Shown here in pieces: positions 1 to 64,000 of a stretch of 64,000 nt of DNA; positions within the stretch are counted from its first letter, which is position 1, and every line of letters starts with the position of its first letter. Both the position numbers and the translations under genes were made by a program. Source of the stretch: Collinsella sp. TF06-26 (GTDB lineage: Bacteria > Actinomycetota > Coriobacteriia > Coriobacteriales > Coriobacteriaceae); assembly GCF_002232035.1 (NCBI RefSeq), contig NZ_NKXR01000003.1, positions 124,001 through 188,000 on the forward strand, given 5' to 3'. The notes under the pieces were generated by a model. It ran no database searches. It had not been told where the DNA came from and saw nothing but the letters and a program-made list of their open reading frames with translations.

Positions 1-1562
1 TGATCGGCCAGGACGATCGCATCTGGGCATACAACACCATTCTGGAGTGCATCGGCGCCACGGGCCCCGCACTCGACATGGCTTGGGCACTCAAGACCGA
101 GAAGATTTCGCTCTTGCACCCCGATACACTCCCCAACTTTGACCTGGAGGGCACGCTTGCCGCGCTTGCCGAGGCCGCCGTTGCCAACGGTGCTGCCGAG
201 GACACGGCATCGGGGCGCGACCGCATCGCCATGCGCATCATGGGCGCGCTCATGCCGAGGCCTTCGGTTGTAAACGAAGAGTTCAATGGGCGTATGGGCG
301 TCAACGAGCCCCGCGCCGCGACCGACTGGTTCTACGGCCTGTGCTGCGATGCCGGCTATGTGCGCCGCGCCGCCATCGCACGCAACATCAAATGGAGCAC
401 CCCCACCAACTGGGGCGATCTTGAGATCACCATCAACCTGTCAAAGCCTGAGAAGGACCCGCGCGACATTGCCGCGGCCGGCGCCGCAAAGAACACGGGC
501 GAGAAGTATCCCGCCTGCCAGCTCTGCATCGAAAACGAGGGCTATCCCGGACGCTCCGCCGCAGCCGACGGTGGCGCTCACCCCGCCCGTCAGAACCTAC
601 GCGTTATTCCCATTCAGCTTAATGGCGAGCGCTGGGGCTTCCAGTACAGCCCGTACGCATACTTTAACGAGCACTGCATTGCCATGAGCTCCGAGCATCG
701 CCCGATGCACGTTGACCGCAAGGGCCTGACCTGCCTGCTCGACTTTGTGGACCTGTTCCCACACTACTTTATCGGCTCCAACGCCGACCTGCCCATCGTA
801 GGCGGCTCAATCTTGTCGCACGACCACTTCCAGGGTGGCGCGCACGAGTTCCCCATGATGCACGCCGCCGAGGTCTCGCAGTTTAGCGTGCCCGGTTTTG
901 ACCAGGTCAGCGGCACCGTGCTGCAGTGGCCGCTCTCGGTGCTGCGCCTGCGCACGCATGACCGCGCTCAGCTGCTCGACGCTGCCGAGAAGATTATCCT
1001 CGCCTGGCGCGAGTGGACCGACGAGTCGGTGGGCGTCATCGCGCACACAGCCGATGGCATGGCGCACAACACCGTGACGCCCGTCATCCGCCGCGTGGAC
1101 TCCCGCGGCAACGCCGGCGGCGAGATTTACGAGGCCTACCTGGCGCTTCGCTGCAACATCACGACCGACGAGCATCCGCTGGGCGTGTTCCACCCGCATG
1201 CCGAGTATCACCACATTAAGAAGGAGAACATAGGCCTGATCGAGGTCATGGGCCTGGCCATTCTGCCGCCGCGCCTGGTTCCCGAGCTCGGCGCTGTTCG
1301 CGAGCACCTGCTGGCGGCCAAAGCCGATGCCAGCTACGATCTTGCCGGCGCTCTCGAGAGCGACGACCTTTGCCGCAGCCACGCCGCATGGGCTGAGGAC
1401 GTCTACGCCCGCCGTGCCGACGAGCTTACGGCGGACAACGCCATCGATATCCTGCACGAGGAGGTCGGCGTGGTGTTTGGCCACGTGCTCGACAACGCCG
1501 GCGTCTTTAAGTGGGACGAAGCCGGCCGCGCCGCCCAGCAGCGCTTTATCGACTCGCTGTAG
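1..1562 (+). CDS. galT: UDP-glucose--hexose-1-phosphate uridylyltransferase, class II (5' end outside window)
   Basis: This is the Leloir-pathway enzyme that exchanges UMP between UDP-glucose and galactose 1-phosphate in the cytoplasm. The frame is open from base 3, so the ATG at 78 is internal and the true start lies upstream of the window. The segment SILSHDHFQGG and the nearby NADLPIVGG match the nucleotide-transfer region of the class II (Gram-positive) GalT family, which lacks the classical HPH arrangement. About 520 codons are visible, close to the full family length. A hairpin with a T-run follows at 1617-1653. The upstream neighbour, often galK in this family, cannot be seen. Confidence 0.93.
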   Translation, partial: IGQDDRIWAYNTILECIGATGPALDMAWALKTEKISLLHPDTLPNFDLEGTLAALAEAAVANGAAEDTASGRDRIAMRIMGALMPRPSVVNEEFNGRMGVNEPRAATDWFYGLCCDAGYVRRAAIARNIKWSTPTNWGDLEITINLSKPEKDPRDIAAAGAAKNTGEKYPACQLCIENEGYPGRSAAADGGAHPARQNLRVIPIQLNGERWGFQYSPYAYFNEHCIAMSSEHRPMHVDRKGLTCLLDFVDLFPHYFIGSNADLPIVGGSILSHDHFQGGAHEFPMMHAAEVSQFSVPGFDQVSGTVLQWPLSVLRLRTHDRAQLLDAAEKIILAWREWTDESVGVIAHTADGMAHNTVTPVIRRVDSRGNAGGEIYEAYLALRCNITTDEHPLGVFHPHAEYHHIKKENIGLIEVMGLAILPPRLVPELGAVREHLLAAKADASYDLAGALESDDLCRSHAAWAEDVYARRADELTADNAIDILHEEVGVVFGHVLDNAGVFKWDEAGRAAQQRFIDSL

Positions 1563-1616
1563 CATACGAGTTCGAGCCTCATCAGCGGCCACGACACAAC
1601 CGCCCACACGACAACG

Positions 1617-1653
1617 ACGCCCGCCGGCAACATCGCCGACGGGCGCCGTTTTA
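1617..1653 (+). terminator. Rho-independent terminator of galT
   Basis: A GC-rich hairpin (CGCCCGCCGGC against GCCGACGGGCG) is followed by TTTTATT. A nearly identical hairpin follows galM at 16128-16163. In both places a GGGACGTTC-family repeat comes next, so terminator plus repeat looks like one duplicated unit. Confidence 0.75.
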
Positions 1654-1659
1654 TTGGCT

Positions 1660-1720
1660 AGTCATTGGGGACGTTCTTAAACGACTAGTCAAACAAGAAC
1701 GTCCCCAACGACTAATGACT
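1660..1720. repeat. GGGACGTTC-family palindromic repeat, copy 1 (GACTAGTC tag)
   Basis: An inverted repeat pairs GGGGACGTTCTT with AAGAACGTCCCC around a short centre. The tag GACTA/TAGTC occurs three times: at the left end, in the centre (GACTAGTC) and at the right end. Copies at 45778-45836 and 46978-47035 keep the GGGAC core but carry the tag CTGCCGG in the same three places. Function unknown; it resembles a REP/REPIN-like element, but no REP-associated transposase is present here. Confidence 0.8.
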
Positions 1721-1721
1721 C

Positions 1722-1785
1722 GAGCGTGGAAAATCTCCCACTTTGAGCTCGTATGGGCACCAAAAGCGGGAGATTATCCACGCTC
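1722..1785. repeat. Isolated hairpin, 18-bp arms
   Basis: GAGCGTGGAAAATCTCCC and its near-perfect inverse (one mismatch) enclose a 28-nt loop containing TTGAGC and CACCAAAA. The loop loosely resembles that of the hairpin at 45841-45905, though the arms differ. No T-run follows, so it is not an obvious terminator. It sits between the convergent galT and lacC. Confidence 0.65.
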
Positions 1786-1807
1786 ATTCTATTAGAAGTC
1801 GCAACCG

Positions 1808-2743
1808 CTACAACTCTACGACCTCAACGTTGTTGTAGATCTCGTCCCAGCGGTCCATGACCAGGTGGCCGGTCTTGGGATCCATGGCGTTGAGCTTGCC
1901 GCAGGTATTGGCGGTCTTGAGCACCGTGACATCGTCGGCACCAGCAGCAATGGCATGCGCAAAGCCGGCGATGGTCGAGTCACCGGAGCCCGTCGCGTTC
2001 ACAGCTGCAATCGCGGGTGTCTTGGCGCGGAACGCGCGACCCTCATGGAAGCCCACCGACCCGGCAGCGCCCATCGATACGACAACCCAGGGGATACCGG
2101 CAAAGCGGCCATCGGCGGCAAGCGCCTCGCGCAGGGCATCGACATCATCGGTCGTAAAGGACGTACCCAGTAGGCCGTTAATCTCGGTCAGGTTGGGCTT
2201 TACGAGCTCAGGCTTAGCGTCGGACTCCAGCGCGGCCTCCAGCGATGCACCCGAAGTGTCGAGCAGCACCTTGGCGCCCGCCTCCTCGGCAATCTTGACG
2301 AGCTCGGCATAGTAGCCAGCATCGACGCCACGCGGCAGCGAACCCGAAAGCGTCACGACGTCCGCCTTCGCTGCAAGCTCGGCGAACTTTGCCGTAAAGG
2401 CCTCGAGCTCGGCAGGCGCAATCTGCGGACCGCTCTCCAACAGCTCGGTCTGATTACCCTCGTGCAGAATATTCAGGCAAATGCGCGTCTCACCGGCGAT
2501 GGGCACAAAGTCGTTCTTGACGCCGTCGGCATCCATAAGCTCGGCCATATAGGCACCCATGTGGCCGCCGAGCAGGCCGGTCGCGAGCACATCGTCGCCC
2601 AACTGCAGCAGCACGCGGCTCACGTTGAGGCCCTTGCCGCCAGCGGTCTTTTCGGGCGTCACGCGGTTCACGTCGTCGATGATCAGCTTGTCGAGTTGAT
2701 AGCGCGTATCGATCGACGGGTTCATGGTAACGGTCAGAATCAT
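1808..2743 (-). CDS. lacC: Tagatose-6-phosphate kinase (PfkB/LacC family), copy 1
   Basis: A PfkB-family kinase expected to phosphorylate tagatose 6-phosphate to the 1,6-bisphosphate in the lactose/galactose-6-phosphate pathway. The N-terminus MILTVTMNPSIDTRYQL, the motif TAGGKGLNVSRV and the catalytic NATGSGDSTIAGFAH signature near the C-terminus are typical of LacC/FruK proteins (about 310 residues). The start at 2743 is chosen because AGGAG lies just upstream and family members begin with MILTVT; an in-frame extension to 2785 is unlikely. It follows lacX by about 50 bp, probably in one transcript. A close paralogue is at 20739-21674. FruK-type 1-phosphofructokinase is the alternative, but the lacX/lacAB context favours LacC. 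Confidence 0.88.
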   Translation of the reverse strand: MILTVTMNPSIDTRYQLDKLIIDDVNRVTPEKTAGGKGLNVSRVLLQLGDDVLATGLLGGHMGAYMAELMDADGVKNDFVPIAGETRICLNILHEGNQTELLESGPQIAPAELEAFTAKFAELAAKADVVTLSGSLPRGVDAGYYAELVKIAEEAGAKVLLDTSGASLEAALESDAKPELVKPNLTEINGLLGTSFTTDDVDALREALAADGRFAGIPWVVVSMGAAGSVGFHEGRAFRAKTPAIAAVNATGSGDSTIAGFAHAIAAGADDVTVLKTANTCGKLNAMDPKTGHLVMDRWDEIYNNVEVVEL

Positions 2744-2796
2744 GTTGAACTCCTGTTTCCGGGGGGCATGACCCACCCCAAACATACGATAGCTCG

Positions 2797-3678
2797 TTAA
2801 AGGATCTCGATCTCAAAGCCGCGGGTGACGGTCTCCCCCGGCTTGGCAACCAGGCAGCCACGCTTGTGCTCCAGAATATCGTCCTCGTCGGAGCAGGTAG
2901 ACAGGCCACCCCACGGTTCCACGGCCACAAAGTCGCCCTCGGGCTTGCTCCACACAATCAGGTATGGCATATCGGGGAACGTCAGGCGCACGCCCTTGTC
3001 CTCGGTTTTCTTGGTCAGCGTAACCACGCGGCTCTCGAGCACGTCAAAGATGGTCTCCGCGAAGTCGAAGAGTTCGTGGGTCAGCGGCAGGTTCTGGTCG
3101 ATCATAGGGTTCTTGCTGCGATCCTCAACATCAATCAAGCCCGTCGAGGGAACGGCAGTACAGAGCTCGGCGGCCTCACGCTGCTCAAAACGGAGCTCGT
3201 AATCGTCATAGGACTCGCCCTCGTCGAGCGGGCACTTAAAGCCGGGGTGACCACCCACAAAGAATGGCATATCCTCGGTACCCTCATTGGTCACCTCGTA
3301 CGACACAGCCACCTTTTCCGAATCGATCGTGTAACGAGCAACGATCTTAAACGGATACGGGTACTGCTCGAGCAACTCGGCATGGTCGGCAGAGCTTAGG
3401 CTCAGCGCAACCATGTTATCGCCCTGCTCCTCGAGCTTCCACTCCTGCTTGCGGGCAAAGCCGTGGCGGGCGAGCTTGACCCCGCGGCCGCCCATGGTCA
3501 TCGCGCGGCCGTCACGAAGGCCGCCGCAAATCGGAAAGCAAATGGGTGCCTGGCCCGACCAGACCGAAGGATCGCCCTGCCACAGGTACTCGCGACCGTT
3601 GGCTTTAATCGAAGTGAACGATCCGCCAGCCGTGCTCAGTGCCACGCGAACAGAACCGTTATCAAGAACAAACTCCAT
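2797..3678 (-). CDS. lacX: Aldose 1-epimerase-like protein LacX, copy 1
   Basis: A galactose-mutarotase-fold protein of 293 residues, LacX type, commonly linked to tagatose-pathway genes but of poorly defined substrate. Visible features are the N-terminal beta-rich segment, REYLWQGDPSVWSGQAPICFP, HGFARKQEW and the FFVGGHPGFKCPL region carrying conserved histidines. No signal peptide is seen, so it is cytoplasmic. It is the first gene of a lacX-lacC pair on the minus strand, with GGAAGG ahead of the ATG. A paralogue with the same gene order is at 21734-22615. Confidence 0.85.
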   Translation of the reverse strand: MEFVLDNGSVRVALSTAGGSFTSIKANGREYLWQGDPSVWSGQAPICFPICGGLRDGRAMTMGGRGVKLARHGFARKQEWKLEEQGDNMVALSLSSADHAELLEQYPYPFKIVARYTIDSEKVAVSYEVTNEGTEDMPFFVGGHPGFKCPLDEGESYDDYELRFEQREAAELCTAVPSTGLIDVEDRSKNPMIDQNLPLTHELFDFAETIFDVLESRVVTLTKKTEDKGVRLTFPDMPYLIVWSKPEGDFVAVEPWGGLSTCSDEDDILEHKRGCLVAKPGETVTRGFEIEIL

Positions 3679-3905
3679 AGGAGCCTTCCCTTTCTTACGC
3701 CAGCCCGCCGAGTGAATAGGGCTGATAGAAAACCGGCCCGCGCCCCCTCACAGAAACGCGAGCCGTCAATTGAAAAGCTGCAGAATGCCGGGTACCGCCA
3801 AAACGAAGCGCACAAGCTCAGCAAGCAAACGTGTTATCGGAGCAACTTGCCATACCAGAACGCTTCGCAACAACAGCGGTAACCCCACAGGTCACTCAGA
3901 CATCA

Positions 3906-4010
3906 GCGAGAAGCCAGCTGGCGAGGCAAGGTGCCGTGAAGCGAGACGGCATTGACCTTCTGGTCATGCCGTCGAAGCTGAGCGGCAGATTGCCCGCCAG
4001 ATGGCTTCGC
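3906..4010. repeat. Large imperfect hairpin between lacB and lacX
   Basis: Two arms of roughly 50 bases (3906-3960 and 3961-4010) are reverse complements with small bulges. The innermost pairing GACGGCAT/ATGCCGTC and the outer CTGGCG/CGCCAG are exact. It lies in the 374-bp gap between lacB and lacX, where no gene was recognised. It could be a repeat element or an RNA processing/attenuation structure; there is no T-run. Confidence 0.6.
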
Positions 4011-4021
4011 AGCGTCGACCG

Positions 4022-4045
4022 GTCCGGCGTTTGTTAAAACGCCGG
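4022..4045 (-). terminator. Hairpin after lacB
   Basis: CCGGCGTTT and AAACGCCGG form a perfect 9-bp stem with a 4-nt loop, eight bases beyond the lacB stop. No T-run follows, so it may instead be an mRNA 3'-end stabiliser separating lacAB from lacXC. Confidence 0.45.
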
Positions 4046-4052
4046 AACCCCC

Positions 4053-4577
4053 TTAGTCATGGTATTCGCCGCGGTCCCACTTCTCGAGGAACTCGTCAAA
4101 GAAGTGCGGGTCAGCCTGAGCCTCGGCGTCGGCCTTATTGCAGGCATCGATCTTGGCGATCAGGGCATCGTGCTCGGAGGTCTTCTCGTAGGGCTCCTCC
4201 AGGAAGGCAAGCATGATATCGGCCATCAGGAACTCGCCGGTAATCTTGCCGCCAAAGCCCACGATGTTGGCGTTGAGCTCGCGACGGGCATACAGGGCAG
4301 AGGTCATGTCGCGAACCAGGGCGCAGCGGGCGCCGGGAACCTTGTTGACGGCGTTGGTGATGCCGATGCCGGTGCCGCACAGGGCCACGCCAAAGTCGGC
4401 CTTGCCGCTGGCAACGGCCTCGCCCACGGCCTTGCCGTAGATGGGATAGTGCGTACGGGTGTGGCTGTAGGTGCCGCAGTCGAGCACCTTGTAGCCAGCC
4501 TGCTCCAGGCGGTCGGCCAGATAGATCTTCTCGTCCGTAACGATATGGTCGCAACCGATTGCGATGGTCTTCTTCAT
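4053..4577 (-). CDS. lacB: Galactose-6-phosphate isomerase subunit LacB
   Basis: One subunit of the heteromeric isomerase converting galactose 6-phosphate to tagatose 6-phosphate. At 174 residues it fits the LacB size (about 171). It is an RpiB/LacAB-fold protein with N-terminal [11 protein letters not shown], the catalytic-type segment [18 protein letters not shown] with its cysteine, and the NANIVGFGG phosphate-binding region. AAAGGA precedes the ATG. It follows lacA by 63 bp in the same transcript. It supplies substrate to LacC and works downstream of LacG. Confidence 0.93.
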
Positions 4578-4640
4578 CAGAACGTCCTTTCGTCTGAATT
4601 CACAAGTTGAGGTAGAAGTTCGAGTTCTCGGTGGCTCTCG

Positions 4641-5069
4641 TTAGGCCATCTTGTTGAGCATGTCGACACGGATCTGGTGACGGCCGCCGGCGTACTGGGC
4701 GCGCAGGAACTCGCGGGCGATCTTCTTGGCGACCTCGGTGCCCACAACGCCCGGGCCCATGGTGACCATGCGCGAGCCGTTGTGCTCGCGGGTCATGTAG
4801 GCGGAACGCTCGTCGGAAATGTTGGCGACGACCATGCCCTTGATCTTGACGGCGGACATATAGGAGCCGACGCCGTACTTATCGAATGCGAAGCCCTGGG
4901 AATCCTTGTGCTCCAGCAGGTCCTTGGCAACGGCAGTCGCGGAATCGACAAAGTCCGCAGCAGGGGTCTCGGAATAGTCGACGACCTCGTGACCGTCGGC
5001 GATGAGCATCTCCTTGATGGACTCCTTCATCGACATACCGTCGGCATCGGAAGCGATTACAACCCTCAT
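4641..5069 (-). CDS. lacA: Galactose-6-phosphate isomerase subunit LacA
   Basis: The partner subunit of LacB in galactose-6-phosphate isomerase. Its 142 residues match the family. The RpiB-fold start MRVVIASDADGMSMKES is clear. The position equivalent to the LacB active cysteine reads FDKYGVGSYMSA, the usual substitution in LacA. AAGGAGGATGTC gives a strong ribosome-binding site. It is the first gene of lacAB. The upstream 300 bp carries GAACA-type palindromes and a CCGTTCAC direct repeat, likely regulatory. Confidence 0.92.
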   Translation of the reverse strand: MRVVIASDADGMSMKESIKEMLIADGHEVVDYSETPAADFVDSATAVAKDLLEHKDSQGFAFDKYGVGSYMSAVKIKGMVVANISDERSAYMTREHNGSRMVTMGPGVVGTEVAKKIAREFLRAQYAGGRHQIRVDMLNKMA

Positions 5070-5164
5070 GACATCCTCCTTGAGAGATACGCAGGTGCGT
5101 AGTTTCTGTTTGGAAGTGTTGAATCGCGCTCAGGTCCGGGCATCTGAATGTGCGGTTCTTCACT

Positions 5165-5240
5165 GTTCATGTTTATTTGAACACATTCGAACATAGGTTG
5201 CAACCATTATTTGTTTAACTTTGTTCTTTTTTGAACAAAT
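5165..5240 (-). promoter_or_regulatory. lacAB control region with GAACA/TGTTC palindromes
   Basis: The segment holds overlapping inverted repeats: GTTCAT...TTGAACA...TTCGAACAT at 5165-5194, and the near-perfect palindrome TTTGTTCTTTTTTGAACAAA at 5220-5239. Related TTCAAACA/GAACAA sites occur upstream of lacR (14873-14897) and the lactose IIA gene (7227-7249). They fit binding sites for the DeoR/LacR protein encoded at 14077-14841; the assignment is inferred. Confidence 0.6.
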
Positions 5241-5241
5241 A

Positions 5242-5270
5242 CCGTTCACGGATGATTGCCGACCGTTTGA
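5242..5270 (-). promoter_or_regulatory. 21-bp-period direct repeat upstream of lacAB
   Basis: CCGTTCAC at 5242 and CCGTTTGA at 5263 are spaced by exactly 21 bp. Equivalent pairs are upstream of the lactose IIA, the lactose permease and the mannose-family PTS. Probably a shared regulator site. Confidence 0.6.
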
Positions 5271-5306
5271 GCCCGGCGCAGACGTAGCGACCATGTGTTC
5301 AACAAA

Positions 5307-5341
5307 CAAAAGGGCGGCCGAGAACGTGTCTCGGCCGCCCT
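5307..5341 (-). terminator. Terminator of the membrane-protein gene at 5373-6389
   Basis: A strong hairpin (AGGGCGGCCGAGA/TCTCGGCCGCCCT, short loop) is followed by TTTT read on the minus strand, 30 bases past the stop codon. Confidence 0.8.
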
Positions 5342-5372
5342 TCGGCGGTATGCCCCAACAAATGCGGCTGTT

Positions 5373-6389
5373 TTAGTTACTCGGACTGCCCACCTTTTTG
5401 GTGTGCTTGGACGAAGTACTCAGAAAACGGCCCGTCAAATAGCTCGCTGGACCGGAAATATCGATTCCCAGCAACGTGTGTCCCAGCCACAAAAACGCTG
5501 CGAGCACCAGCAATGGGATAACGCACGAGGTCACGATCATCACGATGACGCCTTCGATCAAATCGGTCACCTGCTGCACGATCTCATCGGTCATCTGCTT
5601 GGCGCCGCTGGTCACCGACGCGACGAGACCCGAGGCGCCGTCGGCAAGCTGCTCAAGCACGTTCTTGGACTCTGTGGTCTCGGTCTTTTTCTTGCTTGCT
5701 TTGGAGCTATCGCTCTCTGCCGTATCCGCAGCGTCGGCTGCCTTTTGCTCGGCAGCCTCGATGCTCACTCGATACGTTTCGTCGACCTTTTGCGACACCC
5801 ATACGCTTGCAGGCACCAACGCCATGCCGATCATGGCGACCACCAACACGCGAGTCGCCACGCGGCGCAGGACGGTACTCGTGCTCCAGCGCCCATGAAT
5901 GCCAAGCGACACCGCAAAGAGCACCAACGCAAACGGGATTAAGATGCCTAGGCCAACCGACCACAAAATAGTCAGCAGATATTTCTCGAGATAGAGCACG
6001 GCAAGCACGATGCCCAAGTTGCCTGAAAGCTGCGCGAGCTGCTCGGCAACCGGCGTTCCCGTATCACCCGGCAGCGCGGTAATGCCCGCAGACAGCGCCA
6101 CGCACGAGGTCGTGAGCGCCAAAACATTGCCCTTCTTTTGATCGATGACCTCGACGGTGGAGTCCCAAGTCTTGGTATCGGCAAAATGCGGACGAGCTAC
6201 AAAGCCCGACAGCAGCGCCAGCACCACGAGCGCAACGATAAAGCCAATCTGCAGCTTTTTGTTTGCGCACACGACATCGGACAGGCTGGGCTGCAGCTCG
6301 GTTACCGTCGTATGCTCGGTTATCTGGACAGGACGCCCATGAGCCATCTCATACGCGTCTCTTTTTTGAATTGATCCGTTGTCCGGCAT
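5373..6389 (-). CDS. Multispanning membrane protein of unknown function
   Basis: No family was recognised. The 338-residue protein has a soluble N-terminus of about 45 residues and a first membrane segment around 48-65 (IGFIVALVVLALLSGFVA). Hydrophobic stretches follow near 95-110, 125-165 and 180-200. A charged Ala/Ser/Lys/Glu-rich coiled-coil-like region spans about 205-240, and a C-terminal membrane segment lies near 280-310 (VIVMIVTSCVIPLLVLAAFLWL). It stands alone between the lacAB control region and a large palindromic repeat, with its own terminator. Confidence 0.75.
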   Translation of the reverse strand: MPDNGSIQKRDAYEMAHGRPVQITEHTTVTELQPSLSDVVCANKKLQIGFIVALVVLALLSGFVARPHFADTKTWDSTVEVIDQKKGNVLALTTSCVALSAGITALPGDTGTPVAEQLAQLSGNLGIVLAVLYLEKYLLTILWSVGLGILIPFALVLFAVSLGIHGRWSTSTVLRRVATRVLVVAMIGMALVPASVWVSQKVDETYRVSIEAAEQKAADAADTAESDSSKASKKKTETTESKNVLEQLADGASGLVASVTSGAKQMTDEIVQQVTDLIEGVIVMIVTSCVIPLLVLAAFLWLGHTLLGIDISGPASYLTGRFLSTSSKHTKKVGSPSN

Positions 6390-6502
6390 TTGGATACCTC
6401 CTCATTCCGGCCTGTATTGCGGATGGAAGTATACCCACCCATCGAAAAACCGAACGGCAGGAGGCGCAACAAGCTGCTGCATGATCCGCCCGCCATGAAA
6501 TG

Positions 6503-6640
6503 GGCCCATCTACTACGTTTAACCGCCCATCCCCGACCATGCCACAAAGCGAAAAAACAAAACCGCAGGTAGAAGTCCTGCGATTTTTCATGAAACGCGG
6601 GTGTGTTCGAGGGTATCGGGTTAAACGTAGTAGATGAGCC
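6503..6640. repeat. CATCTACTAC-family long hairpin element, copy 1
   Basis: Outer 22-bp arms (core CATCTACTACGTTTAACC and its inverse, one mismatch overall) enclose an inner hairpin CGCAGG/CCTGCG. A homologous copy at 17805-17940 shares the arms, the adjacent CCCC.GACCAT segment and part of the right-hand flank. It fills most of the 416-bp gap between the membrane-protein gene and the lactose IIA gene. Confidence 0.8.
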
Positions 6641-6745
6641 AGTTTCGTGGCGAGCGCTGCCAACCGATCCTCCGGGGACGGGAAAAGCGGGTCATTTGGG
6701 GCTGTCGACCTCTATTTCGCCGCAACCTAGATAGGTGGGATACAG

Positions 6746-6778
6746 AAAAACCCTGCCGCGGATAGCGGCAGGGTTTTT
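6746..6778 (-). terminator. Terminator of the lactose-type PTS IIA gene
   Basis: CCCTGCCGC and GCGGCAGGG form a perfect stem flanked by A and T runs, about 30 bases beyond the IIA stop codon on the minus strand. Confidence 0.85.
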
Positions 6779-6805
6779 GGAAGGGGACGAGGTTGTGCGA
6801 GCTCG

Positions 6806-7144
6806 TTAGGCGAGCTTAGCCTCGAGTGCGGCGATGCGCTTGTAGGCATCGATGGTAAAGCGGGTCTGCTTCTCCAAGATCATGGTGGTCATGAGGGTGT
6901 CCTGAGCGTGGGCCATGATGAAGGTCATCTCCATCTCGCCGCCGCCGGCCTCCTGCGAAAGCAGCTTGGTCTGCGTGTCGTGGGCGCCAATGAGTGCATC
7001 GCTCGCATCCTTGTGCAGCTGTTCGGCCTTCTCAAAATCACCCTCGCGAGCAGCATCGAGCGCTGCAAGCAGATCAGTCTGGGCGTCACCCGCGTATGCG
7101 ACGATCTCGAATCCAACCATCGAGATTTCTTCTTTGGTTGCCAT
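6806..7144 (-). CDS. lacF: PTS lactose/cellobiose-family IIA component
   Basis: A cytoplasmic phosphocarrier that takes the phosphoryl group from HPr and hands it to a IIB domain. It is 112 residues, matching the all-alpha lactose/cellobiose IIA family. The likely phosphorylated residue is His79 in IMAHAQDTLMT. It is probably the partner of the IICB permease at 8721-10496, though it is transcribed separately from the minus strand. The upstream region carries a TTCAAACA/GAACAA site and a 21-bp-period repeat. Confidence 0.9.
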   Translation of the reverse strand: MATKEEISMVGFEIVAYAGDAQTDLLAALDAAREGDFEKAEQLHKDASDALIGAHDTQTKLLSQEAGGGEMEMTFIMAHAQDTLMTTMILEKQTRFTIDAYKRIAALEAKLA

Positions 7145-7226
7145 ATTGCGTTCCTTTCACATATGAACCAATGGAGAGCATCGCGTCCGGGCATGCGCGC
7201 TGCGTTGTGTATGACAGAAACATTAA

Positions 7227-7249
7227 CATTCAAACAAAACAGAACAATG
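7227..7249 (-). promoter_or_regulatory. Putative LacR-type operator upstream of IIA
   Basis: CATTCAAACA, 5 bases, GAACAATG closely matches the site at 14873-14897 in front of lacR. This suggests that the DeoR-family LacR controls both. Confidence 0.55.
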
Positions 7250-7266
7250 CAAAACGCAATTTCGAG

Positions 7267-8364
7267 CTATGAACGGTCGATTTTCGCCCGTGAACGGTTT
7301 TTAAACCAATCTGAACAATATCGAACACAATTAGTGGCAACCCAAACAGGTCCACACCCTAGCGCAGGCAGCGTACCGTATCGCCCTCTACGAGCATACC
7401 GGGGATCAGCATGTGCTCCACGCCAGACGCACCCCCCCTCGGCGCCGGCAATCTTGTCGACCGCCCACATGCCGACACGCCTGTTGTTAAAGCGCACCGT
7501 GGTCAGGCGACGGTCGGGCACGATGTCGCCCAGGCTGTCGTCAACACCCACTACGCTCACGTCCTGGGGCACGCGTTTCCCGCGCGACTCGAGCCCGCGA
7601 ATGCAGCCGTAGGCCATGGCATCGTTGGAAGCATAGATGGCGGTACAGGTCGGATCGTACGCTAGAGCCTGACCGGCAGCATATCCGCTCTGTGCCGTCC
7701 AATCGCCACGGACGAGTCGCGGCGGCTCAATACCATGTGCGCGCAGTGTCTCACGCCAGCCTTCCTCGCGCTGCATGCCCGAAAGCGAGCGCTCGGGGCA
7801 TGAGATAAAGTGCACGGTCTTGTGCCCCTGCTCCAACAAGTACTCGACCACCTGGCGCGAGCAATCGAACTGGTCGTTATCGACCGTTGAACAGAGCGGG
7901 TGCTCCAGCATGGTAACGAGCACCGTCTGCATGCCGGGCAGCGGCTCGAAGGTGCCAAAGTCCGCCGGCATGCGATTCATGATCACAACCATGCCATCCA
8001 CCGGCAGCGCGCTCATGCGCGACGATGCACTCTCGAGGGTATACGGATGCCCGTCTACTTTAGTTAGGGTGATGGCATAGCCATGTTTGTCGGCCGCGGC
8101 GGCAAAGCCCTCCATGCGGTCGAGGTTGCCGGTGCCGGTAATGTTGAACATGGCGACGCCGACGGTCTTAAACTTGCCGCGGCGCAGCGATCGACCGGCA
8201 AAATTGGGTCGATACCCCAGCTCGCGCATGGCGGCACGCACGCGCTCCTTGGTCTCGGGGCGCACGCTGGGCGAATCGTGCACGGTGCGCGAGACCGTCT
8301 GCTCCGAGACGCCCGCGAGACGCGCCACGTCCTTAACGGAAACCGATTTTTTAACAGCGGCCAT
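7267..8364 (-). CDS. LacI-family transcriptional regulator with 3' frameshift
   Basis: A sugar-responsive repressor with an N-terminal helix-turn-helix (VSVKDVARLAGVSEQTVSRT), hinge, and periplasmic-binding-protein-like domain. The last 40 or so residues are abnormal. A run of seven C at 7432-7438 shifts the frame; with six, the protein would continue GVEHMLIPGMLVEGDTVRCLR and stop at 7359, as in ordinary family members. The end at 7267 is therefore probably spurious. The cause may be a sequencing error, a real mutation or homopolymer phase variation. The gene is divergent from the lactose permease, and two inverted ATGGCAACGT operators lie between them. Confidence 0.85.
   Translation of the reverse strand: MAAVKKSVSVKDVARLAGVSEQTVSRTVHDSPSVRPETKERVRAAMRELGYRPNFAGRSLRRGKFKTVGVAMFNITGTGNLDRMEGFAAAADKHGYAITLTKVDGHPYTLESASSRMSALPVDGMVVIMNRMPADFGTFEPLPGMQTVLVTMLEHPLCSTVDNDQFDCSRQVVEYLLEQGHKTVHFISCPERSLSGMQREEGWRETLRAHGIEPPRLVRGDWTAQSGYAAGQALAYDPTCTAIYASNDAMAYGCIRGLESRGKRVPQDVSVVGVDDSLGDIVPDRRLTTVRFNNRRVGMWAVDKIAGAEGGCVWRGAHADPRYARRGRYGTLPALGCGPVWVATNCVRYCSDWFKNRSRAKIDRS
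7270..7297 (-). promoter_or_regulatory. 21-bp-period direct repeat upstream of lactose IIA
   Basis: On the minus strand CCGTTCAC (7290-7297) and CCGTTCA (7270-7276) are 21 bp apart. The spacer resembles that at 30329-30357. It overlaps the aberrant tail of the frameshifted regulator but lies outside the frame-corrected gene. Confidence 0.6.
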
Positions 8365-8456
8365 AGGTCGATCTTTCTATGTCAACGATGCCATTGGCGG
8401 CACCCTACGCAGTCAAATGAACGCCTTCAAGTATATCCAACACCTCCCCCACAATA

Positions 8457-8484
8457 CGTTTACCACCCAAAACCTACCGTTCAC
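8457..8484 (+). promoter_or_regulatory. 21-bp-period direct repeat upstream of the lactose permease
   Basis: CGTTTACC at 8457 and CGTTCACC at 8478 are exactly 21 bp apart. This is the same layout as at 5242, 7270, 30329 and 30550. Confidence 0.55.
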
Positions 8485-8520
8485 CGACAATCTTGCTTCC
8501 CCGAACGGCTTTTGTCGCCC

Positions 8521-8538
8521 AAATGTTAACGTTGCCAT
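8521..8538 (-). promoter_or_regulatory. Putative LacI-family operator, site 1
   Basis: Read on the minus strand this is ATGGCAACGTTAACATTT. It matches 17 of 18 bases of site 2 at 8643-8660, which is on the opposite strand. It lies in the 356-bp gap between the LacI-family gene and the permease, so it may serve both promoters. Confidence 0.6.
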
Positions 8539-8642
8539 TGCGCAACCACAGAGCCACCGGGCGGCTCAAACGTTTACGCGTAAGGAATCGATGGTTCGCA
8601 GGCACAGGAACCACTGGTTCGCGTCTTTTTTTGTGTCGCAAA

Positions 8643-8660
8643 ATGGCAACGTCAACATTT
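8643..8660 (+). promoter_or_regulatory. Putative LacI-family operator, site 2
   Basis: ATGGCAACGTCAACATTT is the second, inverted copy, about 60 bp upstream of the permease start. The pairing of two spaced sites suggests looping or dual control by the adjacent LacI-family protein. A separate perfect palindrome TTACGCGTAA lies near 8577-8586. Confidence 0.6.
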
Positions 8661-8720
8661 TGGCAACCGAACGCCAAAAGCTACCATCGTTGCTAACCCA
8701 CCGACTCTTAGGAGCTTTGC

Positions 8721-10496
8721 ATGGAGCAACTCATCGCCATCATCGAAAAGGGCCAGCCCTTTTTCAACGCGATCGCCCGCAACAAGTACCTCAAGGCGAT
8801 CCGCGACGGCTTTATCTCCGTCATCCCCATCATCATCTTCTCGTCCATCTTCTGCCTGGTAGCCTCGGTCCCCAACATCTGGGGTTTCTATTGGCCCGAT
8901 GACATCAACAACGCCCTGTGGAAGTGCTACAACTACTCCATGGGCATCCTGGCCATCGCCTGTGCCGCCACCACGGCCAAGCACTTCGCCGACGCCCAGA
9001 ACCGCGACCTGCCCAAGAACAACCAGATCAACTTTATCTCGTGCATGTGCGCGGCCATCATCGGCTTCTTGCTCCTTTCGAGCGACACGATCGCCACGGA
9101 CGCCGCCAGCGGCTTCAACACCACCTATCTTGGTTCCAAGGGCCTGCTAACCGCCTTCATCGCTGCGTTTGTGACCGGCATCATCTACAAGTTCTTCATC
9201 AAGCGCAACATCACCGTCAAGATGCCCGAGCAGGTTCCGCCCAACATCTCGCAGACCTTTAAGGACATCATCCCCTTCTCCGTCTGCATCACCGTCTTTT
9301 GGGTCTTTGATATCGTCTTCCGTGCTGCCTTTGGCTTCTGCTTTGCCCAGGGCGTCATCCAGGTGTTCCAGCCCCTGTTCACCGCCGCCGACGGCTACAT
9401 CGGCCTCGCTGTGATCTACGGCGCTATGAGCCTCTTCTGGTTCGTGGGCGTCCACGGCCCCTCGATCGTCGAGCCCGCCATCGCCGCCGCCCTCGTCGCC
9501 AACATGACCGACAACCTGGCTGCGTTCCAGGCCGGCCAGCACGCTTCCGCTGTCCTGACCCAGGGTGCCCAGTACTTCGTCGTCTGCATGGGCGGCACCG
9601 GTGCCACGCTCGTCCTGGTCTTTATGTTCTGCTTCCTGGCCAAGTCTCAGGAGATGCGCGCCGTCGGTAAGGCAGCCATCGTCCCCGTGTGCTTTGCCGT
9701 CAACGAGCCGCTGCTGTTCGCCGCGCCTATCGTGCTCAACCCCGTCTTCTTTGTCCCGTTTGTTTTTGCCCCGATCGCCAACATCTGGATCCTCAAGATC
9801 TTTATCGACTTCTTGGGCATGAACGGCTTTATGTACACCCTGCCCTGGACCGTCCCCGGCCCCATCGGCACCATCATGGGCTTGGGCTTCCAGCCGCTCG
9901 CCTTTGTGATGCTCGCCCTCATCTTGGTCGTCGACTTTGTCCTGTACTACCCGTTCTTCCGTGCCTATGACGCCCAGAAGTGCGCCGAGGAGGCCGAGAT
10001 CTCCCAGGAGGAGCTCGCCGCCAAGAACGCCGAGAAGGCCGCCAAGCTCAACGACGCCTTCCAGGGCAAGGCCGATGCCAAGAGCGTTGCCGCCGGCGCT
10101 GCTGCCGAGGCCGTGAAGGCCGACGCCCCTGCCGCTTCTGCAGCACCCGCTGCCGAGGCAGCGACCGCCAGCGACCTCAACGGTAAGCGCGTGCTCGTGC
10201 TCTGCCAGGGTGGCGGTACCTCGGGTCTGCTCGCCAACGCGCTGGCCAAGGCTGCCAAGGAGCGCGGTATTAACCTCGAAACCGCTGCCGAGGCCTATGG
10301 CAACCACGTGGACATGCTCCCCGACTTTGACCTAGTCGTCCTGGCCCCGCAGGCCGCAAGCTACCTGGCCGACCTGCAGAAAGACTGCGAACGCGTGGGC
10401 AACAAATGCGTCGCCTGCCGCGGTAAGCAGTACATTGAGCTCTCCCAGAACGGCGACAAGTCTCTCGCCTTCGTCTCCGAGCAGCTTTCGAAGTAA
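8721..10496 (+). CDS. lacE: PTS lactose-family IICB permease
   Basis: A membrane permease that imports lactose (or a related beta-galactoside) with phosphorylation. Residues 1 to about 420 form the IIC domain, with multiple membrane segments and the substrate-region motif WFVGVHGPSIVEP. A long Ala/Lys/Glu-rich linker (about 430-485) leads to a C-terminal IIB domain whose phosphocysteine is about residue 495 in VLVLCQGGGTSG. At 591 residues it fits LacE. It is followed after 66 bp by lacG, and AGGAG precedes the ATG. Phosphate is expected from the IIA at 6806-7144. Confidence 0.93.
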   Translation: MEQLIAIIEKGQPFFNAIARNKYLKAIRDGFISVIPIIIFSSIFCLVASVPNIWGFYWPDDINNALWKCYNYSMGILAIACAATTAKHFADAQNRDLPKNNQINFISCMCAAIIGFLLLSSDTIATDAASGFNTTYLGSKGLLTAFIAAFVTGIIYKFFIKRNITVKMPEQVPPNISQTFKDIIPFSVCITVFWVFDIVFRAAFGFCFAQGVIQVFQPLFTAADGYIGLAVIYGAMSLFWFVGVHGPSIVEPAIAAALVANMTDNLAAFQAGQHASAVLTQGAQYFVVCMGGTGATLVLVFMFCFLAKSQEMRAVGKAAIVPVCFAVNEPLLFAAPIVLNPVFFVPFVFAPIANIWILKIFIDFLGMNGFMYTLPWTVPGPIGTIMGLGFQPLAFVMLALILVVDFVLYYPFFRAYDAQKCAEEAEISQEELAAKNAEKAAKLNDAFQGKADAKSVAAGAAAEAVKADAPAASAAPAAEAATASDLNGKRVLVLCQGGGTSGLLANALAKAAKERGINLETAAEAYGNHVDMLPDFDLVVLAPQAASYLADLQKDCERVGNKCVACRGKQYIELSQNGDKSLAFVSEQLSK

Positions 10497-10505
10497 GTAA
10501 CGCCC

Positions 10506-10539
10506 AGGGCCAGCCGACCATCAACAGCCGGTTGGCCCT
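10506..10539 (+). other. Hairpin between lacE and lacG
   Basis: GGCCAGCCG and CGGTTGGCC can pair in the short gap between permease and glycosidase. It lacks a proper T-run, so it may set relative expression rather than end transcription. Confidence 0.4.
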
Positions 10540-10562
10540 TCGATTTAGACGATTGGATCATC

Positions 10563-12002
10563 ATGTCCGTTAATCCTGCTAGCGTCACCAATCCGCCTGC
10601 GCAGTTTCCCGAGGACTTTGTCTTTGGCGGCGCCACTGCTGCCTACCAGGTAGAGGGCGAGACCCGCACTCACGGTAAGGGCAAGGTTGCCTGGGACGAC
10701 TTTCTGGAAGCCCAAGGCCGTTTCTCCCCCGATCCCGCTTCGGACTTCTACAACCAGTACCCCGTCGACCTGGAGCTGTGCGAGGAGTTTGGCATCAACG
10801 GCATCCGCCTCTCCATCGCCTGGAGCCGCATCTTCCCCAACGGCACCGGCGAAATCAACCCCGAGGGTGTCCAGTTCTACCACGATCTCTTCGCCGAGTG
10901 CCACAAGCACCACGTTGAGCCGTTTGTCACGCTGCATCACTTTGACACGCCGCTGCCCCTCTTTGAGAAGGGTGACTTCCTCAACCGTGAGACCATCGAC
11001 GCCTTTGTGGACTTTGCCACCTTCTGCTTTAAGGAGTACGCCGACCAGGTGACCTACTGGTTCACTTTTAACGAGATCTGGGCTGACGCCTCCAACACCT
11101 ACATCGAGGGTACCTTCCCCGGCGGCGTCAAAGCTCATCTGGCCGAGGCCTTCCAGTGCGAGCACAACATGATGCTTGCCCACGCCAAGGCTGTGCTGGC
11201 CTTCCACAACGGCGGCTTTAAGGGCAAGATCGGCGTCATTCAGTCGTTGGAGTTCAAGTACCCGCTCAACGAGAACGACCCCGCCGACATCAAGGCCGCC
11301 AACAACGAGCACGTGCTGCAAAACCAGTTCCTGCTCGACGCCACCTTCCGCGGCGACTATGCCCCCGACACCCTCGAGTGCGCCAACCGCCTGGCTGCCG
11401 TCTCGGGCGGCACCATCGAGATCCTGGACAAGGACCTCGAGATTATGCGCGAGGCCGCGCTCTACAACGACTACCTGGGTGTCAACAACTACCAGTGCCG
11501 TTTCCTCAAGGCTTACGACGGCGAGAACGACCTGCACCACAACGGTACGGGCGAGAAGGGCACCGGCCGCTGGCGCGTTAAGGGTATTGGTGAGCATGTG
11601 AACAAGCCCGGCATCCCCACCACCGACTGGGACTGGATCATCTATCCCGAGGGTCTGTTCGATCTGCTCGTCTACATTAAGCAGCGCTACCCCAACTACA
11701 AGCAGATCTTCATCACCGAGAACGGCATGGGCTACAAGGACCCCTACAAGGACGGTTTTGTGGACGACCAGCCGCGCATCGACTACATCGAGCAGCACCT
11801 GCGCTGGTTGCTCAAGGCCATGGAGGTGGGCGTCAACGTGGGCGGCTACTTCCTGTGGAGCCTGCAGGATCAGTTCTCCTGGACCAATGGCTACAACAAG
11901 CGTTACGGCTTCTTCTACGTTGACTTTGAAACCCAGAAGCGCACGCCCAAGGCAAGCGCCTACTGGTACAAGCACGTGGCGCAGACCCGTCGTCTGGACT
12001 AG
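10563..12002 (+). CDS. lacG: 6-phospho-beta-galactosidase (GH1)
   Basis: Hydrolyses lactose 6-phosphate to glucose and galactose 6-phosphate in the cytoplasm. The 479-residue GH1 barrel shows the N-terminal FPEDFVFGGATAAYQVEG, the acid/base glutamate near residue 171 in TFNEIW and the nucleophile near 386 in ITENGMG. The sequence SLQDQFSWTNGYNKRYGF replaces the usual SLMDNFEW region, consistent with phospho-sugar specificity. It follows lacE in one operon and ends at a strong terminator. Galactose 6-phosphate then passes to LacAB. Confidence 0.94.
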   Translation: MSVNPASVTNPPAQFPEDFVFGGATAAYQVEGETRTHGKGKVAWDDFLEAQGRFSPDPASDFYNQYPVDLELCEEFGINGIRLSIAWSRIFPNGTGEINPEGVQFYHDLFAECHKHHVEPFVTLHHFDTPLPLFEKGDFLNRETIDAFVDFATFCFKEYADQVTYWFTFNEIWADASNTYIEGTFPGGVKAHLAEAFQCEHNMMLAHAKAVLAFHNGGFKGKIGVIQSLEFKYPLNENDPADIKAANNEHVLQNQFLLDATFRGDYAPDTLECANRLAAVSGGTIEILDKDLEIMREAALYNDYLGVNNYQCRFLKAYDGENDLHHNGTGEKGTGRWRVKGIGEHVNKPGIPTTDWDWIIYPEGLFDLLVYIKQRYPNYKQIFITENGMGYKDPYKDGFVDDQPRIDYIEQHLRWLLKAMEVGVNVGGYFLWSLQDQFSWTNGYNKRYGFFYVDFETQKRTPKASAYWYKHVAQTRRLD

Positions 12003-12063
12003 CGACTTGCGACGAGCGGCCAGCGGAATTGCCCCGCTCACATAACTTGTCCCCATTTCTCAA

Positions 12064-12106
12064 CCGGGGGCGGCACGTCACACGGCGCGCCGCCCCCGGC
12101 CTTTTT
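12064..12106 (+). terminator. Terminator of lacE-lacG
   Basis: CCGGGGGCGGC and GCCGCCCCCGG form an 11-bp perfect stem, followed by CCTTTTTG. Confidence 0.85.
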
Positions 12107-12126
12107 GTGCAGGTCGGAAGCCGTTC

Positions 12127-12343
12127 GTCTCGATCTGTAATATTTAGCCGAGTTTTTCGGTCTTACCTGTTACAGATTGAGACAAACGTGAAGGCCGGGC
12201 CGAAATATCTCAATCTGTAACACTTAACCCGGTTTTGGACGTCTAGTTGTTACAGATTTAGATAAACGTGCGAGCCAATCCCTTCAATCTAAATCTGTAA
12301 CAACTAGCTTGTGTTTTCGCCCCTAGCTGTTACAGATCGAGAC
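12127..12343. repeat. 80-bp-period array of palindromic arms with covarying stems
   Basis: CTGTAA ends left-type arms at 12140, 12220 and 12300, and TTACAG begins right-type arms at 12170, 12250 and 12330, both with exact 80-bp spacing. Perfect pairs are TTACAGATTGAGA with TCTCAATCTGTAA (12170/12220), TTACAGATTTAGA with TCTAAATCTGTAA (12250/12300), and the outermost GTCTCGATCTGTAA with TTACAGATCGAGAC (12127/12343). The variable bases change together, so the region could fold as a closed three-stem junction. It lies between the lacG terminator and the 3' end of the ATPase gene. No coding sequence is seen. Function unknown. Confidence 0.8.
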
Positions 12344-12406
12344 AAATAAAATAGACCGGGCTGACAATCTCAGCCGCATGCCCCCTTTTTGGCCGCATTC
12401 CACCGA

Positions 12407-13777
12407 TCAGATAAAGATCGTCATATACAGAGGTAGATATATCCTATGCCCTTCAGCCCTGAGCTGTTTTGGATGAAGAACTATCTCTTCTCCGACTCGT
12501 CGTTCGAATCGTCTGCCAAAATCGTCAAGCGAGATTGTTGAATACGATTTGGAGGATTTAACTTCAACAGGAGTGACCCGCGGTTTTCCAGCCGCGTCTT
12601 CAAAGCCGCGTGAAGCAAGAAAATCAATTTCACGCGTTCTGGGCCGACTCCCCTCCGTTTTGGAAGGCTCCTGCCAGCTGTAATAAAAAAGCGAATGCCC
12701 CAAACTCTTAAGCTGCTGCGCCACGATGTTCTCGATTAGCATTCCTTTATTAATTGAAATTCTTCCAAATTGAATGTCTCTATGGACGTCCATAAGGTCC
12801 GGACCATCATCAAACGCCAAGCTCACGAGCAATCCCGTGTCCGCCATATAGCATTTAAGCGAAGACGCGTCTTCGTGCAAGCGGTAACCCACGCTCGGAT
12901 CACTGCACAAAAAGCAACGGTTAATTAGTCGCGCATCCTCAAGCCAAATTAACGCCGACTCATATGTCTCAAAACGGGACCCCTTCTCCAGGCTGTCAAA
13001 TTTAAACCGTTTGTTTGCCGCAGATAATTGACCCGGAATGTCATCATAAACCGCCCGCGCACGTCTAGCGTCCGAACCTCCAAACTTGGCAATGTCCTCC
13101 CTGTACAGTGCGATAATCTGCCGTTTAACCCTGTCGCATCCTCTAAAATCATTCTCTGCCACAAAGGAGTCGACCGACTGAGGCATACCACCGACAAGCA
13201 TATACTCATCAAATAATCTCATGCACGTCGCATGAACGCCGTCCGGAAGCGCGGTCCGAGATTCGCGCGCTTTACGGATCTCTTCTGCATAAAGATCTTT
13301 TCCGGTCGCCCAAAGATACTCCTCAAAATCGAGGGGCTCGAGAGGGATTCTTTCTTCCTCTGACGGTATGACAATGCTATCGACATTCTTTTTGATGGAG
13401 ACAAGAGAGCCTGTCTCGATGTAATCAAATCTGCCGTCTTCTACAAGATGCTTTATGTATTCGCGCGCGATGGGAAACCGCTGCACTTCATCAAAAATGA
13501 CCAGCGACTCTCTCGGTTCGAGGGCCTTACCATACTGCAGCTGAAGCATGCGTAAAAAAAGATCGACATCTTCACGATGGTTCAGAAATATATCGAGCGT
13601 GGCTTTGCTAGCAGCCGAAAAGTCAATGTACAGATAATCCTTGTATTCATTTTGCGCGAAGCACTTGACGAGCGTCGTTTTGCCAACGCGTCTTGCACCC
13701 TCAATAAGCACCGCAGTGCGCCCTTGCGAGCGTTCTTTCCACTCCTGCAGACGATCATATGCCTTCCGTTTAAACAT
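12407..13777 (-). CDS. AAA-family ATPase with DUF4143 (ATP-binding protein), copy 1
   Basis: A 456-residue ATPase of the AAA_14/DUF4143 type. Walker A is GARRVGKTTLVK near residue 26-37, and Walker B-like LVIFDEVQRFP is near 94-104. The C-terminal DUF4143 part contains RPRTREIDFLA and TPVEVKSS, a motif with a PD-(D/E)XK nuclease-like look. The cellular role of this family is not established. It is monocistronic, AT-richer than its neighbours and preceded by four 34-bp-period repeats. A distant relative is at 16295-17572. Confidence 0.85.
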   Translation of the reverse strand: MFKRKAYDRLQEWKERSQGRTAVLIEGARRVGKTTLVKCFAQNEYKDYLYIDFSAASKATLDIFLNHREDVDLFLRMLQLQYGKALEPRESLVIFDEVQRFPIAREYIKHLVEDGRFDYIETGSLVSIKKNVDSIVIPSEEERIPLEPLDFEEYLWATGKDLYAEEIRKARESRTALPDGVHATCMRLFDEYMLVGGMPQSVDSFVAENDFRGCDRVKRQIIALYREDIAKFGGSDARRARAVYDDIPGQLSAANKRFKFDSLEKGSRFETYESALIWLEDARLINRCFLCSDPSVGYRLHEDASSLKCYMADTGLLVSLAFDDGPDLMDVHRDIQFGRISINKGMLIENIVAQQLKSLGHSLFYYSWQEPSKTEGSRPRTREIDFLASRGFEDAAGKPRVTPVEVKSSKSYSTISLDDFGRRFERRVGEEIVLHPKQLRAEGHRIYLPLYMTIFI

Positions 13778-13809
13778 AATCTCACCTCAGCATAATTTAC
13801 GTGCTAGTT

Positions 13810-13925
13810 TACAAAAATACCGACCTTCAGATATATCTAATAATACAAAAATACCGAGCTTTAAATGAGCTTATAGTTACAAAAATACCGACCATTGCAA
13901 TGGTTGAGACATACAGTAATACCGA
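13810..13925 (-). promoter_or_regulatory. Four iterons of 34-bp period upstream of the ATPase
   Basis: TACAAAAATACCGA starts at 13810, 13844 and 13878, and a variant TACAGTAATACCGA at 13912, each exactly 34 bp apart. The spacers carry small palindromes (AGATATATCT, CCATTGCAATGG). They sit 30-150 bp before the ATPase start, suggesting autoregulation or cooperative protein binding. Confidence 0.7.
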
Positions 13926-14076
13926 GCTTTACGCATAACGGATGCTATGCCGCACCGTAAAACAGCTGCAACTCATCGCACAGGGAAACCTGCAATCTGC
14001 ACGCGCACCTATTATGCGTCGTGATGATGTAAATGCTCCGCAATGGCAGGGGCAAAAGTATCTCCCACAACGCTGG

Positions 14077-14841
14077 CTAGCAGATGACCTGCGTGTGTTC
14101 CTCGATGGCAGCGCGGTCCTCGTCGGCAATATCCGGCTCGCACACCACGGCGTCCAAGCTGTCCAGGCGACAGAAGGTATAGAAATCGCGCTTGCCGATC
14201 TTGCTGGAGTCGGCGATCAGATAGCGCGAGTCCGCCTTGCTAAAGGCGAGCTGCTGGATACGGCCCTCGTCCATGTTGGACGTGGATACGTCACCGTCCA
14301 AGATACCGTTGGCGCCGATAAACGCCGCATCGATGCCCAGCGCACGTAGGGTATCCTCGGCCGTCGGCCCCACAAAAGCGGCAGTGCGGCGGCGGTACAT
14401 ACCGCCCACGAGGCACAGTTCGCAGTCTTCGCGCGCCTCGAGCAGGTTAAACACCGAAAGCGAATTGGTCACAATGCGCAGGCGAAACGTCGGCAGCATC
14501 GAGGCCATCTGCTCAACCGTGGTGCCCGTGCCCAAAAAGATGGTCGAGCCTTCCTCGATAAGCTCCACAGCGCGGCGCGCGATCTGCAGCTTTTCCTCGG
14601 CATGCTTAGTACGCTTTTCACTGTGCGAATACTCATGGCGCAGCATAGCGTGCGGACGGCCCTGTGCACTGCGGGCTCCGCCGTGCACGCGCTCGATCTC
14701 GCCTAGGCTCGCAAGTTCTTCGAGGTCGCGGCGGATCGTCATGTCCGATACGCCCAGCGCATCCGAGATCTCCTTGACCGAGACCGTGCCCTGCTCCTCG
14801 AGCAGCTGACGAACCTTATCCTGTCGCTCTGCCTTAATCAC
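14077..14841 (-). CDS. lacR: DeoR-family transcriptional regulator (LacR-like)
   Basis: A repressor with N-terminal DeoR helix-turn-helix (TVSVKEISDALGVSDMTIRRDL) and a C-terminal sugar-phosphate-binding domain with FLGTGTTVEQ and GANGI motifs; 254 residues, as in the LacR/GlpR family. The expected effector is tagatose 6-phosphate or a related phosphosugar. It is divergent from galM. A TTCAAACA/GAACAA site in its own promoter matches sites at lacAB and the lactose IIA gene, so it probably controls a scattered lac regulon and itself. Confidence 0.85.
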   Translation of the reverse strand: MIKAERQDKVRQLLEEQGTVSVKEISDALGVSDMTIRRDLEELASLGEIERVHGGARSAQGRPHAMLRHEYSHSEKRTKHAEEKLQIARRAVELIEEGSTIFLGTGTTVEQMASMLPTFRLRIVTNSLSVFNLLEAREDCELCLVGGMYRRRTAAFVGPTAEDTLRALGIDAAFIGANGILDGDVSTSNMDEGRIQQLAFSKADSRYLIADSSKIGKRDFYTFCRLDSLDAVVCEPDIADEDRAAIEEHTQVIC

Positions 14842-14872
14842 GATGAATCCTCGCTGTTCTTTGCGCGCATAT

Positions 14873-14897
14873 CATTCAAACAGTAACGAACAAATTG
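14873..14897 (-). promoter_or_regulatory. Putative LacR autoregulatory operator
   Basis: CATTCAAACA, 5 bases, GAACAAATTG shares both half-sites and spacing with 7227-7249 and resembles palindromes at 5220-5239. It lies about 30 bp upstream of lacR and in the divergent galM promoter region. Confidence 0.55.
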
Positions 14898-15047
14898 TAT
14901 CAGACTCGTACGCGTCAGAAATGAACGTCCACACAGCTCCAATCATCACTTTTTTGAGAAAAATACCCCCTGCTTTAGTGGGGTGTAGTGATAATTTCGC
15001 CTGTTCGCGCTACAGTTTGTGCGAAATACCTCGATGTTAGGAACCAA

Positions 15048-16100
15048 ATGATCACTTCCGAGCTTTTCGGCACCGCGCCGTGCGGTACCCCCGTTCATCG
15101 CTACACCCTCAACGGTCCCGAGATCTCCGTTCGCATTATGGACTTTGGCGCCACCGTGCTGGGCATCGACGTGCCCGACATCCCCGGCAACGTGCGCGAT
15201 GTGGTGCTGGGCTTTGATAAGCTCGAGGATTACTTTGACAACCCCGCCTGCTTTGGCGCGACCATCGGCCCCGTGGCAAACCGCACCGCAGGCGCCACGA
15301 TCACCATCGACGGCACGGACTGGCATATGCCCGCCAACGAGGGCGCCAACAACCTGCACAGCGATCTTGAGCACGGTTTGCACAAGCGCGTATGGGATGT
15401 GGAGCTCGACGAGCTCCACAATGCCGTGCGCATGACTATCTCGCTCGAGGACGGCGAGCTGGGACTTCCCGGCAACCGCACGTTTACGGCCGTGTTTACC
15501 GTTACGCGCACCGGTGTCTTCCGCATCGAATATGGTTGCGAGAGCGACCGCGCCACCTATGTGTCCATGACCAACCACACGTACTTTAACCTTGCCGGTC
15601 ATAACGCCGGTATGGACTGCGAGCACTTCTTTGTTGCTAACGCCGCCCACTACCTGCCCATCAACGAGCAGAATATCCCCACCGGCGAGATCGCTCCGGT
15701 CGAGGGCACGCCGTTTGACTTCCGCGAGCTGCGTCCCGTCGCGCCCGGCATGGAAGCCGACGACCCGCAGATCAAGCAGGCCCGCGGCTACGACCACTGC
15801 CTGTGCATCGATGACTATCAGTACGGTCGCAACCTGCGCCGCGCGATGCACGTCGAGGAGATGTGGACCGGTCGTGAGCTGGACTACTACACCACCGCCC
15901 CGGGCGTGCAGCTCTACACCGGCAACTGGCTGGGCGACGAGCACGCCAAGGACGATGCCAACTACGGCTGGGGCGCTGGCTTTGCCCTCGAGGCCGAGAT
16001 GTACCCCGACACACCACACCAGCCGCTGTTCCCACAGGGCATTGTGGGCCCGGGTCACCCCTACAGCAACGTCATCGAGTACCACTTTATGAGGCACTAA
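15048..16100 (+). CDS. galM: Aldose 1-epimerase (galactose mutarotase)
   Basis: Interconverts alpha and beta anomers of galactose before the Leloir pathway. The GalM fold is shown by GPVANRTAGATITIDG, NNLHSDLEHGLHKRVWD and NHTYFNLAGH, with the catalytic histidines, and by an acidic base region near FALEAEMYPD. The start at 15048 (MITSELFG) follows TTAGGAACCA and fits the family; the in-frame ATG at 14988 would add 20 unlikely residues. About 350 residues. The terminator resembles that of galT. Confidence 0.9.
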   Translation: MITSELFGTAPCGTPVHRYTLNGPEISVRIMDFGATVLGIDVPDIPGNVRDVVLGFDKLEDYFDNPACFGATIGPVANRTAGATITIDGTDWHMPANEGANNLHSDLEHGLHKRVWDVELDELHNAVRMTISLEDGELGLPGNRTFTAVFTVTRTGVFRIEYGCESDRATYVSMTNHTYFNLAGHNAGMDCEHFFVANAAHYLPINEQNIPTGEIAPVEGTPFDFRELRPVAPGMEADDPQIKQARGYDHCLCIDDYQYGRNLRRAMHVEEMWTGRELDYYTTAPGVQLYTGNWLGDEHAKDDANYGWGAGFALEAEMYPDTPHQPLFPQGIVGPGHPYSNVIEYHFMRH

Positions 16101-16127
16101 GCCCACAACGCGACATATCGCACAGCA

Positions 16128-16163
16128 ACGCCCGCCGGCACCACCGCCGACGGACGTTTTTCT
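16128..16163 (+). terminator. Terminator of galM
   Basis: CGCCCGCCGGC pairs with GCCGACGGACG, followed by TTTTTCT. It is closely related to the galT terminator at 1617-1653. Confidence 0.75.
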
Positions 16164-16165
16164 AC

Positions 16166-16218
16166 CTAGTCGCCTGCGACGTTCTTAAACGACTAATCGT
16201 TGTGGGCACTCTTTGTCG
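16166..16218. repeat. GGGACGTTC-family repeat, partial copy (GACTA tag)
   Basis: The left half (CTAGTC, GACGTTCTTAAACGACTA) matches copy 1 at 1660. The right half reads GGGCACTCTTTGTC instead of the usual inverse, as in the copy at 17706. It follows the galM terminator exactly as copy 1 follows the galT terminator. Confidence 0.65.
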
Positions 16219-16294
16219 AATGTGGCCGCCGCATCATCGATGATGCCGTGTCCTCGCGCGCAATGGTGGCGTCCGTCCCGCTTCGACCGTCGCG

Positions 16295-17572
16295 TTACGG
16301 CGCGAGAACATCCAGCGGAACAACTTGGACGCCACGCTCGGTAACATAGGCTTGCGAACCAAACCCGATGATCACGACTTTCGAAACCGGCGGGTTGTTT
16401 CCGGCGGCAGCCATGCGTTTCTCGACAGCAACAAGGCTGTCAGACGCCTCTTCGATTTGAGCAGAGCTGAGTTTAACTTCGACCGGGATCCAGGTCCCAC
16501 CAGGAGCCGCAATGACCGCATCGACCTCTAGATCACGAGAATCGTGATAGTGATAGAGGCCCATTCCGTTTGCTCGCGCATAAACCCACAAATCATGGAG
16601 TGCCAGCGATTCAAAAAGCAGTCCGAGCGTCTTGAAATCTAGCAGCAAGGTCTCCGGAGTCGCCCCGAGCGCAGCGGCCGCCAGCGACGGGTCAGCAAGA
16701 TGATGCTTCTTTGATTCTCTTAAGTGCACCGGAGATCTCATTGCTGGATTCCACGCGGGAATATCGCGAACGAAGCTAACCCGTGCGAGAAGAGATATAT
16801 ACGATGCCGCCGTCTGTCTCGACACCTCTCCGCCAAGATCGGCCACGAGCGTCTTGAGTGTCGCCAAAGTGGATTCATTTCGCGCAAGCGATTCGATAAC
16901 GGCTTTGACCTTCTCAGGGTCGCGGCGAGAGCCGTCGACACGGGACAAATCTTCTTCGGCAACTATGCCGATGTAACGTTTGGCCATCACGGACGCAGCC
17001 CGCGCATCGTGTCCGACCGCCGCGGGCCATCCGCCGCGAACAACGCACTCGGCAATCGAGGCAGAGTCCAACGACCCGAAGGCGCCACTGAACTTTTCGC
17101 CAGAAATAATGCCCGACAGCTTAACTGCACCGCTGGATTTCCCGAGTTCGAAAAGCGTCATGGTATCCATGCGCAGTTTGGCGAATCTTCCAGCGCCACT
17201 GTGCATCGGACGTTCGTCGTCTCGCGGTGTTGCCGATCCCGTAAATATGAACTGACCAGGCTCACCGCCGCGGTTGTCGCACTCAAACCGTGCCGCGTCC
17301 CAAAGTTTCGGAACCTCCTGCCACTCGTCAATCAGCCGCGGCACCTCGCCGGAAACGGCAAGAGCCGGATCCGTCTCGGCGCGTAAGCGATTCTCGAAGT
17401 TGCGGGACGGGTCCATGAGAAGGAGCCTGGACGCCGCACGGGTCTCGGCCGTGGTCGTCTTTCCACACCATTTCGGTCCTTCGATAAGAACGGCACCGAA
17501 TATGCCCAGCAGCTGGTCGAGCTCATTTTCGACAATTCTGGTGTAGTACTTTTTTGGCATATTTATCACCAT
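16295..17572 (-). CDS. AAA-family ATPase with DUF4143, copy 2
   Basis: A 425-residue relative of the 12.4-kb ATPase. Walker A is EGPKWCGKTTTAE near residues 32-43. A conserved PRLIDEWQEVPKLWD Walker B-type segment, a DUF4143 middle and a C-terminal VDAVIAAPGGTWIPVEVK nuclease-like motif follow. The start may instead be the ATG at 17560 (MPKKYYTRIVENEL), which has GGTGAT nearby. It is monocistronic. The AT-rich upstream DNA contains repeated TTTAACC and TTTAC words near 17580-17650. Function in this family is not defined. Confidence 0.83.
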   Translation of the reverse strand: MVINMPKKYYTRIVENELDQLLGIFGAVLIEGPKWCGKTTTAETRAASRLLLMDPSRNFENRLRAETDPALAVSGEVPRLIDEWQEVPKLWDAARFECDNRGGEPGQFIFTGSATPRDDERPMHSGAGRFAKLRMDTMTLFELGKSSGAVKLSGIISGEKFSGAFGSLDSASIAECVVRGGWPAAVGHDARAASVMAKRYIGIVAEEDLSRVDGSRRDPEKVKAVIESLARNESTLATLKTLVADLGGEVSRQTAASYISLLARVSFVRDIPAWNPAMRSPVHLRESKKHHLADPSLAAAALGATPETLLLDFKTLGLLFESLALHDLWVYARANGMGLYHYHDSRDLEVDAVIAAPGGTWIPVEVKLSSAQIEEASDSLVAVEKRMAAAGNNPPVSKVVIIGFGSQAYVTERGVQVVPLDVLAP

Positions 17573-17705
17573 TGCTACCAGCGCGTTTAACCTAATTTAC
17601 AGTTTACATTTAACCAAATTTCGGTTCTCTGATTAACCATGTTTACGCAATTCAATTAACGAAACAGATTTAGGAGCCATTTTTGCGAACGGCTTAAGCT
17701 GTGGT

Positions 17706-17752
17706 GCAGTCATTGACGTTCTAAAAGACTAGTCGAAAGGGACACTCTTTTC
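17706..17752. repeat. GGGACGTTC-family repeat, partial copy
   Basis: GTCATTGACGTTCTAAAAGA with the GACTAGTC tag, then GGGACACTCTTTT. It has the same half structure as 16166-16218 and seems to be a shortened or distinct subtype. Confidence 0.6.
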
Positions 17753-17804
17753 ATAGCTCCGACACATGTGCCAACATGCCTGAAATCGGCGCGCTACAGA
17801 TTGC

Positions 17805-17940
17805 GCCCATCTACTACTTTTACTCCCGCACCCCTGACCATACGCCCCTATTTTCAAAAATCGCACGTTCGCTACCTGCAGTTTTAATATTGCGATTTTC
17901 ATCGTGCTTCGAGGTAAGCGACCAAAAGTAGTAGATGGCC
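17805..17940. repeat. CATCTACTAC-family long hairpin element, copy 2
   Basis: Arms GCCCATCTACTACTTTT and the inverse AAAAGTAGTAGATGGCC enclose an inner pair based on AAAATCGCA/TGCGATTTT. It is homologous to 6503-6640, including the CCCCTGACCAT segment and some right flank, but the inner stem differs. It lies in the 442-bp gap between the ATPase and the IIB gene. Confidence 0.75.
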
Positions 17941-18014
17941 CCAATTCCTGGCCGAGGGCATCTCGCCGCTCCTCCACGGGAAAATACGATCCGTTTTCCT
18001 CCGCCCCCAGGTAA

Positions 18015-18497
18015 TCACGCGAGCAGGTTCTCGATGGGATCGGGGTCGGAGCTGGGGAGATAGCGGATTTCTAGTTCTATGCCGAGCTTTTGTAGCTCTC
18101 TGAGAGCAGCGACGTCTGCATCGCCTATGGCGACTGCGGGCGTTACAGAGCGCTTGCCCTCCCCTGCTTGCATATGGCCAATGCTAATCTTGGTGATCGG
18201 CACACCGCCCTTGACCAGCGTGAGTGCATCGGCGGGCGACGCCACCATGATGAGAATCCATTGGCGCGGCGTTGCAGTATGAATGATGTCGATAGTCCTT
18301 TGCACCGAGAAAAACCGTGTCCAAACGCCTTCTGGCGCCGCCACCCTCATGGGCGCCCACTGGCGCGAATCCGCCGCGATCTCGTCGTTGACGATTAGGA
18401 CAAGGTTGGAACCCACGGCTTCGTTCCACAGCTCAACGTCTTGCCCGTAAATGAAACGGTCATCGATACGCGTGAGAAGGATCTTGGGTTGAGCCAT
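18015..18497 (-). CDS. Orphan mannose/sorbose-family PTS IIB-like protein lacking the active histidine
   Basis: About 160 residues, full length for the mannose-family IIB, and clearly related to the IIB at 28881-29363. In functional IIB the loop reads TRIDNRLVHGQV with phospho-His17. Here it is TRIDDRFIYGQD, so Tyr17 replaces the histidine. No IIA, IIC or IID is adjacent. It may be a non-catalytic regulator, a decaying duplicate or a IIB with altered chemistry. The start MAQPKILLTR at 18497 is preferred over the in-frame ATG at 18524 by homology. The ORF is otherwise intact, arguing against recent inactivation. Confidence 0.8.
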   Translation of the reverse strand: MAQPKILLTRIDDRFIYGQDVELWNEAVGSNLVLIVNDEIAADSRQWAPMRVAAPEGVWTRFFSVQRTIDIIHTATPRQWILIMVASPADALTLVKGGVPITKISIGHMQAGEGKRSVTPAVAIGDADVAALRELQKLGIELEIRYLPSSDPDPIENLLA

Positions 18498-18704
18498 GGC
18501 TGCCCCATTCTGTTTGAGACCCATACGAGCGGGACGTCGGCCACCAACTCAACAGCAGGTCAAGTAACAAATGGGCACTGCAGACATCACGCCTCTAATA
18601 TTAGTGCATTTAAAGTGAGAAAAGCCGTCAGAACACTTGCGCGGATGTGCGATGTCCCGTATCATAGACAGCCGTTGACGCCTCAGTTGCGTCATCATAT
18701 GGCC

Positions 18705-18780
18705 GCCAGCGTAGCTCAGTTGGTAGAGCACCGCTCTCGTAAAGCGGGGGTCACCGGTTCGAGCCCGGTCGCTGGCTCCA
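18705..18780 (+). tRNA. tRNA-Thr (CGT)
   Basis: The acceptor stem GCCAGCG/CGCTGGC is perfect. The D-arm GCTCAGTTGGTAGAGC, the anticodon stem CCGCT/AGCGG around CTCGTAA, the T-arm GGTTCGAGCCC and an encoded CCA end are all visible. Anticodon CGT reads ACG. No integrase or duplicated 3' end is nearby. Confidence 0.95.
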
Positions 18781-18792
18781 TTGCACAAGATA

Positions 18793-18815
18793 GCCGCCTT
18801 CGGGCGGCTTTTTTG
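18793..18815 (+). terminator. Terminator of tRNA-Thr
   Basis: GCCGCC-TTCG-GGCGGC followed by TTTTTTG, 12 bases after the tRNA. Confidence 0.9.
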
Positions 18816-19035
18816 TTGCCGATTTTGAGTGCGTACGCCCATCCAGGCATCGCGACGTCAACAGCGGCCCACTCGGTGGACTTCAGGTTTAATGCTTAGG
18901 GGCGGGGATTTACCAAAGTGAAATCTTAATGAAAAGAAACCCAGCTGCAACAATTGCTATGGCGAGGGCTCGAATTGGCCATATAGATCTAAAATGGTCA
19001 CAATATACAAATGTCGAGAGACATTGGCGATATAG

Positions 19036-19545
19036 ATGAAAAGAACTAAGGGTTTTCTTTTGTTGGTATTGATGCTGCTCGGACTGTTCTGCCTGAGTGG
19101 CCCTTCTTGGGCCAAGGCTGCCTGTCCTGAAGGTGAGCCTTAGCAGTCTTATACGGGCAGCCTGCTGATAACTGCTAAGGAGGGCGATGCCGACTCTCAG
19201 TCTGGGGTAAATCCCCTTGCCACTTTTGAGGGGGACGGCGGAACGGTCAAGCTTGACCATATTGGTAGCGGGATTTTGAGGTGGCAAGTTCTTCCGGACA
19301 AAATTGCGAACGATCCCTTCTCTTTTGCTGGAACGATTTATCTATACAAGGTTGTGAGCGGAAAACAAAAATACGTCGATTGCTATCCGACAAACGGGTC
19401 TGGAATTGCATTCACCGGCATTTCGGGGCAGATTGATACACATGTACGAAAGGGAACCTATGTGGCGCGTTGGGTTGGAGCTGCTGCAGGTCCGATATGG
19501 ATTGCGGTCTTGCGCCCCGATGTCCAAATAGGTTTCTCTCTCTAG
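19036..19545 (+). pseudogene. Secreted-protein gene interrupted by an amber codon
   Basis: From ATG 19036 the frame begins MKRTKGFLLLVLMLLG with a hydrophobic core ending SGPSWAKAA, a typical signal peptide. After 35 codons it meets TAG at 19141, then stays open to 19545. The part after the stop (…TFEGDGGTVKLDHIGSG…) reads as ordinary secreted protein, so the two halves probably belonged to one gene of about 169 codons. No family was recognised. Readthrough or a sequencing error cannot be excluded. Confidence 0.65.
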
Positions 19546-19559
19546 ACGGGAAGTTGCTC

Positions 19560-19925
19560 ATGGACGCCATATATGACGGAGATGACTGGGTCGATCATTA
19601 TACTTGGCGCCTGGTCGGCTCGAACGACAATGGGGATGTGGTGTTTGATGGACTATGTCCAAAGCATCTCCATCCTTTTGTCTCGTCGTTAATTGAGAGT
19701 TCCGCTCGTGTTGCCCCCTACAGCTCGGCATCGCTTCATGATACGGGCGTTTTGAAGACCATAAGGGAATCAATTGACGATGGCACGATGAGCGGCCCGC
19801 TGTTTTCTCGGCTTGTGGGGCTAGATGAGATTGGCTCGAAACGACTGCTTGCGGGCGAAAAAGTGGAACTCACTTATCGGTCGATGATTTCAATCCTGCG
19901 GCTAGCCGATGTTCTTCGCAAATAA
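19560..19925 (+). CDS. Hypothetical protein
   Basis: About 121 residues from the ATG at 19560 (MDAIYDGDDWVDHYTWRLVG). The frame is open back to 19470 without a good ribosome-binding site. It contains LVGSNDNGDVVFDGLC and a C-terminal helical part ending in RSMISILRLADVLRK. No family recognised. It lies 14 bp after the interrupted secreted-protein gene and may be a leftover of the same lost locus. Confidence 0.45.
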   Translation: MDAIYDGDDWVDHYTWRLVGSNDNGDVVFDGLCPKHLHPFVSSLIESSARVAPYSSASLHDTGVLKTIRESIDDGTMSGPLFSRLVGLDEIGSKRLLAGEKVELTYRSMISILRLADVLRK

Positions 19926-19947
19926 ATGAGGCTTCCCTATTCAAAAA

Positions 19948-20030
19948 CAGAAAACCCCGCCAAACGTGATTTCCCTAGGGAAAACCCGTTTGGCGGGGTC
20001 CTAGCGTGATTTCCCTAGGGGAATCACGCC
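19948..20030. terminator. Bidirectional hairpin region with a repeated GTGATTTCCCTAGGG word
   Basis: CCCCGCCAAACG/CGTTTGGCGGGG forms one hairpin and GCGTGATTCCCCTAGGG-type palindromic bases form a second. The word CGTGATTTCCCTAGGG occurs in both, 38 bp apart. It separates the convergent hypothetical gene and yhcH. Confidence 0.65.
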
Positions 20031-20060
20031 ATCAGACGAACAGCTCAGCCGAGCAGCTCG

Positions 20061-20534
20061 CTACTCCTCCCAGTAGGCGTCGGCAAGCAACTTAAAGCAG
20101 ATCTTCTTGACCGGCTGTGCGCCATCGCCCGGGAACTCGAGCGTGGGCATGTGGGGCTCGCCGGCAACGAACAGCGCGAATTTGTCGTCGGCAAGATCGC
20201 CGGCGATCGAAGCGTCGGAATCGACCAGATCGTAGTCGTCCTTCTCGTCAAACTCCTGGACCAGCGTCAGGCTGCCCGTAGCGACCTTGAAGGCCTCGCG
20301 ACCCTCGACGTCGATCTGCAGGTCGTGATAGCGCTGATGCGTCTCATAGTGAGCCTCAGCCTCGGGACGCGTCGTGGGAGACATGACGTTCGCAAAGACC
20401 TTCTCACCCAAAATCGGATGGCTGCCGACCTCGAGCTGTGCCGGGTCGTTCTCCTCGAGCCAGTCGATCAGCACGTCGAGGCCCTTGAGCATTCCGCGGT
20501 ATTCCTCGATATCGCCCAATGCACCGTAAATCAT
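20061..20534 (-). CDS. YhcH/YjgK/YiaL family protein (DUF386)
   Basis: A 157-residue cupin-like protein of the YhcH/EbgC family, often encoded with sialic-acid, amino-sugar or beta-galactoside genes and thought to act on sugar anomers or derivatives. The segments HYETHQRYHDLQIDVEG and FALFVAGEPHMP carry the conserved metal-binding-type residues. It follows a nagA remnant and a lacC copy, consistent with a role in amino-sugar or tagatose metabolism. Confidence 0.82.
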   Translation of the reverse strand: MIYGALGDIEEYRGMLKGLDVLIDWLEENDPAQLEVGSHPILGEKVFANVMSPTTRPEAEAHYETHQRYHDLQIDVEGREAFKVATGSLTLVQEFDEKDDYDLVDSDASIAGDLADDKFALFVAGEPHMPTLEFPGDGAQPVKKICFKLLADAYWEE

Positions 20535-20566
20535 CTAAATCCCCTCTCGGATCGTTTATTTGGCAG

Positions 20567-20690
20567 CTACTCGGTAAATGCATTACCGACGCTGTTGCCA
20601 CCCACATACGTCTCGACCAGGGTAAGGTCGGGATTGAACACGACAGCATCGGCGTCGCGCCCCGGCATAATGCTACCGCACTTGTCGTCG
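20567..20690 (-). pseudogene. 3' remnant of a nagA gene
   Basis: Read on the minus strand, about 38 codons spell DKCGSIMPGRDADAVV, then TLVETYVGGNSVGNAFTE and a stop. This matches the C-terminus of the intact NagA at 23432-24601 almost residue for residue. Homology stops upstream, so only the tail remains. It suggests that an extra nagA once preceded yhcH, or that a duplication boundary lies here. Confidence 0.85.
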
Positions 20691-20738
20691 ACTCTAACCA
20701 CAAGCAAGCAACCGATGCCGGGGGCGGCGCACAGGCTC

Positions 20739-21674
20739 CTACAGCTCGGTCACGACAACGTCGTTGTAAACCTCGTCCCAACGATCCATAACCAAGTGGC
20801 CAGTCATGGGATCCATGGCATTGAGCTTGCCGCAGGTGTTGGCGGTACGCAGCACCGTCTCGTCATCCGCGCCAGCAGCAATCGCATGTGCGAAGCCGGC
20901 AATGGTCGAATCGCCAGAGCCCGTAGCGTTAACGGCGGGGATATCGGGGGTCTTGGCGCGGAATGCACGGCCATTATGGAATCCCACGGAGCCGGCAGCG
21001 CCCATGGACACGACGACCCAGGGGATATCGGAGAAGCGGGCATCAGAGGCGAGCGCGGCGCGGAGCTCGTCCACATCGTCGGTGGTAAAGCTCGTGCCCA
21101 GAAGGCCGTTAATCTCGGTCAGGTTAGGCTTGACCAGCTCGGGCTTAATTTCGGACTTAAGGGCGGCCTCGAGCGAAGCACCCGAGGTATCGAGCAGCAC
21201 CTTGGCGCCGGCGTTCTCGGCAATACCCGTGATCTTGGCGTAGTAGCCCGCCTCGACACCACGGGGCAGCGAACCCGAGATGGTAACGACAGCGGCCTTG
21301 CTCGCAAGCTCGGCGAACTTGGCGGTAAAGGCATCGAGCTCCTCGGGGGCAATCGTCGGGCCGCTCTCGAGTAGCTCGGTCTGGTTGCCGGCGTGGAGGA
21401 TGTTAAGGCAAATGCGAGTCTCGCCCTTGATGGGTACAAAATCATTCTTAATGCCGTTGGCATCCATGAGCTCGGCCATGTAGGCGCCCATGTGGCCGCC
21501 GAGTAGACCGGTTGCCACAACGTCGTCGCCCAGCTGACCCAGTACACGGGCCACGTTGAGACCCTTGCCGCCGGCGGTCTTTTCGGGCGTCACACGGTTA
21601 ACGTCGTCGATAATGAGCTCATCGAGCTGATAGCGCGTATCGACGGACGGGTTCATCGTAACGGTGAGGATCAT
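20739..21674 (-). CDS. lacC: Tagatose-6-phosphate kinase (PfkB/LacC family), copy 2
   Basis: A 311-residue paralogue of the kinase at 1808-2743, with near-identical N-terminus, the TAGGKGLNVARV motif and the NATGSGDSTIAGFAHAIAAG signature. Flanking YhcH, NagA and AgaS suggest that it phosphorylates tagatose 6-phosphate produced by the amino-sugar branch. The ribosome-binding site is AAGGAG. It follows lacX copy 2 by 59 bp, repeating the order of the first locus, so the pair was duplicated as a unit. Confidence 0.88.
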   Translation of the reverse strand: MILTVTMNPSVDTRYQLDELIIDDVNRVTPEKTAGGKGLNVARVLGQLGDDVVATGLLGGHMGAYMAELMDANGIKNDFVPIKGETRICLNILHAGNQTELLESGPTIAPEELDAFTAKFAELASKAAVVTISGSLPRGVEAGYYAKITGIAENAGAKVLLDTSGASLEAALKSEIKPELVKPNLTEINGLLGTSFTTDDVDELRAALASDARFSDIPWVVVSMGAAGSVGFHNGRAFRAKTPDIPAVNATGSGDSTIAGFAHAIAAGADDETVLRTANTCGKLNAMDPMTGHLVMDRWDEVYNDVVVTEL

Positions 21675-21733
21675 TTTTAGCTCCTTATCTCGCAGGCTCC
21701 TTATGCCTCGCGATACGAGTCGACAAAACGGAA

Positions 21734-22615
21734 TTACAGAATCTCAATCGTGAACGAGCGAACGACGGTCTCCTTGGGCTTGGCGACAAGGCAGCCGCGC
21801 TTGTGCTCAAGCACGTCGTCCTCATCGGAGCAGGTCGAAAGGCCGCCCCAAGGCTCAACTGCCACAAAATCGCCCTCGGGCTTGCTCCACACAATGAGAT
21901 ATGGGAAGCCCTCAAAGCTCAGGCGAACGCCCTTGTCCTCGCCCTTTTTGGAAAGCGTGACCTGGCGGCTCTCGAGCACGTCAAAGATGGTCTCCGCAAA
22001 ATCGAAGAGCTCGTGCGACAGGGGCAGCGTCTTTCCCACCATGGGGTTCTTGGAGCGCTTGTCCACGTCAATCAAGCCAGTCGAAGGGACAGCGGTGCAA
22101 AGCTCTGCAGCCTCTTCTTTCTCAAAGCGCAACTCGTAGTCCGTATAGGCCTCGCCCTCATCGAGCGGGCACCTAAAGCCGGGATGCCCACCGATAAAGA
22201 ACGGCATGTCCTCGGTGCCCTCGTTGGTAACCTCATAGGAGACACGCACGGCGGCGTCCTCGAGCGTATAGCGGGCGACGAGCCTAAACGGATACGGATA
22301 ATCGCTCAGCAGCGCGGCGTTATCCTCCGAAGCCAGGCACATAGCCAACTCGTTCTCGCCTTGGCTCAGCAGCTTCCACTCCTGCTTGCGCGCAAAGCCG
22401 TGGCGAGCGAGCTTTACATGATGCCCGGCAAACGTCATGGCGCTGTTGTCGCGCAAGCCTCCGCAAATCGGGAAGCAAATCGGCGCCTGGCCGGACCACA
22501 CGGTGGGATCACCCTGCCACAAGTACTCGCGACCTCCGGCCTCAATCGAGGTAAACGAGCCACCAGCCGTGGAAACCTTAATAGAAATCGAATCGTTGGA
22601 GAGAGCGTATTCCAT
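21734..22615 (-). CDS. lacX: Aldose 1-epimerase-like protein LacX, copy 2
   Basis: A 293-residue LacX paralogue of 2797-3678, with REYLWQGDPTVWSGQAPICFP, HGFARKQEW and FFIGGHPGFRCPL. The start MEYALSND matches MEFVLDNG of copy 1 and follows AAAGGATGGGCA; the in-frame extension to 22750 is rejected because it overlaps the divergent flavodoxin promoter. It is probably co-transcribed with lacC copy 2. Confidence 0.85.
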   Translation of the reverse strand: MEYALSNDSISIKVSTAGGSFTSIEAGGREYLWQGDPTVWSGQAPICFPICGGLRDNSAMTFAGHHVKLARHGFARKQEWKLLSQGENELAMCLASEDNAALLSDYPYPFRLVARYTLEDAAVRVSYEVTNEGTEDMPFFIGGHPGFRCPLDEGEAYTDYELRFEKEEAAELCTAVPSTGLIDVDKRSKNPMVGKTLPLSHELFDFAETIFDVLESRQVTLSKKGEDKGVRLSFEGFPYLIVWSKPEGDFVAVEPWGGLSTCSDEDDVLEHKRGCLVAKPKETVVRSFTIEIL

Positions 22616-22771
22616 TGCCCATCCTTTCGAACAACTGCTTTTTGCTCGCAAGTACCCGTCTCGGCTCTGACCAATGGACAAACCCGCACGCTCATCGATG
22701 CGTCCGGTATCCCGGCCATGTAACGGGGTACCATACAGACATTGATGCAATTACAGCTGAAAGGCCTTCTT

Positions 22772-23356
22772 ATGCGAACCATCATTCTTTATGCCTCACG
22801 CCACCACGGCAATACGAAAAAGCTCGTGGACGCCATCGTCGAGGCGCACCCCGAAATCGATACCCTCGACGTGAAAACACTCGGCAAAAACGAGTATCCC
22901 AACCTGCACGAATACCATCTGATTGGTGTCGCCACGGGCATCTATTACTCCGAGATCGACAAGGACATGGCACGCGTGCTCACTAACGTGTTGCAGCCGC
23001 AGGACAAGGTGTTTGGCCTTATGACCTACGGTGGCAAAAACAAGTGGTACGGCAAGGATATCGATGGCATCTGCCGCATGAGGCAGGCCATCTTTATGGG
23101 TGTCTACGGCTGCCCCGGCTTTGATACGTGGGGGCCGTTCAAACTCACCGGCGGTGTCCAAAAGGGGCACCCGACCGCTGAGGAAATTAAGGGTGCCGTC
23201 GACTTCTTCGACAAGATCGAAGACGAGTATGGAGACATCATCGTCGAAGAGTACGCCAAGCGCGAGAAGCGCCTAGCATACGAGAAGGAGCATCCTGCAG
23301 GAGGCCTGGTGGCCGGCGTTAAGCGTACGGCAAAGAAAATCGCTAGCAAGCTGTAA
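22772..23356 (+). CDS. Flavodoxin-family protein
   Basis: About 194 residues with a flavodoxin-like FMN-binding start: IILYASRHHGNTKKLVDAI resembles the phosphate-binding loop, GVATGIYYSEI follows, and LMTYGGKNKWYG resembles a ring-binding segment. The lysine-rich C-terminus may be a membrane- or nucleic-acid-contacting tail. Electron-transfer partners are not evident. The start at 22772 follows AAAGG. It stands alone with its own terminator. Confidence 0.8.
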   Translation: MRTIILYASRHHGNTKKLVDAIVEAHPEIDTLDVKTLGKNEYPNLHEYHLIGVATGIYYSEIDKDMARVLTNVLQPQDKVFGLMTYGGKNKWYGKDIDGICRMRQAIFMGVYGCPGFDTWGPFKLTGGVQKGHPTAEEIKGAVDFFDKIEDEYGDIIVEEYAKREKRLAYEKEHPAGGLVAGVKRTAKKIASKL

Positions 23357-23387
23357 CTGTAAAGGTGCTTTTGAGCGTTTAACCCGT

Positions 23388-23429
23388 ACGGCGGGTCCGA
23401 GCAGATTCGGGCCCGCCGTCTTTTTCTTT
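23388..23429 (+). terminator. Terminator of the flavodoxin-family gene
   Basis: ACGGCGGGTCCG pairs with CGGGCCCGCCGT, followed by CTTTTTCTTTC. It is located between the convergent flavodoxin and nagA genes. Confidence 0.8.
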
Positions 23430-23431
23430 CG

Positions 23432-24601
23432 TTACTCGGTAAAGGCGTTGCCGACGCTCTGGCCGCCAACATACGTCTCGACGAGGGTGAGCTCATGGTC
23501 GAACACGACAAAGTCGGCGTCGCGACCCGGCATGATGCTGCCGCACTTATCCTCGATGTGCGCGGAGCGTGCCGGCACCTCGGTTGCCATGCGAATGGCG
23601 ATATCGGCGCTGGCGATGCCCCAGTCGACGATGTTCTTGACGCCCTGGGCAAGCGTGAGCACCGAACCGGCAATGCTCTTGCCATCGGCGAGCCAGCACA
23701 GGTTGTCCTTCATGATGACGTCCATGCCGCCGCTGGTGTAGCTGCCCTCGGGCATGCCGCCGCAGCCCAGGCAGTCGGTGATGAGTACCGTGTGCTGCCA
23801 GCCCTTGGCCTGCAGCAGCGCCTTGATGGCGGCAGGGTTTACGTGCTTGCCGTCACAGATGATCTCGGCGTAGGTCTCGGGCGTGGACATGGCAGCACCC
23901 ACGACACCGGGCTCACGGTGATGCAGCCCGCGCTGGCCGTTATAGGTATGCGTAAAGCAGCTGGCACCGGCGTTGATGGCGGCGATGCACTCATCGTAGG
24001 TGGCGTCGGAGTGACCGATGCTGGTCACCACACCCTTGGCGTTCAGAGCAGCCGCATAAGCAGCGGCACCGTCGCGCTCGGCCGCCATGGCGCTCTTAAC
24101 GATGCGACCACCCGCAGCCTCCTGCCACTGATCGAAGACCTCCTCGGAGGGATCGATAAGATAAGCGGGGTTCTGCGCGCCCACGTGCTTCATGGTAAAG
24201 AAGGGGCCCTCCAGGTAGATGCCCTGAATGCGAGCACCGCAGAAGTCGGGGCCGCGACCCTCGTCCGCCTGAGCGATGGCGGCGCAGGCGTCCTTGATCT
24301 GCTCAACGCCATCGGTGAACGTCGTGGGCAGCCAGCTGGTGGTACCGCGACGGGCGAGCTCAGTCGAGCTGATATCGATGCCCTCGGGATCGTTATCAGT
24401 AGTTGAGTGGTTGTAGAAGCCATGGATGTGAGTATCGACCATACCCGGTGCGATCCACGATCCCGTGTAGTCCTTAATCTCGCAAGAGGGCTCGTCGGCC
24501 TGCCAGGCGCCAAAGACGCCGTCCTCGACCATAAGATAGCCGCCCAGTTGCGGGCCTGCCGGCAAGAAGAACTTGTCAGCCTTAATTGCGTACGTGCTCA
24601 T
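23432..24601 (-). CDS. nagA: N-acetylglucosamine-6-phosphate deacetylase
   Basis: Removes the acetyl group from GlcNAc-6-P or GalNAc-6-P in the cytoplasm. The 389-residue amidohydrolase shows the metal motif DTHIHGFYNHST, the mid-barrel EGPFF and GHSDATYDE, and the TDCLGCGG segment with the catalytic aspartate. The start ATG at 24601 follows AAGGAG; an in-frame GTG lies two codons upstream. Placement next to agaS and lacC copy 2 suggests an AgaA-like role on GalNAc-6-P. Confidence 0.9.
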   Translation of the reverse strand: MSTYAIKADKFFLPAGPQLGGYLMVEDGVFGAWQADEPSCEIKDYTGSWIAPGMVDTHIHGFYNHSTTDNDPEGIDISSTELARRGTTSWLPTTFTDGVEQIKDACAAIAQADEGRGPDFCGARIQGIYLEGPFFTMKHVGAQNPAYLIDPSEEVFDQWQEAAGGRIVKSAMAAERDGAAAYAAALNAKGVVTSIGHSDATYDECIAAINAGASCFTHTYNGQRGLHHREPGVVGAAMSTPETYAEIICDGKHVNPAAIKALLQAKGWQHTVLITDCLGCGGMPEGSYTSGGMDVIMKDNLCWLADGKSIAGSVLTLAQGVKNIVDWGIASADIAIRMATEVPARSAHIEDKCGSIMPGRDADFVVFDHELTLVETYVGGQSVGNAFTE

Positions 24602-24663
24602 ATGCACTCCTTGCTTCTAAAGCAGTTGACTGTGGTGATGCTTATACCCAGCTCACGTAAAAC

Positions 24664-24701
24664 AAAAAGCGCCCGCCCGCCGTTATGAGCGGACGGGCGC
24701 C
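24664..24701 (-). terminator. Terminator of agaS
   Basis: GCGCCCGTCCGC and GCGGGCGGGCGC pair imperfectly, followed by TTTTTGTTTT on the minus strand. Confidence 0.8.
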
Positions 24702-24719
24702 CTTACAGGGGGGACGCGA

Positions 24720-25886
24720 TTAAGCGGTGAAGGGGTGAATCGTCACGCCCTTAACCACGCGGTTGACCGTGCCGGTGGGGCTCGGCGTATCGGGCGTGTT
24801 GCCCACGCGCACGGAGTTGAGCAGGCTGATAGCCTGGGCAAACATCACGAACGGCAGGGCAAGGTAGCCCTCGGGAAGTGCCTCGTAGCCCTTAAAGGTG
24901 AAGGACTCGCCCTCATAGACGGTGGCACCTTCCTGCTGAACGGCGATGGTGTGCTGAGCGATCTCGTCGCCACCGATCTCGTTGAGGATGTCGATATCGT
25001 ACTGACGGGCGTAGGCATCGTTGTTGACGAACACGAACACGAGGGTCTTGTCGTCGACGAAGGACTTGGGTCCGTGACGATAACCCATAGAGGTGTCGTA
25101 GGAAGTAGCGACCAGACCGTGAGCGAGCTCGAGGATCTTGAGCTGGCTCTCCTGGGCAAGGCCACCGAAGGAGCCTGAACCCAAGTAGGTCACGCGGTTG
25201 AAGTCGCCAGCCAGGTAATCGGCAACCTCGGACTCGCGAGCGATGACCTCCTCGCCCATCTTGGCGATGGTCTCGACCCACTCGGCCTTCTGCTCGTCAG
25301 AGGCAGTGTCGAAAATAAGGGTGGAGAGCAGGGTCATGCAGGAATAAGAACCGGTCATGGCGAAGCCCTTGTCGTTGGCGCGCGGGATGAGCAGCGTCAG
25401 CGCATTGGGGTCATCAGCGGACTCGACAGCGAGCTTGCCCTCGGGAGCGCAGGTGATGTTGAGGAACTTGACGTTGTGGACGAGCTCCTTGGCAACGGCG
25501 ACGGCGGCAAGGCTCTCGGGGCTGTTGCCAGAGCGGGCAAAGGAAACCACGAGCGTGGGATCCTCGGCGCGCAGGAAGTCGCGCGGGGCGCTCACGATAT
25601 CGGTCGTGGCGATGGGCTTAAAGTCGTAGAGATCAGTGTTGCCAGCGTGACGCAGGTACGGGGCGCAGGTATCGCCAACATAGTCGGACGTACCGGCACC
25701 GGTGAAGACAACGGACAGACGGCCCTCGCCCATAGCGCGAGCCTCAGCCAGAAAGGCCTCGATGGCCTCCTTGTTCTCGCGATAGATGTTGAGCGTATCA
25801 CGCCAAAGCTCGGGCTGCTGAGCAATCTCGGCCGTGGTGATCTGGGCGCCGAGCTCGGTGAGCTCCTCGACACTCTTCTCGAACAT
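24720..25886 (-). CDS. agaS: SIS-domain sugar isomerase/deaminase, AgaS family
   Basis: A cytoplasmic protein of 388 residues with two SIS domains (VVFTGAGTSDYVGD and YLGSGSFGGLAQES regions) and the phosphosugar-contacting SFARSGNSPES loop. AgaS proteins convert galactosamine 6-phosphate to tagatose 6-phosphate with ammonia release, which would feed LacC copy 2. A TGGTAGTAACCA operator lies about 60 bp upstream, linking it to the GntR regulator and the mannose-family PTS. GlmS-like activity is unlikely since the glutaminase domain is absent. Confidence 0.88.
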   Translation of the reverse strand: MFEKSVEELTELGAQITTAEIAQQPELWRDTLNIYRENKEAIEAFLAEARAMGEGRLSVVFTGAGTSDYVGDTCAPYLRHAGNTDLYDFKPIATTDIVSAPRDFLRAEDPTLVVSFARSGNSPESLAAVAVAKELVHNVKFLNITCAPEGKLAVESADDPNALTLLIPRANDKGFAMTGSYSCMTLLSTLIFDTASDEQKAEWVETIAKMGEEVIARESEVADYLAGDFNRVTYLGSGSFGGLAQESQLKILELAHGLVATSYDTSMGYRHGPKSFVDDKTLVFVFVNNDAYARQYDIDILNEIGGDEIAQHTIAVQQEGATVYEGESFTFKGYEALPEGYLALPFVMFAQAISLLNSVRVGNTPDTPSPTGTVNRVVKGVTIHPFTA

Positions 25887-25945
25887 TTCTAATACCTCTC
25901 TCTAGAAGTAATCCTCTGACGTGCAATTATACACTTCGGTTGGTT

Positions 25946-25963
25946 ATCTGGTAGTAACCAGTT
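25946..25963 (-). promoter_or_regulatory. GntR/HutC operator upstream of agaS
   Basis: ATCTGGTAGTAACCAGTT is a near-perfect palindrome of the TGGT-N4-ACCA type used by HutC-subfamily GntR regulators. It recurs at 30239-30255. Confidence 0.75.
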
Positions 25964-26000
25964 AAATGCAAAGAATCACCATATGGAAACGATGCGGACA

Positions 26001-26732
26001 CTAGTTGCTACGCTGGTGGTAAACCTTGTATTTAAACTGATCGGCACGAGCAACCGAGAGTGTATACTCCACAACCTCGTTTGACTCGTTATACGTAGTC
26101 CTGACCAAATCGAGCACAGGCGAGCCCTCGACAATTCCCAAAAGGTGGGCGTCGGTGGGACGGGCTATGCTCGCATAGAACTCCTCTTCGGCCACGCGTA
26201 TCTTTTGCTGAAAGTCTTGCTCAATCACATCGTAAAGCGGCTTACGCTCCAGCAGCGGTCGCTTTAGGGACAGAAATTGACGAACCGGTAGATAGCTACG
26301 TTCGACCATCATGGGCATGTTGTCGGCAGAACGAAGGCGCTTGAGCTTAAAAATGCGATCACCGATACGTAATCCCATATGCTCGGCCAGATTCTTATCG
26401 GCCTCCATCTCGCAAAAATCGAGAATCGTGGTCTCGGGGTCGCGACCCATCGCGCGCATCTGCTCGGTAAAGCTGTAGGACTGCATAAGATTGGTTGCCT
26501 TTGCCGAACGGTCGGTCACAAAGGTACCGCGACCGTGCTGCCGAACCACCAGTCCTAAACGCTCCAGTTCCTGCAGAGCCAGGCGTACCGTAGTGCGCGA
26601 GAGACCATAGCGCTCCGAAAGCTCGCGTTCGGAAGGAATCATGTCACCGGCGCGATATTCATGGTCAATCTTTTCGGTCAGAATATCGACCAGCTGATCG
26701 TACAGCGGTTGCTTACGCGCTCCGATCGCCAT
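26001..26732 (-). CDS. GntR-family (HutC) regulator of the amino-sugar genes
   Basis: A 243-residue regulator with winged helix (PSERELSERYGLSRTTVRLALQELE) and a C-terminal UTRA ligand domain, as in NagR/DasR/AgaR. It lies between agaS and the mannose-family PTS operon. Matching TGGTAGTAACCA operators precede both, so it probably represses them until a phosphorylated amino sugar binds. Its own 5' region has no obvious copy. Confidence 0.87.
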   Translation of the reverse strand: MAIGARKQPLYDQLVDILTEKIDHEYRAGDMIPSERELSERYGLSRTTVRLALQELERLGLVVRQHGRGTFVTDRSAKATNLMQSYSFTEQMRAMGRDPETTILDFCEMEADKNLAEHMGLRIGDRIFKLKRLRSADNMPMMVERSYLPVRQFLSLKRPLLERKPLYDVIEQDFQQKIRVAEEEFYASIARPTDAHLLGIVEGSPVLDLVRTTYNESNEVVEYTLSVARADQFKYKVYHQRSN

Positions 26733-26816
26733 CCTATCCTCCCTTTTGCTCGAATTCGGCTAACCACCTAGGGTGTTATACATTATCTGTCTGCCACACC
26801 CGAATCAACAAGAAAA

Positions 26817-26852
26817 CAAAAGCCGCGCGCTCTTTCGAGCACGCGGCTTTTA
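26817..26852 (-). terminator. Terminator of the mannose-family PTS operon
   Basis: AGCCGCG/CGCGGCT stem with inner pairing GCTC-TTTC-GAGC, followed by TTTTGTTTTC on the minus strand. Confidence 0.8.
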
Positions 26853-26917
26853 ACATACACATGGCTTAAGGGGTCGGGGTGTGAGCCGCGTAGGGACACA
26901 CCCCTCAAGCTAGAGCC

Positions 26918-28000
26918 TTACCAGATGCTCGGCCAGAGACCAAGCGGGCCAGCGCCCAGGATGCCCAGGACGAAGAGCAGCAGAATGCCCTTGGTCGGGG
27001 TCCAGCTGTGCTTAGCGAACATGTAGTAAAGCAGCAGCGTAAGCATAAGCGGGACGAGCTTCGGGACGATGGTGTTGAGGGTGTCGGCAACAGAGAAGTT
27101 GACCGGATCCTCGGTGACGGTAGCGTAGGTCACGGACTCCATGCCGTTGCCCAGATCGGCGACGCCGCACTTGACCTCGTTGCCGTCGGCATCGACGGCG
27201 GTGAGGGCGTTGCCGTCCTCATCGGTCATGGCGATGGTACCGGCCTCAGCGGTCTCGGTATCGATGCCCTCCATACCGGTGAAGTTCTCGGCCTCCTTCT
27301 CGGAGACGATCACGGTAGTAGGGGCAAGGCCACGGGTGGTGCCGTTGGGGATCTGGAGGTTGATCTGGGTGCCACCCATGGTGACGACCAGGCAACCGAC
27401 GACGAAGACGCCCATGATGGAAGCGGCACGCGTGAAGGCCTGCATGTTGGCGGTCAGAGCGTCAATAGCGCTGGTGCCAAGCTTGTAGGACCAGTTCATG
27501 AGCCAGAAGCGCAGTGCGAACTGGACGACGTTGAAGATCACCAGGAAGATGATCGGCGCAGCGGCGTTGCCGTTGATGGCCATGTTGGAGGTGATGCCGG
27601 CCGTGATAGGCACGAGCGTCAGCCAGAACAGGGCGTCACCGATACCACCGAGCGGGCCCATTGCGGCGACGCGGACGGCGCGGATCGTGGGGATGTCAAC
27701 CTTGTTCTGCTCGAGCGAAAGCACGATGCCCATAACAAAGGTGACAAGGAACGGGTGGGTGTTGAAGAACTCCAGGTTGTGGCTCATGGAAGCCGCGAGG
27801 TCGTTCTTGTTGGTGTGGATCTTCTCCAGACCGGGGATGATGGAGTAGAGCCAGCCAGCGGCCTGCATACGCTCGTAGTTGAACGAGGCCTGCAGGAAGC
27901 AGGAGCGCCAAGCCATCTTGTTGAGGGTCTTCTGGTCGAGCTGCGGAGCAGGAGTGAGATCCTCGTAGTGCTCCGGGATTACATACTCATTAGATGCCAT
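26918..28000 (-). CDS. PTS mannose/sorbose-family IID component with an acidic insertion
   Basis: A membrane subunit of the mannose-family permease, about 360 residues against the usual 270-300. The family core is clear: MAWRSCFLQASFNYERMQ at the N-terminus, GPLGGIGDALFW, and the C-terminal membrane segments ending GPLGLWPSIW. The extra 60-80 residues lie between NLQIPNGTT and NFSVADTLN, rich in Asp, Glu and Gly, in the region usually exposed outside the bilayer. It overlaps the IIC gene by 11 bp. The start at 28000 follows GGAGGTGA. The neighbours point to GalNAc or galactosamine as substrate, but this is inferred. Confidence 0.9.
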   Translation of the reverse strand: MASNEYVIPEHYEDLTPAPQLDQKTLNKMAWRSCFLQASFNYERMQAAGWLYSIIPGLEKIHTNKNDLAASMSHNLEFFNTHPFLVTFVMGIVLSLEQNKVDIPTIRAVRVAAMGPLGGIGDALFWLTLVPITAGITSNMAINGNAAAPIIFLVIFNVVQFALRFWLMNWSYKLGTSAIDALTANMQAFTRAASIMGVFVVGCLVVTMGGTQINLQIPNGTTRGLAPTTVIVSEKEAENFTGMEGIDTETAEAGTIAMTDEDGNALTAVDADGNEVKCGVADLGNGMESVTYATVTEDPVNFSVADTLNTIVPKLVPLMLTLLLYYMFAKHSWTPTKGILLLFVLGILGAGPLGLWPSIW

Positions 28001-28790
28001 CTTCGAAGTCACCTCCGTCAGAAACAGCTGCACCCTTCAGCTCGGTCTGCTGCTGGAAGTCCCAGAAGGCGATGCCGAAGCCGATGAGAGCGAGGATGAG
28101 CAGAGCAGGGGTTGCCAGAGAATCGTTGGCAACGGTGATGAGCGCGAGGCCAAAGCCCATGAGGAAGAAGCCCCACATATCGCGGTTCATCATAACCTTG
28201 AGTAGGACGGCGAAGCCGACGAAGCGCATCATGCCGCCTGCAGCGGAAAGACCGGTCTGCAGCCAAGTCGGGATGGCGGAAGCGATGGTCTGACCGATGG
28301 TGGCGCCAGCGATGAAGAACAGGGTGACGACGACGGCGAAGATCAGGCCGAGCAGAGCCATGGCGAAGTAGTTCAGACGCTCGATACCCTTGGTGTCAGC
28401 GTTGTGAGCCATGTTGTCCGCGGAGGACATGAGCGGCGACATAAGCGTGAAGACCAGGGTAACGCCGAGCTGACCAAGCAGAGCGAACGGAATGGCAAGG
28501 CCGACTGCCGCGTTGGGCTCGAGGCCCGTGGCGATAGCGAGAATGGCTGCCATGATGCCGCCAATGACGGCGTTAGGCGGCTGAGCGCCTCCGATCGGCA
28601 TGTTGCCGATCGTCATGAGCTGATAAGTACCACCCACGAGAAGACCGGTGTTGAGGTCGCCAAGGATAAGACCGATGACGGCGCCGGTGACGATGGGCTG
28701 ATAGAGAGACTCGAGGAAGTTGAACTGGTCGATTGCCGCGACGAACGTGACGATGAAGACCAGAGCGACCTGGATGATCGAGTATTCCAT
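27990..28790 (-). CDS. PTS mannose/sorbose-family IIC component
   Basis: A 266-residue membrane channel subunit. The N-terminal helix FIVTFVAAIDQFNFLESLYQPIVTGAV and the conserved GGTYQLMTIGNMPIGGAQPPN signature are typical. AAAGGAGGAGCAAG precedes the ATG. It forms the translocator with the IID that overlaps it. Confidence 0.92.
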   Translation of the reverse strand: MEYSIIQVALVFIVTFVAAIDQFNFLESLYQPIVTGAVIGLILGDLNTGLLVGGTYQLMTIGNMPIGGAQPPNAVIGGIMAAILAIATGLEPNAAVGLAIPFALLGQLGVTLVFTLMSPLMSSADNMAHNADTKGIERLNYFAMALLGLIFAVVVTLFFIAGATIGQTIASAIPTWLQTGLSAAGGMMRFVGFAVLLKVMMNRDMWGFFLMGFGLALITVANDSLATPALLILALIGFGIAFWDFQQQTELKGAAVSDGGDFEDGI

Positions 28791-28880
28791 CTTGCTCCTC
28801 CTTTCAAAATGTATGTACGCACTTTGGATTTCACGTACAGAATGTCAGGGTTTCATTCCTGACAGCGTGGATCATGAGGA

Positions 28881-29363
28881 TTACGAGAAGAGCTTGCTCG
28901 TGTCCTCAACAGGCGTGCTCGGAACGCGCCTGATCTCCAACTCCACCCCCAATTCCTGCAGCTCTTTAAACGCAGCGACATCCTCGTCGTTAACTGCGAC
29001 GGAGGTGGCGACTTGGCGCTTTCCTTCCGACATGTGCATGTTGCCGATGTTTACCTTCTTTATAGGCACACCGCCCTTGACGAGCGTAAGCACGTCTTCC
29101 GGTGTTTCGGCCACGATGAAGATCTTCTGGCGCGGGCTCGCCTTGCCAATGACGTCGATGGTCTTCTGCAGGGAGAAGAAACGCGTAGCGACGCCGGCGG
29201 GAGCGGCCATCTTCATGAGGTTCTGGCGCATGGTGTTGGTCGACACATCGTCGTTGGCGACGAGGATGAGGTTGGAGCCCAGGGTGGAGTTCCACTGGGT
29301 AGCGACCTGACCATGGACCAGTCGGTTATCGATGCGGGTAAGAAGAATGTTGGGTTCTGCCAT
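28881..29363 (-). CDS. PTS mannose/sorbose-family IIB component
   Basis: A 160-residue cytoplasmic phosphocarrier. The phosphorylated His17 sits in LLTRIDNRLVHGQVATQW. It receives phosphate from the IIA at 29681-30124 and passes it to the sugar bound by IIC-IID. The protein at 18015-18497 is a relative with tyrosine at this position. Confidence 0.93.
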   Translation of the reverse strand: MAEPNILLTRIDNRLVHGQVATQWNSTLGSNLILVANDDVSTNTMRQNLMKMAAPAGVATRFFSLQKTIDVIGKASPRQKIFIVAETPEDVLTLVKGGVPIKKVNIGNMHMSEGKRQVATSVAVNDEDVAAFKELQELGVELEIRRVPSTPVEDTSKLFS

Positions 29364-29399
29364 GTTGATCAGCTTCCTTTCGTTATTTGCTGACGACAG

Positions 29400-29681
29400 T
29401 TACTTGATCTCCTGAATCGCGTAACGCGAAACATCTACGACGGCACCGGATCGGACTTTGATCTGGACCTTTTCGCCTTCGATGCCCTTGACGGTTCCGT
29501 AGATACCACCGGCGAAAAGAACCTCCTGACCCGGCTTGAGCTCGGTGTGCAGCTCCTTGAAGTACTTCTGCTTTTTCTTCATGTTGATTTGCGACCAGAT
29601 GGTGTAAATCAAGCCCATGACGACAAGCAGGCCTAAAAGGGCAACCGAGGAGCTCAGGACGTTGGCTCCGAAATCGGCCAT
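29400..29681 (-). CDS. YajC-family small membrane protein within the PTS operon
   Basis: A 93-residue protein with one N-terminal membrane helix (SSSVALLGLLVVMGLIYTIW) and a basic YajC domain (KKKQKYFKELHTELKPGQEV, then VLFAGGIYGTVKGIEGEKVQIKV). Canonical YajC assists SecDF, but this copy overlaps the IIA gene by one base and precedes IIB, so it is built into the PTS operon. It may help insert or assemble the permease; that role is inferred from position. Confidence 0.85.
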   Translation of the reverse strand: MADFGANVLSSSVALLGLLVVMGLIYTIWSQINMKKKQKYFKELHTELKPGQEVLFAGGIYGTVKGIEGEKVQIKVRSGAVVDVSRYAIQEIK

Positions 29682-30124
29682 TAGATGCCGTCCTCGTCGC
29701 CGAAGATATCCTCTTCCTCGGAGCCGGCAACGGATGCGACCGTCTGGGCGGTGATGCCCGTCTGGCCAACGGTCACGGCCTGCTCGCCAAGCTCGGCGAG
29801 CGTGGCGTTGCCGCGGAGGAACAGAAGCTCAATAACCATGGGAAGGTTAGTTCCAGTCAGAATCTCGACGTTGTCGACATCCTGGGCAATCATCATTGCC
29901 TGGTTGAACGGGGTACCACCAAGCAGGTCGGTAAAGACGAGCACGCCATCGCACTCCTCGCGCATGGCGGTAATAGCGGCGCGGAGATCCTCACCGTAGG
30001 AAGCAGCCTGGTCGCCCTCAAAAGGAACGACGGTAAAAGCGGGCTGGTCGCCAGCGACCATAGCGATAGCGCTTGCGAGGCCGGGTGCGAACTGTCCATG
30101 ACCGGTAAGAATAAAGCCAACCAT
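29681..30124 (-). CDS. PTS mannose-family IIA component
   Basis: A 147-residue IIA with phospho-His9 in FILTGHGQFAPG and the conserved VFTDLLGGTPFNQA segment. It is the first gene of IIA-yajC-IIB-IIC-IID. The C-terminus ends with an acidic tail (GSEEEDIFGDEDG). It is preceded by a TGGTAGTAACCA operator and two 21-bp-period repeats. Confidence 0.92.
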   Translation of the reverse strand: MVGFILTGHGQFAPGLASAIAMVAGDQPAFTVVPFEGDQAASYGEDLRAAITAMREECDGVLVFTDLLGGTPFNQAMMIAQDVDNVEILTGTNLPMVIELLFLRGNATLAELGEQAVTVGQTGITAQTVASVAGSEEEDIFGDEDGI

Positions 30125-30238
30125 TCAAATTTCCCTTCCGAAGGTGTGTACGATCTGAGTCCGATGATGTTCGGAAGCCAACGGGCAATCGCCCTTAAAG
30201 CTTCTTGGAAAGCGTTCTTTGAGAACCAGTGGTCTCTC

Positions 30239-30255
30239 AACTGGTAGTAACCACG
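30239..30255 (-). promoter_or_regulatory. GntR/HutC operator upstream of the mannose-family PTS
   Basis: AACTGGTAGTAACCACG shares CTGGTAGTAACC with the agaS operator. It lies about 115 bp upstream of the IIA start. Confidence 0.75.
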
Positions 30256-30328
30256 TGACGTGTTGTTGTCACTATATCACCACAGAAGAGGTTGCTTTCG
30301 TTGATTCATACAGTAAAACGTTTTTGCA

Positions 30329-30357
30329 CCGTTCACGGCGAAAAATCGACCGTTTAC
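30329..30357 (-). promoter_or_regulatory. 21-bp-period direct repeat, mannose-family PTS site 1
   Basis: CCGTTCAC at 30329 and CCGTTTAC at 30350 are 21 bp apart. The spacer is very similar to that at 7270-7297. Confidence 0.6.
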
Positions 30358-30519
30358 CGCTCATTAACACTTCTACCTGCGGTTTTGAAACCCTTTCGAA
30401 ATGCTTTGGCAAAAGATCGGATCTTTTTCTGTGTCTAAACAACGTAGGGCGGCTAAAAATAGCATGTAGAAAAATTGCAGGTCATTGTGAAGATATGTGA
30501 ATTGGTCTTTTTGACTTAA

Positions 30520-30538
30520 TACCAGTTAGAACCAGTTT
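30520..30538 (-). promoter_or_regulatory. Possible second GntR operator
   Basis: On the minus strand it reads AAACTGGTTCTAACTGGTA, two CTGGT half-sites. It may be a weaker or tandem version of the 30239 site. Otherwise the 702-bp gap from 30125 to 30826 holds only regulatory DNA as far as I can see. Confidence 0.4.
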
Positions 30539-30549
30539 AGAAATTATCG

Positions 30550-30578
30550 GTGAACGGTAGTTTTCGACCGCTCAGCGG
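30550..30578 (-). promoter_or_regulatory. 21-bp-period direct repeat, mannose-family PTS site 2
   Basis: On the minus strand CCGTTCAC and CCGCTGAG are 21 bp apart. It is 220 bp from site 1 and in the opposite orientation. It might serve the PTS operon or the divergent DUF2975 gene. Confidence 0.5.
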
Positions 30579-30826
30579 TTATTTCCAATCGTTTGCAGCT
30601 CCTTTTCCATATGAATTAGGGAGACCCGATGAAGCACTTGCGCGGTTGCGGGAAATTTCGATACTCGTCCATCCCCCACGTGCCAAACTCTCACTCCCTA
30701 AATATGCCATAAGCTCTCGCTATTCGTCTTACAAACATAACTTACTCTAATCTGTAATTGTTTATCGTTTATCATTAAGTATGTTATAAGATTTAAATAT
30801 CATCCTAGACATTGGTTGGAGGAGCT

Positions 30827-31465
30827 ATGATCCGCTGGAACGTATCCAAATCGAATGAACCCATCAACCGCGAACAGGCAATAGCCGATCTGAGGAAGCT
30901 CGCTCACATCTGCAAATGGGCCACAATCTGCACCGCCGTAGCGCTCGCTCTGGGACTCCTCGCAGTCATTGCAATCGAGCTTCTACTCATATTGCCTAGC
31001 CTCTCCCAAGGGTTCTGCCTCCAATCCGTAGAGCTTAATGCCGGCGAAGGGCCATCTCTCGCTCTCGTCGGCGCCAATGAACAGACCCCTCTTATGCTTG
31101 TCGCGCACGACGGTCATACTGCCATAGGGAGCGCCATGATGACATGCCTTGCGCTTGCCATTGTGCTAAGCGCATACAGGTTTTTCTCCGCCATTGAAAA
31201 GGCGGGCAGGCCCTTTGACCTCGAATGCATCCGCATACTACGTCAAGTAGGACATTTGTTCCTTATTGGCGGCGTTGCTGTGAAGCTTCTTGGTGCCATA
31301 GTCACGGGGCTGATACTCTCAGGATTTGGCGGCAACTTTACGGATGCGCTTGGCGGCCAGCACCTCGACCTCTCTATGGTCTTTGCAGGCCTGATTATTA
31401 GCCTGATTGCCAGCGTCTTCCAGTACGGGTGTATCCTGCAAATACAAGATGACGAGTTGCTCTAG
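30827..31465 (+). CDS. DUF2975-type membrane protein
   Basis: About 212 residues with four predicted membrane segments: near 29-56, 101-119, 145-170 and 185-205. This arrangement, followed nine bases later by a short Xre-type regulator, is the usual DUF2975/YozG-like pair. TTGGAGGAGCT supports the start at 30827. The function of the family is not known; a membrane sensor or modulator for the adjacent DNA-binding protein is plausible. Confidence 0.75.
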   Translation: MIRWNVSKSNEPINREQAIADLRKLAHICKWATICTAVALALGLLAVIAIELLLILPSLSQGFCLQSVELNAGEGPSLALVGANEQTPLMLVAHDGHTAIGSAMMTCLALAIVLSAYRFFSAIEKAGRPFDLECIRILRQVGHLFLIGGVAVKLLGAIVTGLILSGFGGNFTDALGGQHLDLSMVFAGLIISLIASVFQYGCILQIQDDELL

Positions 31466-31474
31466 GGGGAATCC

Positions 31475-31714
31475 ATGATTATTCTGCGGCTCGACCGCAT
31501 GCTCGCCGAACGCAAGATCTCATCCAAAGAGCTTGCGGAACGCGTGGGCATCTCCCAGGTCAATATGTCGCGCATCAAGACGGGCAAGGTTTCTGCCGTG
31601 CGCTTTTCAACTCTTGACGCGATATGCCGGGCACTCGACTGCCAACCGGGCGATGTACTGGAATATATATCCGACGATGAAGCCGATAGCCTTTTTGGAC
31701 TTAAAGATGAATAG
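31475..31714 (+). CDS. Small Cro/C1-type (Xre) regulator
   Basis: A 79-residue helix-turn-helix protein: LDRMLAERKISSKELAERVG, then ISQVNMSRIKTGKVSAVRFS and LDAICRALDCQPGDVLEY. It is of the YozG/DUF2975-partner type, co-transcribed with the membrane gene just upstream. Confidence 0.88.
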   Translation: MIILRLDRMLAERKISSKELAERVGISQVNMSRIKTGKVSAVRFSTLDAICRALDCQPGDVLEYISDDEADSLFGLKDE

Positions 31715-31752
31715 CCATAATTAAGCCGCCAATCACGCCCTCAACGCAAATT

Positions 31753-31781
31753 GCCCGCCAGAACGACGCGTTCTAGCGGGC
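31753..31781 (-). terminator. Terminator of the SurA-like gene
   Basis: GCCCGCCAGAACG pairs with CGTTCTAGCGGGC, a strong stem with a 3-nt loop. The T-run is poor on the minus strand. It may end both convergent genes. Confidence 0.6.
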
Positions 31782-31825
31782 TCAATCAGATATTTCGACT
31801 TCGCGCTCGAAAGCTCAGGCAGATC

Positions 31826-32908
31826 TTACGCAAACAGGCCGTAGATGCTGATGTTGGCCTTGGCGTACAGGCCGTTGGCATACTCAGTCCACTTGGAGCT
31901 GGCGCTCGAAGCCTGCGAAGAATACTGCTGGTAAGCGGTGTAATAGGCGGTCATGGCCTGCTTATAGGTGGCGCTATCGGCGGTAAAGGCATCGTTAGCG
32001 AAGGCCTTAGCGTAGGTGCTGTTCTCGTCCTTCCAGGTGCCCTTCGAGCTATCCCACTCGTCACCGGCAAGGTTGATGATGTAATCGGCGTAATCCTTGC
32101 TCGCGGTGTCCTCGTTGCCGTCAGAAGGCTCGGTCGGAGCGGTCGACATGCTCGCGGAAGCATCGCCCACCTTCTTCTTGTAGAGCTTCTGCAGCGTCGC
32201 GGACTGACGGACGATCTGCTTGGCCTGGTCCTTGGACACGCCATACTGCTTGGCCATGGTGTCGTAGTCCGAGGTGCCGATAGAATCCTCGGCGTACTTC
32301 TTCATCTCCTTAGAGGAGACGGTAATGCCCTCGTCCTCAGCAGCATCGAGCAGAATCTTGTTGCGCACGTAAGACAGGATGACGTCGGCAGAGGGGGCGG
32401 TGTAGTTGCCGTTGCTATCCTTGACGGTATCGAGGCTGTACTGGCTCTCAATGGCCTCGCGCGCGGTGATGTCGCTCTTCTCGCCGTTATAACTATAGCT
32501 TGCCACGGTCGAATCGAGCTGGTCCTCGGTCAGGGTCGACGAACCGACACCCTTGCCGCCAAAGCCGCCATTGCCAATAAAGAAGCCGACCACCGCAGCG
32601 ATCACGACTGCAACCACAAAGGCGGCAATCATCGTCTTCTTGTGCTTGGATGCGTGGTCGTCCGCGTCGGAGTCGTCCTCGTCCTGCTCCTCGGGCATGA
32701 GGTTCTCGTCGGCGGCGTCCGCGGCGATCTTTGCCTCCAGGCGAGCATCCTCCTCCTCGGCCGTCGTGCCGGCGGCAATGTGCTCGGCAGACGTGCCGGC
32801 GACCAGGTCGATCTTCTCGTCCTCGTCACCGTCGGGGCCTTCGCCGCGCTCGATGATCTGGATACCGTCGATCTCGTCCTTCTCGTCCTTCTTTTGAATC
32901 AGACCCAT
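31826..32908 (-). CDS. Membrane-anchored SurA-N-like foldase/chaperone
   Basis: 360 residues. A very acidic cytoplasmic N-terminus (about 1-88) leads to a membrane helix near 92-112 (MIAAFVVAVVIAAVVGFFIG). An extracytoplasmic domain with SurA-N features follows: LTEDQLDSTV…, SYVRNKILLDAAEDEGITVS, YGVSKDQAKQIVRQSATLQK. No PPIase parvulin motif is evident, so it may act as a chaperone only. It is separated from icd by a terminator. Confidence 0.75.
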   Translation of the reverse strand: MGLIQKKDEKDEIDGIQIIERGEGPDGDEDEKIDLVAGTSAEHIAAGTTAEEEDARLEAKIAADAADENLMPEEQDEDDSDADDHASKHKKTMIAAFVVAVVIAAVVGFFIGNGGFGGKGVGSSTLTEDQLDSTVASYSYNGEKSDITAREAIESQYSLDTVKDSNGNYTAPSADVILSYVRNKILLDAAEDEGITVSSKEMKKYAEDSIGTSDYDTMAKQYGVSKDQAKQIVRQSATLQKLYKKKVGDASASMSTAPTEPSDGNEDTASKDYADYIINLAGDEWDSSKGTWKDENSTYAKAFANDAFTADSATYKQAMTAYYTAYQQYSSQASSASSKWTEYANGLYAKANISIYGLFA

Positions 32909-32945
32909 ATCAATTACTCCTTGTTAGGAAACATAGTCCCCAATA

Positions 32946-32976
32946 GAATACGCCCGACGAGGCGCCGGGCGTATTC
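32946..32976 (-). terminator. Terminator of the icd operon
   Basis: GAATACGCCCG/CGGGCGTATTC, an 11-bp perfect stem between icd and the SurA-like gene. The T-run is weak. Confidence 0.6.
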
Positions 32977-33034
32977 ATTCTTAGGTTATACGCAAACACT
33001 TAAGTACTATTTAGGCGTTTGCAGCGTGCGTGCC

Positions 33035-34120
33035 TTAGGCCAGGTGCGCGATAACGGCATCGGCAAAGGCCTGCGTGCCCACGGCCCCCTCGACGGAGCC
33101 GGTCTGAGCACGACGCACGTCACCGGTAACCTGCTCGCCCTCGTCAAGCGTGGCGGAGACGGCGGCGCGAATGCGGTTGGCGGCGTCGTTCTCGCCCAGG
33201 TGATCGAGCATCATCGCAGCAGAGAGAATCTCGGCCGTGGGGTTGGCGACATCCTGGCCAGCGATATCGGGCGCGGAGCCGTGCGTAGCCTCAAAGATTG
33301 CGCAGTCGGCACCGATGTTGGAGCCGGGTGCCATGCCCAGACCGCCCACCAGGCCGGCGCACAGGTCGCTCACGATGTCGCCGTACAGGTTGGGCAGCAC
33401 CAGGACATCGAAGTCGTTGGGGTTTTGGACTAGGCCCATGCAGGTGGCGTCGACGATCTTGTCGTTGAACTCGATATCGGGATAGCTGGCGGCCACCTTG
33501 CGCGCCACGCGCAGGAACAGGCCGTCGGTCGCCTTCATGATGTTGGCCTTGTGCACGGCCGTCACCTTTTTGCGGCCGCAGCGGCGGGCGTACTCAAAGG
33601 CATACTCCACAATGCGACGGCTCTTGGCGATGGAGATCGGCTTGATCGAGATGGCGGAATCGGCGGCGAAGGTCTTTTGGCCCGAACGCTCGACGAGCTG
33701 TGAGAGCTCCTCGACCTCGGCAGCGCCCTCATCGAACTCGATGCCGGCGTAGAGGTCCTCGGTGTTCTCGCGCACGATGACCAGGTCGACGTCGCGGAAG
33801 CGCGAGCCGTCGCCCGGCTGCGACAGGCAGGGGCGCACGCAGGCGTACAGGTCGAAGTGCTTGCGCAGGGCGACGTTAACGCTGCGGAAGCCTGTGCCGA
33901 CCGGCGTGGTGATGGGGCCCTTGATGGCAACCTTGGTCTCGGCGACCGCATCGAGCACATGTTGGGGCAGCGGCGTGCCAAACTCGTCCATGACGCCGGC
34001 ACCGGCCTCCTGGACGTTCCAGTTGATCTGGACACCGGTGGCCTCGACCACGCGGCGCATGGCCTGCGTAATCTCGGGACCGATGCCGTCACCGGGAATC
34101 AGGACTACATCGTGCGCCAT
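33035..34120 (-). CDS. Isocitrate/isopropylmalate dehydrogenase family protein
   Basis: 361 residues of the beta-decarboxylating dehydrogenase family. [70 protein letters not shown] and [14 protein letters not shown] cover the substrate- and Mg-binding signature. The NTED motif favours NAD-dependent isocitrate dehydrogenase over isopropylmalate dehydrogenase. It follows the HEAT-repeat gene by six bases. Confidence 0.88.
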
Positions 34121-34126
34121 AATCTG

Positions 34127-34825
34127 TTACTCCTCGTCTTCGGCGTCGTCAGATTTTTTAACGCTAGCACGCTTCTTCTTTTTGGAGAGATCCAGGCCAA
34201 AACGTTTAACAAGCATTTCGCAAATCTCGCTCGAACGCGCCTTGAGATAGCTGCCCTTGCCGTTCTCGGCATCGAACTTAAGGCGCAGCGCAAGCTTCTC
34301 TGCAACCTCGGCGTCGATCTCGCCCTGGCCAAACTCGTACAGGCAACCGAGCATATCGCGATACTCAAGGTCGCCGTGGTAGCACTGGATGGCCTCGTCC
34401 AGGATGGGCCAAGCCTCGCGCGAACGCTCGACACTCGTGGCGCCCCATACGCACAGCAGGCGGAAGGCGGCATAGCGCAGCGTGGAGGAAATCTCGTCGA
34501 ACAGCGCGGTCTCGGCGCCCTCAAAGGCGTCCTCCATCTGCTCGGGGCAGGTGGTGGCGAGCGCCGCCAGGGCATCGAGCGCCTCCCAGCGGGTCTGTGC
34601 CTCGGGGCGGTCGAGCGCCTCGATCAGCGCTGGCACGCAGGGCACGACGCGCTGCGGATCGCGCTCGGCAAGCAGGTGCAGCACACGGGCGGCAAACTGG
34701 CGGATGCGGCGCGTGGGGCAGCCGAGCTCTTGGACCAGGCGGTCGACGGCGTTCTCATTCTCCTCTGCCAGCTGAAGCTGTGCCAGCTCCTCGTCGGTGA
34801 GCTGTTCGTCTTTATTTTCTGCCAT
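34127..34825 (-). CDS. HEAT-repeat-like protein
   Basis: 232 residues, largely alpha-helical. Repeating helices such as TRRIRQFAARVLHLLAERD and AQTRWEALDALAALATTCP suggest HEAT or PBS-lyase-like repeats. The C-terminus is lysine-rich. It probably mediates protein or nucleic-acid contacts. It lies in a tight row with the membrane protein upstream and icd downstream. Confidence 0.7.
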   Translation of the reverse strand: MAENKDEQLTDEELAQLQLAEENENAVDRLVQELGCPTRRIRQFAARVLHLLAERDPQRVVPCVPALIEALDRPEAQTRWEALDALAALATTCPEQMEDAFEGAETALFDEISSTLRYAAFRLLCVWGATSVERSREAWPILDEAIQCYHGDLEYRDMLGCLYEFGQGEIDAEVAEKLALRLKFDAENGKGSYLKARSSEICEMLVKRFGLDLSKKKKRASVKKSDDAEDEE

Positions 34826-34840
34826 AGTTACCTCTTCTTA

Positions 34841-35269
34841 CTATTTCTTAGCGTGCTTGCCAGCACCCTTGCTGTCATCGGTGACCGAGATGAGCTGCCG
34901 GTCGGCCGCGCCATTGCGACGTGCACGGCGGCGCTCCTCGGCGTCGCCCGCGTCGGCGGCGGCGCGATGAGCCTTGTTGACGTTAAAAACCTCGTCGTGC
35001 TTGCGCCATGGACCGACGGACTCGCCAAAGCTCATCTTAAGGCCGGCGATAAAGCCGCCGAGCCAGCCGATCGGCGCAAACTGCACCAGCGGGAACAGCG
35101 AGAACACCCAGGTCAGTAGGACGACCGCCGCCGCTCCTGCAAAGTTGGCAATCCAGTAGTCGCGCTTGGTGATGACACGCTTTTCGCACGCCCACTGGCC
35201 GCACAGAAAGCCGATGTAGATCGCAAAGAGAAAGAGTACCAGCGCAAGCACCACGAACGTCCAGCTCAT
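34841..35269 (-). CDS. Small membrane protein with basic tail
   Basis: 142 residues, with membrane segments near 3-24 (WTFVVLALVLFLFAIYIGFL) and 40-62 (FAGAAAVVLLTWVFSLFPLV), then a highly charged Arg/Lys/Ala tail. No family recognised. The start at 35269 is chosen because the next gene ends at 35275; an upstream extension would overlap it. Confidence 0.7.
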   Translation of the reverse strand: MSWTFVVLALVLFLFAIYIGFLCGQWACEKRVITKRDYWIANFAGAAAVVLLTWVFSLFPLVQFAPIGWLGGFIAGLKMSFGESVGPWRKHDEVFNVNKAHRAAADAGDAEERRRARRNGAADRQLISVTDDSKGAGKHAKK

Positions 35270-35274
35270 GGGCG

Positions 35275-36354
35275 CTACTCCCCGTGATGGTGGCCGCAGC
35301 AGCACTCGTGGCCGTCGTCATGGCCGTGGCCGCCGCAGCACTCGTGGTCCTCGCCATGGTGATGGCCACAGCCGCACTCATGGTCCTCGCCGTGCTCGCC
35401 GCAACCGCAACCTTCCTCGTGAGCGCCATGCTCCTCGGGGCGATACTGCGACCAGTCCAGACCGGCGGCGATGGCGTCGGCCTCCTCCTTGTAGAGAACC
35501 GTGATGGCCTGGGTGCCCAGCTTGGCGCCACCGATGGCGTCGAGCATGTCGTAGAGCGTAAAAGCGACGTCGGCACCGGGCAGCGCGAGCTCGCGGTCAT
35601 CGGCGTAAGCGAGCGCCAAGCGCAGGTCCTTAATGAAGTGCTCGACCATAAAGCCGGGCTTGTAGTCGCCGTCAAGCGCCTTGGGAGCCAGGCTCTCCAT
35701 GGCGCCGGACTTGCCGGTACCGCCCAGGATCATCTGGCGGGTCTTCTCCAGGTCAAGGCCGCTCAGCTCGGCAAATGCCATGGCGTCTGCCATGCCGACC
35801 ATGCAGGCGCCCAGCGACACCTGGTTGGCGAGCTTGGCAGCCTGGCCCTTGCCGGCGCCGTCGAAGCAGCAGATGTTGGCCGCAAAGGTGGCAAGGATGT
35901 CGCGGACCGGCGCGATGTCGTTCTCGGTAGCGCCCACGATAGCCGTGAGCGTACCGGCGATAGCGCCCGACTCGCCGCCGGTGACGGGGCAGTCAAACGC
36001 CATGCGGCCGGAAACCTGGGCGGCCTCGGCAATGTCACGGGCGAGCTCGGGCGAGCTCGTGGTGAGGTCGATCAGCACCGCGCCGGGCTTAGTGCAGGCC
36101 AACAGGCCGTCGCCCGCCAGGTAGAGCTCCTCGACCTCGGAGGGATAACCCACCATGGTAAAGACGACGTCGACGTTCGCCACGGCATCTGCCGGCGTAT
36201 CGGCCCAAACGGCACCGCGCTCGATAAGCGCGGCGGCCTTGGACTTAGTGCGGTTGTTGACCGTGACGGGATAGCCGGCATCCAGGATGTGGCCGGCAAT
36301 GGGGGCACCCATGATTCCGGTGCCGATAAATGCGACGGAGAGCTTGTTTGCCAT
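35275..36354 (-). CDS. 3-hydroxyisobutyrate dehydrogenase-family oxidoreductase with a His/Cys-rich tail
   Basis: 359 residues. Residues 1 to about 300 are a beta-hydroxyacid dehydrogenase: the Rossmann motif FIGTGIMGAPIAGHIL, the substrate motif DCPVTGGESGAIAGTL, the catalytic lysine in GKGQAAKLANQ, and NAD(P)-binding HFIKDLRLAL. The last 45 or so residues are unrelated and extremely rich in His, Cys and Gly (clusters CGCGEHGEDHECGCGHHHGE and ECCCGHHHGE), suggesting metal binding. Family members usually lack such a tail. Substrate unknown. Confidence 0.85.
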   Translation of the reverse strand: MANKLSVAFIGTGIMGAPIAGHILDAGYPVTVNNRTKSKAAALIERGAVWADTPADAVANVDVVFTMVGYPSEVEELYLAGDGLLACTKPGAVLIDLTTSSPELARDIAEAAQVSGRMAFDCPVTGGESGAIAGTLTAIVGATENDIAPVRDILATFAANICCFDGAGKGQAAKLANQVSLGACMVGMADAMAFAELSGLDLEKTRQMILGGTGKSGAMESLAPKALDGDYKPGFMVEHFIKDLRLALAYADDRELALPGADVAFTLYDMLDAIGGAKLGTQAITVLYKEEADAIAAGLDWSQYRPEEHGAHEEGCGCGEHGEDHECGCGHHHGEDHECCGGHGHDDGHECCCGHHHGE

Positions 36355-36451
36355 GAAACCTTTCCTTTTGGGTTGGGTGTTATTACCAGGTTGAATACTC
36401 GGTGCCAGCGTTGGGCTGTGAGTCGAGGGCGATTACGGCCGCGTTACTTGC

Positions 36452-37408
36452 CTACTGACCGCGCACGCGGCGGGCGATGCGGTCGGAAAGCGACGCCTTG
36501 TCGGCGCGGTTCTTGCCCCAAAACGCGCAAGCCACCATGCCGGGGCCCACGTGCGAGCCAATGGTGGGGCCCACAGAGCTGCGGATGATGGTCACGTCGG
36601 CGCAGCCTTCCTCCTTGCGGATGGCGGCCTCGAGCCAGTCGCCGTCCTTTTCGGCATCGGCCGTCATAATGGCGATGGGCATGGTGCGATCGGGCACATA
36701 GTTCTCGCGGAACGACTTGAGAATGGACTTGAGCGCCTTCTTGCGACCGCGGTTGACGCCGATCAGCGACAGCGAGCCGGCCAGGTCGTAGGACAGCTCG
36801 GGTTTGACGTCGAGCTTTGCCGTGAGCTGTGCCGCCGCGGGCGGAATGCGGCCGCCGGCAGCCAGCGCGTCAAAGCTCTCGAGCGTAAAGTAACCGTGGA
36901 CATAGGTCTTGGCCTCGTTTGCCCAGTCGACCAGCTGCTTGGCGGTCAGTCCCGCCGAACGCTGACGCACGGCCTCAAGCGCCAAGAGCTCGCCGGTCGC
37001 ACAGGGCAGAGCGTTGTCGACCACGTACAGCTCAAAGTTGGGATACTCGGCGCGCACGGCGTCCGCCGCCTGGCACGCGGAGTTGTAGCTCGACGACAGC
37101 GCCGAGGTAAAGCACAGGTAGACCGTGGGCGTGCCCTCTTTGGCGCACTCGGTAAAGAACTCGATATAGCGACCGAGCGACACAGCCGAGGTGGACACGC
37201 GGGCACCGGCGCGCATGCGATCGTAAAACTCCTTGGGTGTGATGCTCGACCAGATGTCATCCGTGCGCTCCTCGCCATCGATAATGAAGGGGAAACCCAA
37301 GATATCGACATCGAGGTTCGCGGCGACCTCGGGGCTAAAGTCGCAGCAGGTATCGACGACGATGCGGCAACGGTCCGAATGACCGGCGGATGCGGCCTTG
37401 TCCATCAA
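36452..37408 (-). CDS. DegV family protein
   Basis: 318 residues of the DegV fatty-acid-binding family. The N-terminus CRIVVDTCCDFSPEVA replaces the common DSTxDL segment. FPFIIDGEERTDD, TSAVSLGRYIEFF and the C-terminal GPTIGSHVGPGMVACAFWG are characteristic. These proteins bind fatty acids for incorporation into phospholipids (FakB-like). The partner FakA is not in this window. Confidence 0.88.
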   Translation of the reverse strand: MMDKAASAGHSDRCRIVVDTCCDFSPEVAANLDVDILGFPFIIDGEERTDDIWSSITPKEFYDRMRAGARVSTSAVSLGRYIEFFTECAKEGTPTVYLCFTSALSSSYNSACQAADAVRAEYPNFELYVVDNALPCATGELLALEAVRQRSAGLTAKQLVDWANEAKTYVHGYFTLESFDALAAGGRIPPAAAQLTAKLDVKPELSYDLAGSLSLIGVNRGRKKALKSILKSFRENYVPDRTMPIAIMTADAEKDGDWLEAAIRKEEGCADVTIIRSSVGPTIGSHVGPGMVACAFWGKNRADKASLSDRIARRVRGQ

Positions 37409-37423
37409 AGCGACTCCTTACGT

Positions 37424-37455
37424 AAAAAGGCGGCCACCCGCATGGGATGGCCGCC
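37424..37455 (-). terminator. Terminator of hpf
   Basis: GGCGGCCA/TGGCCGCC stem with an 11-nt loop, followed by TTTTTACG on the minus strand. Confidence 0.8.
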
Positions 37456-37484
37456 AACCGTTAACTCATGCAAGTTAACGTATT

Positions 37485-38069
37485 TTACTCGTCAAGTGTT
37501 TCGATGCGGGGCTTGATGATGCCATATCCACCATTCTTACGGTGATACACCACATTGATGAGGCCAGTCGTCGCGTTCTCGAACACGTAGAAGTCGTGGC
37601 CGAGCAGATCGGTCTGCACCAGCGCCTGCTCCTCAGTCATCGGGGTGACATCGATGACTTTCTCGCGGACGAGCAGGTCGTCCTCCTCCTCGGGCAGCAG
37701 CAGGTCGGCCAGATCCTCGACGCGCTCGACCGGCGCGACATCCGCGGCGCTGGCACCGCCCTGGCGGTTGTCCACGACCTTAGTCTTGAACTTACGCAGC
37801 TGGCGGGTGACCTTATCGGCGGAGAGGTCGATGGCGGCGTACATATCTGCACCGTGCTCGGCAACGCGAATCACCGAACCGCGGGCACGAACCGTAACCT
37901 CGACGATTGCCGGGTTGGGGTTCGAGGGGTTCTTCTCATAGCGAAGTACAACGTCGACCGTCATGGGCTCGATATCGAAAACCTTGAGCGCCTCGCCGAT
38001 CTTCTCATCCACATGCGCACGCAGAGCATCGGTTACCGTCGTCTTGCGTCCAGAAACCTTGATATCCAT
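37485..38069 (-). CDS. hpf: Ribosome hibernation promoting factor, long form
   Basis: About 194 residues. The N-terminal S30AE domain (MDIKVSGRKTTVTDALRAHV…) binds the decoding region of the 30S subunit. The C-terminal domain (DLLGHDFYVFENATTGLINV and YHRKNGGYGIIKPR) dimerises ribosomes into 100S particles in stationary phase. The start at 38069 matches the family; the extension to 38129 is unsupported. Confidence 0.92.
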   Translation of the reverse strand: MDIKVSGRKTTVTDALRAHVDEKIGEALKVFDIEPMTVDVVLRYEKNPSNPNPAIVEVTVRARGSVIRVAEHGADMYAAIDLSADKVTRQLRKFKTKVVDNRQGGASAADVAPVERVEDLADLLLPEEEDDLLVREKVIDVTPMTEEQALVQTDLLGHDFYVFENATTGLINVVYHRKNGGYGIIKPRIETLDE

Positions 38070-38286
38070 ACGTGGCTCCAATCTGCCTCGGGGACTTACT
38101 GTACTGGCTATGTACCCATTGCCGTGCATTTAATCACGCGGATTCCCAAAGACCCGAATAACGATTGCTTGATACCGCATACCGAAGTCTCGCACTTTTC
38201 TGTGGCAAAGTGCGCTATAGGAGGGAGCCGGCGACTTTGTATTTGGTCCCGAAAATTGGCTTTGACCTGCTGGTTTTATAGAGATG

Positions 38287-38320
38287 AAAAAGCCGGGCTC
38301 CCCTATTGGGGAAGCCCGGC
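38287..38320 (-). terminator. Terminator of the solute-binding protein gene
   Basis: GCCGGGCTTCCCC and GGGGAGCCCGGC pair, followed by TTTTTTCATC on the minus strand. Confidence 0.8.
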
Positions 38321-38386
38321 AGTGCGTGTTGAAACCGTGAAGGGACATCTCTCCTAGCGCATAGGAGACGCCACCCCTAGCAATAA

Positions 38387-39412
38387 CTAGCTATTAAGCT
38401 TGTTAATGTCGTCGTCGGTGATGGTGTCTTCCTGGCTGGACGATTTGTCTTCGGAGGATGCGGTCTCATTGTTGGAATCGGAGGACTCGCTGCCGGAGGA
38501 TGTGGTCTCGCTGGACTCAGAGTCGCCCGGCTGCACGTTAGCGCCCGAAACCGTCTTAGTGGTGAGGTCGTAGGGCATCGTGCCGTACCAGACGCAGTGG
38601 ACCGCCTCGAGCGTGCCGTCGGCCGTAATACCGTCGAGGGCATCGCTCACGGCACGACACAGTTCGTCATTGGACGAAAGGCCTGCAACACCAAGCGTCG
38701 AGGGCGCCTCGAGCGCACCGACATAGGAGATCTCGCTCATCAGTCGCGCAAGGTAACCGCCAGCCGTGGAGTCGCAGATCACATAGTCGACCTCGCCGGA
38801 CTCGAGCGCCTCAAAGCACTCGTTGATGTTGGAGTAAGTCTTTTGGTTGGCGGTGATGCTCTGCTTAGCAAGCGCCTCCTGCGAGGCCGAGGACATCTGG
38901 ATACCCAGAGTAGACGTGTTAAGGGTATCGGTGGAAACGCTCAGCGACCCACCATCGCTGGTTTTACCGAACACGGAAGCGGCATCGTACAGGCACGTGC
39001 CGAGCGAGCTAACGTCCCCATCCGTGGAGTTGATCTCGCCGATAAAGATATCAGCCTTTTTGTCACCGAGCGCGGAACCTGCCGAGGACGCATCGACAAA
39101 GGCGACCTTAAGGCCCATGCGGCTTGCGAGGGCGCGGGCAGCGTCGACTGCATACCCCGTGAGCTCGCCGTCAGCGCCCTGCATGGCCTGCGGCGCATCG
39201 GAGGTATCGAGGGCAACCGTCAGGGTACCGGGAGTGACCAGGGCATCATCCGACACCGTGGGCGTGACGGTCTCGTACTCGATCTGGTCGATCGTGGGAG
39301 TCGTGAACGTAGACAGCGGGTTGAACGCGCATCCGCTCAGGCCCAAAACGGCGATGACCGCTGCGGTCCCAGCACCTAACCGAGCCGCGTGCATCAAGCT
39401 GCCCCTCACCAT
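38387..39412 (-). CDS. Lipoprotein with a solute-binding (SBP family 3) domain
   Basis: About 341 residues. A signal sequence with lipobox VLGLSGC indicates anchoring to the outer leaflet of the cytoplasmic membrane. The domain begins LTVALDTSDAPQAMQGADGE, continues LTGYAVDAARALASRMGLKV and later YVICDSTAGGYLARL, as in amino-acid-type binding proteins. The C-terminus is a long Ser/Glu/Asp-rich tail. Two starts are possible: 39412, or 39394 with GAGGGG at ideal spacing. The frame is open to 39793, but that part does not look like a conserved N-terminus. No permease genes are adjacent. Confidence 0.8.
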   Translation of the reverse strand: MVRGSLMHAARLGAGTAAVIAVLGLSGCAFNPLSTFTTPTIDQIEYETVTPTVSDDALVTPGTLTVALDTSDAPQAMQGADGELTGYAVDAARALASRMGLKVAFVDASSAGSALGDKKADIFIGEINSTDGDVSSLGTCLYDAASVFGKTSDGGSLSVSTDTLNTSTLGIQMSSASQEALAKQSITANQKTYSNINECFEALESGEVDYVICDSTAGGYLARLMSEISYVGALEAPSTLGVAGLSSNDELCRAVSDALDGITADGTLEAVHCVWYGTMPYDLTTKTVSGANVQPGDSESSETTSSGSESSDSNNETASSEDKSSSQEDTITDDDINKLNS

Positions 39413-39893
39413 GTCCACTACCCTGCCTTCTGTGTCGTATACGATCCGTGCGTTGCGCGGAATATCAGATTGTTCCCACCAGCTGACCTGGTATTTGACC
39501 CCACACTTGCGCACCGGGGCGTTTGCTCGGGAGGCCGCAGCCACCTTCACGACTGGCCCGCTCGCCCGCGAGGCGGTATTGCCCCAAAAAAAGTAGAACG
39601 GACGGTGCGGCTTACATCTAGGACGCGCCATGATCGCGCCGCGCGCACGCGGTCGCTTACGTGGATCCCTTTGACCGCGTCTGTCTTGGACTAGGACGGG
39701 CATTTCGTCCGTCCGCAACCACAGCCTGGCAGGAACGTAGCGCATTATAGCTAAGTTCAAGCTAAAGTTTAAGGTTAGGGACGTTATTCGCATCGCGAGT
39801 ACAGATTTCGCAGGTCGGAGTGGGCTATTCGTGCCTCTGTGAAGCCCGGAGCTCCCCTATGGGGAGCTCCGGGGCACCCTTCCTAGGGTGCCG

Positions 39894-40110
39894 TGGCCAA
39901 AAAATGGCAAATATGAGTACTGTTACCAATTTAGTAACAGGCAATTTTGGCCTCTCGGACAGATTTTGCGCTCAGTGTCGCCAACCTGATGCTTAGTTAT
40001 TCCACATTTGTTTATTATCTTCTTACTTTATGCCGCCTCCGAGTCCTAAATGCCTTGATTTTGCTGTTACTGATTTAGTGACAGTACTCATATTTGCCAT
40101 ATTTTGGCCA
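39894..40110. repeat. GAGTACTG-family inverted repeat element, copy 1
   Basis: 47-bp arms at 39894-39940 and 40064-40110 are near-perfect reverse complements (TGGCCAAAA…, GGCAAATATGAGTACTGT). Each arm ends in its own small hairpin: CTGTTAC-N7-GTAACAG on the left, CTGTTAC-N7-GTGACAG on the right. The 123-bp centre has no ORF. Two hairpins precede it (CCGGAGCTCCCC and GGCACCC stems, 39845-39893). A second copy starts at 54521, where the inner stem changes to CTGCTAC/GTAGCAG with compensation. It fills the gap between the lipoprotein gene and the DUF559-like gene. Confidence 0.8.
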
Positions 40111-40144
40111 GGGCATATGATTAACCCCCTATTTTCGACGTGAA

Positions 40145-41254
40145 TTAGACCGGCTTAAGCCCAAAACACGCCCGCAGCGTGTTAAGCAACGCCTCTTGCT
40201 TCTTCCTGCGAGCATCGACACGATTCCGGTACCGCTTTCGCATACGCTGGTGCATGCGCCATGCGAGCGCTTCCATCGCTTCCATGTCACAGAGCATTTC
40301 GCTATTGACCGTCGCGACCTCGATTCCCATAGTAATCAAGCCCGTGTTGCGCTTTTCATCATGGATACGTCCCCTCCGAGAGGAATGGCCCAGCTCACCG
40401 TTGTATTCCAGGTCAAACCGGGCCGCTTCTTGATACGCATCGCAAACTGCATGAGGCATCCCCGAGATTGCCTGCGCACGGTCATCGAACTCGATCTTGT
40501 AGTCGGTCTTAAAAGGTCCGCAGGCAAACCCGCCATAGGAAAACGGAAGCGAAAACAGAGCGAGCATGATGCACTCCATGGGCGAGAGCAGGTTTTCTGA
40601 CAAGTAGGGACACAGACGCTGCAATTGTTTGGCCGTGCTTCCCTTGCATGTCGTAAGGTAATCTGCCAGACGATCGGGCATCAGCACCGGCTCGACTTCA
40701 AAGTAGCCCACGTCTGCTGGCTGGTCCTTGTCCTTTGCAAGTTTATTCGTAACAGGCGAGGTGTAGGGAGGCAGATACTTCCCGCGATCGCTCAGTGAAA
40801 TCTTGGAGCACAGCTCCTGGGCCAGGGCAAACGCCTGGATGCAGCCGACCTCGCGCGCAACGGCAACACAAAGGGCCTCGGGAGATAGGCTGTACACCCC
40901 CGGTTCCACCTCTAGAATCGAGCCAGCAGGCAACCCGGAGCATACGGACCAGCTCACGCCAAGAATGCGGCGGCGCTGTGCTGCAGACCCTACCAGCAAG
41001 CACAAATCCTCTTGTACCTCGCCGCTTGCGGCTCCAATTCGCACCAAGTCAGGAAGATAGATATCCTCGGTCGAGGGCGACGACGTGCGCAGCACACGGC
41101 GCTCTTCATCGAGATTAAGGTCCTTCCAGCTGATATAGCCCATCTGCCGGCGCTCGGCGCGCATCATGCGCAGCGCCGAGGCGCCTGTTAGGATTACGGA
41201 AGCCGCTAGCTGTTCGCCTGTCGGCTCGTTGCGCCGCTCAATCTTCACTGCCAC
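40145..41254 (-). CDS. Hypothetical protein with a Vsr/DUF559-like nuclease segment
   Basis: About 369 residues. The N-terminal two thirds are not recognised. The C-terminal part contains EAARFDLEYNGELGHSS, then HDEKRNTGLITMGIEVATV, which has the spacing of DUF559/Vsr-like PD-(D/E)XK endonuclease folds. The start is likely the GTG at 41254 (VAVKIERRNEPTGEQ), since AGGGG precedes it and anything longer overlaps comF. It resembles large paralogous families of small-genome Coriobacteria only by impression. Low sequence identity to named nucleases makes the function uncertain. Confidence 0.65.
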   Translation of the reverse strand: MAVKIERRNEPTGEQLAASVILTGASALRMMRAERRQMGYISWKDLNLDEERRVLRTSSPSTEDIYLPDLVRIGAASGEVQEDLCLLVGSAAQRRRILGVSWSVCSGLPAGSILEVEPGVYSLSPEALCVAVAREVGCIQAFALAQELCSKISLSDRGKYLPPYTSPVTNKLAKDKDQPADVGYFEVEPVLMPDRLADYLTTCKGSTAKQLQRLCPYLSENLLSPMECIMLALFSLPFSYGGFACGPFKTDYKIEFDDRAQAISGMPHAVCDAYQEAARFDLEYNGELGHSSRRGRIHDEKRNTGLITMGIEVATVNSEMLCDMEAMEALAWRMHQRMRKRYRNRVDARRKKQEALLNTLRACFGLKPV

Positions 41255-41264
41255 AAAACCACCC

Positions 41265-42071
41265 CTACCAAACACGTGCGATAGCAAGGCCATCGACTGC
41301 CGCAGCGCCGGCACGCTTGAGCTCCGCCGAGGCTGCTGCCATGGTCGCGCCCGTGGTGATAACGTCATCGATAAGCAGTAAGCGGCGGCCGTGCACGTCC
41401 TCAACCGTCTCGTACATGCCTTGGGCACGCTCGCGACGCTCCTCACGACCGAGTTCGCGCTGGTCGCCATGCCCGTACTTGACGAGGGCATCGAGCAGGG
41501 GAACACCCGACAGCTCGCAAAATGGGCGCGCAATGGCCTCCATATGATCAAAGCCACGCCGCCGAAACGCTGCCGCCGTCGCAGGCACAAACACCACCGC
41601 ATCCGCACCGGACAGCACACCTCCTAAGCGTTCGGGCGCTACGACCTGGGCATGCAGGGCGGTGTCGTAGAGCAGCTCCGCCAGATACGGAGCCAGGCGT
41701 CGCTCGCCCGCGTCCTTGTACGCTTTAATGATGCGCGGCAGCGGATGCGCATAGACGGAGCACGCCAGGCAGCGGTCGAGCGTCTCCGCCATTGCCGAGG
41801 ACGTGCCCTCGACCGAACACTCAGTGCACAGCAAATCCCCAAACGGGGCTCCGCATCGGGTACAGCTATGACGTGGGTCGATGAGCGTGAGCGCGGCCAG
41901 GCAGTCTTGGCAAATAAGCGCACCGGCGCGCTCGCAGCCGGCACATCGTGTTGGCGACAATGCCTCGAGTGCCTCGCGTGCCGCCCGCTCGGCAAACGGC
42001 AGCAATTCGTCCGCAAACGGTAGGGCGCCGGCACCCTGCAGACGGCTCAATTTGTTCAGATGGCTCTTCAA
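41265..42071 (-). CDS. comF: ComF family protein (phosphoribosyltransferase-like)
   Basis: 268 residues. Zinc-finger-like cysteines near the N-terminus (CAGCERAGALICQDC, then CTRCGAPFGDLLCTEC) are followed by a PRTase fold with the signature LLLIDDVITTGATMAAA. ComF proteins act in DNA uptake in competent Gram-positives. Ten bases separate it from the downstream DUF559-like gene. Confidence 0.88.
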   Translation of the reverse strand: MKSHLNKLSRLQGAGALPFADELLPFAERAAREALEALSPTRCAGCERAGALICQDCLAALTLIDPRHSCTRCGAPFGDLLCTECSVEGTSSAMAETLDRCLACSVYAHPLPRIIKAYKDAGERRLAPYLAELLYDTALHAQVVAPERLGGVLSGADAVVFVPATAAAFRRRGFDHMEAIARPFCELSGVPLLDALVKYGHGDQRELGREERRERAQGMYETVEDVHGRRLLLIDDVITTGATMAAASAELKRAGAAAVDGLAIARVW

Positions 42072-42075
42072 GACA

Positions 42076-42109
42076 CAACCCTCCCTACGTTCGGTCGCAG
42101 GGAGGGTTG
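42076..42109 (-). terminator. Hairpin between ricT and comF
   Basis: CAACCCTCCCT and AGGGAGGGTTG form an 11-bp stem. The T-run is short on the minus strand. It may be a partial terminator after tmk-holB-ricT. Confidence 0.6.
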
Positions 42110-42173
42110 TTGATTCAGCGCTATGATACCCCGATGCCCTCGGGGCAAGGCGGGCTAAATCCGCTCGCGGGCG

Positions 42174-43874
42174 TTATTCGCCGGCGGGCGGTTGTGGTGC
42201 GGACGAAGACGGGGTCGAGCCCTCGCCACCATCCTGGCGCGGCTTGCGGGAACGGCGACGACGACGGCGCTTTTGACCCTGGTCGGCCGAGCCCTCGCCA
42301 CCACGATCTTCGCGCGGCTCGCACTCGTCGCGAGCGGCACCACGCGAAGCCTTGGCAGCCGCTCCCCCGCCATCTCCGGGACGACGGCGCGTGACCTTGA
42401 CCTCGCCATCCGAGACCTGATCGGCAACGGAGGGCACTGAGGGCTTCTGTTGCGCGCCCGAGGAATGGCGACGGCGCGGACGCGGCGCGCGCTCCTCCTC
42501 GCCACGTGACTTGCCGCCCTTGTCGACAGGCGCATCGGAGGCCGAGGGACCCTTGGAAGCGGCACCAGCCTCGCGAGCAGCTGCGGCGCGGAAGGCGTCC
42601 TCGCGCTCCTCGCTCGACAGATGACGACGGCGACGGCGCGTGGGGTTCATGCCACCGCCGCGGTTTTGCTGCTGGGGCTGCTGAGCCTCGCGCTCGCGAG
42701 AGGCGTTCTTGCCCGCGGCTGCAGCCTCGGCAGCATCGCCCGAGCCTGCGCGCTTGCGACGACGACGGCCACCGGCGGCCTCCTCGGCCTCAGGCGTTGC
42801 GGCATTGCCACGGCCCTTTCCGCGGCCACGACCCTCGCCCTGCCCCTGACCGGCGCGAGCATCGGATTCAGCATCGCGACGACGGCGCTTGGGCATCGAC
42901 GTACCGGCCAGACGGTCGGCGCTCGACAGGCCATCGCCCACGTCGACGCCGTTCTCGCGGTCGAGCTCCATAAGCGCCAGACGCATCTCGGGCGACTCGA
43001 TGCGCTCGAGCACGTCGCGCGTCACGCAGTCGGGGCGGCAGTTGCAGCCCTGCTCGGCGGCCTTCTTTTTGCAGCCCTCCGAGCAGGTCATATCGGCCAG
43101 GTTGACCTTAAAGACCTTGCCGTTCTCCAGGCGCAGCACCAGCTGCTCACGCGGCGTGTCATATTCCTGAATACGCGCCTTGCCGAGCGGCGTATCGATG
43201 AGCGTCTTCTTTTTGGGCGCACGGCTCTTAAAGTCCTTGTACGCTTCGAACTCATAGCGCAGGCAGCACATCAGGCGGCCGCAAACGCCGCTGATCTTGG
43301 AGGAATTGAGCGGCAGGTCCTGCTCTTTTGCCATGCGGATCGAGACGGGCTCAAACTGTCCGCCAAAGCGCGTGCAACAGAGCTCCTGGCCGCACTGGGC
43401 ATAGCCGCCCACCAGGCGAGTCTCGTCGCGCACGCCGATCTGGCGCATGTCGACGCGAATGTGCAGCGTCGAGGACAGATCCTTGACGAGCTGGCGAAAA
43501 TCGACGCGCTCCTCGGCCGCAAAGTAGAACACGGCCTTCTCGCCGCCAAACAGGTACTCGACGCCGACCGGCTTCATCTCGAGGTCGAGTTCTTTGACCA
43601 GACGGCGGAAATCGACCATGGCCTCGTCGCCCTGGATGGCAAGATCGTCGGCAAGCTGCAGGTCAATGTCGCTCGCCACGCGCAGTACGGGCTTGAGCGG
43701 CTGACCGATCTCGTCTTGCGGCACCTCGAAGGGATCGGCCGTAACCAAGCCGATCTCGGTTCCGCGCTCGGTGGAGCAAATGGCATAATCGGCCTCGAGG
43801 ATATCCAGGTCCTGCGGGTCAAACCACAGGTCGCGCGAGGCGTAGGTAAACTTAACGGGTACGACTAACGGCAT
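42174..43874 (-). CDS. ricT: PSP1/RicT-family protein with a long basic low-complexity tail
   Basis: 566 residues. Residues 1 to about 270 form the PSP1 domain, with the cysteine clusters CGQELCCTRFGGQF and SGVCGRLMCCLRYE that in RicT (YaaT) take part in the Fe-S RicAFT complex affecting RNase Y. The second half is unusual: repeated Arg, Lys, Gly, Ala and Glu blocks, probably disordered and RNA-binding. It overlaps the end of holB by 10 bp, so tmk-holB-ricT form an operon. Confidence 0.87.
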   Translation of the reverse strand: MPLVVPVKFTYASRDLWFDPQDLDILEADYAICSTERGTEIGLVTADPFEVPQDEIGQPLKPVLRVASDIDLQLADDLAIQGDEAMVDFRRLVKELDLEMKPVGVEYLFGGEKAVFYFAAEERVDFRQLVKDLSSTLHIRVDMRQIGVRDETRLVGGYAQCGQELCCTRFGGQFEPVSIRMAKEQDLPLNSSKISGVCGRLMCCLRYEFEAYKDFKSRAPKKKTLIDTPLGKARIQEYDTPREQLVLRLENGKVFKVNLADMTCSEGCKKKAAEQGCNCRPDCVTRDVLERIESPEMRLALMELDRENGVDVGDGLSSADRLAGTSMPKRRRRDAESDARAGQGQGEGRGRGKGRGNAATPEAEEAAGGRRRRKRAGSGDAAEAAAAGKNASREREAQQPQQQNRGGGMNPTRRRRRHLSSEEREDAFRAAAAREAGAASKGPSASDAPVDKGGKSRGEEERAPRPRRRHSSGAQQKPSVPSVADQVSDGEVKVTRRRPGDGGGAAAKASRGAARDECEPREDRGGEGSADQGQKRRRRRRSRKPRQDGGEGSTPSSSAPQPPAGE

Positions 43875-44992
43875 TTCAGTGCCTTCCTGATATCGAACAG
43901 CATGACCTCGATGGCCAGCTGGGGAGTAACGTTTCTGGCGATGTTGCGCTCGGCGGTCGCGACCGCCTCGAGCGCCTGGGTGGCACCCGCAACATTGGTC
44001 GCGGCGGCAAGCCGACCGATCGTGTCGCGCACGTCCTCGTTCACCACGTCGGCTGCCTCGTCCTGAAGTGTCAGCAGCACGTCGCGCATGAGCGTCCGCG
44101 CGCTCGCCAGCGCTTCCATGATACCCGAACGCTCGCGCGCGTTGAGTTCGCGCTTGTTGCGGTCCTCAAGCTGCTTCAATGCTCCACGCGACAGGTAATC
44201 GGCGTTTTGCTCGAGCACCTTTTCCTGCGTGGACTTGACCTCGGCGAGCGGCGCCTTAACGGCGACGATGAGCGACTTGGCGCGGCTGAGCACATCGGCC
44301 TCGTCGGCGGCGATGAGCGAATCGATGGCACGGACCATCTGGCGGCGAGCATCCTGGCGCTCGGCGCTCTTGAGGAACTCGATGCCACGCGTGGGGCTTC
44401 CCGCTACGGCGACGGCTATGCGGCAACGCGCAGGGTCCTGACCGGTGGCGCGACTCACGGCACGCGCGGCCACGGCGGGCGACACCAGCCGAAACGGCAC
44501 GCACTGGCAGCGGCTCACGATGGTGGGCAACATCACGTCTGCCGAGGTGCCCAGCAAGATGAACATGACGCCCTCGGGCGGCTCCTCGAGTGTTTTGAGC
44601 AGCGCGTTAGCGGTGTTGGCGCGCAGCTGCTCGGCACGGTCGATGATGTAGACCTTGGCCTTGGCACGGATGGGCGCCAGGGGCACGTCGTCGAGCAGCT
44701 CGCGGGTCTGGGCGATGAGGTAGCCCGTGGCGCTCTCGGGCGTGTAATAGTGCACGTCGGGATGCGTATGGCGCGCGACGCGCACGCAGCTGTCGCATGC
44801 GCCGCAGCCATCCTGCTCGCACAGGAAGGCTTGGGCGAGCGCCCACGCGGCGTCGAGCTTGCCCGCGCCGGGCGCTCCCAAGAACAGATAGGCGTGCGAT
44901 GCGCGACCGCTGGCGACGGCGTTGGTCAAAAAGTCGCGCACGCGCTCTTGGGTGTCGAGCTTGGCCAGCAGGCTTGCCTGAGCGGGGGCCAT
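43865..44992 (-). CDS. holB: DNA polymerase III subunit delta'
   Basis: A clamp-loader subunit of about 375 residues. The AAA+ N-terminus contains YLFLGAPGAGKLDAAWALAQ, a zinc-module cysteine set (CEQDGCGACDSC) and the VYIIDRAEQLRANTANALLK and TLEEPPEG segments with a sensor motif nearby (SRCQCVPF). The P-loop ends GKL rather than GKT/S, as in non-hydrolysing delta' proteins. It starts two bases after the tmk stop. Confidence 0.92.
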   Translation of the reverse strand: MAPAQASLLAKLDTQERVRDFLTNAVASGRASHAYLFLGAPGAGKLDAAWALAQAFLCEQDGCGACDSCVRVARHTHPDVHYYTPESATGYLIAQTRELLDDVPLAPIRAKAKVYIIDRAEQLRANTANALLKTLEEPPEGVMFILLGTSADVMLPTIVSRCQCVPFRLVSPAVAARAVSRATGQDPARCRIAVAVAGSPTRGIEFLKSAERQDARRQMVRAIDSLIAADEADVLSRAKSLIVAVKAPLAEVKSTQEKVLEQNADYLSRGALKQLEDRNKRELNARERSGIMEALASARTLMRDVLLTLQDEAADVVNEDVRDTIGRLAAATNVAGATQALEAVATAERNIARNVTPQLAIEVMLFDIRKALKCR

Positions 44993-44993
44993 G

Positions 44994-45677
44994 TTACTCG
45001 GCCTCCTGGGCAAGCGCAGCGGTGACGGCGTCCTGGGAAATATCGAGGCCGTAGGCGCGAACCTGCTCGACCGTCTTCTCGAAGACTTCCTCGATGGTCG
45101 CGGTGGCGTCGATGAGCTTTACGCGGTTTGGCTCCTCGGCGGCAATTGCGCAAAAGCCCTGGTAGACACGCTCTTGGAATGCCATGCCCTTTGCCTCCAT
45201 GCGATCTGCCGCACCACGGGCCGCCATGCGCAGCGCCGCCTGCTCGGGCGTGATGTGGTAGACGAGTGTGAGCGCCGGGTGCGTACCCGCGACGGCCAGG
45301 TTGTTGGCATCTCGCACCATCTGGCGGTCGAGCCCATCGGCAAATGCCTGGTAGCAGGTCGTGGAATCGTAGAAGCGATCGCACAGGACCACCTTGCCGG
45401 CAGCGAGGGCGGGCGCGATGACCTCGTGCACCAGCTGGGCACGCGCAGCCTCGTAGAGCAACAGCTCGCAGGTATCGCCCATCGTCGTGTTGGCAGGGTC
45501 GAGCAGCAGGGCGCGGATCTTTTCGCTGATGGCGGTGCCGCCCGGTTCGCGCAGGCTCACAACCTGGTGGCCAGCGAGCTCGAGCGCGCGGGCAAGCAGG
45601 CGCGCCTGCGTGGACTTGCCGGCACCGTCGACGCCCTCGAGCGTGATAAAGCTATGTTGAGCAGGCTCAAAAGCCAT
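44994..45677 (-). CDS. tmk: Thymidylate kinase
   Basis: Phosphorylates dTMP to dTDP. 227 residues, with P-loop FITLEGVDGAGKSTQARLLA, the LREPGGTAISEKIR motif and DRFYDSTTCYQAFADGLDR. First gene of tmk-holB-ricT, a common bacterial arrangement. Confidence 0.95.
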   Translation of the reverse strand: MAFEPAQHSFITLEGVDGAGKSTQARLLARALELAGHQVVSLREPGGTAISEKIRALLLDPANTTMGDTCELLLYEAARAQLVHEVIAPALAAGKVVLCDRFYDSTTCYQAFADGLDRQMVRDANNLAVAGTHPALTLVYHITPEQAALRMAARGAADRMEAKGMAFQERVYQGFCAIAAEEPNRVKLIDATATIEEVFEKTVEQVRAYGLDISQDAVTAALAQEAE

Positions 45678-45777
45678 GGGCGCAGCCCCTTCCTACAAGG
45701 CGCGTAAATGCAGATATATCAACCAAGCCATGATACCCCAGCGTCCGGCGCACCCCAAATCGAACCTAGTCATTAGG

Positions 45778-45836
45778 GCGGCAGTTAGGGACGATCCTAA
45801 ACTGCCGGCAGAAAAGGAACGTCCCCAACTGCCGGC
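45778..45836. repeat. GGGACGTTC-family palindromic repeat, copy 2 (CTGCCGG tag)
   Basis: GGCAGTTAGGGACGATCC, ACTGCCGGCAG and GAACGTCCCCAACTGCCGG lie in the family order. Just upstream, CTAGTCATTAGGG (45766-45778) resembles the left end of copy 1, so two subtypes appear nested here. Confidence 0.75.
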
Positions 45837-45840
45837 TAAA

Positions 45841-45905
45841 GTTGCGGTGAAATAGGGACTGATTGAAGCCCTGAGACCGCCAAACAGTCCCTATTTCACC
45901 GCAAC
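45841..45905. repeat. Perfect 21-bp hairpin
   Basis: GTTGCGGTGAAATAGGGACT plus G and its exact inverse enclose a 23-nt loop with TTGAAGCCC and GCCAAA. It contains the GGGAC word shared by neighbouring repeat families. It lies upstream of the zinc-ribbon gene. Confidence 0.75.
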
Positions 45906-45975
45906 GTATGATGGGGAATTTTGAATGCTGGGTATAATCGTCGTATTGCATTGAAATGTGGCGAAAGGAGTGGCA

Positions 45976-46959
45976 ATGTCTCGGTATTGCGCCTCGTGCG
46001 GCAAGCGTCTTGCAGATGATGCCAAGTTCTGCACCTCGTGCGGTGCACCCGTTGAGCAAACAGCCGCGAGCGATAGCCAGCCCGCTTTTGAGCAGACCGG
46101 CTCCCTTGATGCGCCGCAAGCCAAGGCGGACGACCCCCTCGCCTATAGCCCCGACCCCGCCGCAAGGACCGAGGCCGTCGAGACCACGCAGCGCATACCC
46201 GTCGCGAGCGGCTCGCCCCAACAGCAGCCGGCTCCCGCATACGCGCCCGCTTCGCCACAGACCCCCGCTTCCAAAAAGAGCGGCACCGGGCCGCTTATCG
46301 CCGTTATCGTTGTGCTGGTGGCGATCATCATCGCCCTGGTCATTTTCTTTGTGATCAAGCCTTTCGACAACGCCGGTACGCAGACGACCGCCGAGGTTAC
46401 CAAGCTGCACCACGATGTTGACGATGATGACCTTGAGCCTCTCGGCGATCCCAATAGCCTTTACGACGATGACGATGATGACGACGAGGATGGCGGCGAA
46501 GCAACGCTCTCTGAGCAGAACCTCTACCGCCGACTGAGCGAATACTACGACCTGCTCGAAGATCTCGACAGCCAGGTCCGTGGCTGCGCGCAGAACTTCA
46601 ACGGCAACTATCTGGAAGAGGATCGAACCACCCGTCAAAATCTCGCCGACGTCGCCGAGCGCACGGAGGACACCATCGAGCAGTATTACGACATCGTCGA
46701 GGACCTGGACGTCCCGACGAGCTCCAAGAACTACAGCTCCTGGAAGGACATCATCGCCCTGTACGACGACCTGGATCACCGCATTGACGCAATCTGTGAT
46801 GCCTGGGAGATCAGCCTGAAATACGCCAAGCCTGCGGACCACAAGAATGAGATCGTGGCGCCGCTGTCGCGCGACAACGTGGCGGGCACCAATGACAATA
46901 AGTACCGCCTAGACTTTGAGGAGCGCTATCCCGGCGCCAAGCCTGTCGAGGTGAACTAG
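45976..46959 (+). CDS. Zinc-ribbon membrane protein
   Basis: 327 residues. The N-terminal zinc ribbon CASCGKRLADDAKFCTSCG is followed by a Pro/Ala/Gln-rich cytoplasmic linker and one membrane helix near 101-125 (LIAVIVVLVAIIIALVIFFV). An extracytoplasmic part begins with a long Asp run and continues as helical (RRLSEYYDLLEDLDSQVRG). GAAAGGAGTGGCA supports the start at 45976. Function unknown. Confidence 0.8.
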   Translation: MSRYCASCGKRLADDAKFCTSCGAPVEQTAASDSQPAFEQTGSLDAPQAKADDPLAYSPDPAARTEAVETTQRIPVASGSPQQQPAPAYAPASPQTPASKKSGTGPLIAVIVVLVAIIIALVIFFVIKPFDNAGTQTTAEVTKLHHDVDDDDLEPLGDPNSLYDDDDDDDEDGGEATLSEQNLYRRLSEYYDLLEDLDSQVRGCAQNFNGNYLEEDRTTRQNLADVAERTEDTIEQYYDIVEDLDVPTSSKNYSSWKDIIALYDDLDHRIDAICDAWEISLKYAKPADHKNEIVAPLSRDNVAGTNDNKYRLDFEERYPGAKPVEVN

Positions 46960-46977
46960 CGCTTTGTCGTTCCCGAG

Positions 46978-47035
46978 CCGGCAGTTAGGGACGTTCCTAA
47001 ACTGCCGGCAGAAAAAGAACATCCCTAACTGCCGG
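46978..47035. repeat. GGGACGTTC-family palindromic repeat, copy 3 (CTGCCGG tag)
   Basis: CCGGCAGTTAGGGACGTTCC, CTGCCGGCAG and GAACATCCCTAACTGCCGG. Same tag and order as copy 2. It directly precedes a bidirectional terminator. Confidence 0.8.
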
Positions 47036-47040
47036 TCAAA

Positions 47041-47079
47041 AAAACGAGCGAGGATCGCGGGGTCCTCGCTCGTTTTTTT
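47041..47079. terminator. Bidirectional terminator
   Basis: CGAGCGAGGA/TCCTCGCTCG with A and T runs on both sides, between the convergent zinc-ribbon and topoisomerase genes. Confidence 0.9.
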
Positions 47080-47101
47080 GGGCAATGTTTCGACTGCGCC
47101 G

Positions 47102-49696
47102 TTACTTGTCGGCGGCTGTTTTCTTGGCAGTCGACTTCTTCGCGGTCGTCTTCTTGGCGGCAGTGGCTTTCTTAGCCGTCGTCTTCTTGGCCGCCGTCGT
47201 CTTCTTTGCCGTGCTCGCCTTGGTTGTGGTCTTGCGACCGCGGGCGGGCTTCTTCTCCTTGGTCGGGCAGTCCATGTTGACGCAGATACGCCACGGACCG
47301 CGCGCCGTGTTGACCACCACGATGGGGGCGCCGCACTCGGGACAGGTCTCGCCCGTCGCCTCGAGCTTGCCACGCGCCGGCAGCGGATAGCTCACGCCGC
47401 AGTCATCGTAGTTGGTGCAGCGGATAAAGCGCTTGCCGCTCTTCTCGCTCTTGTGCGCGATCAGGTCGCCATGGCGTCCGGCCTCGGCACACACCTTGCA
47501 CTCGCCCACCTTAAGGTCGGGCTCGTAGTTGGTGGGGCACGTCGGGTTCACGCAGATCTCGAAAGCCTTCTGGCGGAACGGCTGACACTTAATGCGCGGC
47601 GCACCGCATTCGGGGCATACGGCGGCCTCGCCCTCGAGCGGGCTCACCTTGACGCCGCTCGGCACCGGATAGGTCACGTCGCAGTCGGGCCAGCCCATGC
47701 AGCCGATAAAGCTGCCGCGGGTCTTGGCGCTCGTCTTCATAACCAGGTCCTTGCCGCACTTGGGGCAGGCGCCCACGCGCGCATCGGCCGTGACGGCGTC
47801 GCTGATGGCGTCGCCCAGCTCCTGCGTGTGCTTGAGCAGCTCGTCGAGCACGCCGGCCAGCAGCGCGCGCGAGTGCGTCACGACATGCTCTTCGGTGTCC
47901 TCGCCGCGCTCCACACGGGTCATGTCGCCGTCGAGCTCGCTGGTCATATCGGGGCTCGTGATGCGCGGGGCAAACTGCGTCAGCGCGTCGATGATGGCGA
48001 TGCCCAGCTGGCTCGGCTCCACGGGATCGTTTTTGAGGTAGCGCACGGCGTACAGGCGCTCGATGATGCTCGCGCGCGTGGACTTGGTGCCCAGGCCGCG
48101 CTTTTCCATCTCCTGCACGAGCTTGCCCTGGCTGTAGCGCGCGGGCGGCTCGGTCTGCTTGGCCTCGAGCTTAATGTCGAACACGTCGACCGTGTCGCCC
48201 TGCTCCAGCGGAGGCATCTGCTCGTCGCGCTTGAGTCCGTACGGGTACGCCTCGCGGAAACCCGGGGTCACGAGCACATCGCCCGAAGCCACGAACGGCT
48301 CACCGTTCACATCGAGCTCGAGCTTGGTGTTCTCGATAGTCGCGGGACCCATGAGCGTCGCCAGGAAGCGGCGGGCGATGAGGTCGTAAAGCTTGCGCTG
48401 GCCGCCATCGAGCGTGGACGGATCGCCTTCGCCCGTGGGGTAGATGGGCGGGTGGTCGGTGGTCTCGACTTTGCCGCGCGTGGGCTTCATGGGGCCGGCG
48501 AGTACCTTTTTGCACACGGGCGCCAGCGCCGGGTTGATCTTTGCCAGGTCGCTCACCACGGCGCCCAGATCGAGCGTCGCAGGGTACACGGTGTTGTCGA
48601 CACGCGGATAGCTGATGAGGCCCGCCATGTAGAGGGACTCGGCGATGCGCATGGTACGTGCAGGCGAGATGCCCTCGGCCGCGGCGGCAGCCTGCAGCGA
48701 GGTCGTCGCAAACGGCGTGGGCGGCTGCTGCTTACGCGAACGCTTGGTCACCGCGGCAACGGTTGCCGTCTTGGCGCCGTCGACGTGGCCGTACGCCGTC
48801 TCGGCAGCATCTTTGTCGGTAAAACGTGTCGTCTTGTGCGCAATCTTAAAGCGGTCATCCTCGGCAGCACCCTGAGCGGCACCCATGCCGCGAATCTGCC
48901 AATAGTCCTCGGGCACAAACGCCATGCGTTCGCGTTCGCGCTCGACCACCAGGGCAAGCGTCGGCGTCTGCACGCGGCCGGCGGAGCGCACGTTGCCAAA
49001 GCCGCCAAACTTGGCGAGCGTCAGGTAGCGCGTGAGCACCGCGCCCCAAATGAGGTCGATGTGCTGGCGGCTCTCGCCGGCGTCGGCCAGATTCTGGTCG
49101 AGCGAGACAAGATTATCGAAGGCCTGCGTAATCTCGGCCTTGGTAAATGAAGAATACTGGGCGCGGGCGACCGGCAAGTCAGGCGCAACCTCGCGCACTT
49201 TGTTGAGGGCGTCCGAACCGATCAGTTCGCCCTCGCGGTCGAAGTCCGTGGCGATAATGACGCTGTCGGACTTCTTGGCAAGGTTCTTGAGCGAGCGGAT
49301 GAGCTCCTTCTCGGCCGGCAGCTTAATGACGGGCGCCCAGGTGAGGTAAGGCAGGCTCTCGAGCTTCCAGCCCTTGATGGAGATACCATCGGCAAGAAAC
49401 GGCTTGCGCTTGGTGTCGTAGGGCGGACGTGCCAGGCCATCGGGCATATCGGCCGGCAGCATCTCGCCGTCCTCGGTGACCGAATACCAGCCCAGCTTTT
49501 TATCGAACAGCACGCTGTCGCAAAAATCGGGCGCAAGGATGTGACCGGCAAGGCCGATGGTCACGCACTCCTCGCCCTTCCACTCAAAACGGTAGATGGC
49601 GGTGTTGTACACCTTGTCCTTTTTGGGTTTGCCCGTGGACAGACGCTCGGCAATCTGACGCGCGGCGTCGTTTTTCTCTGCGATGATGAGCTTCAA
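47102..49696 (-). CDS. Type IA DNA topoisomerase
   Basis: 864 residues. The Toprim domain at the N-terminus (MKLIIAEKNDAARQIAERLS, DREGELIGSDAL) and the active tyrosine near residue 363 in GLISYPRVDNTVYP identify a type IA enzyme that relaxes negative supercoils or decatenates. Three C-terminal zinc-ribbon-like cysteine pairs follow (CPKCGKDL, CPECGAPRIKC, CKVCAEAG, CPECGAPI). The last 60 residues are Lys/Ala/Thr repeats resembling histone-like tails. The start resembles TopB-type proteins; whether it is TopA or TopB cannot be fixed from sequence alone. Confidence 0.9.
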   Translation of the reverse strand: MKLIIAEKNDAARQIAERLSTGKPKKDKVYNTAIYRFEWKGEECVTIGLAGHILAPDFCDSVLFDKKLGWYSVTEDGEMLPADMPDGLARPPYDTKRKPFLADGISIKGWKLESLPYLTWAPVIKLPAEKELIRSLKNLAKKSDSVIIATDFDREGELIGSDALNKVREVAPDLPVARAQYSSFTKAEITQAFDNLVSLDQNLADAGESRQHIDLIWGAVLTRYLTLAKFGGFGNVRSAGRVQTPTLALVVERERERMAFVPEDYWQIRGMGAAQGAAEDDRFKIAHKTTRFTDKDAAETAYGHVDGAKTATVAAVTKRSRKQQPPTPFATTSLQAAAAAEGISPARTMRIAESLYMAGLISYPRVDNTVYPATLDLGAVVSDLAKINPALAPVCKKVLAGPMKPTRGKVETTDHPPIYPTGEGDPSTLDGGQRKLYDLIARRFLATLMGPATIENTKLELDVNGEPFVASGDVLVTPGFREAYPYGLKRDEQMPPLEQGDTVDVFDIKLEAKQTEPPARYSQGKLVQEMEKRGLGTKSTRASIIERLYAVRYLKNDPVEPSQLGIAIIDALTQFAPRITSPDMTSELDGDMTRVERGEDTEEHVVTHSRALLAGVLDELLKHTQELGDAISDAVTADARVGACPKCGKDLVMKTSAKTRGSFIGCMGWPDCDVTYPVPSGVKVSPLEGEAAVCPECGAPRIKCQPFRQKAFEICVNPTCPTNYEPDLKVGECKVCAEAGRHGDLIAHKSEKSGKRFIRCTNYDDCGVSYPLPARGKLEATGETCPECGAPIVVVNTARGPWRICVNMDCPTKEKKPARGRKTTTKASTAKKTTAAKKTTAKKATAAKKTTAKKSTAKKTAADK

Positions 49697-49750
49697 AAGA
49701 GGCTCCTATCTCGTGTCTCTGCGGCTACGCCCGCCCGTATGGCGGCCGAC

Positions 49751-50434
49751 TTACGCCCTTGCTTGCTCAATCTGCCCGATGAGCCAATCGCACCAGGCAT
49801 CCATGCCCTCGCCCTTGCGCGCGCTCACGGCAAACCGCGGCGCCTGCGGATTGAGGTCATCGAGTGTCTTAGTATACCTATCCATGTCAAAATCGAAAGC
49901 CGGAGCCACGTCGACCTTGTTGAGCAGCTGCGCGCCGGCGTGTTGGAAGATGCCCGGGTACTTGATGGGCTTGTCGTCGCCCTCGGGCACCGAGAGAATC
50001 ATGATGGACAGGTTCTCGCCCAGGTCAAAGTCGACCGGGCAGACCAGGTTGCCCACGTTTTCGATAAAGATGACGTCGATGTTCTCCAGACCGACGGCCT
50101 GGTCGAAGGCATCGACGGCCTCCATGATCATGTTGCCCTCGAGGTGGCACAGGCCGCCCGTGTTGATCTGAATGGCGGGCATGCCGGCTTCCTTCATGGT
50201 GATGGCGTCGACGTCCGAGGCGATATCGCCCTCGATGACAGCACAGCGCAGGCCGGCTTTGTCACGCAGGCGCTCGTTGGTGCCCAGAATCGTGGTGGTC
50301 TTGCCCGAGCCGGGGCTCGACAGCACATTGATCACGTAGGTGTTTGTCTCATTAAATCGCTGACGCAGCTGATCTGCCAGGCGCTCGTTGCGCGACAGAA
50401 TCGGCGATGCAATATCAATCGTTTTCTCGGCCAT
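49751..50434 (-). CDS. hypB: Hydrogenase/urease nickel incorporation protein HypB
   Basis: 227 residues, a GTPase that delivers nickel to NiFe hydrogenase. P-loop VLSSPGSGKTTTILGTNER, AVIEGDIASDVDA, QINTGGLCHLEGNM with metal-binding Cys/His, and IENVGNLVCPVDFDLG are all present. It lacks the N-terminal His-rich or CxxCGC extension of some HypB. Paired with hypA 55 bp upstream. No hydrogenase structural gene is in the window. Confidence 0.93.
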   Translation of the reverse strand: MAEKTIDIASPILSRNERLADQLRQRFNETNTYVINVLSSPGSGKTTTILGTNERLRDKAGLRCAVIEGDIASDVDAITMKEAGMPAIQINTGGLCHLEGNMIMEAVDAFDQAVGLENIDVIFIENVGNLVCPVDFDLGENLSIMILSVPEGDDKPIKYPGIFQHAGAQLLNKVDVAPAFDFDMDRYTKTLDDLNPQAPRFAVSARKGEGMDAWCDWLIGQIEQARA

Positions 50435-50489
50435 ACTTAGCGCTCCTTACTTTGGCCCCTTTATACCCCATCACCAGATGGCTAGCGGG

Positions 50490-50846
50490 CTAATCGTCGG
50501 GGGTTTCGATTTCGATACTTGCGATATCGAGCTCGCGGCCGTGCAGTAGGCGCACGTTGGCACCACCACACTGAGGACAGCGACAGTGGAAGCGATCGTG
50601 GTCGAAAACCTCGCCGCAGTCTAGACACTCGCTTTGTGGATGGACCTCCTCCACGGCAAGCTCGCAGCCGCGCGTGAGCGGGTCCTCGTCGCGAAACGTC
50701 TCCCACGCAAAGTCGAGCGCCTCGCGCACAACTTCGGTCATATCCCCGATACGCAGCGTTACCAAAACGGCGCGCGAGGCCCCCGCCCCACGCGCCGCGC
50801 GAATCACTGTATCGAGTATGCCGTTGACAATGCCAACCTCGTGCAT
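50490..50846 (-). CDS. hypA: Hydrogenase nickel incorporation protein HypA
   Basis: 118 residues. It begins MHEVGI, where the first His binds nickel, and carries a zinc site CLDCGEVFDHDRFHCRCPQC. It hands nickel to HypB. It starts seven bases after the tatC stop, so tatB-tatC-hypA-hypB could be one transcript; many NiFe hydrogenases are Tat substrates. Confidence 0.93.
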   Translation of the reverse strand: MHEVGIVNGILDTVIRAARGAGASRAVLVTLRIGDMTEVVREALDFAWETFRDEDPLTRGCELAVEEVHPQSECLDCGEVFDHDRFHCRCPQCGGANVRLLHGRELDIASIEIETPDD

Positions 50847-50852
50847 ACCGAT

Positions 50853-51644
50853 TTACTCCTCGTCGTCCTCGTCGTCCGAGAACAGGTCCAGACGGCTCAC
50901 GAACAGGCCCTCCTTGCCCTCGCGCGCGGTAATGACCACGCGAGCGATGGCGAGCGAAATCTCGTAGAGCGAGAGCAGGGCGCCATACATGAGACCCAGC
51001 GTAACGGGCGAGCCGTCGGGCGTAATCACAGCCGAACCCACGAGCAGGCCTACGTACACGTAGCGCCAGGCGCTGCGGAAGGCCGCATAGGACACGATGT
51101 GGAAAACGGACAGGTAGAAGATGATGAGCGGCAGCTCAAACGCCACACCAAAGCCGATCATAAAGAGCAGCTCCATGTTGACGTAGTTCTCCAGATCGGG
51201 CAACGCCGTAGCGACAGCCGAGGTCTCGCCGATGAGCCACTCAAAGCCCGCCGGGATGATGATGAAGTAGCAGAAGATGGCACCCAGGAAGAACAGCACC
51301 GTCGAGGCGAGCACCGTGGGCACAACCCACTTGCGCTCGTTGGGGCGCAGTGCCGGCAGGAAAAATGCCAGAATCTGCCAGATGATCATGGGCGTGCACA
51401 TGACCACGGCCATCTTGATGGCAAGCGAGAAGCGCAGGCCAAAGCCGCCGAGCGTGGTGGTGATGTAAAACTTACCGTCCGGCACAAAGGAGCGGATGGG
51501 GTCCTCAAGAATATCGAGCACCACGGGCGTGGCAAAGTACAGCACGATGGCGGCGGCAAACACCGAAACGACCACGATGGTCAGGCGGCGACGGAGCTCT
51601 CCCAGGTGATCGAAGAGCGGCATGCGCGCAGGTCCGATCGGCAT
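50853..51644 (-). CDS. tatC: Sec-independent protein translocase TatC
   Basis: 263 residues with six membrane segments. The start MPLFDHLGELRRRLTIVVVS contains the conserved HLGELR motif; YFATPVVLDILEDPI and MIGFGVAFELPLIIFYLSVF follow. The stop of tatB overlaps the start. The acidic C-terminus (DLFSDDEDDEE) is extra. Confidence 0.94.
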   Translation of the reverse strand: MPIGPARMPLFDHLGELRRRLTIVVVSVFAAAIVLYFATPVVLDILEDPIRSFVPDGKFYITTTLGGFGLRFSLAIKMAVVMCTPMIIWQILAFFLPALRPNERKWVVPTVLASTVLFFLGAIFCYFIIIPAGFEWLIGETSAVATALPDLENYVNMELLFMIGFGVAFELPLIIFYLSVFHIVSYAAFRSAWRYVYVGLLVGSAVITPDGSPVTLGLMYGALLSLYEISLAIARVVITAREGKEGLFVSRLDLFSDDEDDEE

Positions 51645-52216
51645 TACTCATCGCCTCCCTTCGGGGCGTCGGCGGCAGCAGCCTCGGCATCGTCCTCGAC
51701 CTCGAGCTCGCGAGCGAGCTGGTCGACGACGGCCTTGCGCTTGCGGGGACGACGGGCGTAGAGGTCAGCCGTCGTGGGCTCTGCCGGCTCGGGCTTGGGC
51801 TCTGCAGCAGGCTCGGGCTCGACGGCAGCAGCAGGCTCTGTACCCTCGGCCTCATCAACAGCGCCTTCGCCCTCAGCAGCACCCTCGCTTGCGGCCTTCT
51901 CGGCAGCAAGACGGGCGCGACGCTCGGCAAAGGTCTCCTTCTTGGCGGGCGCTGCCGTCTCGGCGGCATCCTCGTCCACATCGGAATCGTCGTCGGTCGC
52001 AGCAGTCTTCTTGGGCTTGACCGGGGCCGACGCGGCCTCGCTCACCGGATCGATAATCTCGGACTGAACAACGGCCGTCATCTTTTCCTGCGTCTCGCGG
52101 AACTGACGGATGGCACGGCCGATCGTGCGGCCCATCTGCGGGAGCTTATCCGGGCCAAACAGCAAAAAGCCGAAGACCACGATGATCGCGAGCTCACCCT
52201 CTCCAATACCAAACAC
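51644..52216 (-). CDS. TatA/TatB-family translocase subunit with a long tail
   Basis: About 190 residues. The N-terminal membrane helix and hinge (VFGIGEGELAIIVVFGFLLF GPDKLPQMGRTIG) are typical. The tail is long, Ala/Glu/Pro-rich, probably disordered. The start is probably GTG at 52216, with GGAGGT four bases before. TatB is likelier than TatA because of the position next to tatC and the length. Confidence 0.85.
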   Translation of the reverse strand: MFGIGEGELAIIVVFGFLLFGPDKLPQMGRTIGRAIRQFRETQEKMTAVVQSEIIDPVSEAASAPVKPKKTAATDDDSDVDEDAAETAAPAKKETFAERRARLAAEKAASEGAAEGEGAVDEAEGTEPAAAVEPEPAAEPKPEPAEPTTADLYARRPRKRKAVVDQLARELEVEDDAEAAAADAPKGGDE

Positions 52217-52297
52217 ACATACCTCCAAGGCTCGATGTGAGTCGAGCCCGCACCGCGCCATTCGGCCGGAACTCGTCTATTCATTCGGTCAAGTATA

Positions 52298-52328
52298 GCG
52301 CCCGGACGCCAAAACGTCCGAGCGCATC
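52298..52328 (-). terminator. Hairpin downstream of the STAS gene
   Basis: GCGCCCGGACG and CGTCCGAGCGC pair with a 6-nt loop. No clear T-run, so it is a weak candidate. Confidence 0.45.
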
Positions 52329-52369
52329 ACAAACATATGCCAAACGGCACGCCCTTTTGGGGGCAAAGA

Positions 52370-52684
52370 TTATGCAGCGGTGATCGAAATCTCCTGGTCG
52401 ACGCCCAACAGCTGAACCACGCGCATCACCGGGGGCTGCACGTTGACGCAGCTAAAACGCTTACCATGATCAGCTGCGTGGTGTGCGGCGCCCACAAGCA
52501 CGCCAATGCCCGTCGAATCGATGTAGCTCACCTGGGCAAAATCGAGCTCAACGGCCTCAGTGGGCTGCTCGAGCGCCAGGTCGATGGCATTGCGCAGGCT
52601 ATCGGCGTTAGAGATATCGATCTCACCGGTCACCTTAATGGTGTAGAGCTCTGGCGTGGGGTTGGTGGAAATACCCAAATCCAT
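52370..52684 (-). CDS. STAS-domain anti-sigma factor antagonist
   Basis: 104 residues. The phosphorylatable serine is expected in QVSYIDSTGIGVLVGAAHHA; EIDISNADSLRNAIDLAL precedes it. Partner-switching proteins of this kind release a sigma factor by binding an anti-sigma kinase, which is not visible here. Confidence 0.9.
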   Translation of the reverse strand: MDLGISTNPTPELYTIKVTGEIDISNADSLRNAIDLALEQPTEAVELDFAQVSYIDSTGIGVLVGAAHHAADHGKRFSCVNVQPPVMRVVQLLGVDQEISITAA

Positions 52685-52750
52685 GTATACGCTCCTTTAC
52701 GTATCGAAAGTGCGGATAGTACTAGGCGCGGACTTGCGGGGCCCTACGCG

Positions 52751-54055
52751 TTAGGCGCGCTCGGCACGCGCAAGCTCGGCAGCGACGAGCTTGACAGCCA
52801 GCACCAGCACATCGAGCGCAGCCTCCAGGTCCTCGACCGTGGGATAGCTCGGCGCGATGCGGATGTTGGTGTCGCGCGGATCCTTGCCATAAGGCCAGGT
52901 GGCACCAGCCGGCGTGAGCTTGACGCCCAGGTCGGCACAAAGCGCGGCGACCTTCTGGGCCGAGCCCTCGGGGCCATCGAAACTCACAAAGTAGCCGCCA
53001 TGGGGATGAGTCCAAGTGGCGCAACCCGTGTTACCCAAGCCCTCGGTGAGTTTACGCTCAACGGCCTCAAAGCGCGGGCGCAGGAACTCGGCATGCTTTT
53101 TCATGTGCTCCTTGACCGCCTCGATGGTGGGAAGGAAACGCACGTGACGCAGCTGGTTGAGCTTATCGGCGCTAATAAGACCGGCCTTCAGGCGCTTGGA
53201 GAACTCGGCGATGACCGCGGGGCTCGCACCGATAAAGCCGATGCCGGCGCCCGGGAAGGTGATCTTGGACGTCGAGGCAAAGGCCACCACGCGATCCTCG
53301 GTGCCCGCCGCGCGAGCGAGGTCAAAGATATTTGCGAGCTCGTCGGTCTCGTCGTACAGGTCGTGCACGCAGTAAGCGTTGTCCCAGAAGATGCGGAAAT
53401 CGGGCGCGGCCGTGGGCATCTCGACCAAGCGGCGCACAGTGTCCTCGCTAAAGGTGATGCCCGTGGGGTTGGAATACTTGGGCACGCACCAGATACCCTT
53501 GATGGAATCGTCGGCGGCAACCAGGCGCTCGATCTCGTCCATGTCGGGGCCGTTGTCGGTCATCGCGACGGGGACGTTCTCGATGCCCAGATCGGCGGTG
53601 ATGCCAAAGTGGCGATCGTAGCCGGGAACAGGGCACAGGAACTTGACCTTCTTGCCGTCGTGCGCTGCCTCGTAAGCCTCCCAAGGGTCGCTGCCGCACG
53701 AGCCGCAACGCCAGAACATACCGGCGATATCGTGCTCGATCAGCAGGCTCGATGAGCCCAGTACGAGCGTCTGCTCGGCAGGACAACCCAGGAACTCCCC
53801 CGCCAGCTTGCGTGCCGAGGGAATGCCCTCAAAGCAGCCGTAGTTGGAGCAGTCGACGTTGCCGTCATGCAGATCGGCATCGGCATTGAGGATATCGAGC
53901 ATGGGTCGAGAGATGTCCACCTGGGAGGGCGACGGCTTGCCGCGGGCCATGTCGAGCGCCAGGCCCTTGGCCTTGACCTCGGCGACCTCGGCTTTGAGCG
54001 CCTCGATGGCGGCATCGAGTTCGGTGGTTTCCATCTTCTGGTAGATCGTCTGCAT
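52751..54055 (-). CDS. Class I aminotransferase (MocR-like/alanine-type)
   Basis: 434 residues, PLP-dependent. The aspartate-binding region WCVPKYSNPTGITFSED, the NAYCVHDL segment and the Schiff-base lysine in STSKITFPGAGIGF are clear. The layout with LALDMARGKPSPSQVDISRP at the N-terminus matches the aminotransferase family PF12897. Substrate not known. Confidence 0.88.
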   Translation of the reverse strand: MQTIYQKMETTELDAAIEALKAEVAEVKAKGLALDMARGKPSPSQVDISRPMLDILNADADLHDGNVDCSNYGCFEGIPSARKLAGEFLGCPAEQTLVLGSSSLLIEHDIAGMFWRCGSCGSDPWEAYEAAHDGKKVKFLCPVPGYDRHFGITADLGIENVPVAMTDNGPDMDEIERLVAADDSIKGIWCVPKYSNPTGITFSEDTVRRLVEMPTAAPDFRIFWDNAYCVHDLYDETDELANIFDLARAAGTEDRVVAFASTSKITFPGAGIGFIGASPAVIAEFSKRLKAGLISADKLNQLRHVRFLPTIEAVKEHMKKHAEFLRPRFEAVERKLTEGLGNTGCATWTHPHGGYFVSFDGPEGSAQKVAALCADLGVKLTPAGATWPYGKDPRDTNIRIAPSYPTVEDLEAALDVLVLAVKLVAAELARAERA

Positions 54056-54205
54056 GGGGTGCGACCTTTCGCGAAGCGGTACGTTGCAGTTCGTCTAAGT
54101 ATAGACCGCCATCGTCGCAACGTTATGAAGCCGTGATAGATTAAGTTCATCGCAATCAATTACGAATCGCCGCGCATGCCGGTGTGGTGCGCCCAAGGAG
54201 GCACT

Positions 54206-54460
54206 ATGGAATACGGATCGATCCAGGCCGAGGAATTCGGCGACCTGCAGCGCCTGGTCGACGGACTGTTTTACGGCCGCCACGCCATCGACCGCCTGGA
54301 TCTGATCGTACAGGCCGAAATCTTGGACCTAGCGCCCGACCTCATGGAGATCGTCAACTTGCTGCCGCCCGGCTATTACGACCGTCAGTCCCTTTGCGAC
54401 CAGCTTAACTCGGCCCTAGCCGCCCACGGCTGGGGCGCCGTCTACGGCACCGTGGAATAA
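54206..54460 (+). CDS. Small conserved-looking protein of unknown function
   Basis: 84 residues (MEYGSIQAEEFGDLQRLVDG…), helical, with MEIVNLLPPGYYDRQSLCDQ. CAAGGAGGCACT gives a strong start. Divergent from the aminotransferase gene. No family recognised. Confidence 0.7.
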   Translation: MEYGSIQAEEFGDLQRLVDGLFYGRHAIDRLDLIVQAEILDLAPDLMEIVNLLPPGYYDRQSLCDQLNSALAAHGWGAVYGTVE

Positions 54461-54520
54461 ACCTCGAGGCCGACGATTTGGCCCGTTTCCCAACCCTGGC
54501 GAGGCTTGTTTTAGGGCTTG

Positions 54521-54751
54521 TGGCCAAAAAAGGGCAAATATGAGTACTGCTACCTTTTTAGTAGCAGCGATTAGGCCCCAAATCGGCGTTTTTGTACCTG
54601 GATTTTCTTTTCGAGCAGTGGCTATCGCCAAATTGGAGTCAAGCGATTACTTGTTAACATACAGATAACATGATTGTGTTCATTATTTTCCACACCTAAA
54701 ATGAAACGCCGTTTGTGACAGTACTCACAAACGGCGTTTTTTGACCACTGG
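54521..54751. repeat. GAGTACTG-family inverted repeat element, copy 2
   Basis: The left arm (GGCCAAAAAAGGGCAAATAT, GAGTACTGC) is nearly identical to copy 1, with inner stem CTGCTAC/GTAGCAG. The right arm (about 54718-54751) is diverged and contains its own perfect hairpin AACGCCGTTTGTGA/TCACAAACGGCGTT at 54706-54739 with a following T-run. It could end transcription on the plus strand. It occupies the 372-bp gap before nhaA. Confidence 0.75.
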
Positions 54752-54832
54752 CGTGTCTGGCAGGCGGCAAGTACCGCCCGAATCCGCATTTTGAACGCGC
54801 CCGAATCGGTTCTGGAGCCGGTTTTCGCGCTC

Positions 54833-56191
54833 TTACTCGTCCTTGTGCGCGGGGTGTTTGCAGACCACGCTCATGTAGATCATGCCGAGCACGGCAGCGG
54901 TGACCGAACCGGCAAGAATAGCGGCCTTGGCAGCCAGGACCTCGAACTGGGCCGTCGGGAAGGCGAGGCCGCTGATGAGGATCGACATGGTAAAGCCGAT
55001 GCCGCCCAGAATGCCCACGCCGGCGATCATGTGCCAGTTAACATTGTGCGGCAACTGGCAAACCTTGAGCTTAACCAGGGCGAACGTCATGCCAAAGATG
55101 CCGATCGGCTTGCCCAGCAGCATGCCAAAGTACACGCCGAGCGTCACCGAGTCGGTGAGCAGCGTGCTCATGTCCACGCCCACCAGGCGAACCTGTGCGT
55201 TGACAAACGCGAAGATCGGCAGGATCACAAAGTTGACCGGCGTGGAGATTAGGCGCTCCATACGGATGAGCGGCGGGGTGACGCGGTGCATGACGCGCTC
55301 GACCTTGGTGGTCGAGACGGTAAAGTCGTGCTGGCCCAGGATGTGTGCCTCGTCGTCGTAGCGGTCGTCGAGCAACGGCAGGCACTCGCCCAACCAATCG
55401 GTGAGACTATCGAGTTTGACGCCGCACTTGGCCGGGATGGTAAAGGCCAAGATGACGCCAGCGAGCGTAGCGTGCACGCCGCTCTTGAACATGCAGAACC
55501 ACAGCAGCAGGCCCAACACCGAATACGGGGCAAGGCGGTAGTGCTGCGTCTTGTTGAGCCACACGAGCGCGCACGTCACGACCGCGGCGGCACCCAGCCA
55601 AAACGGGTTGGGGCTCTGACCGTAGAAGATGGCGATGGCGGCGATGGAGATGAGGTCGTCGGCGATGGCGAGCGTCGAGAAGAACACGCGCACGCCGTTG
55701 GGCACGCGGTTGCCCAAAAGCGACAGCACGCCCAGCGCAAAGGCAATATCGGTTGCCATGGGGATAGCCCAACCGTTGCGGGCGCCGGCATGGTTAAAGA
55801 TCAGGTAGATGCAGGCGGGAACAACGACGCCGCCCACGGCCGCCAGCATGGGAAGCATGGCCTGACGCGGATTCTTGAGCTCGCCGACCGTCATCTCGTA
55901 CTTGAGCTCGATGCCCACCAGCAAAAAGAAGATCGCCATGAGGAAGTCGTTGACGAAAAGCTCAACGGTGAGACCGGCCGTAAGGTTGCCCAGACCCACA
56001 TACAGCGGGGTCTCCAAAAAGTGATGAATGGCCTCGTAGGCATCGGTGTTGGCACAGATGACGGCGGCGATGGCGGCGATCACCATGACGGCGGCGGAAA
56101 TCGTGCCGTTCTCGGCAATGCGCTCCCAAATGTCGTGACGCTCAAAACGCTTGCGCTCACGGGTGTTGAACAGCTGCTCGGTTGCTGCCAT
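54833..56191 (-). CDS. nhaA: Na+/H+ antiporter NhaA
   Basis: 452 residues, about 12 membrane helices. NDFLMAIFFLLVGIELKYEM, the PMATDIAFALGVLSLLG segment and the ion-binding aspartate pair in IADDLISIAAIAIFY are diagnostic. The middle contains a hydrophilic segment (LPLLDDRYDDEAHILGQHDF) that is larger than usual. The start at 56191 follows AAAGGAGCCGCCC. Confidence 0.93.
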   Translation of the reverse strand: MAATEQLFNTRERKRFERHDIWERIAENGTISAAVMVIAAIAAVICANTDAYEAIHHFLETPLYVGLGNLTAGLTVELFVNDFLMAIFFLLVGIELKYEMTVGELKNPRQAMLPMLAAVGGVVVPACIYLIFNHAGARNGWAIPMATDIAFALGVLSLLGNRVPNGVRVFFSTLAIADDLISIAAIAIFYGQSPNPFWLGAAAVVTCALVWLNKTQHYRLAPYSVLGLLLWFCMFKSGVHATLAGVILAFTIPAKCGVKLDSLTDWLGECLPLLDDRYDDEAHILGQHDFTVSTTKVERVMHRVTPPLIRMERLISTPVNFVILPIFAFVNAQVRLVGVDMSTLLTDSVTLGVYFGMLLGKPIGIFGMTFALVKLKVCQLPHNVNWHMIAGVGILGGIGFTMSILISGLAFPTAQFEVLAAKAAILAGSVTAAVLGMIYMSVVCKHPAHKDE

Positions 56192-56398
56192 GGGCGGCTC
56201 CTTTCGCGGGAAGGTTCCCGTCTTAAAAAAGCACGGCCCGCCCAAATGGCGGCGCCGCGCTCCAACGTATTACGCTTGCATCTAGCCTACCCTGCGCGAC
56301 AAACGCGCAAGCGCGGCCGAAAAGCGGAACCACAGGTTGAACATTATTTGCTCAACGGTGCGAGCGCCCCTGTCCAATAGGGGACGCGGTCCCGCGCA

Positions 56399-56440
56399 CA
56401 AAAAACGACCGGAGCGCGGGGCGTCCGCGGTCCGGTCGTC
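56399..56440 (-). terminator. Terminator of ppaC
   Basis: ACGACCGGACCGC pairs with a GCGCTCCGGTCGT-type arm, followed by TTTTTTG on the minus strand. Confidence 0.8.
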
Positions 56441-56459
56441 GGTGTTAGGTCAACAAAAC

Positions 56460-57383
56460 CTAGCAGGCGGCCATAATGGGGGCAGCGACCTGCTTCTTGC
56501 GGGAAAGGACGCCCGGCATCCAGACGCCGTCGTGCTCGTCAGCGATGCCCAGGCCCTTCTGAGCGGCCTCGGTCTCACCCTCGAGCAGGACCTGCGAGCC
56601 CTCCTCCATGATGTCGGTGATGCACAGGACGATGCCGTCGGCACCCTTCTCGGCGGCATAGGCGCGCATGGCCTCGCGGATCTCGTCGATCATGCCGAGA
56701 GCGCGGCTCTTGTCGACAGTCTCGTACTGGCCGATGAGCAGCTTCTTGCCGGCGGGCTCGAACATCTTGATGTCGTTGCCGACCATCTGGGCTGCGGTAA
56801 AGGAGCCGGACGGACGGGTGAGGAAGACCTCCATGCCAAACTTGACCGGGTCGACGCCCACCTGCTCGCCGAGCTTAGCAGCGACGGCGCGGTCGACATC
56901 GGTGGTGGTGGGGCTCTTGAGCATGAGCGTGTCGGTCATCATGGCCGAGAGCAGCAGCTTGGCCTGAACGTCGGAAAGCTCAACGCCGAGCACGCCGGCG
57001 AGCTTGGTGACGATGGTGCAGCTGGAGCCCCAGGGCAGGCAGATGTAGTGCAGCGGACCGGCAGTCTCGAAGTCGCCGATGCGGTGATGGTCGACAACGC
57101 CAAAGACCGTGGCGTCCTTAAGGCCGGCGACGGACTGGGCGGACTCGTTGTGGTCGGTGAGGACGACGAGCTGACCGGCCTCGACGGACTCGATCACGCG
57201 GGGCTCGGCAATGCCGGCGTCGGCGAGCAGCTTGGCGGACTCGGCCGGAAGCTGGCCCAGCGCGCAGGCCTCGTAGGTGTTGCCGGCAAACTCAACCCAG
57301 TTGAGCAGCTGGGACAGGACGACGGCGCTCATGATGGCGTCGTTATCGGGGTTCTGGTGACCAAAGACAAGAACGTTTGCCAT
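56460..57383 (-). CDS. ppaC: Manganese-dependent (family II) inorganic pyrophosphatase
   Basis: 307 residues of the DHH/DHHA2 family. VFGHQNPDNDAIMSAV is a variant of the GHxNPDTDS motif. The VVDHHRIGDF signature, the MMTDTLMLKSPTTT segment and a conserved C-terminal RKKQVAAPI basic cluster complete the active site. It stands alone. It hydrolyses PPi to drive biosynthesis. Confidence 0.93.
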   Translation of the reverse strand: MANVLVFGHQNPDNDAIMSAVVLSQLLNWVEFAGNTYEACALGQLPAESAKLLADAGIAEPRVIESVEAGQLVVLTDHNESAQSVAGLKDATVFGVVDHHRIGDFETAGPLHYICLPWGSSCTIVTKLAGVLGVELSDVQAKLLLSAMMTDTLMLKSPTTTDVDRAVAAKLGEQVGVDPVKFGMEVFLTRPSGSFTAAQMVGNDIKMFEPAGKKLLIGQYETVDKSRALGMIDEIREAMRAYAAEKGADGIVLCITDIMEEGSQVLLEGETEAAQKGLGIADEHDGVWMPGVLSRKKQVAAPIMAAC

Positions 57384-57486
57384 GGATTTCCTCCACTTGA
57401 TATGTGTACTTGGACGTAGCTATGGTAGCACGCTGGCGCCGAGCCTTCTGGGACGGAAGGGCCGCGGCGCAATTTGGGGCAGGTGC

Positions 57487-57548
57487 CGGGGCCAAGGCTG
57501 TCCCTTTTGCACCATATTGGTGCAAAGTAACCTGACCCCCTTGCACCA
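57487..57548. repeat. GTCCCTTTT-family palindromic repeat (GGTGCA tag)
   Basis: TTTGCACCATATTGGTGCAAA forms a perfect central palindrome. The tag recurs as GGTGCC near 57483 and TTGCACC near 57541. The adjacent CTGTCCCTTTT word is also found in the hairpin at 58558-58597 with another tag. Confidence 0.6.
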
Positions 57549-57549
57549 G

Positions 57550-58503
57550 CTATTTGCCGGCGGCGCGCAGGGCTACGTAGGCGGCACCGATGATGCCGGC
57601 GTCGTTGCCGAGCGAGGCGACCTTAATGGGCGTCTCGCGCGAGGCAGAAAGCGCGTACTGCTTAAAGTGCTCGCGGACCTTGTCGAGGTAGACATCGGCC
57701 GAGGCGGATGCGCCGCCGCCGATCAGGAACATCTCGGGATCGACCACGTTGGCAATAAGCGCCAGTGCGCGGCCGAGATAGTCGGCCATGGTATCGGCCG
57801 CGGCCAGCGCGAGCTTGTCGCCCTCGCGGCAGGCCTGGAACACGTCCTTGGAATCAGAAGGCCCGGTGAGCTCGATGGGCTCGACGCCCGTCTTCTTGCA
57901 CTCGGCAAGGTAGTTGCTCACCACGCCGGTGGCGCTGGAATACTGCTCCAGATGGCCATGGCCGCCGCAGCCGCAGGTGCGCTCCTCTTCGGGGTTCAGG
58001 CACATGTGGCCAATCTCGCCGCCAGCGCCCACAACGCCCGATACCACGTCGCCGTTGACGATAACGCCGCCGCCCACGCCGGTACCGATGGTGACCATTA
58101 CCACGTTCTGTACGCCCTTGGCAGAGCCGAGCCAGGCCTCGCCCATGGCAGCGGCGTTGGCATCGTTCTCGTACTTAACGACCGCGTCGGGGCAGTGCTC
58201 CTGAATGGCAACTCTTAGCTCAGGCAGGTTAATGGCAATGTTGGCCTTGACCTTGGCATCGCCCGATGCCGGGATGGGGCACGGAACGGCCAGGCCAATA
58301 CCCGCCACAAAGGCGCGCGGAATCTGGGCCTTGGCGACCACCTGGTCGATAGCCTCGGTCACCGCGGCAAAGCCCGCAGCGTCAACGATGGGCGGCGTGG
58401 GCACGCTGGCCTTGGCCAACAGGTTACCGTCCTCGTCGAACAGGCCCTCCTTAACCGAAGTGCCGCCGACGTCAATGCCGATGTAATACTGCTTAGGTTC
58501 CAT
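57550..58503 (-). CDS. ROK-family glucokinase
   Basis: About 317 residues. ATP motif YIGIDVGGTSVKEGLFDEDG, the ENDANAAAMGE catalytic region, TIGTGVGGGV, and the zinc motif GHMCLNPEEERTCGCGGHGH are diagnostic of ROK kinases. Likely phosphorylates free glucose released by LacG. The start is 58503; AAAGGCGGGCTCCC precedes it. Confidence 0.9.
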   Translation of the reverse strand: MEPKQYYIGIDVGGTSVKEGLFDEDGNLLAKASVPTPPIVDAAGFAAVTEAIDQVVAKAQIPRAFVAGIGLAVPCPIPASGDAKVKANIAINLPELRVAIQEHCPDAVVKYENDANAAAMGEAWLGSAKGVQNVVMVTIGTGVGGGVIVNGDVVSGVVGAGGEIGHMCLNPEEERTCGCGGHGHLEQYSSATGVVSNYLAECKKTGVEPIELTGPSDSKDVFQACREGDKLALAAADTMADYLGRALALIANVVDPEMFLIGGGASASADVYLDKVREHFKQYALSASRETPIKVASLGNDAGIIGAAYVALRAAGK

Positions 58504-58557
58504 GGGAGCCCGCCTTTCTCGTTTAAACATTGCCTGTATAGTACCGCTCCCCAGGCA

Positions 58558-58597
58558 AAAACCTGCCAAAAAGGGACAGGTTTGTTTTGGCAGGTTT
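58558..58597. repeat. GTCCCTTTT-family hairpin (GGCAGGTT tag)
   Basis: AAACCTGCCAAAA and TTTTGGCAGGTTT form a perfect 13-bp stem. The loop AGGGACAGGTTTG repeats the tag. On the minus strand it reads CCTGTCCCTTTTTGG. It lies just upstream of the glucokinase gene. Confidence 0.65.
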
Positions 58598-58711
58598 CAT
58601 CTGGGAAAACGCAAGGCATGAGATTCGGTTCGCTGGGCGGCAAAACGGCCCAACCCCATCTTCGAGCCGATCAATTTGCTCAATACCACATTATTCGAAT
58701 GCATATTCATT

Positions 58712-58723
58712 TAGAGCGCTCTA
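58712..58723 (+). promoter_or_regulatory. Palindrome upstream of a GntR gene
   Basis: TAGAGCGCTCTA is a perfect 12-bp palindrome about 120 bp before the regulator at 58844. A self-binding site is possible. Confidence 0.4.
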
Positions 58724-58843
58724 GTTGATATAGAAAAGCGTTTTTTGATTATATCTTTCTCGAACTTTTCAAAAACGCAATAGGGATGCTTAGGCGTGGA
58801 CTATACTTTCGTTTGTACTCAATCAAGCCGGAAAGGAGGTTCC

Positions 58844-59563
58844 ATGATTCCCAAATACGAGGCAATAGCTGCAGATATCCGTCGAAGCATCGAGGACGGC
58901 GCTCTAAAGCCGGGCGACAAGCTGCCCACCGTCGTTGAGTTCTGCGAGCTCTATAGCGTTTCCAAAATCACCGTCAAACGAGCTGTTGAGCAGATTACCG
59001 ATGAAGGTCTTGTTACCAGCCGGCGCGGATCGGGCACCTACGTTAAGGACACGGCGGGGCTTCCCGGCCAGTCGTTTTTCCAGGGCAAGAACGATCGCTC
59101 CCAGGGCTTTTCGTATGAGCACCGCGGGGAGAAGGTGACCTCGGTGGTCTACGATTTCTCGATTGTCAATCCGCCAGCAGACGTCGCTGCCCAGCTGGGA
59201 ATTGCCGAGGACGACTTTGCCTATCACATCGTGCGCGTGCGCCAGGTCGACGAGAAGCCCATCGTTATCGAGTACACCTACATGCCCCTCGAGCTGATTC
59301 CGGGCCTTAAAAAGAAAGACCTGTATGGATCGGTCTACAGCTTCATCCGCAAGCAATGCGGGCTGAAGATTTCGAGCTTCCACCGCACCATTCGCGCCGT
59401 AGCGGCAACCGAGGAAGAGGCTGAGCGCCTGGACACCAAACCCGGCTCTCCCCTGCTCGAGCTCAACCAGATTGGCTTTTTGGATAGCGGCACCGCCTTT
59501 GAGCATTCGATCTCGCGCAACGTTGGTGACCGCTTTGAGCTGCACAACGTAACGTTGGCATAG
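58844..59563 (+). CDS. GntR-family (HutC) transcriptional regulator
   Basis: 239 residues. Winged-helix segment KLPTVVEFCELYSVSKITVKRAVEQ and a UTRA ligand domain (ITDEGLVTSRRGSGTYVKD between). AAAGGAGGTTCC gives a strong start at 58844. It precedes manA, so it may respond to a sugar phosphate. It shares the fold, not obvious identity, with the 26.0-kb regulator. Confidence 0.88.
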   Translation: MIPKYEAIAADIRRSIEDGALKPGDKLPTVVEFCELYSVSKITVKRAVEQITDEGLVTSRRGSGTYVKDTAGLPGQSFFQGKNDRSQGFSYEHRGEKVTSVVYDFSIVNPPADVAAQLGIAEDDFAYHIVRVRQVDEKPIVIEYTYMPLELIPGLKKKDLYGSVYSFIRKQCGLKISSFHRTIRAVAATEEEAERLDTKPGSPLLELNQIGFLDSGTAFEHSISRNVGDRFELHNVTLA

Positions 59564-59638
59564 GTTTTTGTAGTCATGCGGGCGCTCGTTACGGCTCGTT
59601 TAGAGTGGGCGGCCGCGCAACACCATGGGGGTATGAAC

Positions 59639-60571
59639 ATGTCCGATTTGATTAAACTGACGCCGATCTTTCACGAGAAGATCTGGGGCGGCCGCCAGCT
59701 CGAAACCGTATTTGGTTATGACATTCCCGAGGGTCCCATCGGTGAGTGCTGGGCCATCTCGGCACACCCCAACGGCGACTGCCAGATCGCTGAGGGCCCG
59801 TACGCCGGTCACACGCTGTCATGGCTGTGGGCCGAGCACCGCGAGCTCTTTGGCAACTGCGAGGGCAAGGAGTTCCCGCTGCTCATTAAGATTCTAGACG
59901 CCAAGGACGACCTTTCGATCCAGATCCATCCCAATGACGAGTACGCCGCCGAGCACGAGAACGGCAGCCTGGGCAAAACCGAGTGCTGGTATGTACTGGA
60001 CTGCGAGCCCGGCGCCACGATCATCGTCGGACAGCGCGCGCACGACCGCGCCGAGGCCGCGCGTATGATCGAGGACGGCCGCTGGGACGACATGCTCAAC
60101 GTGCTGCCAATTCACAAGGGCGACTTTTTCCAGATTGATTCCGGTACCGTCCACGCCATCAAGACCGGCACGCTCATTTTAGAGACGCAGCAGTCGAGCG
60201 ACGTGACGTATCGCCTATACGACTACGAACGTCCCGGCACCGACGGAAAGCTGCGCCCACTTCACATTGAGCAGAGCCTGGATTGCATCAACTTTAACGC
60301 GCAGGCACCGACCGACGGTACCGTAACCGCGCGCAAGGTCGATGGCGTAACCGAGCTCGAGTCCAACCCCTGCTACACCGTCGATCGCGTGCGCGTCAAC
60401 GGCAGCAAGACCTTGGAGCAGCGCTGGCCCTTCATGTGCCTGTCAGTCATCGACGGCGAAGGCACCGTCTGCGGCGACCCCGTCCACAAGGGAAGCCACC
60501 TGCTAGCCCCGAGCACCGTCAGCTCCATCGACCTCGAAGGCAAGATGGAACTGATCATCAGCCACCTGTAA
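59639..60571 (+). CDS. manA: Mannose-6-phosphate isomerase, type I
   Basis: Zinc enzyme interconverting mannose 6-phosphate and fructose 6-phosphate; about 310 residues. IKILDAKDDLSIQIHPNDEY carries the zinc ligands, and DFFQIDSGTVHAIKTGTLIL is the second ligand region. Starts at 59639 (MSDLIKLTPIF) or 59633; GGGGGT lies before the first. It follows the GntR gene by about 75 bp. Confidence 0.93.
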   Translation: MSDLIKLTPIFHEKIWGGRQLETVFGYDIPEGPIGECWAISAHPNGDCQIAEGPYAGHTLSWLWAEHRELFGNCEGKEFPLLIKILDAKDDLSIQIHPNDEYAAEHENGSLGKTECWYVLDCEPGATIIVGQRAHDRAEAARMIEDGRWDDMLNVLPIHKGDFFQIDSGTVHAIKTGTLILETQQSSDVTYRLYDYERPGTDGKLRPLHIEQSLDCINFNAQAPTDGTVTARKVDGVTELESNPCYTVDRVRVNGSKTLEQRWPFMCLSVIDGEGTVCGDPVHKGSHLLAPSTVSSIDLEGKMELIISHL

Positions 60572-60588
60572 GCTACCGGTCCCCGAGC

Positions 60589-60719
60589 GCTCGCCGGAAC
60601 GGGGCGCGGGGTTTGGTCGCCTGCTCGGACAGTCCTGCTCGCACGGAGAGCACATTAAGTGCTCTCCGGCTCGTGCGGAACTCGCGATCGACCAAACCCC
60701 GCGCCCCGTCCCGGCGAGC
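60589..60719. repeat. Hairpin element with a conserved 70-nt core, copy 1
   Basis: 31-bp outer arms (60589-60619, 60689-60719) match except for one position, which is a T-G pair on the minus strand. The core (60620-60688) centres on GGAGAGCAC-ATTAA-GTGCTCTCC. Copy 2 at 60870-60999 carries the same core inverted, yet unrelated outer arms. It lies just after manA. Confidence 0.85.
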
Positions 60720-60751
60720 CTCCGACTAGCAACAACAATCACAACGCAACA

Positions 60752-60786
60752 AGGGGCTCCCCCGTTCATCAACGGAGGAGCCCCTT
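60752..60786. terminator. Hairpin between manA and pcrA
   Basis: CAAGGGGCTCC and GGAGCCCCTTG enclose a smaller pair CCGTT-CATC-AACGG. It is probably the terminator for manA, though T-runs are weak. Confidence 0.6.
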
Positions 60787-60869
60787 GCCATATCTAGCTA
60801 TCGGCCCACCCGGCTCTCCAGACCAAAAAACGAACGAGCAAAGCGACGTTCGCAAGCAGCGTTATCAAA

Positions 60870-60999
60870 GGACCTGGGAGGGCGTATGGGGCAACATCGA
60901 TCGCGAGTTCCGCACGCAAAGGAGAGCACTTAATGTGCTCTCCGTCTTGCGCAGGACTGCCCGAGCAGGCGATGTTGCCCCATACGCCCTCCCAGGTCC
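60870..60999. repeat. Hairpin element with a conserved 70-nt core, copy 2
   Basis: 30-bp perfect arms (GGACCTGGGAGGGCGTATGG… at 60870-60899, inverse at 60970-60999) flank the core 60900-60969. That core, read in reverse complement, nearly equals the copy 1 core. The inner palindrome GGAGAGCAC-TTAAT-GTGCTCTCC is kept. The right arm begins seven bases after the pcrA stop codon. Confidence 0.85.
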
Positions 61000-61006
61000 G
61001 CCGGGA

Positions 61007-63907
61007 TTACGACAGCTTGACGATCGGTGCAAAACCTTTCATGAGCTTTTTAGTCTGGCCGGTTTTTTCGAATTGAACCTCGATCATGTCTCCGGCGACC
61101 GAGATCACGGTACCGGTGCCAAAGGTCTTGTGGCTCACGGTATCGCCCGCGGCAAAGTCCTGCGACGCGCTGGCGCGATCGACCTTGCGCTCCACCGTCG
61201 GCGACACCTTGGACGACGGCTTTTTGGCTCGCGGCGCGCCCGAGCCAAAGGTCGAGGCAACACGGCCGGCGTCGGGCGAGACCCCACGATGGCGCTCGGT
61301 CCCATAGCTGCTGCCGCCAAAGAAATCGTCGAAGCTCGATCCGCCGCGCGAACCGGAACCGCCGGTCGAGCGCGTATGCGAGCCAAACACCTTGCCGCCA
61401 TACATATCCGAGCCCATGCCCGAGCCAAAGGTGCCGTGACGGTCGCCGCGTTTCTCCCAGCCCGTGCCCTCAAAACCGGCAGAACCGATACCGCTAAACT
61501 CGATATCCTCAAACGGAATCTCGTTGAGGAAGCGCGAGCGCGGGTTGGCAGAGGTCGAGCCGTAAGTGCGACGCGTGGCCGCATAGGTCAGGAACAGGCG
61601 CTTGCGAGCACGCGTGATGGCGACGTAGGCCAGGCGACGCTCTTCCTCGAGCTTGCCCGGATCGTCACTACCGCCAAAGTCGTGCACGTGCGGGAAGATA
61701 CCCTCCTCCATGCCGGCCACGAACACCGCGGGGAACTCCAGGCCCTTAGCGGAGTGGATGGTCATCATGGTGATGGCATGTGTCTCGCCGGCCAGGGAAT
61801 CCAAGTCGGAGCGCAGGGCCAGCCACTCCATGAGTGCCGGCAGTGCCTTACAGGTGAGCGGACCGTAGGTGCGCTCGATCTCGTCGGCATGCACGGCGCC
61901 CGCCGGTAGCTCTGTTGGCACGGCATACGCGTTGCCCGCGATGGCGGCGGCCAGGGCATCCTGCGGCGAGAGCGCCGGGGCGGCTAGGCTATCGAGCGGA
62001 TTGGAGCCCGCGGCGTCACGAGCGCCGACAAGTGCCTCAAACGAGGATGCCGGAGCGGACGGCTCCGGCTCGGACGCGGGCGCACTCACCACGACGGACT
62101 CGGACTCGGCGACGGACGGCACGTCGGCAACACCGGCCGCGCGCAGCTCTTCTAGACTCTCGAGCGTACCCTCGATATCCTCGTGCGTCTCCTCAAATTC
62201 GGCGGCGACGCCCAGGAATTCCTGGATGTTCTCGGCGCGGCTCTCGGACTCCATGGTGCCCTCGGCGCGAAACGCCTGCAGCAGGCCCGTCCTATCGACA
62301 ATCATCTCGACGACGTCCTTGAGCTCGCCGTCCATGCGGCGGCCCTCGCGCACCAGCGCCACAAAACTCGACAGGCCGTTGCGCACCTTGGCACTAAACA
62401 TGCCCGTCTCGGCTGTTGCGATCTCGCAGGCCTGGAAGAACGAGCAGCGGTTGTCGCGCGCCAGCTGCTCGATCTTTTGGATCGAGGTGGAGCCGATGCC
62501 GCGGCGCGGCGTGTTGATGACGCGCTTGACGCTCATCTCGTCGGCCGGGTTCACGATCATCTTGAGGTAGGCCATGACGTCGCGAATCTCGGCGCGGTCG
62601 AAGAATCGCGTGCCGCCGACGATCTTGTAGGGCACGCCCGCGCGCAGGAACATATCTTCGAGGATACGCGACTGGGCGTTGGTGCGGTAGAACACGGCGA
62701 TATCGTCGTAGCTTGTACCCTTGGCATGCAGCTTTTCGATCTCGCCGGCAATCCAGCGACCTTCGTCGCGCTCGTCGCTTGCCTGGAAAGCCTGAATCTT
62801 CTCGCCATCGCCCTCGGCCGTAAACAGGCGCTTGTCCTTGCGCTGCGAGTTGTGACGCACCACGGCGTTGGCGGCGCTCAGGATATGACCCGTAGAGCGA
62901 TAGTTCTGCTCCAGCTTGACGGTCTTGCAGTTTTTAAAGTCCTGCTCAAAGTCCAGGATGTTGGTGATGTCGGCGCCACGCCAGCTGTAAATGGACTGGT
63001 CATCGTCGCCCACGACCATAAGGTTTTGGTACTTGGCGGCCAGCAGGTTGGCGATCTCGTACTGGACGTGGTTGGTGTCCTGATACTCGTCGACGCTAAT
63101 GTAGCGGAAGCGCTCCTGGTACTTGTCGAGCACCTCGGGGCGGGTGCGCAGTAGCTCGAGCGTGCGCACGAGCAGGTCGTCGAAGTCCATCGCGTTGGCG
63201 GCGCGCAGGCGGCGCTCCAGCTCCAGGTAGACTTGCGCGGCCTTTTTGTCGTTGGGGCTATCGGCGCTCTTGAGCATGTCCTCGGGCCCGATCATGGCGT
63301 TTTTAGCAGAGCTGATCTTGCTGCGGATCATGTTGATGGGGAACTGCTTTTGCTCGATGCCGAGCGCCTGCATAATGTCGCGCACCATGCGCTTTGAGTC
63401 GTCGTCATCGTAGATGGTGAATTGACCGGTATAGCCCAGCAGGTCGGCGTCCTCGCGCAGCATGCGCACGCACATGGCATGGAAGGTGCACACCCACATG
63501 CCACGAGTGCCGCTGGGGATGAGTGCCGCCAGACGCTCGCGCATCTCGGCCGCAGCCTTGTTGGTAAACGTAATGGCAAGAACCTGCCAAGGCTTAACGC
63601 CCAGGTCGCCGAGCATATGTGCGATGCGGAAGGTCAAGACGCGGGTCTTGCCCGAGCCGGCGCCGGCGAGCACCAGCAACGGGCCCTCGGTGGACAGGAC
63701 CGCCTCGCGCTGGGCGGGATTAAGGCTGTCGATGTCGACGAGCGGCTTGATAGGCTTGGGCGCCGGCGCGGGAGCGTCATAGATGTCGAGCGGAACGAGC
63801 TCGGGCTCCGGCGCAGCGGGGGCGGTGTATGCATCGAGCGGCACGGGTTCCGGCGCGGGCGGCACGGGTACCGCGGCGTTCTTTTCCCAGGGCAAGGGCT
63901 GGGTCAT
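61007..63907 (-). CDS. pcrA: UvrD/PcrA-type DNA helicase
   Basis: About 966 residues of superfamily 1A. A Pro/Ala-rich N-terminal leader (about 1-60) precedes the Q-motif LNPAQREAVLSTEGPLLVLA and Walker A AGAGSGKTRVL. YISVDEYQDTNHVQYE is Walker B, DQSIYSWRGADI motif III, and VFVAGMEEGIFPH and YVAITRARKRLFLTYA are motifs V/VI. A long Ala/Ser/Glu-rich insertion (about residues 600-700) interrupts the 2B region. A C-terminal Tudor-like segment ends HKTFGTGTVISVAGDMIEVQ. The start at 63907 follows GAGGAGTCGCCC. Confidence 0.93.
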   Translation of the reverse strand: MTQPLPWEKNAAVPVPPAPEPVPLDAYTAPAAPEPELVPLDIYDAPAPAPKPIKPLVDIDSLNPAQREAVLSTEGPLLVLAGAGSGKTRVLTFRIAHMLGDLGVKPWQVLAITFTNKAAAEMRERLAALIPSGTRGMWVCTFHAMCVRMLREDADLLGYTGQFTIYDDDDSKRMVRDIMQALGIEQKQFPINMIRSKISSAKNAMIGPEDMLKSADSPNDKKAAQVYLELERRLRAANAMDFDDLLVRTLELLRTRPEVLDKYQERFRYISVDEYQDTNHVQYEIANLLAAKYQNLMVVGDDDQSIYSWRGADITNILDFEQDFKNCKTVKLEQNYRSTGHILSAANAVVRHNSQRKDKRLFTAEGDGEKIQAFQASDERDEGRWIAGEIEKLHAKGTSYDDIAVFYRTNAQSRILEDMFLRAGVPYKIVGGTRFFDRAEIRDVMAYLKMIVNPADEMSVKRVINTPRRGIGSTSIQKIEQLARDNRCSFFQACEIATAETGMFSAKVRNGLSSFVALVREGRRMDGELKDVVEMIVDRTGLLQAFRAEGTMESESRAENIQEFLGVAAEFEETHEDIEGTLESLEELRAAGVADVPSVAESESVVVSAPASEPEPSAPASSFEALVGARDAAGSNPLDSLAAPALSPQDALAAAIAGNAYAVPTELPAGAVHADEIERTYGPLTCKALPALMEWLALRSDLDSLAGETHAITMMTIHSAKGLEFPAVFVAGMEEGIFPHVHDFGGSDDPGKLEEERRLAYVAITRARKRLFLTYAATRRTYGSTSANPRSRFLNEIPFEDIEFSGIGSAGFEGTGWEKRGDRHGTFGSGMGSDMYGGKVFGSHTRSTGGSGSRGGSSFDDFFGGSSYGTERHRGVSPDAGRVASTFGSGAPRAKKPSSKVSPTVERKVDRASASQDFAAGDTVSHKTFGTGTVISVAGDMIEVQFEKTGQTKKLMKGFAPIVKLS

Positions 63908-64000
63908 GGGCGACTCCTCATCTGACAGACGGCGCGCCTGCGGGCAGCGCCATAGTTTGAGCCGTACCAGTATACCGAGCCGCGCGGACACCGACGCAAA

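Follow-up and report, generated by a model that had tools for sequence, protein, structure and literature searches.

The two long hairpins that lie between manA and pcrA in a 64-kb stretch of DNA from the Collinsella aerofaciens group (the whole of this stretch is called the window below) raise the question of how one conserved core can sit on stems that are each self-complementary and unrelated to one another. The preliminary description of this DNA reported a pair of inverted hairpins with a common core, both adjoining gene 3′ ends. This was borne out at 60589-60719 and 60870-60999, and the phenomenon proved to be larger than first described. The features of the region are the following.

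59576..60571, + strand: manA, mannose-6-phosphate isomerase class I (TIGR00218), upstream of copy 1
60589..60619, + strand: 5′ outer arm of copy 1 (E1), 31 nt, 17 nt past the manA stop codon
60620..60688, + strand: conserved core of copy 1, sense on +, internal loop AGTCCTG..GTGCGGAACT flanking the apical hairpin GGAGAGCAC-ATTAA-GTGCTCTCC
60689..60719, + strand: 3′ outer arm of copy 1, pairing with 60589-60619 save for one A-C mismatch
60747..60796, − strand: short terminator-like hairpin with a 17-bp stem, between copies 1 and 2 and outside the element; weak Rfam Ref55 match
60870..60899, − strand: 3′ outer arm of copy 2 (E2), element sense on −
60900..60969, − strand: conserved core of copy 2, sense on −
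60970..60999, − strand: 5′ outer arm of copy 2, perfect complement of 60870-60899, 7 nt past the pcrA stop codon
61007..63991, − strand: PcrA/UvrD-type DNA helicase, upstream of copy 2; best match TIGR01073, under the curated cut-off

The two cores are about 80% alike over 70 nt and stand in opposite orientation, each between its own arms, and the sense strand of each is the strand of its upstream gene (manA, pcrA). As had been claimed, the arms are self-complementary, perfectly so in copy 2 (30 bp) and with one difference in copy 1 (31 bp). However, this difference is not of the G-U type that had been assigned to it: at 60598/60710, A lies opposite C on the sense strand of the core, and the G.T type is found on the other strand only. 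The mismatch is a recent change, because relatives carry G there. No other inverted repeat in the 64-kb window has both arms of at least 30 nt with at least 97% complementarity. The predicted RNA folds had z = −9.5 (copy 1) and −11.2 (copy 2) against dinucleotide shuffles, and none of 200 shuffles was equally stable; as single-stranded DNA, the elements are also predicted to be very stable.

Some other repeats were seen in the region. Near-identical imperfect palindromes (CGGCAGTTAGGGACG..CTGCCGGCA) of a different repeat family lie about 1.2 kb apart at 45779-45834 and 46978-47035 of the window, and imperfect inverted repeats at 6487-6656 and 17800-17945 have spacers of 64-80 nt and a common motif CATCTACTAC near their arms. 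The manA-pcrA intergenic region is longer in G007 (L230) and in G019, where some 1.9 kb of additional DNA separates the two window copies.

The proposal of a conserved core with copy-specific, self-complementary stems holds for 28 copies in the genome of the window (2.26 Mb), for 152 copies in six genomes, and for more in other families of the order. The core is thus not confined to a single locus, nor do the copies carry one outer-arm sequence. The count of 28 was the same by BLAST with copy 1 and by the covariance model R1, which was built from the copies. Every copy has a core of about 70 nt, the strictly invariant columns of which are AGTCC and CGTGCGGAA with the apical hairpin between them. 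The apical stem exists in covarying versions (GGAGAGCAC/GTGCTCTCC, GGAGGCCAC/GTGGCCTCC, GGAAAGCAC/GTGCTTTCC and others), as does the middle module of the core, and the core holds a conserved U.G pair and a bulge.

The outer arms measure 19-44 bp, and each of the 28 copies has its own arm sequence, unrelated to that of the others; they are perfect in 10 of the 28 and have one to three mismatches in most others. In the alignment of the copies, all of the outer pairs had changes on both sides (15/15). Over arms and core stems, 92% of the cells were paired; shuffling gave 72% and sliding 33-45%. The score for covariation was 0.555 versus 0.191 ± 0.013. Stem covariation across copies, as required of a structured RNA, is therefore present.

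We sorted the 152 elements by their flanks into 34 loci (group 26 is a different hairpin). Only four 18-mers were common between arms of different loci among the 34. Inner tips of 17-18 bp, together with the core type, are common to groups 3/21 and 15/22; given this limited sharing, copies may also convert one another's hairpin tips. Convergent (+/−) pairs about 260-290 bp apart recur, as at C23:184586/184897, C18:2435/2696 and C5:31898/32163 of G000 and also in other genomes of the complex.

We then considered the position of the copies beside genes. A sense-strand gene stops 1-45 nt, mostly 3-19 nt, before the 5′ arm in 16 of the 28 copies. About 12 are not directly behind a sense gene; some of them lie in antisense orientation immediately before a start codon (leuS, thrB), and others lie deeper in intergenic DNA. 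The neighbouring genes (manA, pcrA, pnp, valS, gatB, tsaD, nrdD, thrB, leuS) have no common function. Orientation is constant at 34/34 loci in the six genomes, every opposite-strand flank match being the partner of a convergent pair. Next to a PRK05313-family gene, the element lies 17-20 nt past the stop codon in four Collinsella species (that of the window, G018, G279 and G036) on four unrelated stems, and it is also kept at nrdD (G031) and at leuS (G033, and G299 of another genus). The place of the element beside a gene can be old.

The loci named by the genome scan belong to C. aerofaciens and close relatives, and genomes of the C. aerofaciens complex carry about 21-28 copies. For other Collinsella, our reading is 0 to about 16 copies, the raw counts also taking in antisense echoes. 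Several other Coriobacteriales families have a few copies, in which this core motif is joined to self-complementary arms of unrelated sequence; two genomes of another family of the order, G310 and G226, carry 11 and 9. One copy is present in G033. Outside the order Coriobacteriales, the core was not found among 296 phylum-wide genomes by a search whose filters lose weak matches.

Several known systems were compared with the element. An intrinsic transcription terminator was rejected, since no T-run (U-tract) follows the 3′ arms of the 28 copies. A known Rfam family was also rejected; nothing exceeded the gathering score, and the sub-threshold matches were to miRNA hairpins and sRNAs only. As in riboswitch-type P1 stems, the outer stem covaries and the internal loop is conserved. 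Unlike riboswitch-type RNAs, the element occurs about 28 times per genome, next to housekeeping genes that are unrelated to one another, has 30-45 near-perfect pairs, exchanges its whole stem between strains and belongs to no Rfam family.

The stems of REP sequences repeat a single sequence of 20-40 nt that carries a GTAG/CGTC tag, and in Correia elements (CREE) the inverted repeats are themselves a conserved family sequence. The Coriobacteriales element differs from REP in that its stem changes from locus to locus, its internal core is conserved and it has no consistent RAYT partner, and from CREE in that its inverted repeats are unrelated between copies. The REP/RAYT system was rejected because the arms are unrelated between loci and the transposase is not consistent: RAYT (Y1_Tnp, PF01797) is absent from G310, G226 and G033, present in G007, G014 and G024, and weak in G000. 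REP, BIME and REPIN sequences are described as intergenic palindromes that exist in many copies close to gene 3′ ends and often form inverted pairs (PMC3116915, PMC3733652), and the present element is likewise multi-copy, intergenic, near gene 3′ ends and found in inverted pairs. The Correia elements (CREE/NEMIS) of Neisseria are described as formerly mobile elements with a conserved core and inverted repeats beside genes, which are bound or cut by RNase III (PMC2649163); inverted repeats and a conserved core beside genes are seen here too. Of the features of MITE- or CREE-type elements, clean empty sites exist in relatives (copy 1, seven genomes), and conserved terminal inverted repeats do not, the outer ends differing at every locus. 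No named element of such form was found in a search of open-access literature.

How the stems change was explored at orthologous loci. At the pcrA locus, among about 30 genomes, most have one common stem, in which at least four base pairs are changed on both sides between genomes and a few changes are one-sided, and four genomes carry a different stem and core in that place. Over all loci, alignable orthologous arms have 42 paired and 62 one-sided changes; we estimate from the counts that independent arms would give about 1-2 coincidences by chance. Such paired substitutions, together with unrelated stems in the same position, support the earlier suggestion that the stem is maintained via pairing and not via sequence. 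The leftover mismatches on the sense strand are G.T in 49 cases and A.C in 26 (p = 0.011, inner six positions excluded). This modest excess favours selection on the sense RNA, although strand-biased mutation could also produce it.

The divergence of orthologous arms was bimodal. A difference of at most 10% was found in 114 of the 235 pairs (flanks 10-12%) and one above 20% in 96 (flanks 12-15%); arms often diverge less than their flanks do (0-5% versus 10-12% different). At many loci, stem and core have been exchanged for an unrelated, equally perfect hairpin with the flanks unchanged, and at least five core differences were found in 67 of 86 arm-switched pairs versus 16 of 97 unswitched pairs. 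At the pnp locus, the haplotypes GGTTTCCCGTGGGGCGGGCRCTGATGAAGTTT, GGTCTGGTCTCAGCGGGCCCGGCACGGGCTAAGTTT, GGTCAGGGCTCAGCGGCCCCGGCACGGGCTAAGTTT and GGTCTGGGGCCATCGGGGGCCGGGGCGGGTTAAGTTT each have their own complement, the flanks being nearly unchanged on both sides, and the second and third of them (B and B′) differ by three paired transversions. The 5′ arm of the pnp element (L016 ~1450-1880; G000:C5 31850-32280) starts within the 3′ half of a terminator-like hairpin (GGGGTCGCCCTTTTG), of which the 3′ arm has an inverted copy.

Gradual drift as the sole cause of the stem differences was rejected, since the arm divergence is bimodal and the flanks diverge equally in both classes; the differences may also come from old haplotypes that recombination has spread. 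Arm copying between loci was rejected as well. Arms are rarely common to loci, and the replacement stem of G014 in group 9, with full-length matches inspected in 45 genomes, matched other genomes at its own locus only, so that no donor elsewhere was seen in them.

Our preferred reading, with a probability of about 0.5, is a multi-copy structured RNA hairpin element at Coriobacteriales gene boundaries, whose loop is recognised and whose stem is paired, renewed by DNA events and kept by selection. The element would be transcribed with the neighbouring gene and fold into a single very long hairpin. A putative trans-acting factor, such as an RNA-binding protein or nuclease, would read the conserved asymmetric internal loop (A)GUCCU../..UGCGGAA(CU), and its binding may, for example, process or protect an mRNA end. 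The sequence of the outer 20-45-bp stem would be free because this stem would just have to be long and fully paired. Stems would be created or renewed by fold-back template switching around the core hairpin and by conversion of the hairpin tip between copies, and broken versions would be purged by selection that acts on pairing in the sense RNA at least.

Template switching can create a perfect stem in a single event and mend it through paired changes (PMC8794818). This mechanism would be common to the present hairpins and to those of that study; the latter belong to single microRNA loci and rRNA, whereas the former are a family dispersed over the genome in which the core is fixed and the stems are interchangeable. 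Besides paired multi-base changes, inverted local copies are present. At about nine loci, a further imperfect inverted repeat lies outside the arms at near-equal distances on each side and scores above every random cross-locus comparison. At several loci (tsaD, nrdD, a HAD-type gene, thrB), the left half of this repeat coincides with the 3′ end of the upstream coding sequence, and the right half therefore holds a decayed inverted copy of coding sequence. Such decayed gene ends are what fold-back copying around the core would leave. The suggestion that the arms are built locally by foldback at insertion is thus supported at some loci only; it is contradicted at copy 1, whose empty site holds neither arm. 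It also counts against template switching that core inversion would be expected and that no core inverted between its arms was seen among the 34 loci in six genomes. Overall, the interpretation first given is partly supported.

The RNA-element reading has its own difficulties: the 12 or so copies not right behind a sense gene, the functionally unlike neighbours, and a presence that varies between close strains with empty sites, as in a mobile element. The main rival is a non-autonomous mobile DNA hairpin (REP- or MITE-like) moved by a putative enzyme, in which each insertion, or each replacement at an occupied site, would bring or build new arms; we consider it possible but unlikely. Copy number is 0-16 in other Collinsella and jumps to about 28 in the C. 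aerofaciens complex, and stem and core switch jointly while the flanks stay. A search for empty sites in relatives, as had been proposed, found copy 1 absent with intact flanks in seven genomes, neither arm being present and the junction being otherwise intact, and a core-like hairpin is absent from the manA and pcrA ends in 17/17 more distant Collinsella genomes. Copies are therefore gained, and the arms of copy 1 did not come from its immediate flank. Insertion into a pre-existing long hairpin was rejected on the same empty site, which has no hairpin. However, no target-site duplication was recognised at copy 1, and the element is kept beside the same genes across species. The absence of a Y1/RAYT transposase from two genomes with 9-11 copies argues against RAYT, not against other enzymes. 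No same-arm donor was seen elsewhere for the G014 haplotype, and one apparent double-empty site, in G014, reflects a deletion whose two ends fall within the arms.

It is less probable still that the stems are perfect mainly via mutational quasipalindrome correction, which copies arm onto arm, with weak or absent selection on the stem. Quasipalindrome correction by replication template switching is a known process (PMC8794818, PMC7202029), and it would fit the decayed inverted gene-end copies outside the arms and the double changes, since 13 of the 42 are transversions without a G-U intermediate (three such changes separate pnp haplotypes B and B′). However, free copying does not predict arms that are often 0-5% different where their flanks are 10-12% different, the core is never inverted, and other hairpins of the window fall short of 30 perfect pairs. 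A DNA-level site, at which the arms would extrude a cruciform bound by a chromosome-organising or recombination protein, is very improbable: the stability predicted for single-stranded DNA and the bidirectional placement in convergent pairs would suit it, but the G.T excess is confined to one strand, and RNA is indicated by the conserved U.G pair and bulge in the core and by an orientation that stays constant with respect to the gene.

A scan of retrieved genome DNA detected a second hairpin family of similar design. These long hairpins lack the core motif; their arms are specific to each locus, and their internal loop, GTCCTCG..CTGCGGA(A/T)T, is related to that of the first family. Reversed-sequence controls of the scan gave none. 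The sites are as follows.

L128 2521-2653 (G000:C23 ~80560-80674), with L181, L185 and L214 at the same place: second family
L060 2521-2605; L154 1321-1432; L246 and L141 ~1230-1310: second family

The member in the genome of the window adjoins thrB, and both its arms and its apical stem vary between strains. The pattern TCCTC..CTGCGGA was rejected as a marker of this family, because its matches are mostly chance and equal the reversed-pattern control in number. Taken with the first family, this one suggests that recognition falls on the internal loop and that any of the stems can be replaced.

One further proposal goes beyond the preferred reading, namely a dispersed element with a dedicated stem-rewriting mechanism, in which both arms are replaced in register by a new self-complementary pair absent elsewhere in the genome while core and flanks persist. 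We regard it as doubtful. If true, it would mean a genetic element whose identity lies in a loop and in complementarity instead of in its sequence. Two features that are rarely met together can be read directly in these genomes: long stems that have one core in common and otherwise differ throughout, which form a natural library, and whole-stem replacement within a species in which pairing is kept. The comparison of orthologous loci suggests that a stem can be exchanged as a whole provided that pairing remains. Because only the core is alike, searches for whole-element similarity will miss such families. How RNA stems change without broken intermediates is an old question that becomes testable in a culturable gut bacterium, and the element points to a putative RNA- or DNA-binding activity that would read the internal loop and be conserved across Coriobacteriales.
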